Made by a program: the position numbers and the translations under genes | Source: Zygnema cylindricum | Taxonomy: Eukaryota; Streptophyta; Zygnematophyceae; Zygnematales; Zygnemataceae | Reading direction: 5' to 3' | Assembly: GCA_037447655.1 (NCBI GenBank) | Contig: JBBHKE010003030.1 | Span: forward strand, 38,989 to 102,988 | Length of the DNA: 64,000 nucleotides | In this document: positions 1 through 64,000 of the stretch, one piece after another | Position numbering within the stretch: position 1 is the first letter of the stretch | Layout of the letters: each line of letters begins with the position of its first letter | Notes under the pieces: generated by a model | Database searches by the model: none | What the model was told of the DNA's origin: nothing | What the model saw: the letters and a program-made list of their open reading frames with translations, nothing else

Positions 1-5
1 ATTTT

Positions 6-1100
6 CTAGTCAATCTTTAATTTCAGACCACACTTCTCCCTGCAGAAAATTAGCTTAGGGGAAGGCACAGGTTTGGTCATCATATCTGCTACCATCTCAC
101 TATCTGGCCTGTACTCTAAACTGATTATTATGTTTTCTACTTTTTCTCTAACAAAGCTGAGTCTGATGTCCATGTGTTTGGCTTTAAAATGATGTTTAGG
201 ATTGGCAGAAATAGCGATCGCTGCCTGATTATCACAAAATATTTTCTGCACACCACTCTTAAGGTGACCAAGCTCACCAAGCAAAGACTTGACCCACATC
301 AATTCTTTTACAGCAGAGCAAGAGGCCATATACTCAGCCTCCATGGTGGACTGAGCAATAACCTTTTGCTGTTTGCTACTCCAACAGCAAGCCCCATCAC
401 CCACATATAATACATATCCAGAAGTGCATCTCCTCATCGGAGCATCACCATAACTGGCATCACTCCAAGTGGTGATGTCAGTATTCTCCCCACCCAAATG
501 CAACCATAGATCCCTAGTTCCTATCAAGTATCTAAGGACTCTCTTAGCTGCCTCCCAATCCTTCTTAGTGGGAGCATTTAAACTTCTACTCAGCACTCCT
601 ACAGCTGCAGCTAAATCCGGCCGGGTACAATTCATAAAATAGATTAGACTTCCCACTATTTGCCTGTAAGGAATAGTCTGCATGAACTTCTGTTCATCAG
701 GAGATAATACCTCGTTTAAGACTATGACTCCTTCTTCCTCACTCCCCTCACTTCCCTTCTTTAACTCCATTGGAGTTGTACAACTATTAGCTTTATCCAT
801 TTGAAATTTTTCAAGCATGTTCCCTATTGCTTCCTTTTGAGTCAATCTTATAATTTTCCTTTTCCGGTCTCTCTCTACTTGAATTCCCAAAATATATCTT
901 GCTTCTCCCATATCCTTCATTTCAAATCTCCCCTTAAGATCGGTTTTCAGTTTGTTAATTTTTTCCATTGATTTACTTAAAACAAGCAAATCATCAACAT
1001 AAATTGCAATAAATATAAGACCTTCCTCATCTTCGAAAAACATAGATTGAGTGATCTGAGCTGATCCGAATATATCCCAGACCGGTAAGAAACTCATCAA
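6..1100 (-). pseudogene. CopA-1 reverse transcriptase C-terminal part and RNase H
   Basis: 364-codon open stretch. It holds the RT active-site block IYVDDLLVLSK, then the connection region with IPYRQIVGSLIYFMNCTRPD, then copia RNase H with TTWSDASYGD (first Asp), STMEAEYMA (Glu) and CDNQAAIAI (Asp), ending with HMDIRLSFVREKV. All catalytic residues visible here are kept. The frame is broken just upstream, where it overlaps the 1027-1329 segment in another phase, so it is a piece of a decayed pol and not a separate gene. It ends a few bases before the left edge, consistent with the polypurine tract lying outside. Confidence 0.9.
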
Positions 1101-1569
1101 GCTTCTTATTCCATTGTCGAGGTGCCTGTTTCAAACCATAAAGAGATTTAATCAGCCGGCATACCTTACTCTCCTCTCCTTCCTCCACAAAACCTTCGGG
1201 TTGTCGCATGAAGATCTCCTCTTCCAATTCTCCATGCAAAAAGGCTGTCTTGATGTCCATCTGATGCACTTCCATGTCTTCCGCCGCTGCTAAACTGAGA
1301 AGTATGCGGACGGAGGGAAATCTGACCACCGGGGCAAAGGTTTCCTCGTAGTCAATTCCTTCCTTTTATGTAAATCCCTTTGCCACTAATCTAGCCTTGT
1401 AGCGCTCGATTGTGTTATCTGGGTTCAGTTTTAGTTTGAAAACCCACTTACAACCGATTGGTTTTCGGTTAGGTGGACAGTCCACCAGCTCCCAAGTATC
1501 GGCTGCCATGATTGAAGCCATCTCCTCATTGATGGCTGTCTTCCATCGGTTTCTTTCAAGACAAGTCAT
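1027..1569 (-). pseudogene. CopA-1 reverse transcriptase N-terminal part
   Basis: Two open pieces, 1366-1569 and 1027-1329, separated by an in-frame stop near 1365. Together they give the start of a copia RT: WKTAINEEMASI, then IGCKWVFKLKLNPDNTIERY (the conserved KWVFK block) and ARLVAKGFT, then VRFPSVRILLSLAAAEDMEV and HQMDIKTAFLHGELEEEI with the first catalytic Asp, and LYGLKQAPRQW. Strongly recognisable as Ty1/copia RT. The frame change at about 1030-1100 joins it to the YVDD part. Confidence 0.88.
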
Positions 1570-1710
1570 CGCCTCTCCATAAGTTTGAGGTTCTTTTTGA
1601 TGAGATAGTTTAGTTACCTTGTTATTAACCTGTTTTTCTTGCAGTCTTTTGCAACTTCTCCTTCCCCCCTCAAAATTTGAGGCCGGAATAGATGGTTCTC
1701 GTGGATTTTT

Positions 1711-2650
1711 TCAAACAATCTTGGCTTCTCCCCTATCTCTTGATTCCGAATCAATTTCCACCACGTCTTCCGCTTCAGGTAGAGTTGAAACTCGAGTTTC
1801 CACAGCGGAGTCCTTTTCGGTTTTGATTGTACCTGCAAGAATGTCATCTTCTCTAAAACCTGGGTAGTTAGGAAGCTCAAAGTCATCGGAATTTTCTGAC
1901 TCAAATCTGATTTTTACTGACTTCGTATATTTGAAGGGATCCACAGACTTTCCTTCATCCATAACTACTAGATGCTTTACTAAGATTATATCTTCCCTTT
2001 TTAGATCATAAACTCTATATCCTTTAACATCTTCATCATATCCTAATAAGTATCCCGGTTTTGCTTTAGGATCTAGCTTCCAATTGGACCGATCAGTATC
2101 TAGACTGAACACTTGACTGCCGAAAACCTTTAAGTGAGATATGTCTGGTTTCCGGCCTGTCCATCTCTCATAAGGTGTTTGATCTTTTATAGCTGAAGTA
2201 AGAACTCTATTCTTGAGGTAATTAGCACAATTCATTTCTTCTGCCCAAAACCTTTTTCCTATCTTTTTATCTGACAACATACTTCTAGCACTATCACTTA
2301 GTGTTCTATTTAACCTTTCAGCTACCCCATTCTGTTCCGGATTTTCTGGAACTGTCTTTTGGTGTTGAACCCCATCTTCCCTCAGAAAATCCTCAAATTG
2401 GTTAGAAGTATACTCTCCACCATTGTCACTCCTTACTCTCTTGATTGGAGTTTCATGGAGTTTTTCGCTCCATGCTTTATATTGTCTAAAGCAATCCTCA
2501 GCTTCGGACTTGTTTTTCAAAAAATATACCCGGGAATACCGAGACCAATCATCAGTTATAGTCATCATAAATCTCTTCCCCCCCGGTGAGGGCACTTTAG
2601 CCGGTCCCCAAATATTTGTGTGTACTAGATCTAGAATTTTTTCTCCCTTT
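1711..2650 (-). pseudogene. CopA-1 integrase core and C-terminal part
   Basis: Open from 2595 down to 1711, with the start of the core just upstream. Visible blocks: GGKRFMMTITDDWSRYSRVY, RSDNGGEYTSNQFEDF (second catalytic Asp) and PEQNGVAERLNRTL (catalytic Glu), then FWAEEMNCANYLKNRVL and ERWTGRKPDISHLKVFGSQV typical of copia. In the upstream piece the expected first Asp (HSD or HTD in relatives) reads as VHTNIWGP, that is Asp to Asn, and a stop lies a few codons before it. The integrase is probably dead. Confidence 0.88.
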
Positions 2651-2714
2651 TAGGTGGCTGATTTAGGAAAGGGTAATCTGTGTGCTTTACCTTGAGCACA
2701 TCCACTACAATCAC

Positions 2715-3071
2715 TTATATCATCACTCTCACTGAATTGAATCCCTTCCACCACCTCATCTTTTTCATCTCTCTTAACTTATCTAGATTCACATGCCCAA
2801 GCCTCTTATGCCAAATCATAATATCATGAACACCAGCGTAATAAAGTTTTTTCTTTTCATTACTTAAGATCAGCCTAAACATCCCATGGCTACCTTTCTC
2901 AGCAATGAAATAGACATCATCCTCAAAACTAGCAGTAAAGACTCCTTCCCTAGTGCTAGTAAAAAAACCCTTATCATCCAATACTGATGTGGAGATAAGA
3001 TTTTTGTTCAGCTCCGGAATAAACAATACATCGGAGAATGTTAATATGGATGCCTTTCCTTCTACTAACAC
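2715..3071 (-). pseudogene. CopA-1 GAG-pre-integrase (HHCC zinc-binding) segment
   Basis: 118-codon open piece. IWHKRLGHVNLDKLREMKKM supplies the His pair of the HHCC module. The Cys pair (SGCAQGKAHRL type) follows in a shifted frame near 2690-2710. The N-terminal half, EGKASILTFSDVLFIPELNK, is the protease-to-integrase linker shared with CopA-3 and CopA-4. Confidence 0.82.
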
Positions 3072-3122
3072 TTTCAGATCTACCGATCCTACAAGAGTAG
3101 TGGTGACTATCCTCCCATCCCC

Positions 3123-3584
3123 TTACTCTATCTCTACGGTGGGAATCTTTCTTATCTTAGTGAACAGGTGCCTATCCTTACACATGTGCATAGAGGCACC
3201 TGAATCTATGATCCAGCCTGCTTCACCTTTCAATCCACTGTAAGCACATTTCTGCCTTCGTGGAATTTCGACCTCATTTTTCGCCTCCAACTCCTCATCC
3301 AAAAGGAGCTCATCGTCCTCGTCCTCGGATTCCGCCTCAAGTACCTGTGTGACAAGGGCCTTTTTCTTTCCTCTCGGGGTACCACCGGTCTGCCCCTCCT
3401 TTAACCGAAGCTCGGTTAGCTTAGTGCACTCTGCCATATAGTGCCCCGATTTCTTGCAAAAATGACATAAACCTTTGGGAGCCCTTGGTTCGAATTCGTC
3501 GGCCTGTTTTTTCTGCTCCCTACCCCCATAGTTTCCGACCGGTTTTCGGGAATCCCTGTTCCTCCAATCAGTGGCTATTGCCAA
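3123..3584 (-). pseudogene. CopA-1 gag zinc knuckle and aspartic protease
   Basis: The open piece starts with a basic stretch, then the retroviral CCHC knuckle CHFCKKSGHYMAEC, then an acidic linker (EAESEDEDDELLLDEELEAK), then the protease active site WIIDSGASMHMCKDRHLF (Asp-Ser-Gly). This is the usual gag to protease junction of copia elements. The same order and wording recur in CopA-3 and CopA-4, which supports one family. Confidence 0.88.
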
Positions 3585-3608
3585 GGCTTGGCCACTCTTT
3601 CCTCCCCT

Positions 3609-4364
3609 TCAGATCTCGATTGTATTCTCTTGAACTAGAATCATCCCTACCACTGAGTTCCATATCCACCTTGAGTCAGGCAAGTCTTGCACACGGTAAA
3701 CTATGTTCACGAACTCATCAGGTAACTTCATCAGTAAACAGTTAACCTTTTCTTTTTCACTAAAATCTTTTCCCTCACTGTGTAGCTCCATGAAAAGTGT
3801 AGCAAGCTCATTCCAAAAATCCAACATATTTCCCCCTTTATATACATACTCCTTAACTTTCTGATCAGCCAACTGTTGTTGCTGAATCGTACCACTTCGG
3901 TACATCTCTATGAGAGCCATCCAAAGATCGGATGCCCTTTCTACCTGCAAATGAGGACATGCAAGTCCTTGAGTGAGATGGCGTAAGATGAAGTGCTTTG
4001 CCGCCATATTGTTGAAGTCCCAGGTTTCAGTATCATTCTCCTCGTTCCTCGGAATAGGTGACATGAACGTCGAACCAGTTGCTATTGGTGTGGTTGTCTC
4101 CTTCTCCTTTCCTTTGTCCACCACCTCTCCTTCTTTTGTTTCCTCTGTTGAAGGTGGATCCTCTTTCCTGGTGAATCTGGTTCCTCCAAACCCTGGAGGA
4201 ATTCCAAGACTTGATGGACGCCCCAACCGTCCACTCACTATCCCCCAAAATCATTTTTCGCATAGAGCTCCTATCATCATACTTTCCCAGTATATGAAGC
4301 CAGTTCCATTAAATATTGGTACCCTAGAGGGTGGGCCCATAACCTGAAACTCTGAGACCTCCAT
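3609..4364 (-). pseudogene. CopA-1 gag (UBN2-like)
   Basis: The start codon at 4364-4362 lies inside the 5' LTR. The first seven codons are LTR-encoded (MEVSEFQ) and the next codons (VMGP) are primer-binding-site sequence. A TGA interrupts the frame about 35 codons in (relatives read Met-Phe-Trp there), after which it stays open from 4238 to 3609. The body holds the gag helical region with FILRHLTQGLACPHLQVE, SDLWMALIEMYRSGTIQQQQ and NCLLMKLPDEFVNIVYRVQD. The knuckle follows in the next segment. Confidence 0.85.
4331..4344 (-). promoter_or_regulatory. CopA-1 primer-binding site (half-tRNA type)
   Basis: On the minus strand GGTTATGGGCCCAC follows directly after the LTR's terminal CA. It is complementary to the anticodon stem-loop of plant initiator tRNA-Met (GTGGGCCCAUAACC), not to the tRNA 3' end. 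Drosophila copia is known to prime with a cleaved half of this tRNA. Here the site is also read as gag codons. Confidence 0.75.
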
Positions 4365-5391
4365 AAGTCCTCGGAGTGGACAGCTTCCAAGAAGCCTCTA
4401 GGATAATCCTGACCCCTTTGTGTTTTAGCAAAAATAACTGCCGCCCTGGCAAACAAAAACCCTGACTACCTTCACCTCGTGAAGGCAAGACTCCCCTGAG
4501 TTGATAGCAAAAAGAATCTCTGAATTTGCTCCCCTGAGCAGTAAGTTATGGAGGGTCAAAGTTGACCTTTTGTACTGAAGCTCTCTGGGAGAGAGGGTCC
4601 TATCTTCTAATTTTTTCTAAGTCCTATCTCTCTCACAGACTCTATCTACTGATGTACGGAACCAATCAGATTTCAGTTTCGTACGTAAAAGTACAACTGC
4701 CGGTGTACTTTATGTACAGATATTGTACGACATGGCCTAAATGTCCACACGTGGAGTATCCGGATTCGCTCCTTAAATCCTCGGAGATGCCGCGCTCCAA
4801 TGTTACATCGCCACGTGTCATCCGATGTGGCGCTGCCCACAAACCGCCGAATTCTCCTTCCGCGATCTCGGCGCAATTTCCGGCCGTCCGATTAAACTCG
4901 TTTTTGATCGTAGCCGTAATAAATACATGCGCGGTATTTGTTTCGCTTCCGAAATCAATGCGCGGTATTGATTTCATATCCGTACCGCAATTCGTACTTT
5001 TACAATTCCATATCTATGTGTCCCGTAAATAGTTATAGTTAAATGAATTATCCTACGTGTATCTGTTTAAATAATTATCGTACTATATACTACGCATCAG
5101 TACCTCTAGACTTAACGGCTAAGGCTACCGGCTATCTCCTAGCTGTCGGCCGGCAGGTACCAGGATCAAATCCTGCCGCCGGCATATATCTTTTAGTAAT
5201 TAATCCATAGACTAATATAAATTTCCCGTAAACCTGAGGATAGCTTAGGTAGCCATGGCTCTAGCTTCCTCTCCAATTTCTCAGTGACTGCGACAAGTTT
5301 GAGAGTTGGAGAGAGAAGTTAGAGGTAGACTGCCTCGGCTTCTTTGTTTCTATTTAGACCTAGAAAATACTTAAAACCATTAATTTCTACA
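4345..5391 (-). repeat. CopA-1 5' LTR
   Basis: Minus-strand LTR of 1047 bp, beginning TGTAGAAATT at 5391 and ending GAGTTTCA at 4345. It shares its order of blocks with all CopA LTRs here: a start resembling TATTTTCTAGG, a tRNA-like antisense module, the hexamer-rich middle, a promoter zone and the gag leader. The TATA box seen in CopA-4 and CopA-5 is degraded here. Confidence 0.88.
5106..5185 (+). other. tRNA-like module, antisense to the CopA-1 LTR
   Basis: On the plus strand, against LTR sense, an A-box-like TTAACGGCTAAGGC at about 5112 is followed about 50 bp on by a T-arm-like hairpin CAGGATCAAATCCTG at 5161-5175, with a 7-nt loop and pairing flanks. Spacing and order match a Pol III internal promoter. 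It is not a complete cloverleaf, so I call it tRNA-derived and not a tRNA gene. Confidence 0.5.
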
Positions 5392-5393
5392 AT

Positions 5394-6730
5394 AAAAAGG
5401 AAGGAATTGATTTTGAAGATCCTTTTTCTCATGTTTTAAGATTTCCGATAGTTAGGATTTTGCTATCTCTAGCTGCTATAGAAGATATGGAAATACATCA
5501 GATAGATGTAAAGACGGCCATTTTGCATGGAGAACTAGAGGAGACCATTTACATGCACCATCCTGAAATGTATGCAAAACCAAAAAAAGAGCACTTAGCA
5601 TGCAAACTGCAAAAATCTTTGTACGACCTAAAACAAGCCCTAAGGCAATGGAATTTAAAACTTGATGAATTCTTAACTAGCCTAAGATTTAAAAGGATAA
5701 GCTCAGATCACTTTGTCTATGTTTTAAAAGGTGAGAATGGAATAGTGTACATAGCGGTGTATGTAGATGATTTGCTTTTAGTTAGCAAATGCATGGCTGA
5801 AATTAACAAATTTAAAATTGCTTTAAACTCACGGTTCAAGATGAAAGACCTCGGTGAGGCAAAATATATTTTGGGTATCAACGTAGAGAGGGACAGGAAA
5901 AACATAATAATAAAATTGACTCAAAAGGAGGCTTTTGGAAACATGTAAGATGAATATGGAATGTCGGGGGCAAAATGATGTGTAACACCAATAGAGTTTC
6001 GGCATAAATTAGAGGGAGAAGAAACAAAACCGGGTGTTATTGTCAGTGAAATATTTGAGTCAGGGGAGGATAATCGTATGACAGTGATACCTTACAGACA
6101 GATAGTGGGAAGATAAATATATTTCATAATTGTACCCGTCCGAATATTGCTACAACGGTTGGGGTACTAGGCCAAATTCTAGAGAATCCGAAGAAATCTG
6201 ACGTGATGCAGCAAGAAGAGTTTTAAGATACTTGGCAGGAACAAAAGACCTCAAACTCACACTAGGCGGAGGAGAACTGAAGCTGGAAACATGGAGTGAT
6301 GCGAGCTATAGCGACATGACAAGCCGAAAAATCCACCACGGGATTCGTTCTGCAATTTGGGAACAAGACTTGCTGTTGGAGCAGCAAACTTTAGAAGGTC
6401 ACGGCACAATCGACGATGGAGTCAAAATATATGGCAGCGAGCTCAGCCCTCAAAGAACTCTTATGGGTGAAATCCATGTTGCAAGAATTGGAATACATAA
6501 AGGTTCGTCCACAGGTGATCTGGTGTGATAACCAAGCTGCCATTGCCATTGCTTCTAACCCGATTCACCAATTCAAAAGCAAGCACATGGATGTAAGATA
6601 ACACTTTGTAAGAGAAAAAGTGTTCTCAAAAGTGATTAAATTATGTTATTTGCCAGATGCTAAAATGATTGCAGATATGCTCACTAAAGCTCTTCTTGCT
6701 CTTAAGTTGAAGTATTCTAGGGATGCAGTG
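5394..6730 (+). pseudogene. CopB-1 reverse transcriptase / RNase H
   Basis: Open from 5394 to a stop at 5946-5948, with RT blocks VRILLSLAAIEDMEIHQIDV and IAVYVDDLLLVSK (YVDD kept). After the stop it continues in broken frames. RNase H blocks are still legible: ETWSDASYSDM near 6290, ESKYMAASSALKELLW near 6417 (the Glu position reads Lys-Tyr context) and CDNQAAIAIASNP near 6525. Several indels and stops make it a pseudogene. Confidence 0.85.
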
Positions 6731-6907
6731 GGATAAAGTGATTAGCTGAGTTGCTGCACGGCTATACAGCCAAGCTGCACTAGTCCAACAACGGGGATGT
6801 AGTGGGACTAGGTGACTTGCAAAAATTGCTACGTTGCTATGCTGCGATACTGCACTAGTTTGACATCGTAGCTGCGCTGGCATAATGAGTCTAAAGCTTT
6901 AGGGGAG

Positions 6908-7893
6908 TGTTGTTTTTTGAAAGCTTTAAGTCTTAGCAAATTTATAGAACAGCGGAAAATAGATCTATAGAGACATGCGTCGTCACTTGAAGCACACTGC
7001 ACGTTTTAAATGGTACCGACACCAAAATTGGAACAACGACGCTGCGACGAAGATGGAACGAGCGCAGCTGCATTTATTTTTTATATGGTCTGTACGGACA
7101 AACGCAGCTTGCGACGCAACGGGACAAACACAACTGCGGATATTTTGGTACAGGACAACGCAGTTGCTACGCAACTAGACAAACGCAGTTGCGGCTATTT
7201 TTGGTATGGGACAACGCAACTGCTACGAAGTTGCGGATATTTCAATGTGATCGGGAATTGAACTATGGTGCTACGGTTGATATGAATCAAGTCAATGGAC
7301 AATATTCATAAGGGAATAATTAAGTGATTTATTGACAAATGTTTTGCAATAGCCGAATGGACGTACCCAGACCATTATCACTAAAGCCAAGCGACAAGTA
7401 TTTGAACAAATCACCTGTATAGGATTCTCACTAATATTAATTAAACAGTGATAGATTAGTTTTAGCGTGATTAGGAGCACGTAGACCTCAGTGGCAGTTT
7501 AGTTCTTTTGGACGTATCTTTTAGAACACTTGTATCGGCAGTACAACACTATGTAGTAGGACAACTGAGTGAAGAGTATAAGACTTAGGACGTAGAACAT
7601 TTTATGTATCCAGACTTCCATACTGTGTAATCTCCAAACTCTTTTTGGGAAACTACTGGGTTGCATATCTTGGTGTATATTGTATCAATTGTGATGAAAC
7701 TTTAAGAGTTGTTAGACTTTGGGATACACTATACTGTGGTATAGTTTAAAGCAGCTTGGACCTTTGTGTTAACGTGATTGACTTGTAGAAAGCAGCTATT
7801 TGATATGATTAGTGGTAATCTTATGTCGTGAATTATGTCTACTTCTACTACTATTGTTGCTGCTCCACCTGCTCCAGTGGTCGTAGAACAACA
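6908..7893 (+). repeat. CopB-1 3' LTR
   Basis: 986-bp LTR from TGTTGTTTTTTG to GTAGAACAACA, the same ends as the CopB-2 and CopB-3 LTRs. The last part (about 7838-7893) encodes the gag N-terminus type MSTSTT...APVVVEQ, as in the other CopB LTRs. The middle has degenerate copies of an ACGCAGCTGCGA-like repeat. Confidence 0.85.
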
Positions 7894-8016
7894 TATCCAC
7901 GGTGTCGAATGGTGATCGGACGGCTGACAGCTGCCGCTGACAAATGTTGACGAGGCGTGATTAGATCACGATAAATTTTCCCTATTATCGTGAATCTGGT
8001 TGTCGGTGTAAATTTT

Positions 8017-8490
8017 TGTTAGAACAAAATTTTGTCTGTAGTGAGTTAGTTGATTAGTGTAGAATGCATGATTTATTACATACCGGGTATACACAAGTAT
8101 ACCCACAAAAGTTTTTTTTTAGACGTACGGCTGAAATGCCTCCTTACAGTTCAGTATAGCTTCAGTGTATAAAAGTAGGACTTAGTGATATTTGGTTTTT
8201 AGGAACAAATGACATGGAAAAACTGTGATTCCAATTTTTATGATTTTCATCTCTGAATATCTCACAGATTTTTGAGCAGAATTAAGTGAAATTGTGTGTG
8301 TGTATGTTCCTCTATATATTATTTACACTGTGGTAGAATTTTAGGATTTTTGTGTCTTTGAATTGCAAGATATTATCCGTCAAAGTTTCTGTTCTGCCAT
8401 TGTTCTTTGTGGAAGCTTCCTCTCTTGATTTGTTCTACTATGACTACTGCTGCCTCATCTTCATCTTCAGTACAAGCAGTTGTTTCAAAA
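8017..8490 (+). repeat. possible LTR end of another copia family
   Basis: At 8440-8490 a Met-Thr-Thr-Ala-Ala-Ser-rich start leads to AVVSKQL, resembling the gag N-terminus that CopB LTRs encode at their 3' ends. A TGTTAGAAC motif at 8017 could be the LTR start. No second LTR or target duplication was found. Weak call. Confidence 0.3.
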
Positions 8491-9285
8491 CAACTGTTAA
8501 CATATTCTAACTATCAAAAAATATATAAGTAAATACGTGTTTTTAGTGTTAATCAACCATCGAGTTGATAATGATGTTGTTCCAACCTTTTGGGTCTTTA
8601 AACTAAATTGGCTAAATCCTAGTTAAGTCTGATGTTTTTTTTTTCTTGTTATTTTTGTTGTTATGTGTATATTTGTTTCTTGCATTTTCGTTATGTGACC
8701 AAGGTTGTATGATGGTTATTTATTTTGTTTGTCTTCTTTTTTGTGTTCTTCTTTTGTAATATTATGTATTGATAAAAAAAAAATGAAATATATATATGCA
8801 ACACCTTAACATAAAATAAACAAAAACCATTAGTATTTTGTTTAAACAAATAATGGTTGAATAATGCTAATGGTTTATCTATATTGAACATTTAATTATT
8901 TAATACAACATTTTATATTCAATCTAGTCATTCATATCGTTCATTAGATTGAGATCAAACGCTCAAATTAATGTGAAACATTTACGCTTAATCAAACCCC
9001 CTACATGTGTTGGTAATAAACAAATTTGTTTTATGATTACCAAAAACAAATAAAATACAATTCCACAACGTATATATATAAAGTAAAAAAAAAATAGTTA
9101 TGTATTATAATGTTTTCTTCTTGTGTTTTTTCTTCTGTTTGTTTTATTTATTGGTAGTATGTTGGAACCAGTGTATTGCTTTTACGTTCTTTGTTTATAT
9201 GTGTATTGTTGTTTTTATTGTTCTTTTTTTTTTGTAGTCTGAATTGATCCTAAATCGGTTAAATCAAATTTCTGGGTTTTCCAAC
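8491..9285. other. AT-rich spacer, nothing recognised
   Basis: Strongly AT-rich with long T and A runs. No convincing ORF, RNA or terminal repeat was seen. It ends at a run of ten N (9286-9295), an assembly gap of unknown true size. Confidence 0.7.
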
Positions 9286-9349
9286 NNNNNNNNNNAATTG
9301 AAAAAATTAGGTTTGGGTAACACCATATTTAGAGCACATAAAGAATATC

Positions 9350-10060
9350 ATTGGGAATAAATTGGGACTTAATTGGGAATTAATTGGGAATTATATGGAA
9401 TTAAATGAAAATGTATGAAATTAAATGAAAAAAAAAAAATTAATGAAGTTAAATGAAATTAAATAAAATTAAATGAAATTAAGTCAAATGAAATGAAGTA
9501 AAATGAAGTTAAATGAAGGAAAATGAAATTAAATGAAATTAAATTAAATGAAGTTAAATGAAGTTAAATGAAATTAAATGAAATTAAATGAAGTTAAATG
9601 AAATGAGGTAAAATGGAGTTAAATGAAATGAAGTGAAATGGAGTTAAATGAAATAAAATGAAGTTAAATGAAGGAAAATAAAATTAAATAAAACTAAATT
9701 AAAGACAATTAAATTGAATGAAGTTAAATGAAATTAAATGAAATTAAATGAAATTAAATGAAGTTAAATGAAGTTAAATGAAGTTAAATGAAGTTAAATG
9801 AAGTTAAATGAAGTTAAATGATGTTAAAAGTAAATTAAAGTAAATTAAAGTAAATTGAAGTAAATTGAAGTAAATTAAATTAAAGTAAATTAAAGTAAAA
9901 GGAAGTAAATTGAAGTAAAATGAAGTAAAGTAAACTGAATTAAAGTAAATTAAAATAAATTAAAGTAAATTGAAGTAATTAAAAAAAAAAAAGTAAATTA
10001 AAGTATGTAAAAGTAAATTAAGGTATATTAAGGGTTAATTAAGGGTTAATTCAGGGTTAA
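9350..10060. repeat. AT-rich tandem repeat, about 10-bp units
   Basis: Dozens of imperfect units of the type AAATGAAGTT / AAATGAAATT run to about 9830. They then drift to TAAATTAAAG / TAAATTGAAG units to about 10015 and finish with four ATTAAGGGTTA-like units. The gradual drift suggests slippage expansion. There is no coding potential. Confidence 0.85.
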
Positions 10061-10470
10061 ATAAGGGTTACTATAAGAAATACACGAGATTTATACCACA
10101 ATGGGTTTGGATTAAAAAAGTTAAAGTGAGAAAAGTTTCAGAAAAACTTCAAAAAAACTTAAAAAAAAAAACTTCAAAAAACCTTGTAAAAAAACTTCTA
10201 GAAACAATTCAAAAAAACTTTAATTTTTTTTCAAAATAACCTCAAAAATCCTTAGAAAAACATAAAAAACCTGAGTAAAACATTAAAAAAAAACAAAAAA
10301 AACAAAATCTTGAGAAAACTTAAGAAAAACTTCAAGCAAACTTAAGAAAAACCTCATGAAAACTCAAAAAAAAATAAAAAAAAATAGAAAAATGCTTCAG
10401 AACTCCAAAAAAGCTTCAAATGGAGTTAAAGAAAAAAAAAAGTAAAAAAAAATTGAGAGAAAAAACTCAC
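10061..10470 (-). other. AT-rich segment, probably intron of the 10471-12909 gene
   Basis: Runs of AAAAACTTC-like words, no ORF. On the minus strand it begins with GTGAGTTTTTT directly after the exon ending at 10471, a good splice donor. I could not find a convincing acceptor or next exon before the tandem repeat. Confidence 0.4.
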
Positions 10471-11901
10471 TTGCCATTCTGGAGTTGTACCGCAAAGTTC
10501 TTCGTACAAACTTTCTAATTCCGGTATCACGAGATCGAATCTCGCGAGCTTCAGTTCTGCAGATTCGGCTTTCCTTCCCTCTCTCTCTCTCTCCCTCCAC
10601 TCCTGAGACTTTTTCTTAGTTTCTTTAATTTTTTCTGACTCCCTAAAGTCAAATTTTTCCTTCATAACTTCACATTTTGTTCCTTCCAAAAGTTCTCCTC
10701 CCTCTCCCCCTACCCCTCCTCCTCCTCCTCCTCCACCTCCCCTTCCTCCTCCACCTTCCCCTCCACCTCCTCCTTCCCCCAATAATATATTTACATGTAA
10801 TTTTCCCTCTTCCATTCCAGAAAACTCTAACCCTAAATCCTTTCCGAGGGTTGGTCTCACAAAACTCTCATTTGTAATTCTTTCCTTTTCAGTCCCTCTT
10901 AACCTTCCTGTATAGTAAATTTTTTCTCTCTCCTCCCCATTTCCCACTCCATCTTTTCCCTCCTTTCCCATCTTTCCCATTTCTCTCCCTTCTTCCAGTT
11001 GTCCCATTTCTCCCGAAGTTCTGTTGTCTCCCTTATCTCCCTTTCCTCCATTTTCTCTCTTTTCTCCCATTGTTCCTACTTTTCCCATTTTCTGGAATTC
11101 CCTTCTCTCTTCTCTTCCCTTGTCCACTTCTCCCTTTTCTCCCATCTCTCCCTCTTTTCCCATTTTTCCCATTTCCCCTTTTTTTTGCCCTCTCTCCTCC
11201 CTCTCTTCTCTCCTTCTCTCCTCAAATCGACCGACGGAACTCAAAAGAGGACTAAAAGGAGCCCAAGAAATTTTATACTCATTAAGAAGGTCCTCTTTCC
11301 TTTTCTCTATCTTTTCTTCCTCTCTCTTTTCCTCCTCTCTCTTTTCCTCCTCTCTGCCCCTTTCCTCTCTCTCTTCTTCCTCCTTCCTTTTCCCTCCAGT
11401 CTCCACCAAAGAATCCAAACTAACTGTGTCCACCTCTCTCCTTTCCTCCCCTCTCTCCCCTTTCTCTCTCCCTTCCTCCACTCTTCTTCCTCCAGTCTCC
11501 ACCAAAGTATCCCCTCTAAATGTGTCCACTTCTCTCCCTTCCCCCCGTCCCTCCCCTCCTCTCCCTTCCTCCTCCCCTCTTTCCTCTCCCGTCTCCACCG
11601 AAGTATCTACACTAACTGTATCTACCTCTCTCCCTCCCACCCCTCCTTCCTCTTCCCTCTCCACCAAAACATCCACACTAAATGCGTCTCCCTCTCTCCC
11701 TCCCCTCCCCACCTCTCTTTTGACTCTCGCCTCCTCCAACGCATCTACACTAATTGCGGTGTCCGAAAATCTGACCGAGTCTAAAAATTTTCGCAGACCT
11801 GCCCGAGCCAACCGAGATTTTTTTATTTCTTTCGAAATTTTTTCAATGGAACTTTTTTCCGAACATCGATCGAAATCCTCGCGAGATTTCGTGACTGCTG
11901 C
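10471..11901 (-). CDS. internal exon of an unrecognised charged low-complexity protein
   Basis: 1431 bp, exactly 477 codons, entirely open. The acceptor TTTTTAACAG at 11902-11911 and the donor CAA/GTGAGT at 10471/10470 are both consistent with phase 0, and the upstream exon joins in frame. The N-terminal 60 residues look like normal sequence (RAGLRKFLDSVRFSDTA). They are followed by four or five imperfect copies of a roughly 35-residue repeat of the type REVDTVS-D-LVETG, then Glu/Arg/Gly/Lys-rich stretches with a Gly run, and a non-repetitive end (ELKLARFDLVIPELESLYEE). Likely a coiled or disordered protein. I recognise no family, and the pyrimidine-rich ORFs on the other strand are shadows. 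Confidence 0.5.
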
Positions 11902-12372
11902 CTGTTAAAAACATAATAGTAATAATAATAATAAACAAAATAAATTAAAATAAAAAAAACAAAAAACAAAAAAAAAACAAAAAAGAACAAAAAAAAGAAA
12001 CAAAAAAACGACGAAGGAAACAAAAAAACAAAAAAAATGTAAATGAAAAAAGAAACAAGTTAAAAAAAAACTAAGAAAACTCTAAAGCCTAAAACCTAAA
12101 AAAACCTTAAAAAAATCTTACGGACGGGAGGGAGGGAGGGAAAACAACCCCAAAACCATAAGAAATCCTGTAAGAGCCTTCAAAAACCCTAAAACACCCT
12201 AAAAAACCTAAAATAATTCTAAAAAACCCTAAAAACCCTAGACAACCCTAATTACCCATGGTGCAAGTTTGACGATTCTATGAAAAAAATCTCACCAACA
12301 AACATGAAGAATGCACCAAACGAAAAAAAAATAAAAATAATATTAATAAATACATTAAATTAAATAAAATAC

Positions 12373-12909
12373 CTTCAAAACTTCAAGTTTGTGAGAGTGA
12401 AGGTTTTCCAAAACTGAAACAAACTCCCTTTGTTGAAAAACCGCATCGTTTACTCTTTTCTCTTCGATAATTTCTTTTAAAAACTCCAAAAACTTTTGTG
12501 AATTAAATTCTCTCACATCCAAATGCTTTGGAAGGTCAAGATAGCTTTTAAGATTTTCAAGACCGTAAAAAAATTGCCATTTAACATTTGAAAATTCATT
12601 ATTATTATCATTATTGCTATTATTGTCATTATTGCCCTTATTGTCATTTTTTTTATTATTACCTTTATCATTATCACTGTTGTTACTATTAAATTTATTA
12701 TCATCATTGTTATTATTCATATCACTAATATTATTGTTATTATTATCATCATTATTATTGTTTTTGTTCTTATTATTATTATTATTGTTATTATTATTAT
12801 TATTACTAATATTATTATTAATATGAACATTATTGGTAGAATAAGAAATGGGTAAAATACCACAATTAGAATTTACATTTTTAAGACTTTTTTTTTTTTT
12901 TTTTTTCAA
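12373..12909 (-). CDS. upstream exon of the same unrecognised gene, Asn-rich
   Basis: Open from about 12909 to the donor AAG/GTATTT at 12373/12372. The first two thirds encode Asn runs mixed with Asp and Lys, from ATT/ATG-type trinucleotide repeats on the plus strand (about 12590-12835). The last 70 residues are non-repetitive (QFFYGLENLKSYLDLPKHLD, then FLEFLKEIIEEKRVNDAVFQ) and look like real folded protein. Joining to the next exon across a 471-bp intron (11902-12372) keeps the frame. The 5' limit is unclear: the ATG at 12909 follows a poly-Lys stretch and may be internal. Confidence 0.45.
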
Positions 12910-13384
12910 AATTTGTGAGAGAGGAACCCATTTTTTTTTTTATTTTTTTTTTTTTTTTTTTACAATGAAAGCCGAGGAAGTCCAAATTTGCAAAAAAAAA
13001 AATATTGGCTGGAAAATTATGGGAGGCAGAAAAAGAAAAAAAAAACAAAATTAAGGATTGAATGAGTGGATAATTTGAATCGGAAGTTGTCTTTTTATCA
13101 AAAGATAGTGAAAAATCTGCACTTTTATTTTTTGTAAATGGGATTTCAATGGGATTTCTTTCTTTCCTCTTTTTTTTGTTTTTTTCAAAAAAAACAAATT
13201 TCAAACCAGGATTTTCTATGGAATTTTTTTGCTTTACAATGCATCTTTTTTTTTTTTCTAAATTTGAATTAAATTCAGATGTGGTACAATTGAGTTTTAA
13301 TTTTCATAAATTAATTTCATTTAAAAAATGACAATCAAATAAAATACAAATCAGGGAATTAGAACCCAAAAAATGAGAATGTCC
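12910..13384. other. AT-rich segment with homopolymer runs
   Basis: Long T runs (12889-12906, 12931-12960) and A runs. A minus-strand open stretch at about 13060-13250 (KNKSADFSLSFDKKTTSDSN) could be another exon of the neighbouring gene, but I could not fit splice sites. Otherwise nothing was seen. Confidence 0.4.
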
Positions 13385-13585
13385 ACAGTAATCATTGTAC
13401 AGAGAAAAAAAGGGAGGAGAGGGAAAAAAAGGAGGAGAGGGGGGAGAGGGAAAAGAAAAAAGGGAGAGGGAGAGGGGGGAGAGGGAGGAGGGGGGAGAGG
13501 GGGGAGAGGGGGGAGGGGGGGGGAAGGGGGAGAGGGGGGAAGGGAGAGGAAAATGAAAGGGGAGAGGGGGGGGGAGGATAAGGGG
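13385..13585 (+). repeat. homopurine G-rich tract
   Basis: About 190 bp almost free of pyrimidines, first GGGAGGAGAGGGAAAA-like, then GGGGGGAGA repeats with many G runs of four or more. It could form G-quadruplexes or triplex DNA. It is a microsatellite-type expansion; ORFs across it are low-complexity artefacts. Confidence 0.85.
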
Positions 13586-14270
13586 AAAAAATAGAATTTC
13601 TGGCGGTTGTCAGAGTAACAATAGTTACTTTTTCTTTCAGTTTTTTTTTTTTTTTCAGATATATAATTTTTACTATTTTTTTGAGAGGGAAAAAGACTGA
13701 AAAAAAAAAAAGAATATTTTTTTTCGCAGAGATTTGAAATTGAAGACCACATTGCTGAAAAAAAAAATTAATAATAATATATATTATAAAATAAAAAAAT
13801 AAAATAAAAAAACAAAATAAAAAATAAACTATAAAAATAAAATATAAAAATAAAATATAAAAAAAATATATAAAAATAAAAACAAAAAAATAATATATAA
13901 AAATAAAATGAAAATCGATGGATAAATGAAATAATAAAAAAAAGTTAATGAAAGAAAAAAAAATAAATAAAACAAACAGTCCGAATCTTCTGCTCACAGA
14001 AAAGATTTTATTTTATTTTTTGTCCTAACGAAAAAAACAATTAAAATTCCGGGATTTTGTAAAAAAAAAAATAAGGAGTTTACCACTAATTACAAATACG
14101 TTTCCGCTATCACATTGTAAAAGTTGATGTGTATTTGACAATTTCGGACTCAAAAATCCTTCATATCTCAAACCTCAAATCGCTTCAGATTAGGGCGCCT
14201 CTGCGCCATATATTTCCTACGCACTAAATAACAATATATCGTTCGAAAAACCGCACGGAATATCACAGCA
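13586..14270. other. AT-rich spacer
   Basis: TATAAAAATAAAA-type low-complexity DNA to about 13970, then more mixed sequence. No gene or repeat boundary recognised. Confidence 0.7.
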
Positions 14271-14273
14271 CAA

Positions 14274-14385
14274 TCGCACTAAATGTCGCACTAAATGTCG
14301 CCCTAAATGTCATACTAAATGTGGCCCAAAATCTCGCACTAAATTTCACACTCGCACGAGATGTCGCACTAAATGTCGCACTTCA
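14274..14385 (+). repeat. tandem repeat of 12-bp units (CGCACTAAATGT)
   Basis: About eight imperfect units, CGCACTAAATGT with variants such as GCCCTAAATGTC and CGCACTAAATTT, in two blocks. No coding sense. Confidence 0.8.
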
Positions 14386-14464
14386 AATAAAAGTGTACGG
14401 AGAAAAGATGTTTTAAAAGGCGGAAACAGCTTTTAACACTAATAGCGATACACGGTGTAATAAC

Positions 14465-14661
14465 TACACCGTCGATCGTATTTAGCGTGTAGAAATTATT
14501 AGAGTAAAGAAAAAATTAGCGTCATTAATTCTAATTCAGTGCCAGGAGACGTGGCAAATAATGGTCCACGTCCTTAAATAGCGTCATTTTTTAAGGTTCA
14601 AGGGTCAAAATTTAGTGGCGCCGAATTAGTGTTCAACACGCTAAATACGATCGACGGTGTA
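14465..14661. mobile_element. MITE-like 197-bp inverted-repeat element
   Basis: Perfect 26-bp terminal inverted repeats at 14465-14490 (beginning TACACCGTCGATCG) and 14636-14661. The roughly 145 bp inside is non-coding. A further partial match, ACGGTGTA, lies just outside at about 14453. No clear target duplication is seen, so the family is open. Confidence 0.6.
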
Positions 14662-15362
14662 CTGTAGTGTTGGGAATCGGGTTTATTTATATCGCGATAA
14701 TTTCGATATTCGATATATTGAATATCGATCGAGGAGACTCCTCGATATATCGTACCGGGACCAACATAAATCATTGCGATTATATCGCGATATATATGAT
14801 TTCTAAATTTAATATTTTATATAAGGGTGAACTTCCATTAGAGGAAAACTGGGGTTGTTTACTGGACGCCATACGATTTCATACAGAATCGTACCGTAAT
14901 ATTTTTTTTGTCAGACAAAACATGACGAAACATGTTAACTGGATGGGTCCAGTATTACAGGCGCAAGCATCAACCGTTGGATGTTTCACTTTTTGAGATT
15001 CGCGAAGCAATCGCGCAAATCGTCCAGTGTGAAGAGATTCTCCTCGGAGAGGAGAGTTCCTTCACACGATTCGCGTACCATTGGTACACGTGAAAAGTAA
15101 AAAAAAAATCCACCACGAATAGGCGATGAGAAACGAACACGTCGTACACGCCATGTGCCTTCTGCCATAGTGTATGAGGTCGACCGAAATATCTTCGCAC
15201 GCTTCTTTTAACATCCGCTGACCTTCAAAGTTTGCGTCGCCTTTTTGCCATTCTGTTTCGTAGTGTTGTGTATCGGTAAAAAAATTATCGCGATAACACC
15301 GATACAGATACTGGTCGGTTATCGAACGGTCAAAGGTCTTAATATATCGGTCCGAGACCAAC
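14662..15362 (+). repeat. pair of diverged direct repeats of about 105 bp
   Basis: 14662-14765 and about 15258-15362 share GTAGTGTTG, a TATCGCGATAA-rich middle and an end reading GACCAACA, with gaps. The 490 bp between them has no recognised gene. A related CGATAACACCGATA motif recurs near 15890-15970, partly inverted. The pair may be the ends of a small unclassified element. Confidence 0.4.
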
Positions 15363-15974
15363 AAATTCCATATTGTCGATAACTTAAAAATATATAGTAT
15401 ACATACAATCGTACTTAATAATATACTGTATTATGTTATTGACTTTATATAGCGTGGTATGCCACGTGTAAAAAATTGTTCCGTATGCTATTTAACTGAA
15501 ATTTATTACGGATAGCGCGCACATAAACGTTGACAAATTTAAAAAAATAGTTTACAGTTCTAAAATTATAGTACCGAAACGGAAAAAATAAATTACATTG
15601 TAAATTTGTAAAATCAAACTTTTTCGAAAACCAGACGAACAAACAAACAGAGTAGACGAACAAATGAGTCAGACTGCCACCATTAACATCCATTTATAAA
15701 AAAATAACAGTCAAAAGAATATTTTGGAAGGGGTACCCAAGTAAAACCCTCTTAAATTAGAAATAATGAAGGAAATATCGCGATTTTTTAACGAAATCGG
15801 GGGGAAAGGGGTCCGCGGCGCGTCCGGGGAATAACACGTACAGTTAAGTGTGATTGTCGTACATTTATCTGTACGGTCTGTACAGTTATTGCCAATAATT
15901 ATCGATATCGGTGTTATCGCGGATAATTTGCGATAAATATCCGACATTTATCAGCGTTAACACCGATAACAATA
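15363..15974. other. spacer, nothing recognised
   Basis: AT-rich sequence with several short ORFs without recognisable protein content. It ends where the Gyp1 terminal repeat starts at 15975. Confidence 0.6.
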
Positions 15975-17401
15975 TGTCGTGAATGTGACAAAGGAGATGG
16001 TAAACATGCAACACAATCAGCTGCAAGATAAAGGATAAAGAAGTAAGCAAGAAAGTCGTGAACATATCGGAATATCTGCGACACAAATCTATACAAGCTT
16101 TAAGCAACAAAAAATCATATCACAAGATAAATAAAGGTAGGGTTAGAGAGGAAGTTAGGAGGCTCAGTTTATTGATTAAGCCAAAAGATAGCAACAAGGC
16201 CCCTTGGTCAGTTTATATATCTTAGAGGAGTTTGATTAATAAAGATCTAAACTAAATATCACAACACATAAACTGAAAATGTAGAAAACCACGAGCAAAT
16301 CTGAGATAACTAAATTTAGCCACACACAAAACCACTAAAGAAAGTCAACCCTAATCCAAGATCACCAAGTAAACAATTTAGCAAAACCTAAAACTGCCCA
16401 ATCATAACTCGTGTTCAAAACAACGGAGAGATAGCTCTACACAAATACCAGCAAGAAAGAAGTGAAGGAACCGGGTTAGTCCTGGCGGAGACAAATTAAA
16501 TCGCTTGGATTTACAGAAGCAGCAAGTTAGGCAACAAAACTGAATAGGCAAAAAAATAGCCAATCAAACTTCTTGACAATTTCACAAGGAAGTAATGAAA
16601 GCAGGTAAATCTCCAAAAGAATTGTGTTTTGAATTGTGAGATACATTTGTCTAATTGACTAAGACAACACGCAGGGATTTAACGTAGAAGAGTAGAGAGT
16701 TTACCTAGTTTGGATTCTAGCTAATAGGAGACCAAAATCACGTGCCTTGAGTTACAAAGTCTATTGCCTACAAATAAAAATCTTTCCTACGCTATGTGTA
16801 AATTCACGAGACTTCCAAAGGTCCACAACTTAAAATGGACCAATCTTGTCGTCGTGTGCAGTTTGAATCTGTATCGTCCGTTTGTTTGCACCCTATATTG
16901 GCGTAGATGCGCATTCAAATTCGCACAGGTCCTGACACATTTTCACTTTGACATTTCGGATTGCCAATCGTTCGGACGACAACTTAAATTTGTTCGCAAA
17001 TATTTCGACGCCTAACGAATAAACGTACGGATCCAAATCTTGTTCGCGAGTTTCATGGCGCCTGACAAAAATTTGTACAGACCTCCCACCACAGAATCAT
17101 ACTTAAACTCAAATTAGTCTAGCATCGGTCTTAAAAGACCGTTTTCATTCTATTAAATGTGGTTAAATGGGGTTAAATGTGGCCGACATGATACGACATG
17201 ATGGTTATCGTGCTTGTGACAAATGAGATGGTAAACATGTAACACAATCAGCTGCAAGATAAAGGATAAAGAAATAAGCAAGAAATTCATGAACATATCA
17301 AAAAATCTGAGACACTAATCTGTACAGGCAGTAAGCAAAAAACAAACATATTAGAAGAAAAATAAAGGTAGGGTTAGAGAGGAAGTTAGGAGGCTCAGTT
17401 T
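15975..17401 (-). repeat. Gyp1 3' terminal repeats in B1-A2-B2 order
   Basis: Reading the minus strand from the polypurine tract: block B1 (17401-17206, 196 bp, starting AAACTGAGCC), block A2 (17205-16171, ending GGCTTAATCAAT), then a second diverged B block (16170-15975, also 196 bp) that ends in CACGACA exactly where unrelated DNA begins. An ordinary 3' LTR would not show the B block twice. Gyp2 has the same layout. The 5' A1 block of Gyp1 lies outside the window, so the full architecture is inferred. Confidence 0.75.
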
Positions 17402-17419
17402 CCCCCTCCCCTCAGCTCT
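17401..17419 (-). promoter_or_regulatory. Gyp1 polypurine tract
   Basis: AGAGCTGAGGGGAGGGGGA on the minus strand, directly after the pol stop codon (17422-17420) and directly before block B1. It resembles the Gyp2 tract AGGAGCTGGGGGGGGG. It would prime plus-strand DNA synthesis. Confidence 0.75.
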
Positions 17420-17532
17420 TTAGCTTGCCAAAGAGCTAGCAAATGTAACTGGTAACAGTAGACAACTGTGACAAAATATATGGCCGCTTAGAACCGCTGT
17501 CAATGGAGAGACCAAACCCTCCATGTTAAATC
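17420..17532 (-). pseudogene. Gyp1 pol C-terminus, second half of a PHD-finger-like module
   Basis: Continues the frame from 37805 after removal of CopA-3 and one copy of its aaatc duplication. Across the junction it reads SMLLCDHCSHGF then NMEGLVSPLTAVLSG and HIFCHSC, matching a PHD finger's MLLCD-C--G-H--CL-PPL--VP-G-WFC--C with decay (His to Asn, Cys to Gly, Pro to Leu). A stop follows at 17422-17420. PHD fingers bind histone H3 tails, so this may be a chromatin-targeting tail in the position where chromoviruses carry a chromodomain. The assignment is by pattern only. Confidence 0.6.
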
Positions 17533-19417
17533 TGCAACTCTAAGACCTCCATAGGTCCTCAGAGTAGGCAGCTCACACGGAGCCTCTAGGATAACCCTGA
17601 CCCCTTTGTGTTTCAATAAGAATAACTGCCACCCCGGCAAACAAAAACTCTGACCACCTTAACCCTTATGAAGGCAAGACTTCCTTGAGTCGATAGCAAA
17701 AAGAATCTCTGAATTTGCTCCTCTGAGCAGTAAGGTATAGAGGGCCAAAGTTGACCTTTTGTACAGAAGCTCTCTGGGAGAGAGGGTCGAATCTATTAAT
17801 TTTTTTTAAGTCCTATCTCTCTCTAAAACTCTATCTACTAAAGTACGGCACCAATCATAATACTGTCTCTTACAGAAAGGTACAAGTGTTGGTCTACTTT
17901 CTGTACGACCATTGTACGACATGTTGTTCATGGCCATTTTCAACCATGAAATTACCCTCGGAAGCACCACATACTACCCCAAAAATAGCCTACTTTGAAT
18001 CCACTCAGAATTCTCTAAAATTACCAAAACTATCTGAAACTAAATAAACAGATACTCCCTAGATCACTAAGTATCCCCACAAATTTTAATATGAAAATAC
18101 CACACCACTCATTCAAAGTTGTAGAAAACCAGCCTGCCAGAACTTTGATAAATTTGACCAACTTCACAATGAAGCCCCAAGCAAAGCAGACACACAATAG
18201 GTCTGCAAATTTGCCACAATATTGCCAATACAAGGAGGAACACACATGCAAAACTTCAGATAATTCTCCCAATAGATCTGAGAGCAATTCTCAGATGAAT
18301 TTACCAAAAAAAGGAGCAACATGTCCCAAATGTTCCTAAGTTAAAAAATGACTAAGTCCTACACTTATATACTAGAGCTCACTACTTAATGTACGGAGGC
18401 ATACCATCATACGCAATCTACCAGCTACCTCTATTAGTGTTAGTATACCCGAATACTTCGAGGTATGTCAAAATGAGTAAATCGTCATTAATAACTAATA
18501 CACATAAGACAAACCAATGTTGCAAATATTTACACATAATCTCACAAAATCGTATGCTGAGTCATTGTAAGTCAACAAGACTCCCCGGATCTCGTCAAAG
18601 ACTAGGTTACATCCAAAATCAAATATTGTGTGGTTGACGCGATTTCGTGTCCCCACTACTTAGGAAAAATTGTGGCGGCCTATGTCAGCTGCCGCCCTTC
18701 TTGCTGAAGTAACATCGTACAGCCGCAATCAATTCCGTACGTGCGACATACGCTTAGAGGTATTTCGAATAGAATATATCGGATCGCGAAATGATCCCCG
18801 GTCCATTTCTTAATGCTTGTTCGCGCCACTCATTTAGTCACTTACGTCACTTTAGTTTTATTCATGTGTTAGCTCCCCCAATCCGTGAATCCATGTGAAC
18901 CTTCACATTAAATCCAATTAATACGTTGCATACGAAATGTTGGGTGCGCACAAAATGTCGCGTATGCACGAAAATAACTTTTCAAAACAACACGACATGG
19001 CCAACAAGTCGACACATGTCATTTTTGGACTTGTTCCTGTAATCCCCGAATATGCCGTATTCCAATATGGTTGTGCCACGTGTCAATCGATGTGACGTTG
19101 ACCGCAAACGGCCGAAATCCCATTCCGCGATCTCGGCATTCTTCGCGGCCGTCCGATTAAACCGGATTTCAATCGTAGCCGTCATAAATACTTGCGCGAT
19201 GTTTGTTTCGCCTTCGAAACAAAGTGCGCGGTATCCGTTTCGGATGTTCCGTATGCCGTACAACACATACTGTATCTATGTCCGAATATCCCGTTAAATG
19301 AAATAGCCTACGTGTAAGTTTTTATTTTATTATCAAACCCTATGTCGTATAGCCTTGATCTCAGTCTAATTGGCTAAGGCTACCGGCTACTGGCGGCTTT
19401 GACGGAGGGCAGGTACC
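17533..19417 (-). repeat. CopA-3 3' LTR, distal part, interrupted by a solo LTR
   Basis: 17533-17921 and 18993-19417 align to the 5' LTR at 36772-37540. The tRNA-like A box (ATTGGCTAAGGC, about 19369-19381) is in this part, while its B box is beyond CopB-2 at 32120-32145. CopB-2 thus landed inside the tRNA-like module. Confidence 0.82.
17922..18992. mobile_element. solo LTR or short element of unknown family
   Basis: 1071 bp starting TGTTGTT and ending AACAACA (7-bp inverted ends), flanked by perfect cgaca duplications at 17917-17921 and 18993-18997. No ORF of note. TG...CA ends and a 5-bp duplication fit an LTR retrotransposon solo LTR, but no partner is in the window. Confidence 0.75.
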
Positions 19418-19731
19418 TGTTGTCTTTTTGGAAAGCTTTCAGTCTCAGAGCAGCGCAGCTGCTTTACAAACAGAGCAGCGCAGCTGCTATACAGACAGAG
19501 CAGCGCAACTTCTATTCAACAGAGCAGCGCAGCAGCAGAGTAGACACAGGTTAGAGGGAGAAGAGACAGAACCAGGTGTCATTGTTAGCGAGTATTTAGA
19601 GTCAGGGGAGAATGATCCTATGACAATAATACCTTATAGACAGATAGTAGAAGCTTAATATATTTCATGAACTGTACCCGTCCTAACATTGCTGCAGCAG
19701 CTGGGATACTGAGTCTAAAGCTTTAGGGGAG
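19418..19731 (+). repeat. CopB-2 extra LTR-start and pol-end segment
   Basis: The first about 130 bp repeat the start of the CopB-2 LTR. From about 19548 it joins inside pol (LEGEETEPGVIVSEYLESGE, IIPYRQIV), then carries the same RNase H deletion and polypurine tract as 31226-31414. This looks like a partial tandem copy made by unequal exchange or template switching. Confidence 0.75.
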
Positions 19732-20530
19732 TGTTGTCTTTTTGGAAAGCTTTCAGTCTCAGAGCAGCGTAGCTGCTTTACAGACAAAGCAGCGCAGCTG
19801 CTATACAGACAGAGCAGCTCAGCTGCTATACAACAGAGCAGCGCAGCAGCAGAGTAGACAGAGCAGCGCAGCTGCTATACAGCAGAGCAGCTGATATACA
19901 GCAGAGCAGCGCAGCAGCGAAGCTGCAACACAGACAGGACAACGCAACCACGATTATATTTGATATGGTCCGTACGAACAACGCAACGTCTGATATTCTT
20001 AATGTGATTGTGTACAGGATAGAACAACTGCGATAGATACGATTCTAGTCAACTTAGTGGGAACTCAGTGGTAACTTAGTGGGTAACTCAGTGGTAGCTT
20101 AGTGATAGCTCAGTGGTAGCTTAGTGATAGCTCAATGGTAGCTTCACAGATTAGTGGTAGCTTGGTGGTTTGATGTACCTCTCAAGTACACTGGTGTTGC
20201 CAGTTCAACACAAGTATAAGACTTAGGACTCATAACATATTATGTATCCAGACTTCCAAGTAGTAAAACTGCAGACAGATTTTGGGAAACTTCTGAGTTT
20301 TATATCTTGAGTGTTGTCGGGTCAATTGTGCTGAAACTTTGGGAGTTATCACTGTTTATACTACTCTATATTTTGATAGAGTTTTGGGAAGTTTGGATGC
20401 TTGTATAAGAATTGGTGAGCACTTAAGAACAGCTGTTTGGTAGGATTCTTGATAGCTTCTGAGAGTTTATCATGTCTACTTCTACTACTACTGCTGCTCC
20501 TCCACCTGCACGGGTGGTTGTAGAACAACA
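19732..20530 (+). repeat. CopB-2 5' LTR
   Basis: 799 bp, TGTTGTCTTTTTGG to GTAGAACAACA. Near-identical to the 3' LTR (31415-32119) apart from a few substitutions and about 95 bp of extra copies of a roughly 25-bp repeat (GCAGCGCAGCTGCTATACAG) at 19752-19925. The last about 60 bp encode the gag N-terminus. Confidence 0.88.
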
Positions 20531-21345
20531 TGTTATGGGCCTGTTATCAAGAATTCCTATCTTTTCCCGGGATAAGTATGTTTATTGGGCGAATATGGTG
20601 GAGACACATTTTGAAAATGTCAATCTTTTAGATATCTTGGATGGTTCGCTGGATGAATCTGATCCGTCATGGTCTAAGAAAAATACGCAAGCTCGTTCTA
20701 TTTTGAAATTTTGTATATCTGAGGACTTAGCTATGTCTAGGATAAAAATGAAAAAAACAATTGATATCTGGAAATCACTTAAAAGTGATTATGAAAAGGC
20801 CAATGTCAGGAAGAGCTTTTATTGGCTGGAAAAATTTGGGACTATAAGTACACTGGCAATACAATGGCTGAATATTCTAACAAATTTCGTATCCTTGTAG
20901 ATGCACATGCTTGTGCAGGTGGGGTGTTTCCTCCTTTTCAACAGGCAGCATTGCTCATGAGGGGTCTCCCTTGTAGTATGAAAGGAGCATCTAACATGCT
21001 CAAACAAAAAGATAAAGCTAGCTGGACTTTACAGTTAGCCATCAATATTTTACTAGAAGAGGAAGCTACATCTAATATTCTCAATGTTGAGCAAGTAGAG
21101 GCTTTAAATTCAGACTTTGAGAGAAAAAGACAGTTTAATCAACAAAGAAATCAGTTTAATTAGTTCAGACAGTTTAATCAAGGTGGAAATAGACAATCAA
21201 ACAATGCATGCTTTTATTGTAGTGAGAGAGGTCATGGATACAAATTCTGTCTTAAGCTTAAAAAAGCTAACGATACAGGTTTATACAGGCCGGGATGGCA
21301 ACAAAGTTAGTTTTACAAAAGCTTCACGGGGCCTACACCTCGTGG
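20472..21345 (+). pseudogene. CopB-2 gag
   Basis: The ATG at 20472 is inside the 5' LTR. The LTR encodes MSTSTTTAAPPPARVVVEQ and the reading continues through the primer-binding site as VMGLLSRIPIF. The gag body follows (YWANMVETHFENVNLLDILD, SRIKMKKTIDIWKSLKSDYE), with a frame change near 20820-20900 to the piece ending about 21163, then the knuckle CFYCSERGHGYKFC at about 21210-21251 in another phase. Two or more indels make it non-functional. Confidence 0.85.
20531..20541 (+). promoter_or_regulatory. CopB-2 primer-binding site (half-tRNA type)
   Basis: TGTTATGGGCC directly follows the LTR's terminal CA. It matches the CopA site except at the first base, so it too pairs with the initiator tRNA-Met anticodon arm. 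It is read as gag His-Val-Met-Gly. Confidence 0.65.
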
Positions 21346-21358
21346 AAATGCACTATTT

Positions 21359-21533
21359 TTGGCTTCTTTGTCTCTCCAAGACGAGACTTTGCAGGTTTCT
21401 ACGGAGGATGATAAGGATCTATTCGCTATGGCGGCTGCAATGGAGGGCGCGAAGGACCATGGATGGATATTGGATACAGGAGCGTCAGCCCACATGTGCT
21501 GGAACAAGGCCATCTTCAAAAATCTGAAAACAA
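21359..21533 (+). pseudogene. CopB-2 protease, N-terminal part
   Basis: Reads to WILDTGASAHMCWNKAIF with the Asp-Thr-Gly active site, then FKNLKT, where Gyp2 interrupts it. The frame resumes at 28879 with PEKNIYYACGMSVQTRAVGD. The unbroken CopB-3 version confirms the join. The open frame running on into Gyp2 is an accident. Confidence 0.85.
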
Positions 21534-21589
21534 TGTCATGCCGCATCGCGTCGGTTGCATGCGCACACGATATCATGCCCGCACGCGCG

Positions 21590-21840
21590 ATATTTGGTGT
21601 GCGCGCACGATATAATGCACGCACGCGCGGTATTCTGCACGCACGCGCAGTATTTCTCACGCACGCGCAGTATTTCTCACGCACGCGCGGTATTTCTCAC
21701 GCACGCGCGGTATTTTGCACGCACGCGCGGTATTTTGTATGCACGCGCAGTTTAAGGCACGCTCGCGCGGTTTCATGGGTTTGCGCGCGGTTTTATGCAT
21801 GCACGCACGATTTTGGCACGCGTGCATAATTTGCGTTCCC
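21590..21840 (+). repeat. Gyp2 20-bp tandem array in A1
   Basis: About ten to twelve units of the type TATTTCTCACGCACGCGCGG, degenerating at both ends, repeated in A2 at 27456-27706. It lies upstream of the promoter, so it may act as an enhancer-like or silencing-prone CG-rich array. Arginine/alanine-rich ORFs across it are shadows. Confidence 0.88.
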
Positions 21841-22132
21841 ACGTGCGAGTTTTCGTCGGTTCATGTGTTTATGATGTGAACGCGATTTGCGTTCACGTAC
21901 GATTGAATGCATACTAATTTCGTGCGCACGTTTTGTTTTGTTTATTTTCAAGGTACACGATTTTGGGAGTATCGACGCGGCGCGATTTTCGGAAATATTT
22001 CAGACGATATGTTTCATTTCGTGCGACATGTTTTGTTTCGTGCGTATGCACGTAATTTTGTGAGTATCGATGCGCGGTATCGTTTGGCGTCGAATCGCGA
22101 TTCCCGGTGGTATCGGCGGCGCTTCGATACCT

Positions 22133-22146
22133 TTTATTTATTTAAG
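22133..22146 (+). promoter_or_regulatory. Gyp2 TATA-like promoter
   Basis: TTTATTTATTTAAG in otherwise GC-rich DNA, repeated in A2 at 27999-28012. A start about 30 bp on would give a transcript from A1 through the internal part and B1 into A2. Confidence 0.45.
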
Positions 22147-22358
22147 TCGCGAACCCATGTAGGTTCGCGCACATGTAGTTAGGGAGGGTTTTTACCCTTG
22201 GACGGTGGATTTTGTTAGGCGTACGGCAGACGATGTTGGCCGCCTATTGGCCAACATCTTAAGTAGTTTCATGCATGTAAAGTAGACTAGACGTAGGCTA
22301 ATTTTGCTTAGGCCTAGCGCAGCTCTTACTTAGCCTAATTCTCAGACTTAGAGAATTT

Positions 22359-22375
22359 AGCTTTTGGACAAGAAT
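22359..22375 (+). promoter_or_regulatory. Gyp2 candidate self-primer
   Basis: AGCTTTTGGACAAGAAT is perfectly complementary to 22822-22838, immediately after the A1 end. In Tf1/sushi-type elements the transcript's own 5' region folds back on the primer-binding site. Here the match would lie about 190 nt inside the transcript if the TATA call is right. Confidence 0.5.
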
Positions 22376-22821
22376 TTTCTCTTGGCAGCGGAGCTTTTCT
22401 CTTGCTCTCTCTCTCACCGATTGCCCACGTGTCTTTCTTCTCCTTGTTAGCTAGCTGTAGAGGCTAGATAGAGTAAGATTATTCTCCTTGTTTTTCTGCC
22501 CTCGTTTTTAATCCACACGGCCTAAGGCCACGTCCGGAAGGTTTCCCTCCAAAGTTTGTCTTTTGGTGGAAGTGTGGAATTGGAGATCGTGGGGGAGCAC
22601 ATCTGGACCTTGCTGCGCCTTCCTCGGGCAGCTTGACGGTTTGGTTGTGTGTTTGTGTCTTGTTTGTATTTCGGTTGGCTTGAAAGGAGTGTTTTTTTGA
22701 TCGGATTTGGATTTTCCCTTGTTCCGGTTGGAATATTTCTTGCTTTGCTGTCGTAACGGGATAACTCTTGTAGGGAATGTGATAAAGACCAGAGAGCCTA
22801 GTGGCTACCTCCTGGCTTAGC

Positions 22822-22838
22822 ATTCTTGTCCAAAAGCT
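22822..22838 (+). promoter_or_regulatory. Gyp2 candidate primer-binding site
   Basis: ATTCTTGTCCAAAAGCT begins at the last base of A1. It lacks the TGG expected for a tRNA 3' end and matches no tRNA I recall, but it is the exact reverse complement of 22359-22375. Confidence 0.5.
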
Positions 22839-24477
22839 CCACTTTTTAAAAATCACATTTTCTAAAAGTTTATTTTTATAAAAATAATTCATAAAAAAAT
22901 ATATTACTTTTCAAATTCAGTTTTTATTCTTGTTTTTTTCTTCCCACTTTCATGCCTATTTACCTTTCATTTTCAGTTTTACTTCTCAGTTTTGTGTGAT
23001 AAAATAAAGCTAAAGGAAAAAAAAAAATATAAAAATTACATTATTTTCAATATAAAATCTATTTTTTCATTTCTAGATTTTCTTCCACCTTTTATTTGAG
23101 TTCGGTTTTTTTTTCCTTTTGATCTAGCTTTATTTTACTACAAGTTTCATTCTACTTTCTCTCTAATTTTGCTTTCGGTTTCAGTTTTGCATTGGGAAAA
23201 TATATTATAAAAATAATTTAATTTATAAATTTTATTTTATAAAAAAAAAAAAAAAACATTTTGTTTTGGTTTTTTGTTTTCCTCTTTCTTGCTTTCAATT
23301 CTTGTCTTCTATCTTGCTTTCACTCTATTTCTGGTCTGCAGATTTAGGTCTGAATTTGTGTCAGATTTTTAGGGTTAATCTGCGAAATTAGGGTTTGGCC
23401 GCAGATTTAGGGTTTGGGCCGCAGATTTAGGGTTTGGGCGTATTTAGGGTTTATTTTTTGAAATTCTTAACCCTAGGTCAGCATTTTACCATTCATTGGT
23501 CGCAGATTTTTGATTTTTCCAGCGTGGAATTAGGGTTTGGGAAACCTTTTTGCCCAATTTTACCGTATTTTGTGTTTTATTTTGAATTTTTCTCAATATT
23601 CCTCATATTTCTTTCTTTTAGTGCAACTTAATTTGTTAACTAGTGGATGTTTATTTTGTTCGGGATTTGATATTTTCTTTCTTTTTCTCTTGTCAAATTT
23701 AATCATTCATAAAACTTAACAAAATAAAAATATATATTCTATATATCAAGATTGCACGATTTATCACCTATAATTATCACCGCTTTATAGTTGGGCATAG
23801 CGTGGCATAGCGCCGATACGCTTACCCTAGCAGGATACTAATTGCTTTGGTGTTTAGTGGTGGTTCTTGACACGTTTATTCGGAATCGGAGCGGGTTCGA
23901 TTTCAGGGAGCTCTGCAAAATCCGACTTGCCTCGACCAAGTCCGGTTCACTTTTAGTACTCACCAGAGTATTAAAGGTGTTTGTAAGTATCACGATGCCT
24001 TGCGCGTGCAGGGGCGTTTCTTTGTAATTTGGACACTCGTGTAGGGGTTCAGTGTGGATTGGTTATATTACGAACATTTTTTTTTGAGTATTTGCATTTT
24101 CCTTGTTTTCCTTGCATGCTATCTGGCCGTGAGTGGCCTTGAGTTTCCCTGTGACTATCTGAATTGGATTTCCTTTCATAGATCTTGTCGTTGGTGGCAC
24201 CGTTTAGACAATTTTATGTCTGTGCCGCTCTAGATCTGCACCGAAAGGTGCCTGCATAGTTTCTCTGTTTGTTTTTATAGATCTGGCCCTTCGGCCATGC
24301 CCATTGTTTGCAGGGTAGAGGTTTTGGTATTCCGGCTTCTTGCTAGATCTGACCACCGGGTCTTGATAGAGACTTCGTGTGTTAGCTTGTCTTGTGTGGT
24401 TTGGCCTTCCATTTGACGCACCTCGATTAGGTCGTTCCGTTCTTTCCTAGTCGTAATCGAGGGTTTTCTCTTCGTTT
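22839..24477 (+). other. Gyp2 leader
   Basis: About 1.6 kb between primer-binding site and gag. AT-rich, T-run-rich first half, more mixed second half. No ORF of note. It may be untranslated leader or contain introns. Confidence 0.6.
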
Positions 24478-26037
24478 ATGCCCACGGATTGGGATAACTT
24501 ACGTTATCAATCCGGATCTACCCGCGGCGGGACAGTTTTCCGTCCACCGCAGTTAGACCTTTCCAGTTTCTCCGAGTCTACGGACGCACCTGTTTCGGTT
24601 GCGGCCCCTAGATCTCCGTCTGTTCGGTCAGTATTGACCACAGTCTCATCATTATCCTCAGTTTCCTCTAGGTCATCCCTAGATAGAACCGAAAGAGACT
24701 TTTCAGAGGAAATCTTTTTCCATCCTCTCACATCATTTCCGTTTTCGGTCGGTCCAAATTTGGAACCACTAGTGCATTCTTCCTTTGACGACATGGCTTC
24801 CTCTTCAGAGGGGGGCATGGGGAAAATGCAATTTTGCTTTTCAGGGATGAAGGATACCATGTCTTTATCCCATTTCCGTATGCTTTATGATACCGAAATG
24901 CGTGATTTGGCATTTCGATATCAAGATCGATTTGATCTTCGTGTGGCATTTTCTCTTCTTGGTCGGTACCTCAGAGGTTCGGCCCTTACATTATATTCTC
25001 GCAAGTATGATGCTATACTCGCGATGACAGAATTTTCCCCTCCTTTTGCTGGTACACCCGAGGTCATAGGTCAAGCGGATATTCCATTCCAAGCCGCTTT
25101 TCCCGAGGTCTTAGATCCTCAAGGTGTTGTCCTTATTCCCGCACTCCCAGAAATTCCGCGCCAATATGCTGTGGCCGCTCGTGCTGCTGTCCCAGCATGA
25201 CCAGGGATGATAATTCCGTTGCGGGGTCCACTATCTGTTATGTTCGATTTCTTAGAAGCCGAGTATCGGATGCAAAACCCCGATCAGGTAAAAGAATTTA
25301 TGAATTTCACGCGTAAACTAGGAGAAACTGCCCCTGCTTTACGTGCTCGCATGGAGACTTTGCGAGAAGCTTTACCGGACCTAATATTCGATGCGGAAGT
25401 TGTTCAAAAATTTGTTGGACGGTTTCCAGATCAATCGAAACGTTTTATACAAAGTCATCTCACTCAGACTTACGGTCTGAAATTTACATTTGATGAAGCC
25501 GCTCCATATGCGGTAGAATATGAGATGCAATCATGTTGGTGGGAAGCTCATGATCGTTTGGAAGTTGCTTCCCCACTTTCTCAACCTAGTAGCCCATGGC
25601 CAAACAATAGGCCTCCAAAGACGCCGGCCATGGGAAATCCGCCATTTAATTCCGGAGACCGATTGTGTTTCCGATATGGAAACACGAGGCATGATGCCCG
25701 CATGTGCCCGGATAAGTCCGCCACATGCACCCATTGCAACCAAAAAGGACATTATGTCCACCGTTGCCATGTTAAAGATCCTAATTATTCCTATCAGAAT
25801 CAGATTCAGAACGGTGGAATTCCTGCCCGTTTTGCCAAGCCGGTCACTCCTCCTACCGAGACAGAGAAAGAGGCGACTCCGCCTAGGATCTCTCGAAGAG
25901 AGAGAGAAAAGGCCGAGTTACAAGTCATGATGGCCGCCATGATGAAGGAGCAATTTGCTGCCTTCATGGCCGAGATGAAACCCCAATTCACGGGGATGGC
26001 AAAGACAGTCGTCCACACGCCATCGTTGGTTGGTTGA
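24478..26037 (+). pseudogene. Gyp2 gag, one in-frame stop
   Basis: Two open pieces in the same frame separated by a single TGA at 25198-25200. The N-terminal 100 residues are Ser/Pro-rich. A Ty3/gypsy capsid-like region follows (VKEFMNFTRKLGETAPALRA, FVGRFPDQSKRFIQSHLTQT), then two CCHC knuckles. The first reads CFRYGNTRHDARMC, its second Cys replaced by Tyr; the second, CTHCNQKGHYVHRC, is intact. A charged helix follows. The lone stop could be recoded or a recent mutation. Confidence 0.8.
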
Positions 26038-26270
26038 ATCCTCCGGGATTCCACTGTCCAACAACGGGCAGCCACTTTTGATAAGGGATCCTCTAATCAT
26101 AATCGGGACGGTAAATTACAGAATTCCCGTATTCCACTTTCTTTCGAGAAAGAATCTCTCTCTCCTCTACCAGACACAGCTTCCTCCATTGTAGCTGAAG
26201 CTCTCACTATTCTGGATAGTACATACATGATGCACATCGAGTCAAGGAACAACTAAGCATCCTTTCTGCC

Positions 26271-27191
26271 ATGATTGATGAGGTCCCCAGTGTCTCTCCC
26301 TTTCTTAACGAGGTTCCCAAAGCCTCTCCCCTTGTTGACGAGTTCGCTGCAGCCGCCGCTTTGAGGGCGTTGCAACTGAACCGTAGTCTTTCTGTTATTC
26401 AGCCGGTTACCGCAGATGAGCGCCGTGACCTTGATCCTCACATCAGTTTCTTAGACAATTCTCGAATGTCCTTCTCCGTTAATGGTGTTTCTCCTTCTCT
26501 CCCTCTCATGGACACCGGAGCCAAACCCGTGATCCTTGGATCCGGATTTGCGCTCAAGCTTGGTCTGACAGCAGACAAGCTCCAAGCCACGGCTACTCGG
26601 CTTCTTACTTCAGCCGGTACCACGGAGTCGGTGCTTGGGATTACCAAGGACCCGCTTGTCTTTCGGTTTCACCACGGAAACGAGAGTGAGTCCGTAGAGG
26701 TTTCGGTCCGAGCATTGGTCACCAAATCCAACGACTACGAATGCTTAGTGGGACAGGATGTTATCTTTCGAATCGGTGGGGGAGTAGATATGCATGATCA
26801 GACCTTCTCCTACCGTCCCTCTAATTTTCCGGGACGCAAAATTTGCCTCCCTCTTGTCTCTGCTCGCAAGCCGTTGCCCACTATGGCACATTTGGCTTCC
26901 GCTCTCCCTGCATTTTCGAGTAACGAACTTCGGGAAGACAATGGCGACTCATTTTTCACGGAACGGATCCATACTGTCGACACCGAAGTCTTTCCACACA
27001 TTCTAAATGTGGTGGATAGTGATACTAATGGGATGTTGAGTTTGCAGAGTGTTTATGCATGTACAGGTGGTGATCAAGGGTTCCACATTAAGTGCCTCTC
27101 TTCTCCATTATCTTTCAACCCGGTTGACCATTGCTACCTCCGTATCGGTTCCAGGCCCTCAGCTGTGTTGACCAGCTCCTCCACAGGTTAA
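26271..27191 (+). CDS. Gyp2 retroviral-type aspartic protease domain protein
   Basis: 306 residues in a frame different from gag. The active site SLPLMDTGAKPVILGSGFAL (Asp-Thr-Gly-Ala) sits near residue 80, followed by a flap-like region and ECLVGQDVIFRIGGGVD, which fits the second conserved block (hydrophobic-hydrophobic-Gly). The stop is followed at once by the polypurine tract, so nothing else of pol was ever present in this copy. It may be expressed by frameshift or from a separate start. Family assignment is by motif. Confidence 0.7.
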   Translation: MIDEVPSVSPFLNEVPKASPLVDEFAAAAALRALQLNRSLSVIQPVTADERRDLDPHISFLDNSRMSFSVNGVSPSLPLMDTGAKPVILGSGFALKLGLTADKLQATATRLLTSAGTTESVLGITKDPLVFRFHHGNESESVEVSVRALVTKSNDYECLVGQDVIFRIGGGVDMHDQTFSYRPSNFPGRKICLPLVSARKPLPTMAHLASALPAFSSNELREDNGDSFFTERIHTVDTEVFPHILNVVDSDTNGMLSLQSVYACTGGDQGFHIKCLSSPLSFNPVDHCYLRIGSRPSAVLTSSSTG

Positions 27192-27206
27192 GGAGCTGGG
27201 GGGGGG
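27192..27206 (+). promoter_or_regulatory. Gyp2 polypurine tract
   Basis: GGAGCTGGGGGGGGG ends exactly where block B1 begins (AATTATTGGG). This marks the start of the reverse-transcription LTR unit as B+A. Confidence 0.7.
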
Positions 27207-28878
27207 AATTATTGGGTTCACTTCACTCTAGGGGAGTATTCTTTCCCTTCTTTCTTGGGTCATTTTCACCTTTGTTCCTTGTCATGGTGTATATATTTTA
27301 TTGACTTTTCATATTTATTTCCGTTGTTGTATATGTTTGTGAGCATGACTTTGCTGGTTGTGATGCATGTTTGCTTGCTTGCCTCTCATGCACGACAGCT
27401 GTCATGCCGCATCGCGTCGGTTGCATGCGCACACGATATCATGCCCGCACGCGCGATATTTGGTGTGCGCGCACGATATAATGCACGCACGCGCGGTATT
27501 CTGCACGCACGCGCAGTATTTCTCACGCACGCGCAGTATTTCTCACGCACGCGCGGTATTTCTCACGCACGCGCGGTATTTTGCACGCACGCGCGGTATT
27601 TTGTATGCACGCGCAGTTTAAGGCACGCTCGCGCGGTTTCATGGGTTTGCGCGCGGTTTTATGCATGCACGCACGATTTTGGCAAGCGTGCATAATTTGC
27701 GTTCCCACGTGCGAGTTTTCGTCGGTTCATGTGTTTATGATGTGAACGCGATTTGCGTTCACGTACGATTGAATGCATACTAATTTCGTGCGCACGTTTT
27801 GTTTTGTTTATTTTCAAGGTACACGATTTTGGGAGTATCGACGCGGCGCGATTTTCGGAAATATTTCAGACGATATGTTTCATTTCGTGCGACATGTTTT
27901 GTTTCGTGCGTATGCACGTAATTTTGTGAGTATCGATGCGCGGTATCGTTTGGCGTCGAATCGCGATTCCCGGTGGTATCGGCGGCGCTTCGATACCTTT
28001 TATTTATTTAAGTCGCGAACCCATGTAGGTTCGCGCACATGTAGTTAGGGAGGGTTTTTACCCTTGGACGGTGGATTTTGTTAGGCGTACGGCAGACGAT
28101 GTTGGCCGCCTATTGGCCAACATCTTAAGTAGTTTCATGCATGTAAAGTAGACTAGACGTAGGCTAATTTTGCTTAGGCCTAGCGCAGCTCTTACTTAGC
28201 CTAATTCTCAGACTTAGAGAATTTAGCTTTTGGACAAGAATTTTCTCTTGGCAGCGGAGCTTTTCTCTTGCTCTCTCTCTCACCGATTGCCCACGTGTCT
28301 TTCTTCTCCTTGTTAGCTAGCTGTAGAGGCTAGATAGAGTAAGATTATTCTCCTTGTTTTTCTGCCCTCGTTTTTAATCCACACGGCCTAAGGCCACGTC
28401 CGGAAGGTTTCCCTCCAAAGTTTGTCTTTTGGTGGAAGTGTGGAATTGGAGATTGTGGGGGAGCACATCTGGACCTTGCTGCGCCTTCCTCGGGCAGCTT
28501 GACGGTTTGGTTGTGTGTTTGTGTCTTGTTTGTATTTCGGTTGGCTTGAAAGGAGTGTATTTTTGATCGGATTTGGATTTTCCCTTGTTCCGGTTGGAAT
28601 ATTTCTTGCTTTGCTGTCGTAACGGGATAACTCTTGAAGGGAATGTGATAAAGACCAGAGAGCCTAGTGGCTACCTCCTAGCTTAGCAAATTATTGGGTT
28701 CACTTCACTCTAGGGGAGTATTCTTTCCCTTCTTTCTTGGGTCATTTTCACCTTTGTTCCTTTTCATGGTGTATATATTTTAAGGACTTTTCATATTTAT
28801 TTCCGTTGTTGTATATGTTTGTGAGCATGACTTTGCAGGTTGTGATCCATGTTTGTTGCTTGCCTCTCATGCACGACA
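27207..28878 (+). repeat. Gyp2 blocks B1, A2 and B2
   Basis: B1 27207-27397, GC at 27398-27399, A2 27400-28688, B2 28689-28878. B1 and B2 are about 190 bp each and differ by a few changes including a 1-bp indel. The B1/A2 junction GACAGCTGTC is a perfect palindrome and equals the outer ends GACA and TGTC joined by GC. Confidence 0.9.
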
Positions 28879-31353
28879 ACAACGCCGGAGAAAAATATTT
28901 ATTATGCTTGTGGAATGAGTGTCCAGACTCGTGCTGTGGGTGATGTGTCCTTACTAGTTGATGTAGAAGGAAAAGCAATTGAAAGGACTCTTCACAATGT
29001 CTTATTTGTACCTGACTTTAAGAAAAATCTGTTTTCTACGTCGTTGGTAGAGAGTAAAGGCTTTGAGGTTAATTTGAAAAATGGTCGGCAGGTTGTTAGC
29101 AAAAATGGCAAGGTTGCGGTTACAGGTACTAGAGATAGTAGCAAGATGTATCGCATGGATATGGCTAATACAAAGGAGAATGATGTTCTGTACTCCGGTG
29201 TTTTGCACTCAGATGAGTTGTGGCATAAAAGATTAGGCCATGTAAACTATGATAGTTTGAGGAAAATGGTCCTTGCTGGAAAAATAGAGGGTGTATCAAT
29301 CACAAATGAGCCGGTCAAAACTTGTGATGGTTGCGCTTTAGGCAAAATCCACAGATTGCCATTTCCTAAAGAGTCTGAGCATCGGTCACACAAACTCTTA
29401 CAACAAATTCATTCGGATGTCTTTGGTCCGGCGAAGGTTTCATCTGCCGGGGGGATGAAATATATGGTCACCTTCACAGATGATTTTTCCAGGTTTACAA
29501 AAGTTTACTTCATGAAGGAGAAGAGTGAAGTGTTTGGTCACTTCAAACACTATAAAGCATGGGCTGAAAAGCTTCATAATTTACCTATTTTGCAGCTCAG
29601 ATCGGACAATGGTGGTGAATATACATCAAAGGAATTTGAAGCCTTTTTACTCGAGGAGGGAATAAGTCATCTATTGACTGTTCCATATTCACCGGAACAA
29701 AACGGGGTGTCGGAAAGACTGAATAGAACTCTCACGGAGAGCTCTAGGTCGATGCTCGCAGATAAAAATGTGGATTCGAAATTCTGGGCTGAGGCTCTAA
29801 ATTGTGCAGTTTATATTAAGAATAGGATAGGATCAAGATCGGTAGGAACTACTCCTTACGAGATTTGGACAGGAAACAAACCAGATGTTAGCCATTTCAA
29901 GGTCTTTGGTAGTCAATGCTTTATATTGGATACTTCTCCAGATAGATGGAAAATGGAACCGAAGGGATTACCGGGTATTCTGTTAGGATATGATGATCAC
30001 TCAAAAGGTTATAGAGTCTTTGTGTTTGGGAGGCAGAAAATAGTTGTAGCACGGAACATCCTTGTTAAAGATGAACTAGACTCTATAGATTTATTTAAAA
30101 TGACAGAGCAGCAAAGGCAACAAAAGGTACAGGAATATGTCATTTTAGATTGCATGCAGGATATTGTCCCGCAGATTCCACAAACTCCGGTGATGACTCC
30201 GGAGTCCGACTCTCTTCAAGTTCCTCAACAAATTCGGATCCAGACGGACCAACAGCGGTCAGTACACACAGATCGCAACCAGCGCAATCAGCGCAACGCA
30301 CGGCATCCGACGATCTCAGCCTCAGAATTTCCGGGGGGAAGAAGATCAAGTAGCCGCCTGCAAGCAAGCTCTCACTTTGCCTACTCGGCAGCCTCAGGGG
30401 AGCCTTTGACCATTCAGGAAGCCTTCTCATCACCAGAACGGAATCACTGGATCGAGGCAGCAAACGACGAAATGAAGTCCATCATGGAGGCTCAAACATG
30501 GGAGCTTGTGGACCTTCCTCCAGACCGAAAAGCGATCGGCAGCAAATGGGTATTCAAGGTGAAGTTAAATCCCGATAACACCATTGAACGTTATAAGGCC
30601 AGACTTGTGGCAAAGGGGTATAATCAAAAGGAAGGAATCGATTTTGAAGAAACATTTTCTCCGGTTGTAAGATTTCCGACAGTTAGGATTTTGCTGTCTC
30701 TAGCTGCTATAGAAGATATGGAAATACATCAGATGGATGTAAAGACGGCCTTTTTGCACGGAGAACTAGAAGAGACCATTTACATGCAGCAGCCTGAAAA
30801 GTATGTGGAACCAGGAAAAGAGCACTTAGTATGCAAGTTGCTAAAATCTTTGTACGGCCTAAAACAGGCCCCCAGACAGTGGAATCTAAAGCTTGATGAA
30901 TTCTTGACTAGCCTAGGATTTCAAAGGATAAGTTCTGATCACTCTGTCTACGTTCTAAAGGGTGACAATGGGATAGTATATATAGCAGTATATGTAGATG
31001 ATTTGCTATTAATTAGCAAATCAATGGCTGAAATTAACAAAATTAAAACTGCTCTAAACTCACGGTTCGAGATGAAAGACCTCGGTGAGGCAAAATATAT
31101 TTTGGGTATCCAGGTAGACAGAAATAAGAAAATAATAAAATTGACTCAAAAAGAGGCCATTGGAAACATGTTAGATGAGTACGGAATGCGGGGGGTAAAA
31201 GGATGTTTAACTCCAATGGAGTTTCGGCAGAAGTTAGAGGGAGAAGAGACAGAACCAGGTGTCATTATTAGCGAGTATTTAGAGTCAAAGGAGAATGATC
31301 CTATGACAATAATACCTTATAGACAAATAGTGGGAAGCTTATATATTTCATGA
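28879..31353 (+). pseudogene. CopB-2 pol: integrase and reverse transcriptase, RNase H lost
   Basis: The longest intact pol stretch in the window. Order: protease remainder, HHCC module (LWHKRLGHVNYDSLRKM, CDGCALGKIHRL), integrase core with HSDVFGPAKV, RSDNGGEYTSKEFEAF and SPEQNGVSERLNRTL (all three catalytic acids), copia C-terminal block, RT with KWVFKVKLNPDNTIERYKAR, HQMDVKTAFLHGELEETIYM and IAVYVDDLLLISK. It ends IIPYRQIVGS then shifts frame by a one-base deletion to a stop at 31353. Without RNase H it cannot be autonomous. Confidence 0.9.
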
Positions 31354-31414
31354 ACTGTACCCGTCCTGACATTGCTGCAGCAGCCGAGATACTGAGTCTA
31401 AAGCTTTAGGGGAG
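31354..31414 (+). other. CopB-2 RNase H deletion junction and polypurine tract
   Basis: From the RT connection region (...AACTGTACCCGTCC) sequence jumps at GATACTGAG/TCTAAAG to the 3' leader just before the tract CTTTAGGGGAGTG. CopB-1 and CopB-3 still carry RNase H here. TGAG at both edges in the longer relatives suggests a microhomology deletion. Confidence 0.8.
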
Positions 31415-32119
31415 TGTTGTCTTTTTGGAAAGCTTTCAGTCTCAGAGCAGCGCAGCTGCTTTACAGACAAAGCAGCGCAGCTGCTATACAGACAGAGCAG
31501 CGCAGCTGCTATACAACAGAGCAGCGCAGCAGCAGAGTAGACAGAGTAGCGGAGTGGTCCGTACGAACAATGCAACGTCTGATATTCTTAATGTGATTGT
31601 GTACAGGATAGAACAACTGCGATAGATACGATTTTAGTCAACTTAGTGGGAACTCAGTGGTAACTTAGTGGGTTACTCAGTGGTAGCTTAGTGATAGCTC
31701 AGTGGTAGCTTAGTGATAGCTCAATGGTAGCTTGACAGATTAGTGGTAGCTTGGTAGTTTGATGTACCTCTCAAGTACACTGGTGTTGCCAGTTCAACAC
31801 AAGTATAAGACTTAGGACTCATAACATATTATGTATCCAGACTTCCAAGTAGTAAAACTGCAGACAGATTTTGGGAAACTTCTGAGTATTATATCTTGAG
31901 TGTTGTCGAGTCAATTGTGCTGAAACTTTGGGAGTTATCACTGTTTATGCTACTCTATATTCTGATAGAGTTTTGTGAAGTTTGGATGCTTGTATAAGAA
32001 TTGGTGAGCACTTAAGAACAGATGTTTGGTAGGATTCTTGATAGCTTCTGAGAGTGTATCATGTCTACTTCTACTACTACTGCTGCTCCTCCACCTGCAC
32101 CGGTGGTTGTAGAACAACA
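31415..32119 (+). repeat. CopB-2 3' LTR
   Basis: 705 bp, same ends as 19732-20530, with fewer copies of the 25-bp internal repeat. The gag N-terminal codons are present at its end but lead nowhere. Confidence 0.88.
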
Positions 32120-32261
32120 GTACCAAGCTCAAATCTCGGGTCCGTCATTAACTATATTGATAAATCTACCAATCTAATGCACCGGTGGTTGTAGAACAAC
32201 AGTACCAAGCTCAAATCTCGGCTCCGTCATTAACTAATTTGATAAATCTACCAATCTAATG
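32098..32261 (+). repeat. 82-bp tandem duplication across the CopB-2 / CopA-3 junction
   Basis: 32098-32179 and 32180-32261 both start CACCGGTGGTTGTAGAACAA, pass the gtacc target site and end CCAATCTAATG in CopA-3 LTR sequence, with three or so differences. The duplication therefore happened after CopB-2 inserted. Confidence 0.88.
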
Positions 32262-32432
32262 TCTGTCCCCGTCTGGATAGCATAGGCGGGCATGGCTCTA
32301 TCTCCCTCTCCAACTTTTAGTGAGTGTGACAAGTGTGGGAGCTGGAGAGAGGAGCTAGCGGCAGAGTGCCCTTGCTTCTTTTCTACATTTTACAAAACCT
32401 AGAAAATACTAAAAGAGCCTTTAATTTCTACA
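32120..32432 (-). repeat. CopA-3 3' LTR, proximal part
   Basis: Continues the LTR after CopB-2 and ends (LTR start TGTAGAAATT on the minus strand) at 32432. The polypurine tract, AGAAAATAAGGGGAG on the minus strand, is at 32433-32447. It contains the tRNA-like B-box half (AGCTCAAATCT) and the 82-bp duplication. Confidence 0.82.
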
Positions 32433-34900
32433 CTCCCCTTATTTTCTAGTCACTGTTTTTTTTAGGACTACACTTCTCCTGGTAGAAAATTAGCATAGGG
32501 GAAGGAACAGGTTTGGTCATCATATCTGCAACCATTTCACTATCTGGTTTATAATCCAAACTGATTATTTTGTTTTCTACTTTCTCCCTAACAAAGCTAT
32601 GTCTAATGTCCATTTGTTGGCTTTAAAGTGATGTTTACGATTGGCAGAAATGGCAATGGCAGCCTGATTATCACAAAACACTTTTTGGACACCACTTTTA
32701 AGATGACTAAGCTCACCAAGCAAAGATTTGACCCACATTGGTTCTTTTACAAGCAAAGCAATAAGCCATGTACTCAGCTTCCATGGTGGACTGAGCAATG
32801 ACCTTTTGCTGCTTGCTCCTCCAGCAACAAGCCCTATCACCCACATACAATACATATCCAGATGTGCATCTCCTCATAGGAGCATCCCCATAGCTAGCAT
32901 CACTCCAAGTGGTGATGTCAGTATTGTTCCCACCCAATTGCAACTATAGATCCCTAGTCCCTATGAGATATCTAAGGACTCTCTTAACTGCCTCCTAATC
33001 TTTCTTAGTGGGAGCATTCAGACTCCTACTTAGTACTCCTACATCTGCGATTATGTATGGACGGGTACAATTCATGAAATATATTAGGCTGCCCACTACT
33101 TGTCTATATGGGATGGTCTGCATAAATCTTTTCTCTTCCGGGCCTACCTCATCATCCAGGATTATAACTCCCTCTTCAACACTCCTCTCACTTCCCTTCT
33201 TTAGTTCCATTGGAGTGGTAGAACTATTAGCCTTGTCCATTTGGAATCTTTCTAACATGTTTCCAATGGCCTCCTTTTGAGTTAATCAAATTATTTCCTT
33301 ATCTTTGTCTATCTCTACCTGAATTTTTAAAATGTACCTTGCTTCACCAATATCCTTTATCTCAAATCTACCTTTTAGATCCGTTTTCAACTTATTTGTT
33401 TTATCCATAGATTTACATAAAACAAGCAAATCATCTGCATAAATTGCAATAAAAAAATTCCTTCCCCATCCTCAAACAAATAAATTGATTGATCTGAGCT
33501 GATTTGAATAAATCCCAAGCGTGTAAGAAACTCATTGAGCTTCTTGTTCCATTGTCGGGGCGCCTGTTTCAGCCCATACAAAGATTTGATCAATCGGCAT
33601 ACCTTGTTTTCCTCCCCTTGCTCCACAAATCCTTTGGGTTGTCGCATAAAAATTTCCTATTCCAACTCTCCATGTAGAAAATCCGTCTTGATGTCCATTT
33701 GAAGCACTTCCATGTCTTTTGTTGCCGCAAACTGAGAAGTATCCGAACCGAAGGAAACCTTACGACTAGAGAAAAAGTCTCCTAGTAGTCAATTTCCTCT
33801 TTGCTGGCAACCCTACACTAACTGAGCCTCCAGCGTTCAATGTTGTTATCGGTTGAGTTTCAACTTAAATACCCACTTACACCCAATTGGCTTCATGTCA
33901 GAAGGAGAATCCATCAATTCCCATGTATCGGCCGCCATAATTGAGGCCATCTCCTCATTAATGGCTGTCTTCCACCGGTTTCTCTCAGGACAAGTCATTG
34001 CCTCATTATACGTTTGAGGTTCATCGGGGTGAGATAGTTTAGTTACCTTACTGTTAACTTGCCTCTCTTGCAGTATTTTGCTGCTTCTTCTTCCTCCCTC
34101 AAACTCTGTTGCCGAAATAGATGGCTCTCTTGGATTCTCCAAACAGTTTCTACTTCTCCCCTATCCCTGGATTATGGGTCAATATCCACCACGTCTTCCG
34201 CTTCGGTTGGATTTAATTCTAGGGGTTTCACAATTGGGTCTTTCTCGATCTGATCTGTGCCTGCAAGATCATCATCTTCTTGAAATCTTGGATAGTTAAG
34301 AAGCTCAAAGCCATCAAATTTTTCTGACTCAAAATCTGATTCTGACTGTCTCTGTATGCTTAAAGGGATCTATAGATTTTCCTTCATCCATAACCACTAG
34401 ATGCTTTAGTAGGATATTATCCTCTCTTTTGAGATCATAGACTCTATATCGTTTTACATATTCATCATATCCTTATAGATATCTGGTTTTCTTTTTGGGT
34501 CTAACTTCCACTTTGACCGATCTGTGTCTAAATCGAACACTTGACTACCGAAAACCTTTTAGTGTGAAATATTTGGTTTTCGGCCTGTCCATCTCTCATA
34601 GGGTGTTTGGCCTTTTACTGCTAAAGTAAGAACTCTATTCTTGAGATAAATTGCACAGTTCATTACTTCGGCCCAAAACTTCTTTCCTATCTTCTTATTT
34701 GACAGCATACTCCTGGCAGTATCACTCAGTGTTCTATTTAATATTTCAGCTACACCATTCTGCTCAAGATTTTCAGGAACTGTCTTTTGGTGTTGCACTC
34801 CATCTTCTCTCAAAAAATCCTCAAACTGGTTAGAGGTATACTCTCCACCATTGCCACTCCTTACTCTATTGATTGAGGTTTCATGGAGTTTTTCACTCCA
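32433..34900 (-). pseudogene. CopA-3 pol: RNase H, reverse transcriptase, integrase C-terminal half
   Basis: Broken into many short frames. RNase H: TTWSDASYGDAPMRRC, STMEAEYMA, CDNQAAIAISAN. Connection: IPYRQVVGSLIYFMNCTRP. RT: LYGLKQAPRQW, WKTAINEEMASIMAADTWEL and GCKWVFKLKLN. Integrase: NGVAEILNRTLSDTARSML (the Arg of ERLNRT replaced) and ERWTGRKPN. The wording is CopA throughout. At least ten interruptions, so long dead. Confidence 0.85.
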
Positions 34901-36440
34901 TGCTTAATATTGTTTAAAACATTCTTGAGCCTCTGACTTATTTTTCAAAAAATACACCCTGGAATACCGCGACCAATCATCGGTGATAGTCATCATAAAT
35001 CTCTGCCCCCCGGATGATGGCAATCTGGCTAGCCCCTAAATATTTCTGTGTACTAAATCTAAAATATTTTCTCCCTTATAGGTGGCAATATTTGGGAAGG
35101 GTAACCTGTGTGCTTTACCTTGAGCACATCCACTACAATCACTTAGATTCTCACTCTCACCGACTGAATCCCTTCCACCACTCCCATCTTTTTCATCTCT
35201 CTTAACTTATCTAGATTGACATGCCCAAGCATCTTATGCCACAACATTATATCATGAACACCAACATAATAAAGTTTATTCTTTTCATTGCTTAAAATCA
35301 GCCTTAACATCCGTTGGCTATATTTTTCAGCAGTAAAATAAACTTCCTCCTCAAAACTAGCAGTAAAGACTCCTTTCCTAGTGCTAGTATCAAAACCCTT
35401 ATCATCTAATACAGACGTAGAGATGAGGTGTTTGTTCAACTCCGGAGTAAACAATACATTGGAGAATGTAACTATGGATGTCTTTCCTTGTACTAACACT
35501 TTTAGATCTACCGAACCTACAAAAGTAGTAGTGACTATCCTCCCATCCCCGTACTCTATCTCTATGGTGGGAATCTTTCTTATCTTAGTGAACAAGTGTT
35601 TATCTTAACACATGTGCATGAATGCACCTGAGTCAACAATCCATCCTGCCTCACCTTTGAATCCACGGAAAGCAGATTTATGCTTTCGTGGAATTTCGAC
35701 CTTGTTTTTTGCTTCCAACTCCTCATCCAATAAGAGTTCATCGTCCTCGTCCTCGAATTTGCCTCATGTACTTGTGTCACAAGGGCCTTTTTTCTTTCCT
35801 CTCGGGGGTCCACTGATCTGCCCCTCCTTTAAGCGCAACTCGGTTAACTTAGTACATTCAACCATATAGTGCCCTGGTTTCTTACAAAAATGGCACAAAC
35901 CCTTAGGAGTCCTTGATTCGAACTCCTCGGTCTAATTTTTTTGCTTATTCCCTTGATAATTTCCAACCAGTTTCCTGGAATCATTGTTCCTCCAATCGGT
36001 TCCAGCTCTAAAGGCTTGCCCACTCTTTCCTCCCCTTTGGATCTCAATCGTATTATTTTGAACGAGAATCATCCCTATCACTGAATTCCAAATCCACCTT
36101 GAGTCCGCCAAGTCCTGCACACGGTTGACTATGTTTTCAAACTCATCAGGTAACTTCATCAGTAAACTGTTAACCATTTCCTTTTCACTAAATACTTTCC
36201 AGCACTCTCTAGTTCTATGAAAAGTGTAGCAAGCTTATTGCAAAAATCCATCATCTTCCCCCCTTTGCATACATACTCGTTAATTTTCTGATCAGCTAAC
36301 TGTTGTTGTTGAATTGTACCTCTTTGGTACATCTCTATGAGAGGCACCCAAAGATCGGATGCCCTCTCTACCTGCAAATGAGGAGATGCAAAACCTTGAG
36401 TAAGATAGCGAAGGATGAAGTGCTTTGCCGCCATATTGTT
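34901..36440 (-). pseudogene. CopA-3 integrase core, pre-integrase, protease, gag C-terminal half
   Basis: Legible pieces: integrase core near 34850-35020, HHCC module LWHKMLGHVNLDKLREMKKM near 35210-35250, protease region near 35600-35680 (Asp-Ser type, frame broken), acidic linker, CCHC knuckle near 35850-35900 (CAIFVRNQGTIWLN, decayed), and gag FILRYLTQGFASPHLQVERA in 36159-36434. All fragments collinear with CopA-1. Confidence 0.8.
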
Positions 36441-36446
36441 GTAGTT

Positions 36447-36791
36447 CTATGTATCGATTTCATTCTCTTTGTTCCTCGGAATAGGTGACATGAATGCCGA
36501 ACCGGTTGCTATTGGTGTGACCGTCTCCTTCTCCTTTCCTTTGTCCACCACCTCCCCTTCTTTTGTCTCCTCTGTTGAAGATGGATCTGCATCTCTAGTG
36601 AATCTGCCTCCTATAAACCTTGGAGGTATCCCAAGACTTGATGGACGCCTCACTCGTCTACTCACTATTCCCCAAAACATTTTATCACATAGAGCTCTTG
36701 TCATCATAATTTTCCAGTATATGAAGCTAACTCCATTGAACATGGGTACCCTAGAGGGTAGGCCCATAACCTGCAACTCCGAGACCTCCAT
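36447..36791 (-). pseudogene. CopA-3 gag N-terminal part
   Basis: 115-codon open piece starting MEVSELQVMGLPSRVPMF. The ATG and first seven codons are in the 5' LTR (the LTR ends at 36772) and VMG is primer-binding-site sequence. It continues YWKIMMTRALCDKMFWGIVS and shows what CopA-1 reads where its TGA now lies. Confidence 0.85.
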
Positions 36792-37804
36792 AGGTCCTCA
36801 GAGTAGGCAACTCACACGAAGCCTCTAGGATAACCCTGACCACTTTGTGTTTCAAAAAGAATAAATACCACCCTGGAAAACAAAAACGCTGACCACCTTT
36901 ACCCTTGTGAAGGGAAGATTTTGGTGAGTGGATAGCAAAAAGAATCTCTGAATTTGCTCCCCTGAGCAGTAAGTTATGGAGGGTCAAAGTTGACCTTTTG
37001 TACAGAAGGTCCCTGAAGAGAGGGTCCAATCTATCAAGTTTTTCTAAGTCCTATCTCTCTCTAAAAATCTATCTATTGAAGTACGGCACCAATCAAAATA
37101 TTGTGTCGTACAAAAAGGTACAGGTGCCGGTGTACTTTCTGTACGACCATTGTACCACATGGCCAACAAGTCTACACATGTTAATTATGGATTCGTTCCT
37201 GTAATCCTCGGAGATGATGTATTCCAATATGGTTGTGCCACGTGTCAATCGATGTGACGTTGACCGCAAACCGCCAAAAACCCATTCCCCGATCTCTGCA
37301 TGCTTCGCTTCCGTCCGATTAAACCTGATTTCAATCGTAGCCGTCATAAATACTTGTGCGATGTTTGTTTTGCCTTTGAAACAAAGTGCGCGGTATCCGT
37401 TTCGGATGTTCCGTATGCCGTATAACACATATTGTATCTATGTCCAAATATCGCGTTAAATGAAATAGCCTATGTGTAAGTATTTATTTTATTATCAAAC
37501 CCTCTATCGTATAACCTTGATCTCAGTCTAATTGGCTAAGGCTACCGGCTACTGCGGCTTTGACGGACGGTAGGTACCAAGCTCAAATCTCAGGTCCGTC
37601 ATTAAATATTTTGATAAATCCACCAATATAATGTCTGTCCCCGTTTGGATAGCATTGGCGGCCATGGCTCTATCTCCCTCTCCAACTTTCAGTGAGTGCG
37701 GCAAGTGTGGGAGTTAGAGAGAGGAGTTAGAGGTAGAGTGCCTCTACTTCTTTTCTACATTTTTCATAACCTAGAAAATACTAAAAAAGCCTTTAATTTC
37801 TATT
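36772..37804 (-). repeat. CopA-3 5' LTR
   Basis: 1033 bp. The terminal TG expected at 37804 reads AA, a decay mutation, but the aaatc duplication sits directly outside. The tRNA-like module (plus strand) is at about 37520-37605 with ATTGGCTAAGGC and AGCTCAAATCT. The primer-binding site is 36759-36771. Confidence 0.85.
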
Positions 37805-38529
37805 AAATCCATGGCTGCAATGGTCGCATAAGAGCATAGATGTTTCTCCGTCCGCCCAGTTGGAAAGTGTGCATTATGTAGCCTCAGTGATAGGCATCTG
37901 CATAGGGTCCATGTCTTAGGAGAGATCCGGTAATTAACATGGGGCATAGGCTTTCGAATGCTTTCGGAAGGTTCGCGTATTTTCTCCTAGAAGTCCAAGC
38001 ATGCCACTCGTGTCAACTTCGATAATATAGAGAATAAGGGATGGAACATCAGTTTCCAAAGTGTCGAAGGATTGTTTCCACAAATTGACATAATCTCCCA
38101 CACAATAAAGCTTCTGCTGGGCCAACAACCGTCACTCTGTGTCATAGCAAAGTGGAAAGTATCTCGATGCTAGCGATCTGCAAGTTATCATAAGCCATGG
38201 GCCTCTCTCCGGAAAAAAACAGCGCCCGATTGGTTAGTTTTTCTAGAAAAACAACGTCAGACAGCAAGGGAAGCGGTAAGCTTGCAACTTTTTGGATATT
38301 CTTGCCCAACAAGGGTTGACGCCGAAACAAGACATAATAAGGACTCAAATTAGCTAGGCTCGCATGTACCAACATTCGATACCCTATGGCACTGTAGCCA
38401 AGTGACTAGTCCCATACAGTTATATGTTCTCCAAATAGGGCTTTCTTAATGCTTGTTAGAAGGTGTGAACTAATCTTTCCGCCAATCCATTAGCCTGTGG
38501 ATGATCTCGGCTGGTTCGACGGTGGTCTA
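37805..38529 (-). pseudogene. Gyp1 integrase C-terminal region and start of PHD-like module
   Basis: Resumes the integrase after CopA-4: DFKIDHRRTSRDHPQANGLA then ERL, the Ty3/gypsy HRTTSAYHPQ-NG--ER block with the catalytic Glu, then HASLANLSPYYVLFRRQPLL and a C-terminal domain reading TSGMLGLLGENTRTFRKHSK AYAPC. After two stops comes CTLSNWADGETSMLLCDHC (37873-about 37811), the first half of the PHD-like module, continued at 17532. Confidence 0.8.
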
Positions 38530-39507
38530 TTTTGAAATCACAAGATTTCAGGGGTATTTTCTAGGTTTAAATAGATTAAAAGCAAAATGAAAAAGCATAA
38601 GTAGCTTGCCTCCACCTCCTCTCTCATGCCCCCATACTTGTTGTAGTCATTGACTGAAAGAAAGGGTAGTGGAGCCATGGCTGCCTTTGCTCCATAGGCA
38701 TGATAGAAGAGTGACATAAGTCTTTCTCAACAAAAGGTTGAGTCTGGCAGGCTCGAACTTCCGACCGACTGAGCGAGGGTTAGCTGTCTGCTCTAACCGG
38801 TCTGTCGAAGAAGTTCGTTAGACTACAGAGGGTTTGAATGCTATTTAAACAATGTTTAGGAACTTTAATTCGATTAACGGAATTCTGCATAAAAAACACA
38901 GAGACTAGTTAAAATATGTTGCGAACGTGAACACGCACGAAACAAATGTACTGGACATTTGTTTTGAACGGCTAGTATTAAAAGCCGAATTATTCCGACG
39001 GAATTTTTTATTACTGTGATCTCGAAATAGCCACTTTGGCGGTATTCGGGTGTAACATGACTTGGCCCCACGTGGGAAGATAGTATTGGGAAGCTGGAAT
39101 CTCGTGAGCATGAGGACGAGTTAGAAGGAGACATATGTCCACTTCGTGACCTTGTCGTACACAGGGGACATCGGTCATGGTACCTTTCTATACTGTAGAG
39201 TCTTCTGATTGGTTTGTACTTCAGTAGATAAGGGTTGTGACTTAGAGAATGTAGAAGGTAGCCGCCTCTCTCCCAGAGAGCTTATATAAATCTTGGCATC
39301 TTCACCACTTTATAACTAATCCCTTAGTTTGTTGTTTTTTGTGATTCTTTCTGCTGTGGACTCAGACGAGTCCACACTCCACACGGATGCTGTCGTATTG
39401 TCTATTTACCTTCTTAGGAAGCACTGGTCTTAGTTGAAAATGGGTCAGTCAAAAACTGCCTATAGGCTTATAGAATTCTGTAATCCATTGGGGGATACTG
39501 AATTAGA
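38530..39507 (+). repeat. CopA-4 5' LTR
   Basis: 978 bp. TATA box TATATAAA at 39283-39290 after a CTCTCTCCCAGAGAG element shared by CopA LTRs. Antisense tRNA-like module at 38738-38812 with A box ACCGGTTAGAGC and B box AGTTCGAGCC on the minus strand. The primer-binding site AGTTAAAGGCCCAC (39508-39521) is decayed. Confidence 0.88.
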
Positions 39508-40501
39508 AGTTAAAGGCCCACCCTCTAGGATGCTCATCATTAACGAATCTATGTTCATTTGTTGGGAAGCCACGATGACAGGGCCTTGTGTGAAAAACAA
39601 TAATGGGGTATTGTCAGTGGACAAGTGAAACGTCCATCTCAGGGAATCCCACCGGGGTTTAGTGGAGTGAGGTATTTTCTGTAGCAACATCTGCCCCAAT
39701 GGAGGAGGCAGACGATAGGGAAGCAGTGTGTCCAAAGAGGGGAAAAGGAAGGAGATACCTCTTTCTCCTATCGCCACGGCACCCGGAGCGGTGGCTGTAA
39801 AGATCAAGGAAAACGATATTCAAACGTGGGAATACACAAACATGGCTACCAAACATTTCATTCTGAGGCACCTTACTCAAGCTCAAGGAACCTCCCATCT
39901 TCACATTCTCAAGGCTGAGGAGTTGTGGAAGACTTTAGTGGAGATCTACAAAGCTGGTTCCATTCAAGAGCTCTAGTTGGCCGAACAAAGGTTAGGGGAT
40001 TACACTTACAAAGGGGGAAGAATATTAGACTACTGTAATGATCTCTCTTGTTTGTATATAGAGATAGAGAGTGTCGAGTGGACTCGTACAATGAAGATGA
40101 AAGTCAACACCCTCATCATAAAGTTGCTTGATAAGTATGAGAATATAGTGTACCGAGTGCAAGAAATGGATGACAGTTCTTGGACGTGGAATATGGTGGT
40201 CCGGATGATACTTGTGCAAGAGAACACTATTGAGAATCAGAGAGGAGGAAAGAGTATTCAAGCCCTAGCTGCCGGAACGGACTGGTTGGGGAAGGATGCA
40301 AGGAAGCCGTACAACAACTTCAAAGGAGAAAGAGATCAATCTAGAGGACGGAGGCCTCCAAAGGGTTTTGTCATTTTTGCGAAAAAACCGGGACACTTCA
40401 TGGCGAAATGTACTAAGCTGTCGAAGCTAAGGCTCCAAGAGAACCGTGGAGGGGGTTTTTTTTGGGAGGGAAGTAGAAGGCACTTGTGGTCACACAAGTG
40501 A
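39480..40501 (+). pseudogene. CopA-4 gag
   Basis: Starts inside the LTR and crosses the primer-binding site (ELEVKGPPSRML). The body has FILRHLTQAQGTSHLHILKA, then EELWKTLVEIYKAGSIQ, then VNTLIIKLLDKYENIVYRVQ. The knuckle reads FVIFAKKPGHFMAKC, having lost both leading Cys. Stops at about 39626 and 39976 and a frame change make it dead. Confidence 0.82.
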
Positions 40502-41250
40502 AAGTGGAGACCGAGGAGGAAGAGTCCTCTAAGGAGGAGGATGGGGAGCTCCTTCTTGACGAAAATCTAGAGGAGAAGGAGATCCCTCAAAAACAGAAGT
40601 GTGCTTTTAGAGCCATTCGGGAAGCTTCACAGGAAGGATGGATCATCAATTCAAGTGCATCCAAGCATATGTGTCGTGACAGACAACTCTTTACCAGACT
40701 AAGAAAGATCCTTACTGTAGAGATAGAGAATGGGGATGGGAGAGTAGTTACTACAAATCTAGTGGCTTCAGTGGATCTTAAAGTCTTAGTGGAGGGTAAA
40801 ACATCTATACTCACCCTCTCAGATAAACTCTACATTCCTCAATTGAGTAAAAATCTTGTCTGTACCTTTGTAATAGATGATAAGGAATATGAAACCTTCA
40901 CTAAAAAGGGAGTCTTCACAGCTAAGTATGAGGTTGAAGTCTACTTCACTGTAGATAAGGGTAGCCAAGGAATGTTAAGGCTTAACCTGAGTAATTAAAA
41001 AAAAAAATGCTTATTATGTTAGTGTTCAAACTTGATGATTTGACATAAGCGGTTGGGGCATGTGCATTTTGATAGGCTTAGGGAAATGAAGAAGCTTGGT
41101 GTAGTAGAAGACATTCAGTTTGGGGATAATGAAATGATGGATGATTGTAGTGGCTGTGCCCTAGGTAAGGAGCACCAACTCCCCTTTTCCAAAGCTGCCA
41201 CATATAGAGGTGAGAAAGTACTAGATCTATTGCACATCGATATCTAGGGA
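40486..41250 (+). pseudogene. CopA-4 protease and HHCC pre-integrase
   Basis: Open 40486-40998: acidic linker, then WIINSSASKHMCRDRQLF, where the protease motif Asp-Ser-Gly has become Asn-Ser-Ser, so catalysis is lost. Then EGKTSILTLSDKLYIPQLSK. The second piece, 41053-41247, has GHVHFDRLREMKKLGVVEDI and CSGCALGKEHQLPF. Confidence 0.82.
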
Positions 41251-42280
41251 CCGGAAAAAGTACCTTCGGTAGGAGGGAAGAGGTTTATGTTGACAATTTT
41301 TGATGAGTGGTCCAAATACTTTAGAGTCTACTATCTAAAAACAAAGTTTGAAACACCAACTTACTTCAAAGAATATAAAACCCGGAGTGAGAAATTGCAC
41401 GAAACCCCCATTAAGAGAATACGGAGTGATAATAGGGGAGAATATACGTCTAACCAGTTTGAGGAATACTTGACGGATGAAAGAGTTCAACATCAGAATA
41501 GTGTACCGAAAAATCTAGAACAAAATGGGGTATCAGAGAGGTTAAAACCGGACTCTACGAGATAGTGTACCTAGTATGTTGGCCGAGAAGAAGATAGGAA
41601 AATGGTTTTGGGCAAAAGCCATGTACTATGCTAACAACATTAAAAATAGAGTCGTTACCTCAGCCGTGAAAGGAATGACCCCTTATGAGAGATGGGTTTG
41701 AAGGAAACCAGATATTTCTCACCTGAAAGTATTCGGTAGTAAAGTTTTCAGTCTTGACACAGATAGGAAAAACTGGAAACTAGATCCTAAAGGGAAACCT
41801 GGATATTTTTTGGGATATGATGAGGATGTGAAGGGATATAGAGTTTATAACTTAGCCAAAAAATATATCATTTTGGTAAAACACCTAGTTGTCATGGATG
41901 AAGGGAAGTCATTTGATCCCTTCAAATATACCAAGAAGATAAGAATCAGTTTTGAGTCCGAAAGTGAGGAGGACTCGAATCTTCCCAGAAGGGACATGAG
42001 TGAAAAAGTCATTGCAGATTAAGGGGAGATCCAAGATAGGGGAGATATAACGGAATCTTCCCATATCTCTATGCACTCTAAGGAGACAGAGAAAGAGGAG
42101 CCGCAACCTGCTTCCATGAATAGGGGAGCCGATGAGAGTGTGAGGAGGAACCCGAGACTTTCCTCCATCCTTGCTTCGGACTTTGAGGGAGGACGAAGAA
42201 GCACCAAAAGGCTACAAGAGAAACATGGCGCTTACAAGCTAACTAAGCTGTCACACCGTGATGAACCTTAGTCATACTTG
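41251..42280 (+). pseudogene. CopA-4 integrase
   Basis: Pieces 41287-41565 and 41810-42022 with RSDNRGEYTSNQFEEY (second Asp kept, Gly to Arg) and EQNGVSERLKPDSTR, a frame change, then PYERWV and DISHLKVFGSKVFSLDTDRK and the copia C-terminal block YDEDVKGYRVYNLAKKYIIL. The 42071-42271 piece is the Ser/Glu-rich linker to RT. Confidence 0.82.
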
Positions 42281-43860
42281 GAGGCAATGAAAAGTTCGGA
42301 TAAAGAGAGAAGGGTTAGAGCCATAAATGATGAGATGGCTTCCATCATAGAAGCAAGTACTAGGGAACTGGTGGACTGTCCTTCAGACAGAAAACCAATT
42401 GGGTGCAAATGAGTGTTTAAATTGAAACTGAACATAGATAATGCCATTGAAAGACATAAGGCTTGATTGGTAGCAAAGGGGTTCACTCAAAAAGAGGGGA
42501 TAGATTATGAGGAGGAGACTTTTGCTTTTGTGGTTTGATTGACATCAGTAAGGATTCTCCTTAGTCTAGAGGAAGCGAAAGACATGGAAATACATCAGAT
42601 GGATATTAAGACCGCCTTCCTCAATGGTGAGCTAGAAGAAGAAATCTATATGCGACATCTAGAGAGGTTTGTAGAAGAAAGAGAGGAGAGCAAAGTGTGT
42701 AGACTCATAAAGTCCTTATATGGAGTGAAGTAGGCTCCCACACAATAGAATAAGAAACTAGATGAGTTTCTCACTTGTCTGGGATATATACGGATCAGTT
42801 TGACGATTATATTTATATATTTGAGGATGAGAATGGTGTTACTTTCATTGCAATATATGTGGATGATTTGCTGGTGTTAAGTAAGTCAATGGAAAAGATC
42901 AATAAGTTAAAGAAAGATCTTAGAAGGAGATTTGACATGAAGGATTTAGGGGAGGCAAGATACATTTTGGGAATTCAAATGGAAAGAGATAGGGGGAAAA
43001 AGAAGTATCAGACTTTCTCAAAAAGAAGCTATAGAGAATATGCTTCAGAAATTCTAGATGGAAAAGGTAAACAATTGTACCACTCATTTGGACTTGAAGA
43101 AAGTAAGTGATGGGAGTGTGGAAGGAGGAACGATAATCTTAGATGATCAGATGAGTCTAGAAGAGAGAAAGTTTAGGAATATTATTCCTTACAGGCAGGT
43201 TGTAGGAAGCTTAATCTACATTATGAACTATTCTAGGCTAGACATAGCGGCAACAGTTGGAGTCCTCAGTAGGAGTCTTTATGGTCCTAAAAAGAGAGAT
43301 TGGGAGGCAGCCAAGAGAGTCATGAGATATCAAGTGGGAACCAGAGTTCTATGGTTGCATTTGGGAGGGGAGCACACTAACATCACTACTTGGAGTGATG
43401 GTAGTTATGGGGATGCACCTATGAGAAGATGTACTTATGGGTATGTGTTGTATGTGGGGGAAGGTGCTTGCAGTTGGAGTAGCAAGCAACAAAAGGTGGT
43501 TGCTCAGTCCACTATGGAGGCTGAGTACATGGCCTCTGGTTCTGCTGTGAAAGACTTGATGTGGGTCAAGTCTTTGATGCTAGAACTCAGGTAAATGAAG
43601 AAGGGAGTGCATGAAGTTCTTTGTGATAATCAAGCTGCCATTGCAATTACAGCCAATCCAAATTATCATTTCAAGGCTAAACATATCGACATAAGATTGA
43701 GTTTTTTGAGGGAAAAGGTTGAAAACAATATTGTGAATCTTATGTATAGAGCTGATGGGGAAATGGTGGCTAATATGAGTACCTAACCTGTGAGCTCTCC
43801 CAAGTTATAATATTGTAGAGAAAAGTGTGGATTAAAAGAGAAGTTGAAGTTAGACTAGAA
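42281..43860 (+). pseudogene. CopA-4 reverse transcriptase and RNase H
   Basis: RT: TSVRILLSLEEAKDMEIHQM, DIKTAFLNGELEEEIYM, IAIYVDDLLVLSKSMEKINK (YVDD kept). Connection: IIPYRQVVGSLIYIMNYSRL. RNase H: TTWSDGSYGDAPMRRC, STMEAEYMASGSAVKDLMW, then a stop at 43592-43594, then CDNQAAIAITANPNYHFKAK. Six or more stops. Polypurine tract at about 43860-43871. Confidence 0.85.
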
Positions 43861-43871
43861 AATAAAGGGAG

Positions 43872-44883
43872 TGTTGAAATCACTAGATTTATGGGGTATT
43901 TTCTAGGTCTGAATTGATTATATCTAAAGGAAAAAGCATAGGCAGCTTGCCTCTACTTCCTCTCTCTAGCCCCCATACTTATTGTAGTCACTGAGGGAAA
44001 GAGAGGGCGGTGGAGCCATAGGTGCTTTAGCTCTATAAACATGATTGAAGAGTGACATAAGTCACTTTCAACAAAAGGTTGAGTTTCGTAGGACTCAAAC
44101 CTCCGACTAGCATAGCGAGGAGTAGAAGTTAGCGTCATCTCTAACCAGTCTGTCAAAGAAGTTCCTTAGGCTACATAGAGATTCAATGCTATTTAAACAG
44201 TGTTTAGGAACTTTAATCTGATTAACGGAATTACGCTTAAAGCACATAGAGACTAGTTAAAATATGGTGCGATGGTGAACCCGCACGTAACAAATGTACC
44301 TGACATTTGTTTTCAATGGCTAGTATTAAAAGCCGGTTTGGATCCGACGACATGTATAATTGCTGAGATCGCTGAATGGCCGCTTTTGGCGGTTTTTGGG
44401 CGTGACATGACTTGACGCCACGTGGCAAGATAGTATTTGGAAGCGGGAATCTCGATGAGCATGAGGACAAGTCCGAAGGAGAAAGAGGTCTACTCCATGA
44501 CCTTGTCATACATAGGTCGTACAGAAAGGACATTGGGCATGGTACCTTTTTTGTAGTTTAGATTCTTTTGATTGGTTTGTAATTCACTAGATAAGGGTTG
44601 TGAGAGGGGTTTAGGACTTAGATAATTTAGGAGGTAGCCACCTCTCTCCCAGAGAGCTTGTATAAATCTTGGCATCTTTGCCACTTTATAATTAATCGCC
44701 TGGTTGGGCGTTATATGTGATTCTTTTTTCTACGGACTCAGGGGAGTCCACACTGCACAACGGTGTTGTCAGATTGTCTATTTGCCTGCTTAGGTAGCAT
44801 TGGTCTTAGTTGAAAGTGGGTTAGTCAAAAACTGCCTAAAGGCTTCATGAATTCTGTTGTCTAATGAAGGATACAAAATTACA
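43872..44883 (+). repeat. CopA-4 3' LTR
   Basis: 1012 bp, TGTTGAAATC to AAAATTACA. TATAAAT at 44661-44667. The end encodes Met-Lys-Asp-Thr-Lys-Leu-Gln, the variant gag N-terminus. Confidence 0.9.
44084..44156 (-). other. tRNA-like module in the CopA-4 3' LTR
   Basis: Best preserved example. On the minus strand A box GACTGGTTAGAGATG (about 44138-44151) and B box AGGTTTGAGTCC (44091-44102), about 45 bp apart, which fits the tRNA Pol III promoter pattern (TRGYNNARNGG and GGTTCRANTCC). It lies antisense to the LTR. Confidence 0.55.
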
Positions 44884-44888
44884 GTCTA

Positions 44889-45174
44889 TGAGAGCGCCAT
44901 CTAACATTTGTTGGAAGTCTCCACGGAATTTAGTCCCTTGATCTGTAAGGACTTCGGCTTGAGCTATGTATCTCATAAGGACATGTTCCTTAAAAGCTAC
45001 GGTAGTGAGCTTTGCCATTTTGTGTGGTAACGACACTACTTCAACCCATTTGCTAAAATTTTCAATTATGATCATTATATATTATTTCCTTTCTCGAGAT
45101 ATGGGAAAGGGACCTGCCAAATCGCAACACCAACGGTAAAATAACCCTCTCATGGGTAGTGGTTCGAGGGTAGT
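44889..45174 (-). pseudogene. Gyp1 integrase catalytic core, middle
   Basis: Reads MIIIENFSKWVEVVSLPHKM then VLTDQGTKFRGDFQQMLDGA and LIDC, the gypsy integrase region with the second catalytic Asp (TDQGTKF). It joins 37805-38529 after CopA-4 is removed and 50673 on after the solo LTR is removed. Confidence 0.85.
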
Positions 45175-46038
45175 TGTTGATGTGTATGTATTATCTTGGT
45201 TTGTATTGTGTAAAAAACAATGTTTTTCTTTGGATACATTTCTTGGTTGAAATAGAAATGAAGCCTCTAACTTCTCTTTCTAACCACCACACTTGGCGTA
45301 GTTAGTGAAGGCTAGAGAGGGAGCTAGAGTCATGCTTGCCTAGGCGGTCTAGAGGGACAGGTAGCAGAATCTGGGTAGATTTTTCAAAAGTGATTTGACA
45401 ACCAAGGATTCGATTCTGGTACCTACCATCCGTCGAATCACCCGTAGCAATTAGCTTTATCCTATAACTTAGGACCAATGCTGAATTATATAGGGTACGA
45501 TAGATATTTAAATGTGTACACGTCGATGATTCCATTTAACTACTATAACTAAATATTAAAGCATAGTACCCAGTGTACTTTATACACCGTACAAAATGAA
45601 TGATACAAACATTTATTTCGATGGTCTGTATCAAAAGCCGACATTGATCGACGGCCATGGTGCGAGCGGAGATTCGGGATGGCCGCCTTGGCGGTTTTTG
45701 GACGCAGCGACTACGAACGACACGTGGCAATATCTTACGGGTTTGCGGAATCTACACAGCGCACAATTACAAATTCGGATGTGACAGATGTTACTCATAT
45801 GGCCATGCAGTACAAATGTCGTACAAAAAGTACTACGACACTTGTACTTTTATGTACGGTACAGTCCTATGATTGGTGCCGTACTTCAAAAGTAGAGGGT
45901 TAAGAGAGGGATTTCGGACTTAGAGAAATAGTAGGTAGCCGCCTCTCTCCCACAGTGCTTTTGTATTTATAGGCCATCTTTGGCCAACCATAACTTTAAA
46001 TCCAGTTGACCATTTTCTGTGATTTTTTTTGTTGCGGA

Positions 46039-47231
46039 TGTTGGAATTCAAGTATTTTCTAGGTCTAGAGATTGCAAAATAAAAGGCAAAATAGTAGATA
46101 TTGACAGCCTGCCTCTAACTCCTCCTCAAGTCCCCACACTTGTCGCAGTCACTGAAGATTGGAGGAGGAGTTAGCCATGGCTGCCTGTGTTGTCTAGAAG
46201 GAGACAGACAGTTGTTTTATAGGGGGTTTTCTCTAAAAGGTAGTTTTGACATAGCCAGGATTTGATCCTGGTACCTGCCACTTGTCTCATCCGCAATAGC
46301 CGGTAGTCTTAACCAGATAGTCTAAATTACATTAGATATTATGGGGTATGATGTTTATTTAAACAGTTACAATAATACTAATTCATTTAACTAGAACTAT
46401 ATGCATAGAGCATAGAAACAGTTGTGGAAAGTACGACGTACGGTACGAATACGAAAGAAATACCGCGCAGTTTGTTTGACGCCGGAAAGAATACCGCGCA
46501 GGTATTTATGACGGCCACGATTGAAATCTAATTTGATCGGACGGCCGCGAAGGATGCCGAGATCGCGGCGTACGATTTTGGCGGTTTGCGATCACCGCGA
46601 CATTGAGTGACACGTGGTAACATTACATTGGATTGCGGCAACTCCGGAGATTACGGGAACAAATCCGGATATGACACGTGTCGACATTTTGGCCATGTCG
46701 TACAATGGCCGTACAGAAAGTACACCGGCACCTGTACTTTTCTGTACGACACAGTAATTTGATTGGTGCCGTACTTCAGTAGATAGAGTTTTAGAGAGGG
46801 AATAGGACTTAGATAAATTTTGGATAGGCAGCTGCCTCTCCCAGAGAGCACCCTGTATAAATGGCAAACTTTGGCCAGTCATAACTATCAATTTACTTGA
46901 CCATTTTCAGTGATTCTTTTTGCTGCGGACTCAGGGGAGTCTAGGCTACACAGGGGTGTAGTCGGTCAGAGTTTTTGTCTGCCAGGGTGGCTGTATTTCT
47001 AAGGGAAAGTCAAAGTGGGTGAATGTGTCCAAATCTCATATTCTAACTTTGCATTCTGTGGTGGAACTGAGCACACAGAAAGTGTTATTTCACAGGGGTG
47101 AATCTATATTGGGGTTGTGACTGTCAAGGGGTCAGTCATTTGGGTTTATATCAACTTGGAGTCGGCACTATCTAGATTAGCTTCTTTTGGATCTGCATAC
47201 TCTGAGGGCCAATGGAGGTCTCAGAGTTTCA
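46039..47231 (+). repeat. CopA-5 5' LTR
   Basis: TGTTGGAATTC to GAGTTTCA. TATAAAT box at 46856-46862. Antisense tRNA-like module at about 46255-46330 (minus strand: ATCTGGTTAAGAC, then CAGGATCAAATCCTG). The final 20 bp carry the gag ATG. Confidence 0.93.
46856..46862 (+). promoter_or_regulatory. CopA-5 LTR TATA box
   Basis: TATAAAT preceded by a CTCTCCCAGAGAG palindrome-like element that recurs in the same place in other CopA LTRs; duplicated in the 3' LTR at 49991-49997. Confidence 0.65.
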
Positions 47232-49155
47232 GGTTATGGGCCCACAATCTAGGGTGCCTATGTTCGATGGAACAGACTTCACTTATTGGGAGTTTACAAT
47301 GGCGGGATTGCTTTTCGAGAAGCACTTATGGGGAATTGTTTCGGGACAAGTGAGATGTCCACCACCTGGCTTTGGAGGAGCTTACTATGGAGATTCATCT
47401 GAGGCTGCCCAGAATATCATCCGGAGCTCAGATGCAACGGAAGGTGAAGGGAAAAATCTTTCCGTGGATGGGGAAATAGGGGAGAAAGAAAAAGGGACAC
47501 CTATGGTGAGGGGAGCTAGGCTCTCAGCTATGGTACCACATGTAGGGATTAAAACTGAAGAAAATGACAGAAAAATATGGGAATACAAAAACACTATAGC
47601 AAAACATCTCATACTTAGATATGTGTCTAAGTCGATAGCTATCACTCTTTTAAGTCTAACCAAGTCTTCAGAGATATGGGAAGTACTAATTCAGATTTAT
47701 AAGAGTGAGACTATTCAGAGGCAGCAATTAGTAATACAGGAAATAGATGCCTATGTTTATAAAGGCGGTAGCATGATAGAGTTTTGCAATGATATTGCTG
47801 CATTATATGTTGAGCTAGCTAGTGCGGGATGTGTAGAATCTGAGGAGGGTAAGATTAATACACTACTTATGAAACTCCCAAGTGAGTACGAAAGCATTAT
47901 TTATCGTATGCAGGCAATGGATGGCTCCTCATGGACTTGGAGCTTTACCATGGGGATAATTCTTGTAAGGGAAAGCACTTTGGAGCTTCGTAGGGGAAAG
48001 GACAGGGTCACTGCATTTTCAGCTGGTGGTGATTGGCGGAAGCGTGATGAGAGGAACGGTGGTGACGAGCGGAAGCGTGATGAGAGAAAGAAAGACAAAG
48101 GTAAACCTTATCGGAACTTTGGTGGAAAGAGAGGAAAAGAAAGGGGAGCTTTGAAAAAGGGGGCTTGCTTCTTTTGTAGGGAACCGGGTCATTATATGGA
48201 GGAATGCCCTTGTTTGGAAAAACTTAGAAGTTGGAATGTGGATGAGGAGGAAGAAAGGGAAGAGGAGAAAGAGGATGAAGATATTTTAGAGCTTCTCCAG
48301 ATTAGTAGTATGGGGAAGAAAGAAAAGCACACAGTAATTGCACGAAGGCAACAGTGTGCTTTTGGAGGTATAAGGGAAGTAAAGAGAGAGGAGGTACTTG
48401 AGGATGTCGAGGAGTGTAGAGTGTATGACTTAGAAATGAGAAAGTCAGTTCTAGGGTCCATAAGTGAAAACGGGAAAGATAAAATTAATCAGGACAACTT
48501 TATAGATAATAGGGAACCAGAAAACTGGTTGGAAAGGGAGACTTCAACGGATTCCGAGGAAAGGGGAGAAATGAAACTCGAAGAGGTTTCAAAGGATAGG
48601 GGAGAAGAGAAATATTTGATTAAAGGTTTAGGGGAGAAGAAATATTTATTGGGAATTAAATTAGAAATTAATAGTGGAAAGAATTCCATGGAAGAGAGTG
48701 AGGGAAGTTCAGAAAATGGGGTAATTATCATGGATAAAAATATGAGTACGAAAGATGTAGATCTTATGAGGAACTTAGTGGGGACTAGTGGTTTTTGGGA
48801 ATATTTGGGGGTGGATGGATTTGACATCACTACTTGGTGTGACGAAGATGTGCCTGTAAAAAGGTTAGCATCTAGGTGTATGTTGCAGATTGGAAATGGG
48901 GCTGGGTGTTTGGATCGCAAGAGGGAAATCGGTTTGTGTGTGGATGAAAGAGTGATGAAGTGGATAAAATCTTTGCTCGAATTTAAGAAAAATTGGATGT
49001 TAAATAAATTGTGTAATACGATTATCATTTCAGTTCATTTAATGCACTGTATTAAATACTTAAGTTTTATGAAAGAAAAAGGAAAAAGGAAAAAGAAAAG
49101 GAAAAAGGGGAGGGGTTGTTTGTTTACTTGTTTGTGGAAGTTGAAAGAAAAATAA
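47212..49155 (+). CDS. CopA-5 gag-like protein with residual RT/RNase H tail
   Basis: 647 codons without a stop. The ATG at 47212 is inside the LTR. Residues 1-330 are a full CopA gag: LTR-coded MEVSEFQ, PBS-coded VMGP, then FTYWEFTMAGLLFEKHLWGI, AKHLILRYVSKSIAITLLSL, TLLMKLPSEYESIIYRMQAM, a Lys/Arg-rich linker, and the intact knuckle CFFCREPGHYMEEC. An acidic region follows. From about residue 470 the frame enters remnants of pol: GLGEKKYLLGIKLEINSGKN (RT end) and GFDITTWCDEDVPVKRLASR (RNase H, active Asp context lost, STMEAEY absent), ending in a Lys-rich GKRKKKRKK tail. Protease, integrase and RT core are absent. The deletion edges keep the frame. It is likely a particle-forming gag. Confidence 0.85.
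   Translation: MEVSEFQVMGPQSRVPMFDGTDFTYWEFTMAGLLFEKHLWGIVSGQVRCPPPGFGGAYYGDSSEAAQNIIRSSDATEGEGKNLSVDGEIGEKEKGTPMVRGARLSAMVPHVGIKTEENDRKIWEYKNTIAKHLILRYVSKSIAITLLSLTKSSEIWEVLIQIYKSETIQRQQLVIQEIDAYVYKGGSMIEFCNDIAALYVELASAGCVESEEGKINTLLMKLPSEYESIIYRMQAMDGSSWTWSFTMGIILVRESTLELRRGKDRVTAFSAGGDWRKRDERNGGDERKRDERKKDKGKPYRNFGGKRGKERGALKKGACFFCREPGHYMEECPCLEKLRSWNVDEEEEREEEKEDEDILELLQISSMGKKEKHTVIARRQQCAFGGIREVKREEVLEDVEECRVYDLEMRKSVLGSISENGKDKINQDNFIDNREPENWLERETSTDSEERGEMKLEEVSKDRGEEKYLIKGLGEKKYLLGIKLEINSGKNSMEESEGSSENGVIIMDKNMSTKDVDLMRNLVGTSGFWEYLGVDGFDITTWCDEDVPVKRLASRCMLQIGNGAGCLDRKREIGLCVDERVMKWIKSLLEFKKNWMLNKLCNTIIISVHLMHCIKYLSFMKEKGKRKKKRKKGRGCLFTCLWKLKEK
47232..47245 (+). promoter_or_regulatory. 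CopA-5 primer-binding site (half-tRNA type)
   Basis: GGTTATGGGCCCAC, perfect to the initiator tRNA-Met anticodon arm, immediately after the LTR. It is read in gag as Val-Met-Gly-Pro. Confidence 0.78.
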
Positions 49156-49158
49156 ACT

Positions 49159-49173
49159 AGAAAATAAGGGGAG
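49159..49173 (+). promoter_or_regulatory. CopA-5 polypurine tract
   Basis: AGAAAATAAGGGGAG just upstream of the 3' LTR TG at 49174; the same tract is seen in CopA-3 and, slightly changed, in CopA-4. Confidence 0.8.
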
Positions 49174-50366
49174 TGTTGGAATTCAAGTATTTTCTAGGTC
49201 TAGAGATTGCAAAATAAAAGGCAAAATAGTAGATATTGACAGCCTGCCTCTAACTCCTCCTCAAGTCCCCACACTTGTCGCAGTCACTGAAGATTGGAGG
49301 AGGAGTTAGCCATGGCTGCCTGTGTTGTCTAGAAGGAGACAGACAGTTGTTTTATAGGGGGTTTTCTCTAAAAGGTAGTTTTGACATAGCCAGGATTTGA
49401 TCCTGGTACCTGCCACTTGTCTCATCCGCAATAGCCGGTAGTCTTAACCAGATAGTCTAAATTACATTAGATATTATGGGGTATGATGTTTATTTAAACA
49501 GTTACAATAATACTAATTCATTTAACTAGAACTATATGCATAGAGCATAGAAACAGTTGTGGAAAGTACGACGTACGGTACGAATACGAAAGAAATACCG
49601 CGCAGTTTGTTTGACGCCGGAAAGAATACCGCGCAGGTATTTATGACGGCCACGATTGAAATCTAATTTGATCGGACGGCCGCGAAGGATGCCGAGATCG
49701 CGGCGTACGATTTTGGCGGTTTGCGATCACCGCGACATTGAGTGACACGTGGTAACATTACATTGGATTGCGGCAACTCCGGAGATTACGGGAACAAATC
49801 CGGATATGACACGTGTCGACATTTTGGCCATGTCGTACAATGGCCGTACAGAAAGTACACCGGCACCTGTACTTTTCTGTACGACACAGTAATTTGATTG
49901 GTGCCGTACTTCAGTAGATAGAGTTTTAGAGAGGGAATAGGACTTAGATAAATTTTGGATAGGCAGCTGCCTCTCCCAGAGAGCACCCTGTATAAATGGC
50001 AAACTTTGGCCAGTCATAACTATCAATTTACTTGACCATTTTCAGTGATTCTTTTTGCTGCGGACTCAGGGGAGTCTAGGCTACACAGGGGTGTAGTCGG
50101 TCAGAGTTTTTGTCTGCCAGGGTGGCTGTATTTCTAAGGGAAAGTCAAAGTGGGTGAATGTGTCCAAATCTCATATTCTAACTTTGCATTCTGTGGTGGA
50201 ACTGAGCACACAGAAAGTGTTATTTCACAGGGGTGAATCTATATTGGGGTTGTGACTGTCAAGGGGTCAGTCATTTGGGTTTATATCAACTTGGAGTCGG
50301 CACTATCTAGATTAGCTTCTTTTGGATCTGCATACTCTGAGGGCCAATGGAGGTCTCAGAGTTTCA
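49174..50366 (+). repeat. CopA-5 3' LTR
   Basis: 1193 bp, indistinguishable from 46039-47231 in the stretches compared, including the gag ATG and first codons at its end. Confidence 0.93.
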
Positions 50367-50672
50367 GCGGACTCAAAGGAGTCCACGCTACACAAAGGTG
50401 GAGTCGATCAAAGTCTTTGCCTGCCAAGGTGGTGTTATTTCTAAGGGAAAGTCAAAGTGGGGAATGTTATCCAAAACTCATATTCTAACTTTGCATTCTG
50501 TGGGGGAACCGAGCACACTGAAAGTCTTCTTTCACAGGGGTAAAGCTGTGTTTGGGTTTTAACTGTCACGGTGTCAGTCATTTGGGTTTGTATAAACTTG
50601 GAGTCGGCACTACCCAGATAAGTTTCTTTGGATCTGCAAATTTGGTGGGGCAATGGACCTCACACAATTACA

Positions 50673-51135
50673 TTAGTCTGCCGGTTGCTAAAATAGGTAC
50701 GTAGACGATCACATATTACACACTTATTCAATATTGATGCGACATCACATTGCATCACAGGCCACGAATAGCGAGCTTGCAGCAGTCTTATTGTGCGCTT
50801 TGTCTCTTAGTGACCAAGCTTCGTATCATTTTTTTTGATAAACGAGAGGCGCTCGGGCGGACGAGGCATGTGTTTATAACTACCATCCGCTAGTAATCGA
50901 ACTAACGATCCACCTAACCAGAGATAATTTTTAGCTCTTTTCTTCACTTTTTCCTCCTCCTTAGATATAGTGCTCAGTCAAAAAGTTTGTGAGGAGAGGA
51001 AAAGAATTAGTGGTCCGTCCCTCCATGGATTTGGGGCAGAACATGAGTTTGGCAACGAAGCTAAGGAATGTGTAATATAGAACCGTGCTGACATTTTTGT
51101 CATGCTGTCGTCATCGAAGTCCTGCCAGACTCCGT
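50673..51135 (-). pseudogene. Gyp1 integrase zinc-binding (H2C2) region and linker
   Basis: On the minus strand LLQARYSWPVMQCDVASILN then KCVICDR matches the H2C2 module (YWWPGM...C--C) of gypsy integrase. It runs on through the solo LTR junction into 45174. The 50811-51135 part is the RNase H to integrase linker with stops. Confidence 0.75.
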
Positions 51136-52392
51136 TGTTGAAATTTATGTATTTTGTAAGTCTATATTCTTCTATGTGTTTGACAGATAGAATTAAAAGG
51201 TTTTTCAAAGTTTTTGCCTAGTGCCTGGAAATATTTCTATCTCTATAAACTTGTTGTAGTCACTTAGAGATAGAAGATACTCCATGGCTACTTGAAGATA
51301 GTCAGAGAGCAACCAGGAGGGTTGAGACGATAGTCTACCAAAATCTACACGGATCGTATTGTTTTGAATACGGGTCTGTGATTCGGCCATATAGTCTAAT
51401 GTACTATCCTACATGTGTAATCAACACATAAATGTAGGGTTTGACTTTTGTATAAACAATACCATGGAAGGAGAGAGAGAGAAAGAAAGGAGCAACAAAT
51501 AACATACTTGTGACCTTGTTTTGAACCTAGGACTACGTAATGGTGTAGATATCAACCTTATCCACTAAGGCATTGACGAAACAATACGTGTATTAAGTTC
51601 AAATCTCATTTAAACGTAGTACCAATCTACATACTCTATTTCGCGGATTAGGAAGCGAAACGACATTCATTTTTAACGGACGCGGTTAATTGTCGGTTTC
51701 AGATCCGACGGCTCACAGTGGAGCCGAAGCGGCGGAGTGAACATTTGGCGGTTTGCTAGCTAAATGTCGACGGATTACACGTGGCAATTCATGAGTGGAC
51801 AGCGAACATTAAAGGGAGAGCGACTACGGCTCAGGAACTGACAAGAGTCACCGGGACGGCCATGCTATACTATGGCCGTACAAAAAGTACCGCGGTAGCT
51901 GTACTTCTTATACTTTATAGTCTTGTGATTGGTTGACTATAGCAGTAGTAAGGGGTTTAGAGAGGGAATTAGGACCTAGATAATTTTGAGGCACCTCTCT
52001 CTCTAAGAGACCTTCTGTATGTATAGGCCATCTTTGGGCGGCCATAACTTAATGCTCGGGTGAGCAATTTTAGTGATTCTTTTTGCCACAAACTCAAGGA
52101 AGTCCAAGCTACACAGGGGAATAGTCGGTAATGGTGTTATCTTGCCAAGGTGCCAGTATTTCTAAGGGAAAGTCAGAGTGGGGAATGTTGTCCAAACACA
52201 TGTTCAAGTTTTGCATTCTGTGGTGGAATTGAGCACATAGAAAATCTTCTTTCACAAGGGTGAAGTTGTATTGGGGTTATGACTGTTAAGGTGTAAGTCA
52301 TTTGGGTTTGTATCAACTTGGAGTCGGCACTATCTAGTTAAGCATCTTTGGATATGCGATTTTTGTGGGGGAATGGAGCCCATAAAATTACA
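51136..52392 (+). repeat. solo CopA LTR
   Basis: 1257 bp, TGTTGAAATT to AAAATTACA, flanks tccgt (51131-51135) and cccgt (52393-52397), 4 of 5 matching. Gyp1 continues on both sides. Its end encodes Met-Glu-Pro-Ile-Lys-Leu-Gln. Confidence 0.85.
51510..51580 (-). other. tRNA-like module in the solo LTR
   Basis: Minus strand: GCCTTAGTGGATAAGGT (A box, 51555-51571), then CTAGGTTCAAAA (B box, 51519-51530), about 40 bp apart. A different tRNA-like sequence from the CopA-4 one, but in the same place and orientation. Confidence 0.55.
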
Positions 52393-52837
52393 CCCGTTGT
52401 CTTTGGTCTATGGGAAAGGATTTCGAGAAATGCCTTGTACATTCAGGCTAAGTAATTCTGGGCGGAATTATTTCCAAATCGTATTCTTGTAAAATTAATG
52501 CCCATCTCGCTAGTTTTCCCGAAAGCTTATCGTTCGTTATCAGCCAATGTAATGGTTGATGGTCGGTTAAAATTGTAAACGGTTTTCCGTAAAGGTAATG
52601 ACAAAAGTATACAATGCCCCTAACTGCCGCTAGGCATTCTCTTTCATAACTATTGATATTTGAATCAGCATGATTATTACCTTTGCTTGCGTAAGCAATT
52701 GAGTATTCTTCTCCTGTTAGTTCTCGTTGAATTAAGATGGCCGCAATGCGAAGATTTTGGAGGTTTGTCTGTAGGCAAAAAGGTAATTTGTGATTAGCAG
52801 GCTGGAGGATGGGAGCACTAGAGAGGGCATCATTCAA
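52393..52837 (-). pseudogene. Gyp1 RNase H
   Basis: 130-codon open piece with ALSSAPILQPANHKLPFCLQ, IAYASKGNNHADSNINSYER then ECLAAV, FTILTDHQPLHWLITNDKLS and ARWALILQEYDLEII. This is the Ty3/gypsy RNase H (TDHQPL block). The first catalytic Asp position reads Gln-Thr-Asn in place of Thr-Asp-Ala-Ser. Confidence 0.85.
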
Positions 52838-52841
52838 CTTC

Positions 52842-53229
52842 CTAAAAGCTAAAATCTGATCCGGTACCCATACAAATGGGACTATTTTCTTGAGCAGATC
52901 TTTTAAATGGTGTAGCGACTATACTAAAACTTAAGACAAATCTACGATAGTTATTGGCCAATCCAAGGAAGGCTCGGAGGCTTATGAGATCAACCGAGGT
53001 CGATAATTTGCTGATTGCCTTTGTTTTTGCTTCAAGCGGTGTGAATCTCTTGGAGGAAATGAAATGTCCAAGGTAAGGCACACCTTCAGACCCGAAAGTA
53101 CATTTAGTCGGATGCCATTTTAATCCGACCCTTTTCAATTTAGTTAAGACCCATCCGATATGAGTTACGTGATCTTTAATTATGGGAGAGGCGATAATAA
53201 GGTCATTGATACAACATCATGCAATCTTG
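52842..53229 (-). pseudogene. Gyp1 reverse transcriptase, C-terminal part
   Basis: Includes CCINDLIIAS, a decayed Y-x-D-D block (Asp-Asp to Asn-Asp), then HVTHIGWVLTKLKRVGLKWH, CTFGSEGVPYLGHFISSKRF (YLGH block) and LRAFLGLANNYRRFV. The frame is broken at 53139 and 52840. It continues at 58921 across CopB-3. Confidence 0.85.
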
Positions 53230-53950
53230 TGTTGTTCTACGACCACCGGTGCAGGTGGAGGAGCAACAGTATATCCTACCAAGCAGCTGTTCACAAGTGC
53301 TCACCAAATCTTATACAAGCATCCAAAACCTCACAAATCTCTATCAGAATATAGAGTATTTTAAACAATGACAACTCCCAAAGTTTCTACACAATTGACT
53401 TGACAACACTAAAGATATAATACTCAAAAGTTTCCCAAAAACTGTCTGCAGTTTACTGCTTGGAAGTCTGGATACATTTTGTGTTATGAGTCCTAAGTCT
53501 TATTCTTGCGTTGTATAGTTGATACCAGTGTACCTGAGAGGTACGTCAAACCGCCAAGCTAATAGTAATCTTTCAAGCTACCACTGAGCTACCACTAAGC
53601 TAATGCTGATCTAACTACATTCAGATCTATCGCAACTGCTCTGTACTAAACTAAATCATACTAAAATATCCGCCGCTGCGTCGTCCATACGGATCGTATG
53701 AAATGTAATTGCATTGTCTTGACTTCCTCGCTGCTGCTTTGTTCTTACTGTGTCGCAACTGCGTTGCTGTATCGCAGCTGCGTTGCTGTATCGCAACTGC
53801 GTTGCTGTATCGCAGCTGCGTTGTCTTACGTTGATGTGTGACGTGGATGTGGATGTAAGTGTCAAACCAAGATACATGAAACAATGCTTTAGGTGATGAC
53901 TAGTGTCCTCATACTAATTCTCTTAGACTTAAAGCTTTCCAAAAACAACA
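53230..53950 (-). repeat. CopB-3 3' LTR
   Basis: 721 bp. Contains alternating GCAACTGCGTTGCTGTATC repeats at 53750-53830 (plus strand), homologous to the CopB-2 25-bp repeats. Ends in the gag N-terminal codons (AAPPAPVVVEQ type). Confidence 0.88.
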
Positions 53951-54094
53951 CTCCCTTAAAGCTTTAGACTCAATGTATCAGCGCAGCTGCAATGTCACAC
54001 TTAACGCATCATGGCAGCAAAACAGCGCAACCATAGCAACGCAACATGGCAACATAGCAGCGTAGCATGGTAGTATCGCAGTGGGGCTACTTAT

Positions 54095-55168
54095 CTATTC
54101 ATCCAATCCTACTGCATCCCTACAATACTTTAGCTTGGGAGTAGGTGAAGCTTTAGTAAGCATATCAACAACCATTCTTATGTCTGGAAGATAGCATAAT
54201 TTGATAGCCCTAGAGAACATTTTTTCTCTTACAAAGTGTAATCGTACATCCATGTGCTTACACTTGAAGTGGTGACTTGGATTAGAGGCAATGGCAATGA
54301 CAACTTGGTTATCACACCAGATCACCTGCGACCCAACCTGCATGTATCCTAATTCTTGCAACATGGATTTTACCCATAAGAGTTCTTTGAGGGCCGAGCT
54401 TGCTGCAATATATTCTGACTCCATTGTCGATTGCGCTGTGAACTTTTGAAGTTTGTTACTCCAGCAGCACGTTCCGTTCCCAATTTGCAAAACGAATCCC
54501 GTGGTGGATTTCCGGCTTGGCATGTCGCCATAGCTTGCATCACTCCACGTTTGCAGCTTCACTTCTCCTCCGCCTAGTATGAGTTTGAGGTCTTTTGTTC
54601 CTACCAAATATCTTAAGACTCTCCTTGCTGCATCAAAATCAGATTTTCTCGGCTTCTCTAGACTCCTGCTCAGTACCCTGACTGCTGCAGCAATATAAGG
54701 ACGGGTACAGTTCATGAAGTATATTAAGCTTCCCACTATTTGTCTGTAAGGTATTTGTGTCATAGAATTATTCTCCCCTGACTCTAAATACTCGCTAATA
54801 ATGACACCTGGTTTTGTCTCTTCTCCCTCTAGCTTCTGCCGAAATTCCATTGGAGTTAGACATCCTTTTGCCCCCCGCATTCCGTACTCATCTAACATGT
54901 TTCCAATAGCCTGTTTTTGAGTCAATTTTATTACTTTCTTATTTATGTCCCTCTCTACTTGAATACCAAAAATATATTTTGCCTCACCGAGATCTTTCAT
55001 CTCGAATCGTGAGTTAAGAGCAGTTTTGATTTTGTTAATTTCAGCCATTGATTTGCTAATTAATAGTAAATCATCTACATACACCGCTATATACACTATC
55101 CTGTTTTCACATTTTAGAATGTAGACAGAGTGATCAGATCTTATCCTTTGAAATCCGATGCTAGTCAA
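54095..55168 (-). pseudogene. CopB-3 reverse transcriptase C-terminal part and RNase H
   Basis: 357-codon open piece with IAVYVDDLLLISKSMAEINK, KYIFGIQVERDINKKVIKLT, IPYRQIVGSLIYFMNCTRPY, then RNase H TWSDASYGDMPSRKSTTGFV, STMESEYIAASSALKELLW (Ala to Ser beside the Glu) and CDNQVVIAIASNPSHHFKCK. It shows what CopB-2 lost. Confidence 0.9.
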
Positions 55169-56430
55169 GAATTCATCAAGCTTCAGATTCCATTGCCTAG
55201 GGGCTTGTTTTAGGCCATGGAGATATTTAGCAACTTACATAATAAGTGTCATTTTCTCGGTTCTGCATGTTTTTTAGGCTGCTGCATGTAAATAGTCTCC
55301 TCTAGTTCTCCATGCAAAAATGTTGTCTTTACATCCATCTGATGTATTTCCATATCCTCTATAGTAGCCAAGGACAACAAAATCCTAACTGTCGAAAATC
55401 TTACAACCAGAGAGATTGTTTTTTCAAAATCGATTCCTTCTTTTTGATTTTAACCCTTCGCCACAAGTCTGGCCTTATATCGTTCAATGGTGTTATCGGG
55501 ATTTAACTTCACCTTTAATACCCATTTGCTGCCGATCGCTTTTTGGTCCGGAGGAAGTTCCACAAGCTCCTATGTTTAAGCCTCCATGATCGACTTCATT
55601 TTGTCGTTTGCTGCCTCGATCCAGTGATACCGCTCTGGTGATGAGAATGCCTCTTGGATGGTAAAGGGCTCCCCTGAAACTGCCAAGTAGGCAAAGTGAG
55701 AGCTTGCTTGCAGGCGGCTGCTGGATCTTCTTCCTCCCGGAAATTTTGAGGCTAAGATCGTCGGATGCCACGCATTGCGCTGATTGCGCTAGTTGCTATC
55801 CGTGTGTATTGACTGCTAATGGTCCCGTTGGAACTGAACTTGTTGAGGAATTCGGAGAGAGTCTGACTTTGGAGTCACCACCTGAGAATGTTGCACTTGC
55901 GGGACAATTTTTTGCATGCAATCTAAGATGATATACTCTTAAACTTTTTGCTGCTTTTGCTATTCTGTCATTTGAAATAAATCTATCGAGTCTAGTTCAT
56001 CTTTGACAATGATATTCCTTGCTACAATTATTTTTTGCCTCTCAAATACAAAGACTCTGTAACCTTTAGAGTGATCATCATATCCTAAATAAATACCTGG
56101 TAATCCCTTCGGTTCCATTTCCCATTTGTCCGTAGACGTATCCAAGATAAAGCATTGAGTACCAAAGACTTTGAAATGGCTAACATTTGGTTTGCTACCT
56201 GTCCAAATCTCATAAGGAGTAGTCTCTACCGATCTTGATCCTATCTTATTCTTAATATAAACTTCACAATTTAGTGCCTTAGCCCAGAATTTCGGTTCCA
56301 CATTTTTATCTACGAGCATCGACCTAGAGCTTTCCGTGAGAGTTATATTTAATCTCGCCGATACCCCATTTTGTTCGGGGGAATATGGAACAGTGAGTAG
56401 ATGACTTATACCTTCCTTGAGTAAAAAGAT
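55169..56430 (-). pseudogene. CopB-3 RT N-terminal part and integrase C-terminal part
   Basis: Broken frames. RT KVKLNPDNTIERYKARLVAK near 55465-55530 and KTTFLHGELEETIYM near 55290-55345. Integrase 55960-56319 with FWAKALNCEVYIKNKIGSRS, PYEIWTGSKPNVSHFKVFGT and the copia C-terminal block. The Ser/Gln-rich linker between them lies at about 55700-55930. Confidence 0.82.
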
Positions 56431-56436
56431 TTCAAA

Positions 56437-57321
56437 TTATTTTGATGTATATTCACCACCATTGTCCGATCTCATCTGCAAAATAGGTGAATCATGAAGT
56501 TTTTCAACATATGCTTTATAGTGTTTGAAGTGACGAAACACTTCACTCTTCTCCTTCATGAAGTAAACCTTTGTAAACCGTGAGGAATCATCTGTGAAGG
56601 TGACCATGTATTTCATTCCCCCAGCAGATGGAACCTTCGCAAGACCAAAAACATCCGAATGAAGTTGTTGTAAAAGTTTTGTGGACAGATGCGCAGACTC
56701 TTTTGGAAATGGTAGTCTGTGGATTTTTCCCAAAGCGCAGTCATCACATGTTTTGGCCGACTGATCTGTGATTGATACACCCTCTATTTTTTCAAGAAGA
56801 ACCATTTTTCTAAAACTATCATAGTTTACATGGCCTAATCTTTTATGCAACAACTCATCTGGATGCAAAACATTGGAGTAGAGAACATCATTCTCGTTGG
56901 TATTAGCCATATCCATTTGGTACATCTTGCTATTATCTCTAGTACCTGTAACTGCTACTTTGCCATTTTTGCTAACAACCTGCCTACCATTTTTCAAATT
57001 AACGTCAAAGCCTTTACACTCTACCAAGGACGTAGAGAACAGATTATTCTTAAAGTCTGGCACAAGTAAGACATTGTGAAGAGTTCTTTTAGTTGCTTTG
57101 CCCTTCACATCCACTAGCAAAGACACATCACCCACAGCACGAGTCTGAACACTCATTCCACAAGCATAATACATACTTTTCTCGTGCGTTGTTTTCATAT
57201 TTTTGAAGATGGCTTTGTTCCAACACATGTGGGCTGACGCTCCAGTATCCAATATCCATTCTGGGTCCTTCGCGCCCTCCATCGCTGTTGCCATAGAAAA
57301 CAGATCCGTTTCATCCTCCAT
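56437..57321 (-). pseudogene. CopB-3 protease, pre-integrase and integrase core
   Basis: 295 codons open: WILDTGASAHMCWNKAIF (Asp-Thr-Gly), uninterrupted across the place where Gyp2 hit CopB-2, then LLHKRLGHVNYDSFRKM, CDDCALGKIHRLPF, HSDVFGLAKV and MRSDNGGEYTSK. The next codon is a stop before the catalytic Glu region. Confidence 0.88.
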
Positions 57322-57329
57322 AGAAAATG

Positions 57330-58249
57330 TCAGAGTCTTGTCTTGGAGTGATGAAGAGGCGCAAAACAGTGCATTTCCACGAGGTGGAGGCCCCGTGAAG
57401 TTTTTGTAAAACGGACATTGTTGCCACCCCGGCCTGTATAAACGTGTATTGTTAGCTTTTTTAAGCTTAGGACAATATTTGTATCCATGACCCCTCTCAT
57501 TGCAATAAAAACATGCATTGTTGGATTGTCTATTCCCACCCTGATTAACCTATCTGAGCTGATGAAACTGATTTCTTTTCTGATTAAACTGTCCTTTCCT
57601 CTCAAAGTCTGAATTAAAAGCCTCTACCTGCTCAACATTGAGAATATTAGATGTAGCTTCCTCCTCTAGCAAAATATTGATAGCTTATTGTAAAGTCCAA
57701 CTAGCTTTATCTTTCTGTTTGAGCATAACAGATGCTCCTTTCATACTACGAGGGAGACCCCGCATGTGCAATGGTGCCTGCTGAAACTGAGGAAACACCC
57801 CACCTGCGCAAGTACGTACATCTACAAGTATGCGAAAACTGTTAGAATACTCAGCCATTGCATTCTAGTGTATTTATAGTCCCAAATTTTTCTAGCCAAT
57901 AAGAGTTCTTCTTGGACATTAGCTTTTTCATAATCAATTTTAAGAGATTTCCAGATATCAATTGCATTTTTCATTTTTATCCGAGACATAACTAAGTCCT
58001 CAAATATACAGAACTTAATAATAAAGCGAGCATGCGTATTTTTCTTAGACCATGAGGTATCAGATTCATCCAGCGAACCATCCAGTATTTCCAAAAGATT
58101 GACATTCTCAAAATGTGTCTCCACCGTTTCCGCCCACTAAACATACTTTCCACGGAAAAGATAGGAATTCTCAATGACAGGCCCATAACATGTTGTTTTA
58201 CGACCACCGGTGCAGGTGGAGAAGCAGCAGTAGTAGTAGGAGTAGACAT
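57330..58249 (-). pseudogene. CopB-3 gag
   Basis: Start MSTPTTTAASPPAPVVVKQH in the 5' LTR, VMG in the primer-binding site, then frameshifts (57822-58124 piece METHFENVNLLEILDGSLDE) and the knuckle CFYCNERGHGYKYC near 57472-57515. Collinear with CopB-2 gag. Confidence 0.82.
58180..58190 (-). promoter_or_regulatory. CopB-3 primer-binding site
   Basis: Minus strand TGTTATGGGCC, identical to CopB-2, directly after the LTR terminal CA. Confidence 0.65.
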
Positions 58250-58920
58250 GATACACGCTCAAGAGTTATTAAGAATCCTACGAAGCAGCTGTTCACAAGT
58301 GCTCACCAAATCTTATACAAGCATCCAAAACCTCACAAAACTCTATTAGAATATAGAGTATCATAAACAATGACAACTCCCAAAGTTTTAACACATTTGA
58401 CTCGACAACACTCAAGATATAATTCTCAGAAGGTTCCCAAAAACTGTCTACAGTTTACTATTGGGATGTCTGGATACATTTTGTGTTCTGAGTCCTAAGT
58501 CTTATACTTGCGTTGTACCGTTGATTTCGGTGTACTTAAGGGGTACGTCAAACCGCCCAACTAATACTAATCTATCAAGCTACCACGGAGCTACCACTAA
58601 GCTAACGCTGATCTAACTAGATTCATATCTATCGCAGGTGCTCTGTACTAAAATCAATCATATTAAAATATCCGCCGCTGCGTCGTCCTTACGAATCGTA
58701 TCAAATGTAATCGCAGTTGCGTTTTCTTAAATTTGTCGCTGCTGCTTTGTTCTTATTGTGTCGCAACTGCGTTGCTGTATCGCAGCTGCGTTGTCTTACC
58801 TTGATGTGTGACGTGGAAGTGAATGTAAGTGTCAAACCAAGATACATGAAACAGTGGTTTAGGTGATGACCAGTGTCCTCATACTAATTCTTTGAGACTT
58901 AAAGCTTTCCAAAAACAACA
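58191..58920 (-). repeat. CopB-3 5' LTR
   Basis: 730 bp, TGTTGTTTTTGG at 58920 to AAAACAACA at 58191. Fewer CAGCTGCG-type internal repeats than the 3' LTR. Confidence 0.88.
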
Positions 58921-59699
58921 ACTTGCAACCACCTAAAACTTAATCCATCACTTTTTGAAAAGCCGCGGGGGCGTTTTTAGTCAAAAGGCATCACGGACCA
59001 TTCCCAACGACCATCACTACCCCAAAAGGCGGTTTTATGCCTATCTGTCTCCTCTATTTCAATCCGGTTAAAACCTTGTCACAAATCAAGAATACTAAAA
59101 TATTTTGCGCCTTCTATATGATAAAATATTTCCTTTGCCAATAGCATCGGATGTCGGTCTTCTATAGTTATGGGATTGAGTTCACGTTAATCGTCGCACA
59201 TTCGACGATCGGTAAAATTTCCCTCGACATTTTTTTTTTGAGGCATGACAAAGGGTGTTGCAAGCGTAGATTCCGACTTGTAAATGATGCCTGCTTCCTC
59301 CAATTCAATGCAACGTTGATCCACTAATTCCCATTCCGTTTCAAATAAACGGTGTTTTGGTTTGAAAAAAGGACGATCGTCTTCGAGATCTATAGACATT
59401 TTGTAAGTTGTATGGCAACCAAGATCATTCATAAAGAAAGCAAGTGTCGATATTCTAGAGAATCACTTCCTTCAGTAAATCATGTTCAAATTGAGAGAGA
59501 TTAACTCCAAGTATCCATTTAGAATGTTCTAAACTTTTAATTGTCATCGTTTCTATGACTTGTGCAAAAGCCAGCTGTTCATCCGCGATGAGCAATTGAC
59601 CTAATGAATAAATGATATGTGTCTACTGTAAACAATTTGTCCACTGGTGCCATCTACGAATAAGAAAGACTGCAGTCTCCAATTTTGTGGTCTTCATAG
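58921..59699 (-). pseudogene. Gyp1 protease C-terminal region and reverse transcriptase start
   Basis: Open piece 59187-59432 has KHRLFETEWELVDQRCIELE then EAGIIYKSESTLATPFVMPQ and GNFTDRRMC, the gypsy RT N-terminus. Downstream pieces to 58926 hold TVTDRHPMPL-like and VMPFGL-type blocks in decayed form. Upstream (59433-59699) QLLIADEQLAFAQVIETMTI and SLEHSKWILGVNL is the end of a protease domain. Cut at 59699 by the CopA-7 LTR. Confidence 0.8.
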
Positions 59700-60455
59700 T
59701 GTAATTCTGTGACCTCCATTGGTCCACAGAATGTCCAGCTTATATGAAGCCTCTAACATAATATTTGCAATTTTGAATTTGGCAATGAATAAGCGCCACC
59801 CTGGCACGCAAAACTCTGACTGACTACACCCCTGTTTAGCTTAGACTCCATTGAGTCCAGAGCAAAAATATCCATTGAAATCGCTCACCCGAGCATTAAG
59901 TTATGGCGAATCAAAGATGGCCAAATATATACAAATGCACTTTGGGAGAGAGGCGGAAACCCAAAATTATCTAAGTCCTAAACTTCCTCTCTAAGCTTAT
60001 TGCTAATGTACCTAGCTAATCAAAAGACTGTAAGCTACATGAAAATACATGTAGCGCTATACTTTTTGTATCGCCAAAGTACGGCATGGCCGCTCCGCTG
60101 ATGTGTGTCAGTTCTTGAGCTGTAGTTTCTCCCTTTGTGATATCCGCTGTCCAATCATACCTTGCCACGTGTCACCCATCGACATTTGCTCCGCAAACCG
60201 CCAAAATTCCATTCCGCTCTACGGGCTCATTTGTCAGCCGTTCGATCTAATCCGGACATTTGATTTTGTCCGTCGAAATTAAATGTTATTTTGTATATTC
60301 TGTGCCGTCCGGATTTCTTGCGGAACGGTACGTTTCCATATTCAAATTTTCTCGTAGTTAGTTAAATGGAATATGTTGGCTTTGTTATGTTTAAGTATCA
60401 ATCGTACTCAATATTTTAACGATCTTTAAGACCTGACGGATAAGACCGAGGGTAC
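59700..60455 (-). repeat. CopA-7 LTR, truncated at its start
   Basis: Minus-strand CopA LTR ending GAATTACA at 59700. Its 5' part is missing beyond the tRNA-like A box (GACGGATAAGACC, about 60434), where it joins integrase sequence. Probably the 3' LTR of a minus-strand CopA copy that lost the LTR start, RNase H and RT in one deletion. Confidence 0.75.
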
Positions 60456-61436
60456 ATATCAGGTTTCCTTCCAACCCATCTCTTATAAGATGTCATTCAT
60501 TTTACGATGAGGTTATGACTCTATTCTTTATGTAGTTGGCACAGTTCATTGCTTGTGTCCAAAATCTCTTTCCTATTTACTTGTCGGCCAACATACTGCA
60601 TACACTATCTCCTAGTGATGGTTAACCTCTCAACTACCCCGTTTTGTTCCGCGTTATATGGTACAATTTTCTGGTGCTGAACTCCCACATCTCTCAAGTA
60701 TTCCTCAAACTAGTTAGAGATATATTCTCCCCATTATCACTTCTTATTCTCTTAATGGGGGTTCCACGAAACTTCTCACTCCACGCTTTATATTGTTTGA
60801 AGTAAGTTGGTGCTTCAAACTTTGTTTTTAGGAAGTAGCCTCAAGAGTATCTAGATCAGTCATCAATTATTGTCAACATAAACCTCTTCCCTCCAAACGC
60901 AAGTACTTTTGCAAGGCTTGAGATATCTGTGTGGACCAAATCTAGTACTTTCTCACCCCTATATGTAGCGGCTTTGGGAAAAAGAAGTCTGTGAGCCTTA
61001 CCTTGAGCACAGCCACTACAATCATCCACCATTTCATTATCCCCAAACTGAATGCCTTCTACTACACCAAGCTTCTTCATTTCCCTCAGCCTATCAAAAT
61101 GCACATGCCCCAACCGCTTATGCCAAATCATCAACTTTGGAACACCAACATAGTAAGCATTCTTCTTTACATTACTCAGGTTAAGCCTTATCATTCCTTG
61201 GCTACCCTTATCTGCAGTGAAGTAGACTTCATCCCCATACTTATCTGTAAAGACTTCCTTTCTAGTGAAGGTATCAAACTCTTTGTCATCTAACACAAAC
61301 CTAGAGACAAGATATTTACTCAGCTAAGGAATGTAGAGTACATTTGAGAAGGTTAGTATAGAAGTCTTACCCTCCACTAAGACTTTTAGGTCTAGCGACC
61401 CCACTAGATCTATATTAGCCACTCTCCCATCTGCGT
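60456..61436 (-). pseudogene. CopA-7 integrase, pre-integrase, protease linker
   Basis: Integrase pieces (RWVGRKP, NGV-ER region) at 60465-60850 in broken frames. Open 60856-61296: IWHKRLGHVHFDRLREMKKL, CSGCAQGKAHRLLFPKAATY, VLDLVHTDISSLAKVLAFGG with the first catalytic Asp kept (HTD). 61324-61436: VEGKTSILTFSNVLYIP linker. Confidence 0.82.
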
Positions 61437-61838
61437 ACTCTATGCATGAGAGTTTGAGGGTTGAAGGAGAAGCAACAAAAGATTGCAAGAGAAACAAGTT
61501 AACAACAAGGTAACCAAACTGTCTCACCCCGATGAACCCCAAACTTATGATGAGGCGATGAAGTGTCTTGAGAGGAACTTGTGGAAGACAACAATTAATG
61601 AGGAGATGGCTTTGATTATGGCAGCCAATACATGGGTATTGGTGGACTGTCTTCTTGAAAAAAAGCTTATCGGGTGGAAGTGGGTATTTAAATTGATACT
61701 CATCCAAGATTAGACCATTGAGCGCTAGAAGGCTAAGATAGTGGCGAAAGGATTTACCCAAAAAGAGGGAATCGACTACGAGGAGACATTTGCCCCATTC
61801 GTTAAGTTCCCCTCTATTCGGATACTTCTCTGTTTGGC
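61437..61838 (+). pseudogene. inverted CopA reverse transcriptase N-terminal fragment
   Basis: Plus strand, head-to-head with CopA-7. [73 protein letters not shown] and [12 protein letters not shown], with stops after IQD and ER. It switches to LTR sequence at about 61839. Confidence 0.82.
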
Positions 61839-62469
61839 AACAAGGCTGGAAAGGGAGCTAGAGCCATGGCTACCTAAACTCTCTTGAGAAGACAGGGGGT
61901 GGATTAGGTAGATTTACCAAAAGGTACTTAACGGACCCAGGAATTGATCTTGGTACCTATCGTCCGTCAAGTCACCGTAGCCGTTAGCTTTAACCGTTAA
62001 GTCTAGAAATAGTGTTTTGATATATAGGGTTTGATAGATATATATATTGTTACTTGTAGATTTATTCGTTTAACGAGAAATAGATACTTAGTACATAGAT
62101 ATAGTTTAATTTAGTACGGAGTACGGTACGTGGACGGAACAAATACCGCGCATTTGTTTCGCTATCGAAATAAATACCGCGCAACAATTTTCGACGGCTA
62201 AAATTGAATGCCGGTTTAAATCGGACGGCCGCGATAAATGCCAAGATCGCGGAATAGGTATTTTTGGCGTTTGCGGACGTCACCACTCCGAATGACACGT
62301 GGCGACATTGTACACGTTGAGGAATCTCTGGAAAAGAACATAACAAATCTGGATGTGACAAATGTCACATTATAACATCATCGTACAATGTCTATACAGA
62401 AAGTACTCCGGCACTTGTAATTTCTATACGGTACCGTTTCTCAGACGTGGCATGACCTAACGCCACGTG
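61839..62469 (+). repeat. CopA LTR fragment
   Basis: Plus-strand LTR middle (GGAGCTAGAGCCATGGCTACC on) with an antisense tRNA-like module at 61910-62010. It ends at the CCACGTGG block, then jumps into gag: LTR 3' half, primer-binding site and gag start are deleted. Confidence 0.78.
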
Positions 62470-63966
62470 GAGGGAAAATCATTACTGTGGAAGGGGAAAT
62501 AGGGGAGAAGGATAAAGGGACACCTATGGTGAGGGGAGCTAGGCTTTCAGCTATGGTACCACTAGTAGGGATTAAAACTGAAGAAAATGACAAAAAAATA
62601 TGGGAATATAAAAACACTATAGCAAAGCATCTCATGCTTAGAAACGTGTCTAAGTCCACAACTATCACTCTTATAAACTTAATAAAGTATTCAGAGATAT
62701 GGGAAGCACTAATTCAGATTTATAAGAGTGAGACTATACAGAGGCAGCTGTTAGTAAAACAAGAAATAGAGGCCTATGTTTATAAATGCGGTAGCATGAT
62801 AAAGTTTTGCAATGATATTTCTGCCTTATATGTTGAGCTTGCTAGTGCGGGAAATGTAGAATCTGAGGAGAGAAAGATTAATACATTAATCATGAAACTC
62901 CCAGATGAGTACGAAGACATCACTTAGCGTATGCAGGCAATGGATGTCTCCTCATGGACTTGGAGCATTACCATGGGGATAATTCTTGTTAGGGAAAGCA
63001 CTTTGGTGCTTCGTAGGTGAAGTGACAAGGAGACTGCATTTATAGCTGGTGGTGACTTGCGGAAGCATGATGTGAGGAACGGCGGTGATGAGCGGAAGCG
63101 TGAGGAGAGGAAGAAAGACAAAGGTAAACCTTATCGGAACTTTGGTGGAAAGAGAGGGAGAAAAAAAGAAACGGGAGCTTTGGAAAAGGGGGTTTGCTTC
63201 TTTTGTAGAGAACTGGGTCACCATATAGAGGAGTGTCTTCGTTTGGAAGAACTTAGAAGTTGGAGTGTGAATGAGGAGGAAGAAGGGGAAGAGGAGAAAG
63301 AGGATGAAATCTTGGAGCCATCGAATGGAAAAAGGGAGAAAAGTAAAGGCATTTGAATAAGGGTGGAAATAAGAGAGTAATGGAGGGATCAGATCTCAGG
63401 AAATGGAAAGAGATCAGGATCAAAGAAAAATAAGGGATAATGAAGAATCGGTGTGGGGGGTTTAAGAATAAAGAAGAGGTTTTAATGAAAGGTTTAAGGG
63501 AGGAGAAATACTTATTGGGAATAATTTTAGAAAGAGAGAGTGGAAAGAAATCCATGGGAGAGAGTGAGGAAAGCTCAATTTTTGCGGGTAATGGGTTGGA
63601 CATCACTAAAGGGAGTGATGGTATTTATGAAGGTGTGCTTGTAAAAGGATTAGCATCTAGGTGTATGTTGCAGATTGGAGATGGGGCTGGCAATTTGGAT
63701 CGCAAGAGGGAAATCAGTTTGTGTGTGAATGAAAAAATTATGAGGTGGATAAAATCTTTGCTCGGATTTATGAAAAGTGGGATGTTAAATAAAATGTGTG
63801 ATGCAGTCATTATGTCAGTTCATCTAATACACTGTGTTAAACACGAGAGTATTTTCTTAAGTTTTATTAAAGGAAAAGGAAAAAGGAAAAAAAAAATAAA
63901 CGGAGGGGGTGTTTGTTTACTTGTTTGTGGAAGTTGAAAGGAAAATAGACTAGAAAATAAGTGGAG
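62470..63966 (+). pseudogene. CopA-6, second copy of the gag-only family
   Basis: Collinear with CopA-5 from inside gag: MVRGARLSAMVPLVGIKTEE, INTLIMKLPDEYEDIT (stop), then after a frame change the knuckle CFFCRELGHHIEEC, an acidic linker, and the same pol remnant GLREEKYLLGIILERESGKK, LVKGLASRCMLQIGDGAGNL, DRKREISLCVNEKIMRWIKS and a Lys-rich GKGKRKKK tail. It is missing the same protease, integrase and RT core, so the deletion is a family trait and not specific to CopA-5. Several stops make this copy inactive. Confidence 0.85.
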
Positions 63967-64000
63967 TGTTGATATTTGAGTATTTTCTAAGACTGTATTA
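63967..64000 (+). repeat. CopA-6 3' LTR start
   Basis: TGTTGATATTTGAGTATTTT follows the polypurine tract AGAAAATAAGTGGAG; the rest is beyond the right edge. Confidence 0.75.

Follow-up and report, generated by a model that had tools for sequence, protein, structure and literature searches.

Organization and coding content of the Gyp2 locus

Within the analyzed window, a 64,000-nt stretch of the Zygnema cylindricum genome, the retroelement Gyp2 occupies positions 21534-28878 and has the repeat order A1-internal-B1-A2-B2 between outer ends TGTC...GACA, without a pair of equal terminal LTRs adjoining the primer site on the left and the purine tract on the right. Repeats, coding regions and priming sites are given for the plus strand. 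The left insertion end is formed by A1 (21534-22822), which begins with TGTC, holds 20-bp tandem repeats and differs from A2 (27400-28688) at 5 of 1289 positions (99.6% identity). The right insertion end, closing with GACA, is formed by B2 (28689-28878), which is 96.9% identical to B1 (27207-27397; five differing positions and one 1-base gap), the start of the presumed reverse-transcription LTR (B+A). A candidate primer-binding site (22823-22838) lies immediately 3' of A1 and pairs with a self-primer segment within A1 (22359-22374), and a polypurine tract (27190-27206) adjoins B1. B1 and A2 meet in the B/A joint GACA-GC-TGTC (27394-27403), a proposed integrase cleavage palindrome, and A2 and B2 abut with no extra base (28688-28689) at what we propose to be a cDNA end-joining scar.

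The flanks read ...GAAA ACAA (TGTC...GACA) ACAA CGCC, with the two copies of ACAA at 21530-21533 and 28879-28882. Since a paralogous empty site in a copia copy (minus strand, near 57.19 kb) has ACAA once and the element ends are TGTC...GACA, the target duplication is 4 bp, a refinement of the 4-5 bp that the first-pass annotation had read in CopB-2. Together with the A1/A2 and B1/B2 alignments, the flanks and the empty site establish that the split repeats described there are real.

The gag region (24457-26037) contains one in-frame stop and a CCHC-like zinc knuckle recognized by eye, and shows 73% DNA identity to the C2337 copy; it gave no Pfam gag match. The protease ORF (26220-27191) matches Asp_protease_2 with an E-value of 2.7e-4, a match that falls short of the curated cut-off, is 73% identical to the protease of copy L017, and ends in a fused remnant of an integrase C-terminus and PHD finger (E 3e-10); homologues of this ORF were not found at E 0.001. 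Judged by these domains, Gyp2 is a gag-protease deletion derivative that has kept only gag and protease. The larger relative C2337 encodes RVT_1, RT_RNaseH, rve and H2C2 integrase pieces, a PHD finger (PF00628) with the integrase and no chromodomain there, a weak protease, and a C5 DNA methyltransferase (E 3.8e-12) located between protease and reverse transcriptase and partly seen in L028. The BLAST relatives of its pol are Gypsy pol proteins, including those of Klebsormidium; five scanned ORFs gave no match to a tyrosine recombinase. Phage records gave no match. The features that define Ty3/Gypsy elements were found in this relative, namely Gypsy-type reverse transcriptase and RNase H, a downstream integrase and an aspartic protease, and the family likewise has the expected 4- to 5-bp duplication at TG...CA ends.

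Recurrence of the permuted order and its joints

Across the 353-Mb assembly, the A-internal-B-A-B order was found on numerous contigs and in subfamilies whose B sequences are unrelated; one example is C1344, a young copy whose pol frame is open. Target duplications of 4 bp flank 22 of the 28 copies with both ends read, counting as matches L014, in which the first base is altered, and C1108, with GATA in place of GACA. The six copies scored as lacking a matching duplication are L013, L026, C418, C270 and C1571 (each of the last two with three of four bases equal), and C2577, whose pol frame is open. Sequences with one end only (L017, L019, L020, L023, L025, L028, C2156, C669, C2019, C1030, C115, C837, C2317, C825, C2610, C1814, C1848, C1407, C2390, C2340, C1093, and further 3'-only sequences) were left out of this count, as were L021, L024, and L027, whose A copies are partial or odd. 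These duplications, together with the H2C2 and rve matches in the autonomous relative, support the DDE-type integration suggested in the first-pass annotation.

The ordinary BA-internal-BA arrangement was not seen among 66 B segments, upstream of which lay the polypurine tract, an A end or other element sequence; this set includes both L023 and L025, whose flanks are the same and which are probably duplicates of a single insertion. In L127, from a further set of 20 B/A joints, B is without about its first 27 bases and the upstream sequence is unlike Gyp2. Independent contigs with different duplications speak against misassembly, and an identical order in subfamilies with unrelated B is incompatible with a one-off event. 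A single rearrangement, general misassembly and a background of ordinary copies were therefore rejected on the genome-wide copies and joints, and we assign the first two a negligible probability.

The two kinds of joint behave differently. The B/A joint GACA-NN-TGTC had a 2-bp spacer in 19 of 19 joints, and in 100 of 100 among the matches listed, of 197 (reversed control, 0). The A/B joint varied: in 35 readable joints, the insert was TA (13), T (7), TT (5), none (5), or one of five singletons. Some of these joints contain bases of the primer site (T, TT, TTCT) or of the purine tract (G, GG, GGG), and several are deletion joints. In sequence, the A2/B2 joint looks like a two-LTR junction. With its constant B/A joint and variable A2/B2 joint, the integrated form appears to be a circular permutation, as had been suspected for Gyp2, and this applies to the family rather than to one copy. 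The cut joint was almost always the left B/A joint; the A-B-A order occurred in 0 of 19 joints and in 1 of 20 in the further set (L129). In a two-LTR circle the two B/A joints would be equivalent, yet A-B-A is nearly absent.

Reverse transcription and inheritance of the repeats

The first-pass annotation had also placed the reverse-transcription unit at B+A, a placement borne out by the borders of the polypurine tract and the primer site and by the self-priming site. The Gyp2 self-primer is complementary to the primer site over 16 nt without a mismatch (17 nt when the final base of A is included), compared with at most 9 nt for shuffled primer sites in 100 trials. Complements of 16, 20, and 17 nt in Gyp2, C2577, and C1344 consist of three different sequences, each beginning at the first base 3' of A, and shuffles reached at most 11 nt. 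A complement of 16-19 nt was present in 8 of 11 further copies and was reduced or absent in L014, L028, and L019. The pairing pattern thus supports reverse transcription operating on a B+A unit, with the site 3' of A pairing with A itself. With the polypurine tract marking the start of B and the self-priming site the end of A, the expected cDNA is BA-internal-BA.

Divergence among the repeats bears on whether the permuted order is simply copied from parent to offspring. Such templated inheritance has been proposed for split-repeat tyrosine-recombinase elements: the RNA would run through B2, the A2/B2 joint would be copied, and B1/A2 would bridge the ends. In its favor, B1/B2 divergence exceeds that of A1/A2 in five copies (25/937 versus 69/5605), as also in C270 (11/191 versus 22/1196), and joint type weakly tracks B2 similarity (p 0.04). 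Moreover, Gyp2 and C270 agree in their A2 tail, in having a 0-base joint and in B2 variants, and differ elsewhere, which means that an A2-B2 segment can be inherited or converted; this one looks inherited. However, there are no fixed B1-B2 differences, and a separately inherited B2 lineage is accordingly not supported. Gyp2, L009, and L012 are ~1% apart in A and nevertheless have different A2/B2 joints, and primer-site and purine-tract bases at the joints also argue against copying. Only in Gyp2 did differences between A1 and A2 cluster past the self-primer (1/825 upstream, 4/464 downstream), in contrast to L009, L012, and L014 (27/2455 and 10/1053). We therefore hold templated inheritance to be improbable. 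A1 and A2 were nearest relatives of each other in five of seven copies. In one case, L011, A1 and B2 are of the Gyp2 type and internal-B1-A2 of another, as if, from its sequence, B2-A1 had formed one left LTR. Both observations, like the lack of fixed B1-B2 differences, favor the out-of-register reading proposed below.

Proposed integration route and comparison with known systems

The observations are probably best explained by a lineage of Ty3/Gypsy elements whose reverse-transcription and integration units are out of register, a reading drawn from the sequences of one genome. The ends of the linear cDNA (the A end of the right LTR and the B start of the left LTR) would be linked to each other, in the simplest case as a two-LTR circle, and the palindrome GACA-NN-TGTC within each LTR would serve as integrase substrate. 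If a DDE integrase cut behind each CA, as in ordinary 3'-processing, both sides would be left with 2-nt 5' overhangs. The product of cutting the left-LTR joint would be A-internal-BA/B, inserted like retroviral DNA to yield the insertions observed (A-internal-B-A-B, bounded by TGTC and GACA and flanked by 4-bp duplications), and a one-LTR circle would yield A-internal-B. Since the inserted form has A on either side of the internal region, its RNA would begin and end with R, allowing the permuted order to be passed on. Weighing against this reading are the near absence of A-B-A, the A2-B2 segment common to Gyp2 and C270, the weak link of joint type to B2 similarity, the higher divergence of B1/B2, the six copies scored without a matching duplication, and the three copies whose self-primer complement is reduced or absent. 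The first-pass suggestion of a two-LTR circle or concatemer opened at B/A is retained as regards the permutation; the opened DNA may be a circle, a concatemer or linear cDNA sealed after strand transfer, and the left-joint bias contradicts random opening of circles.

The last of these substrates corresponds to an alternative in which cutting precedes joining: integrase would cut the left LTR's B/A joint in linear cDNA and strand-transfer both ends, and the host would seal the gap between the right-LTR end and the left-LTR start, making A2/B2 a chromosomal repair scar with no free circle. Deletions, microhomology and filler at A2/B2 fit break repair, and a left-joint preference could be allowed if the two LTRs of linear cDNA were not equivalent; on its own, however, this scheme gives no reason for that preference, a break per insertion would be costly, and the A-internal-B copies with target duplications (L010 and L022) need another route. 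We consider it unlikely, although less so than templated inheritance. Mobilization by the tyrosine recombinase of another element would account for split direct repeats, which are typical of PAT/Ngaro-type elements, but was rejected as very improbable given the duplications in 22 of 28 copies and a relative that encodes H2C2 and rve pieces with no recombinase match in its five scanned ORFs.

Under the preferred out-of-register reading, the odds are about even that insertions able to transpose again can arise only through end-joined cDNA (a two-LTR circle or its like), with the palindromic att joint in each LTR, and not the RT-made ends, as integrase substrate, and every insertion keeping a fossil of its own end joining. 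Integrase-type retroelements are held to insert linear cDNA ends, with circles as dead ends, and the circle-junction model of retroviral integration was discarded. In the Gyp2 family, RT-made ends differ from insertion ends and the insert preserves the junction of cDNA ends, so what joined or circular cDNA does in DDE integration can be tested using genome sequences alone. These features also suggest how split repeats could originate whatever the recombinase type, and explain why ordinary LTR finders would overlook such families. If true, an obligatory route through joined cDNA would represent convergence with split-repeat tyrosine-recombinase elements and revive the circle-junction model for one lineage.

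PAT/Ngaro/Kangaroo-type tyrosine-recombinase retrotransposons have A1-internal-B1-A2-B2 split direct repeats and a proposed circular intermediate. The Gyp2 family has the same repeats but, unlike them, DDE integrase pieces, 4-bp duplications and an aspartic protease. Literature searches found no mechanism for the permuted order. By description, there is a close likeness to KnitGypsy-Dnmt3 of Klebsormidium nitens, with Gypsy domains, a DNMT in pol and, according to a 2018 figure legend, a DIRS-element repeat structure. C2337 likewise has a methylase in pol, and its position between protease and reverse transcriptase is a point of difference; target duplication, joint, priming and integration mechanism were not found in the parts of that account consulted (PMC5890265). 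Tf1/Sushi and Tcn1 Gypsy elements are described as self-priming at a site directly 3' of the LTR (PMC6317226), a likeness that Gyp2 has by sequence next to A; in contrast, its family has a PHD finger in place of the chromodomain at the integrase C-terminus, and its integrated form is permuted. Foamy virus and HIV-1 integrases are reported to cut palindromes at two-LTR junctions (PMC1180852, PMC1905944), paralleling the cleavage proposed here of two abutted att ends by a DDE integrase. In those viruses, however, the palindrome arises where LTR meets LTR, whereas each LTR of the Gyp2 family contains one of its own, so that cutting would permute the element.

Repeat order of Gyp2 and its family

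The Gypsy-type element Gyp2 (window 21534-28878) interrupts a copia element that has its own repeats at about 19.4-20.3 and 31.2-31.9 kb. Its left part is repeat block A1 (21534-22822); after the internal region follow B1 (27207-27397), the bases GC, A2 (27400-28688), and, as the right part, B2 (28689-28878). Between A1 and A2 there are 5 differences in 1289 positions; between B1 and B2 there are 5 differences and one 1-base gap. The outer ends TGTC and GACA are flanked on each side by ACAA, which is single at the equivalent site of a paralogous copia near 57.19 kb. Block A contains about nine copies of a 20-bp tandem repeat (21568-21748 and 27434-27614), the number of which seemingly differs among genomic copies, making the start of A harder to align.

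The A-internal-B-A-B arrangement is a trait of the family in the host assembly (2689 contigs, 352.8 Mb). Among the fetched copies, it was found in the window, L009, L011, L012, L014, and L015 (with A2 shortened in L012, L014, and L015 and not in L011), and the 3' parts L020, L023, and L025 have the same order. Copies L010 and L022 are A-internal-B, and L013, L016, L018, and L026 are A-B. We tabulated 66 B segments from the fetched copies and 40 small fetches: 38 were A-B-flank, 17 purine tract-B-joint-A, and 5 purine tract-B-flank, and the remaining 6, given a closer look, also had element-derived sequence upstream. Since a purine tract, A, or other element sequence precedes these segments, none resembles the left end of an ordinary BA-internal-BA insertion. 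The order purine tract-B-A-B recurs in C1344 and C2234, whose pol frames are open; the young copy C1344 has identical A1 and A2 across 565 bases, a target duplication TTGG, and a B that resembles that of Gyp2 at its end only. A third copy with an open pol frame, C2577, is A-internal-B, and no joint of B to a following A (B|A) was found in the 2.5 kb inspected of the more distant pol copy C1374. Contig C1887 carries shortened A segments in tandem array, followed by an A-internal copy (L024 1800-8300, oriented).

Matching target duplications were present in 22 of the 28 copies with both ends (10/12, 8/10, and 4/6 in three sets; binomial chance about 4e-48 at 1 in 256 per copy) and span many different 4-base words. 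Copies L013, L026, C270, C418, C1571, and C2577 have no matching duplication. On contig C271, a second B|A joint (86318-86339), about 130 bases past the 3' terminus of the copy there, suggests insertion into another family member.

Reverse-transcription unit and the two joints

The sequence right after A complements a segment inside A over 16 nt in Gyp2, 20 nt in C2577, and 17 nt in C1344; the three sequences are different, and all pair from the first base after A, with at most 11 nt in shuffled controls. Of 11 further copies, 8 showed pairing of 16-19 nt, L028 12 nt, L014 9 nt, and L019 none. The site after A is thus a predicted self-priming site, as in the Tf1/Sushi and Tcn1 elements described in PMC6317226. 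B starts where the purine tract ends, so that, with a self-primer site after A, reverse transcription of the standard kind would yield BA-internal-BA.

The B|A joint is GACA-NN-TGTC. A genome search for its two halves with 0-12 bases between them gave 197 matches versus 0 for the reversed control, and the spacer was 2 bases in all 100 matches listed of the 197 (by hand count GC 66, AC 15, GT 13, AT 2, and GA, CC, GG, and CT 1 each). The same spacing was found in 19 of 19 joints among the 66 B segments, one with GACT replacing GACA.

The A|B joint varies. Among 35 readable cases, TA occurred 13 times, T 7, TT 5, and no base 5 (once also without the last base of A), with TG, TTG, TTA, TTCTGG, and TCC as singletons. 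T, TT, and TTCT correspond to A running on into the primer site, and G, GG, and GGG to B extended into the purine tract. Other joints are deletions in which A ends at 1278, 1142, 1098, or 727; microhomology (GACCAG) occurs at one of these and filler DNA at another. Two-LTR junctions usually have this variable appearance. The window, L009, and L012 are about 1% apart in A, yet their A|B joints differ. No fixed B1-B2 differences were found in the copies compared, and L011 B2, C1148 B1, L010 B, and window B1 are identical. These data suggest that most A|B joints arise afresh.

In 5 of the 7 copies compared, A1 and A2 were closer to each other than to any other A; the exceptions were L011 and L015. 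L011 has window-type A1 and B2 and an internal region, B1, and A2 of another type, switching near the A1/internal border; this single case is expected if B2-A1 derives from one left LTR and B1-A2 from the right LTR. C271 is clean (B1/B2 differing at 1/191, duplication CAGT, joint TT). Three observations fit this reading poorly. C270 differs from the window elsewhere yet has the same A2 tail, 0-base joint, and variants in B2, so the A2 tail-joint-B2 stretch can pass between copies, by conversion or copying. Joint type weakly tracks B2 similarity (p = 0.04). Divergence is higher for B1/B2 than for A1/A2, both in five copies (25/937 versus 69/5605) and in C270 (11/191 versus 22/1196).

Coding content and autonomous relatives

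Gyp2 retains gag (24457-26037) with one in-frame stop and an ORF (26220-27191) whose first 250 residues match, at 73%, the protease of a larger, methyltransferase-bearing relative on C2337 (copy L017/L029), and whose end matches the integrase C-terminus and PHD finger of that relative. This joining of protease to an integrase remnant marks Gyp2 as an internal deletion derivative. The C2337 relative encodes gag, a protease recognised by a weak Pfam match, a C5 DNA methylase (E 3.8e-12), and RT with RNase H. Its broken integrase matches H2C2 and rve and has a PHD finger. The methylase ORF (L017 3117-3932, minus strand) has protease and RT on either side, and a similar stretch occurs in L028. In this copy A1 is window-type (91%) and A2 much more distant (about 70%); a B2 was not found within the fetched stretch.

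At window 52448-53216 (minus strand) lies an RT-RNaseH fragment, 76% identical over 147 residues to the RT encoded on C2337, which marks it as a relic of the autonomous Gypsy lineage with a PHD finger. When proteins were searched with the C2337 RT (best 120 of 2110 considered), many top-ranking proteins had integrase plus PHD finger, and three (P0005, P0026, and P0034) had PF00145; named sources among the matches listed were Calypogeia, Closterium, Chara, Klebsormidium, and Marchantia. The host genome searched with the RT-search protein P0001 gave several full-length stop-free frames (45 of 9950 candidates scored).

Proposed integration route and known systems

We propose that joined cDNA would be opened at the palindrome of the left LTR, giving A-internal-BA|B. 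The 2-bp spacer between the two CA ends would be a requirement of two integrase cuts sharing those bases. In this product A flanks the internal region left and right, which would place R at both RNA ends; A-internal-B insertions, lacking this, presumably cannot propagate further.

In a circle the two B|A joints are equivalent, and cleavage of the other one should yield A-B-A-internal-B. No A end was found upstream of the B|A joint in the 19 joints among the 66 B segments. In the first 20 unexamined joints by contig order, a purine tract was upstream in 17. Of the other three, L123 had internal sequence lacking a G run, L129 (on contig C173) had A end-GGGGG-B and so the order A-B-A, and in L127 the B was shortened and its upstream sequence did not match Gyp2. 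The scarcity of A-B-A is above all what fits circle opening poorly. The left joint may be favoured, the cut may precede end joining, or the other product may be lost.

For a Klebsormidium Gypsy element with a methyltransferase, the repeat order is already given in one figure legend of PMC5890265; KnitGypsy is not mentioned in the literature searched beyond it. No such mechanism was found in the literature covered, largely open-access, on split-repeat, DIRS-type, Dnmt3, or PHD-finger Gypsy elements and circular intermediates. The repeat order is thus known, and the integration mechanism would be what is specific here. According to PMC1180852 and PMC1905944, retroviral integrases cut off two bases beyond CA, and those of foamy virus and HIV-1 can cut a palindromic two-LTR junction. 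In these viruses the palindrome is the two-LTR junction, whereas in the Gyp2 family the GACA-NN-TGTC palindrome lies within the LTR.
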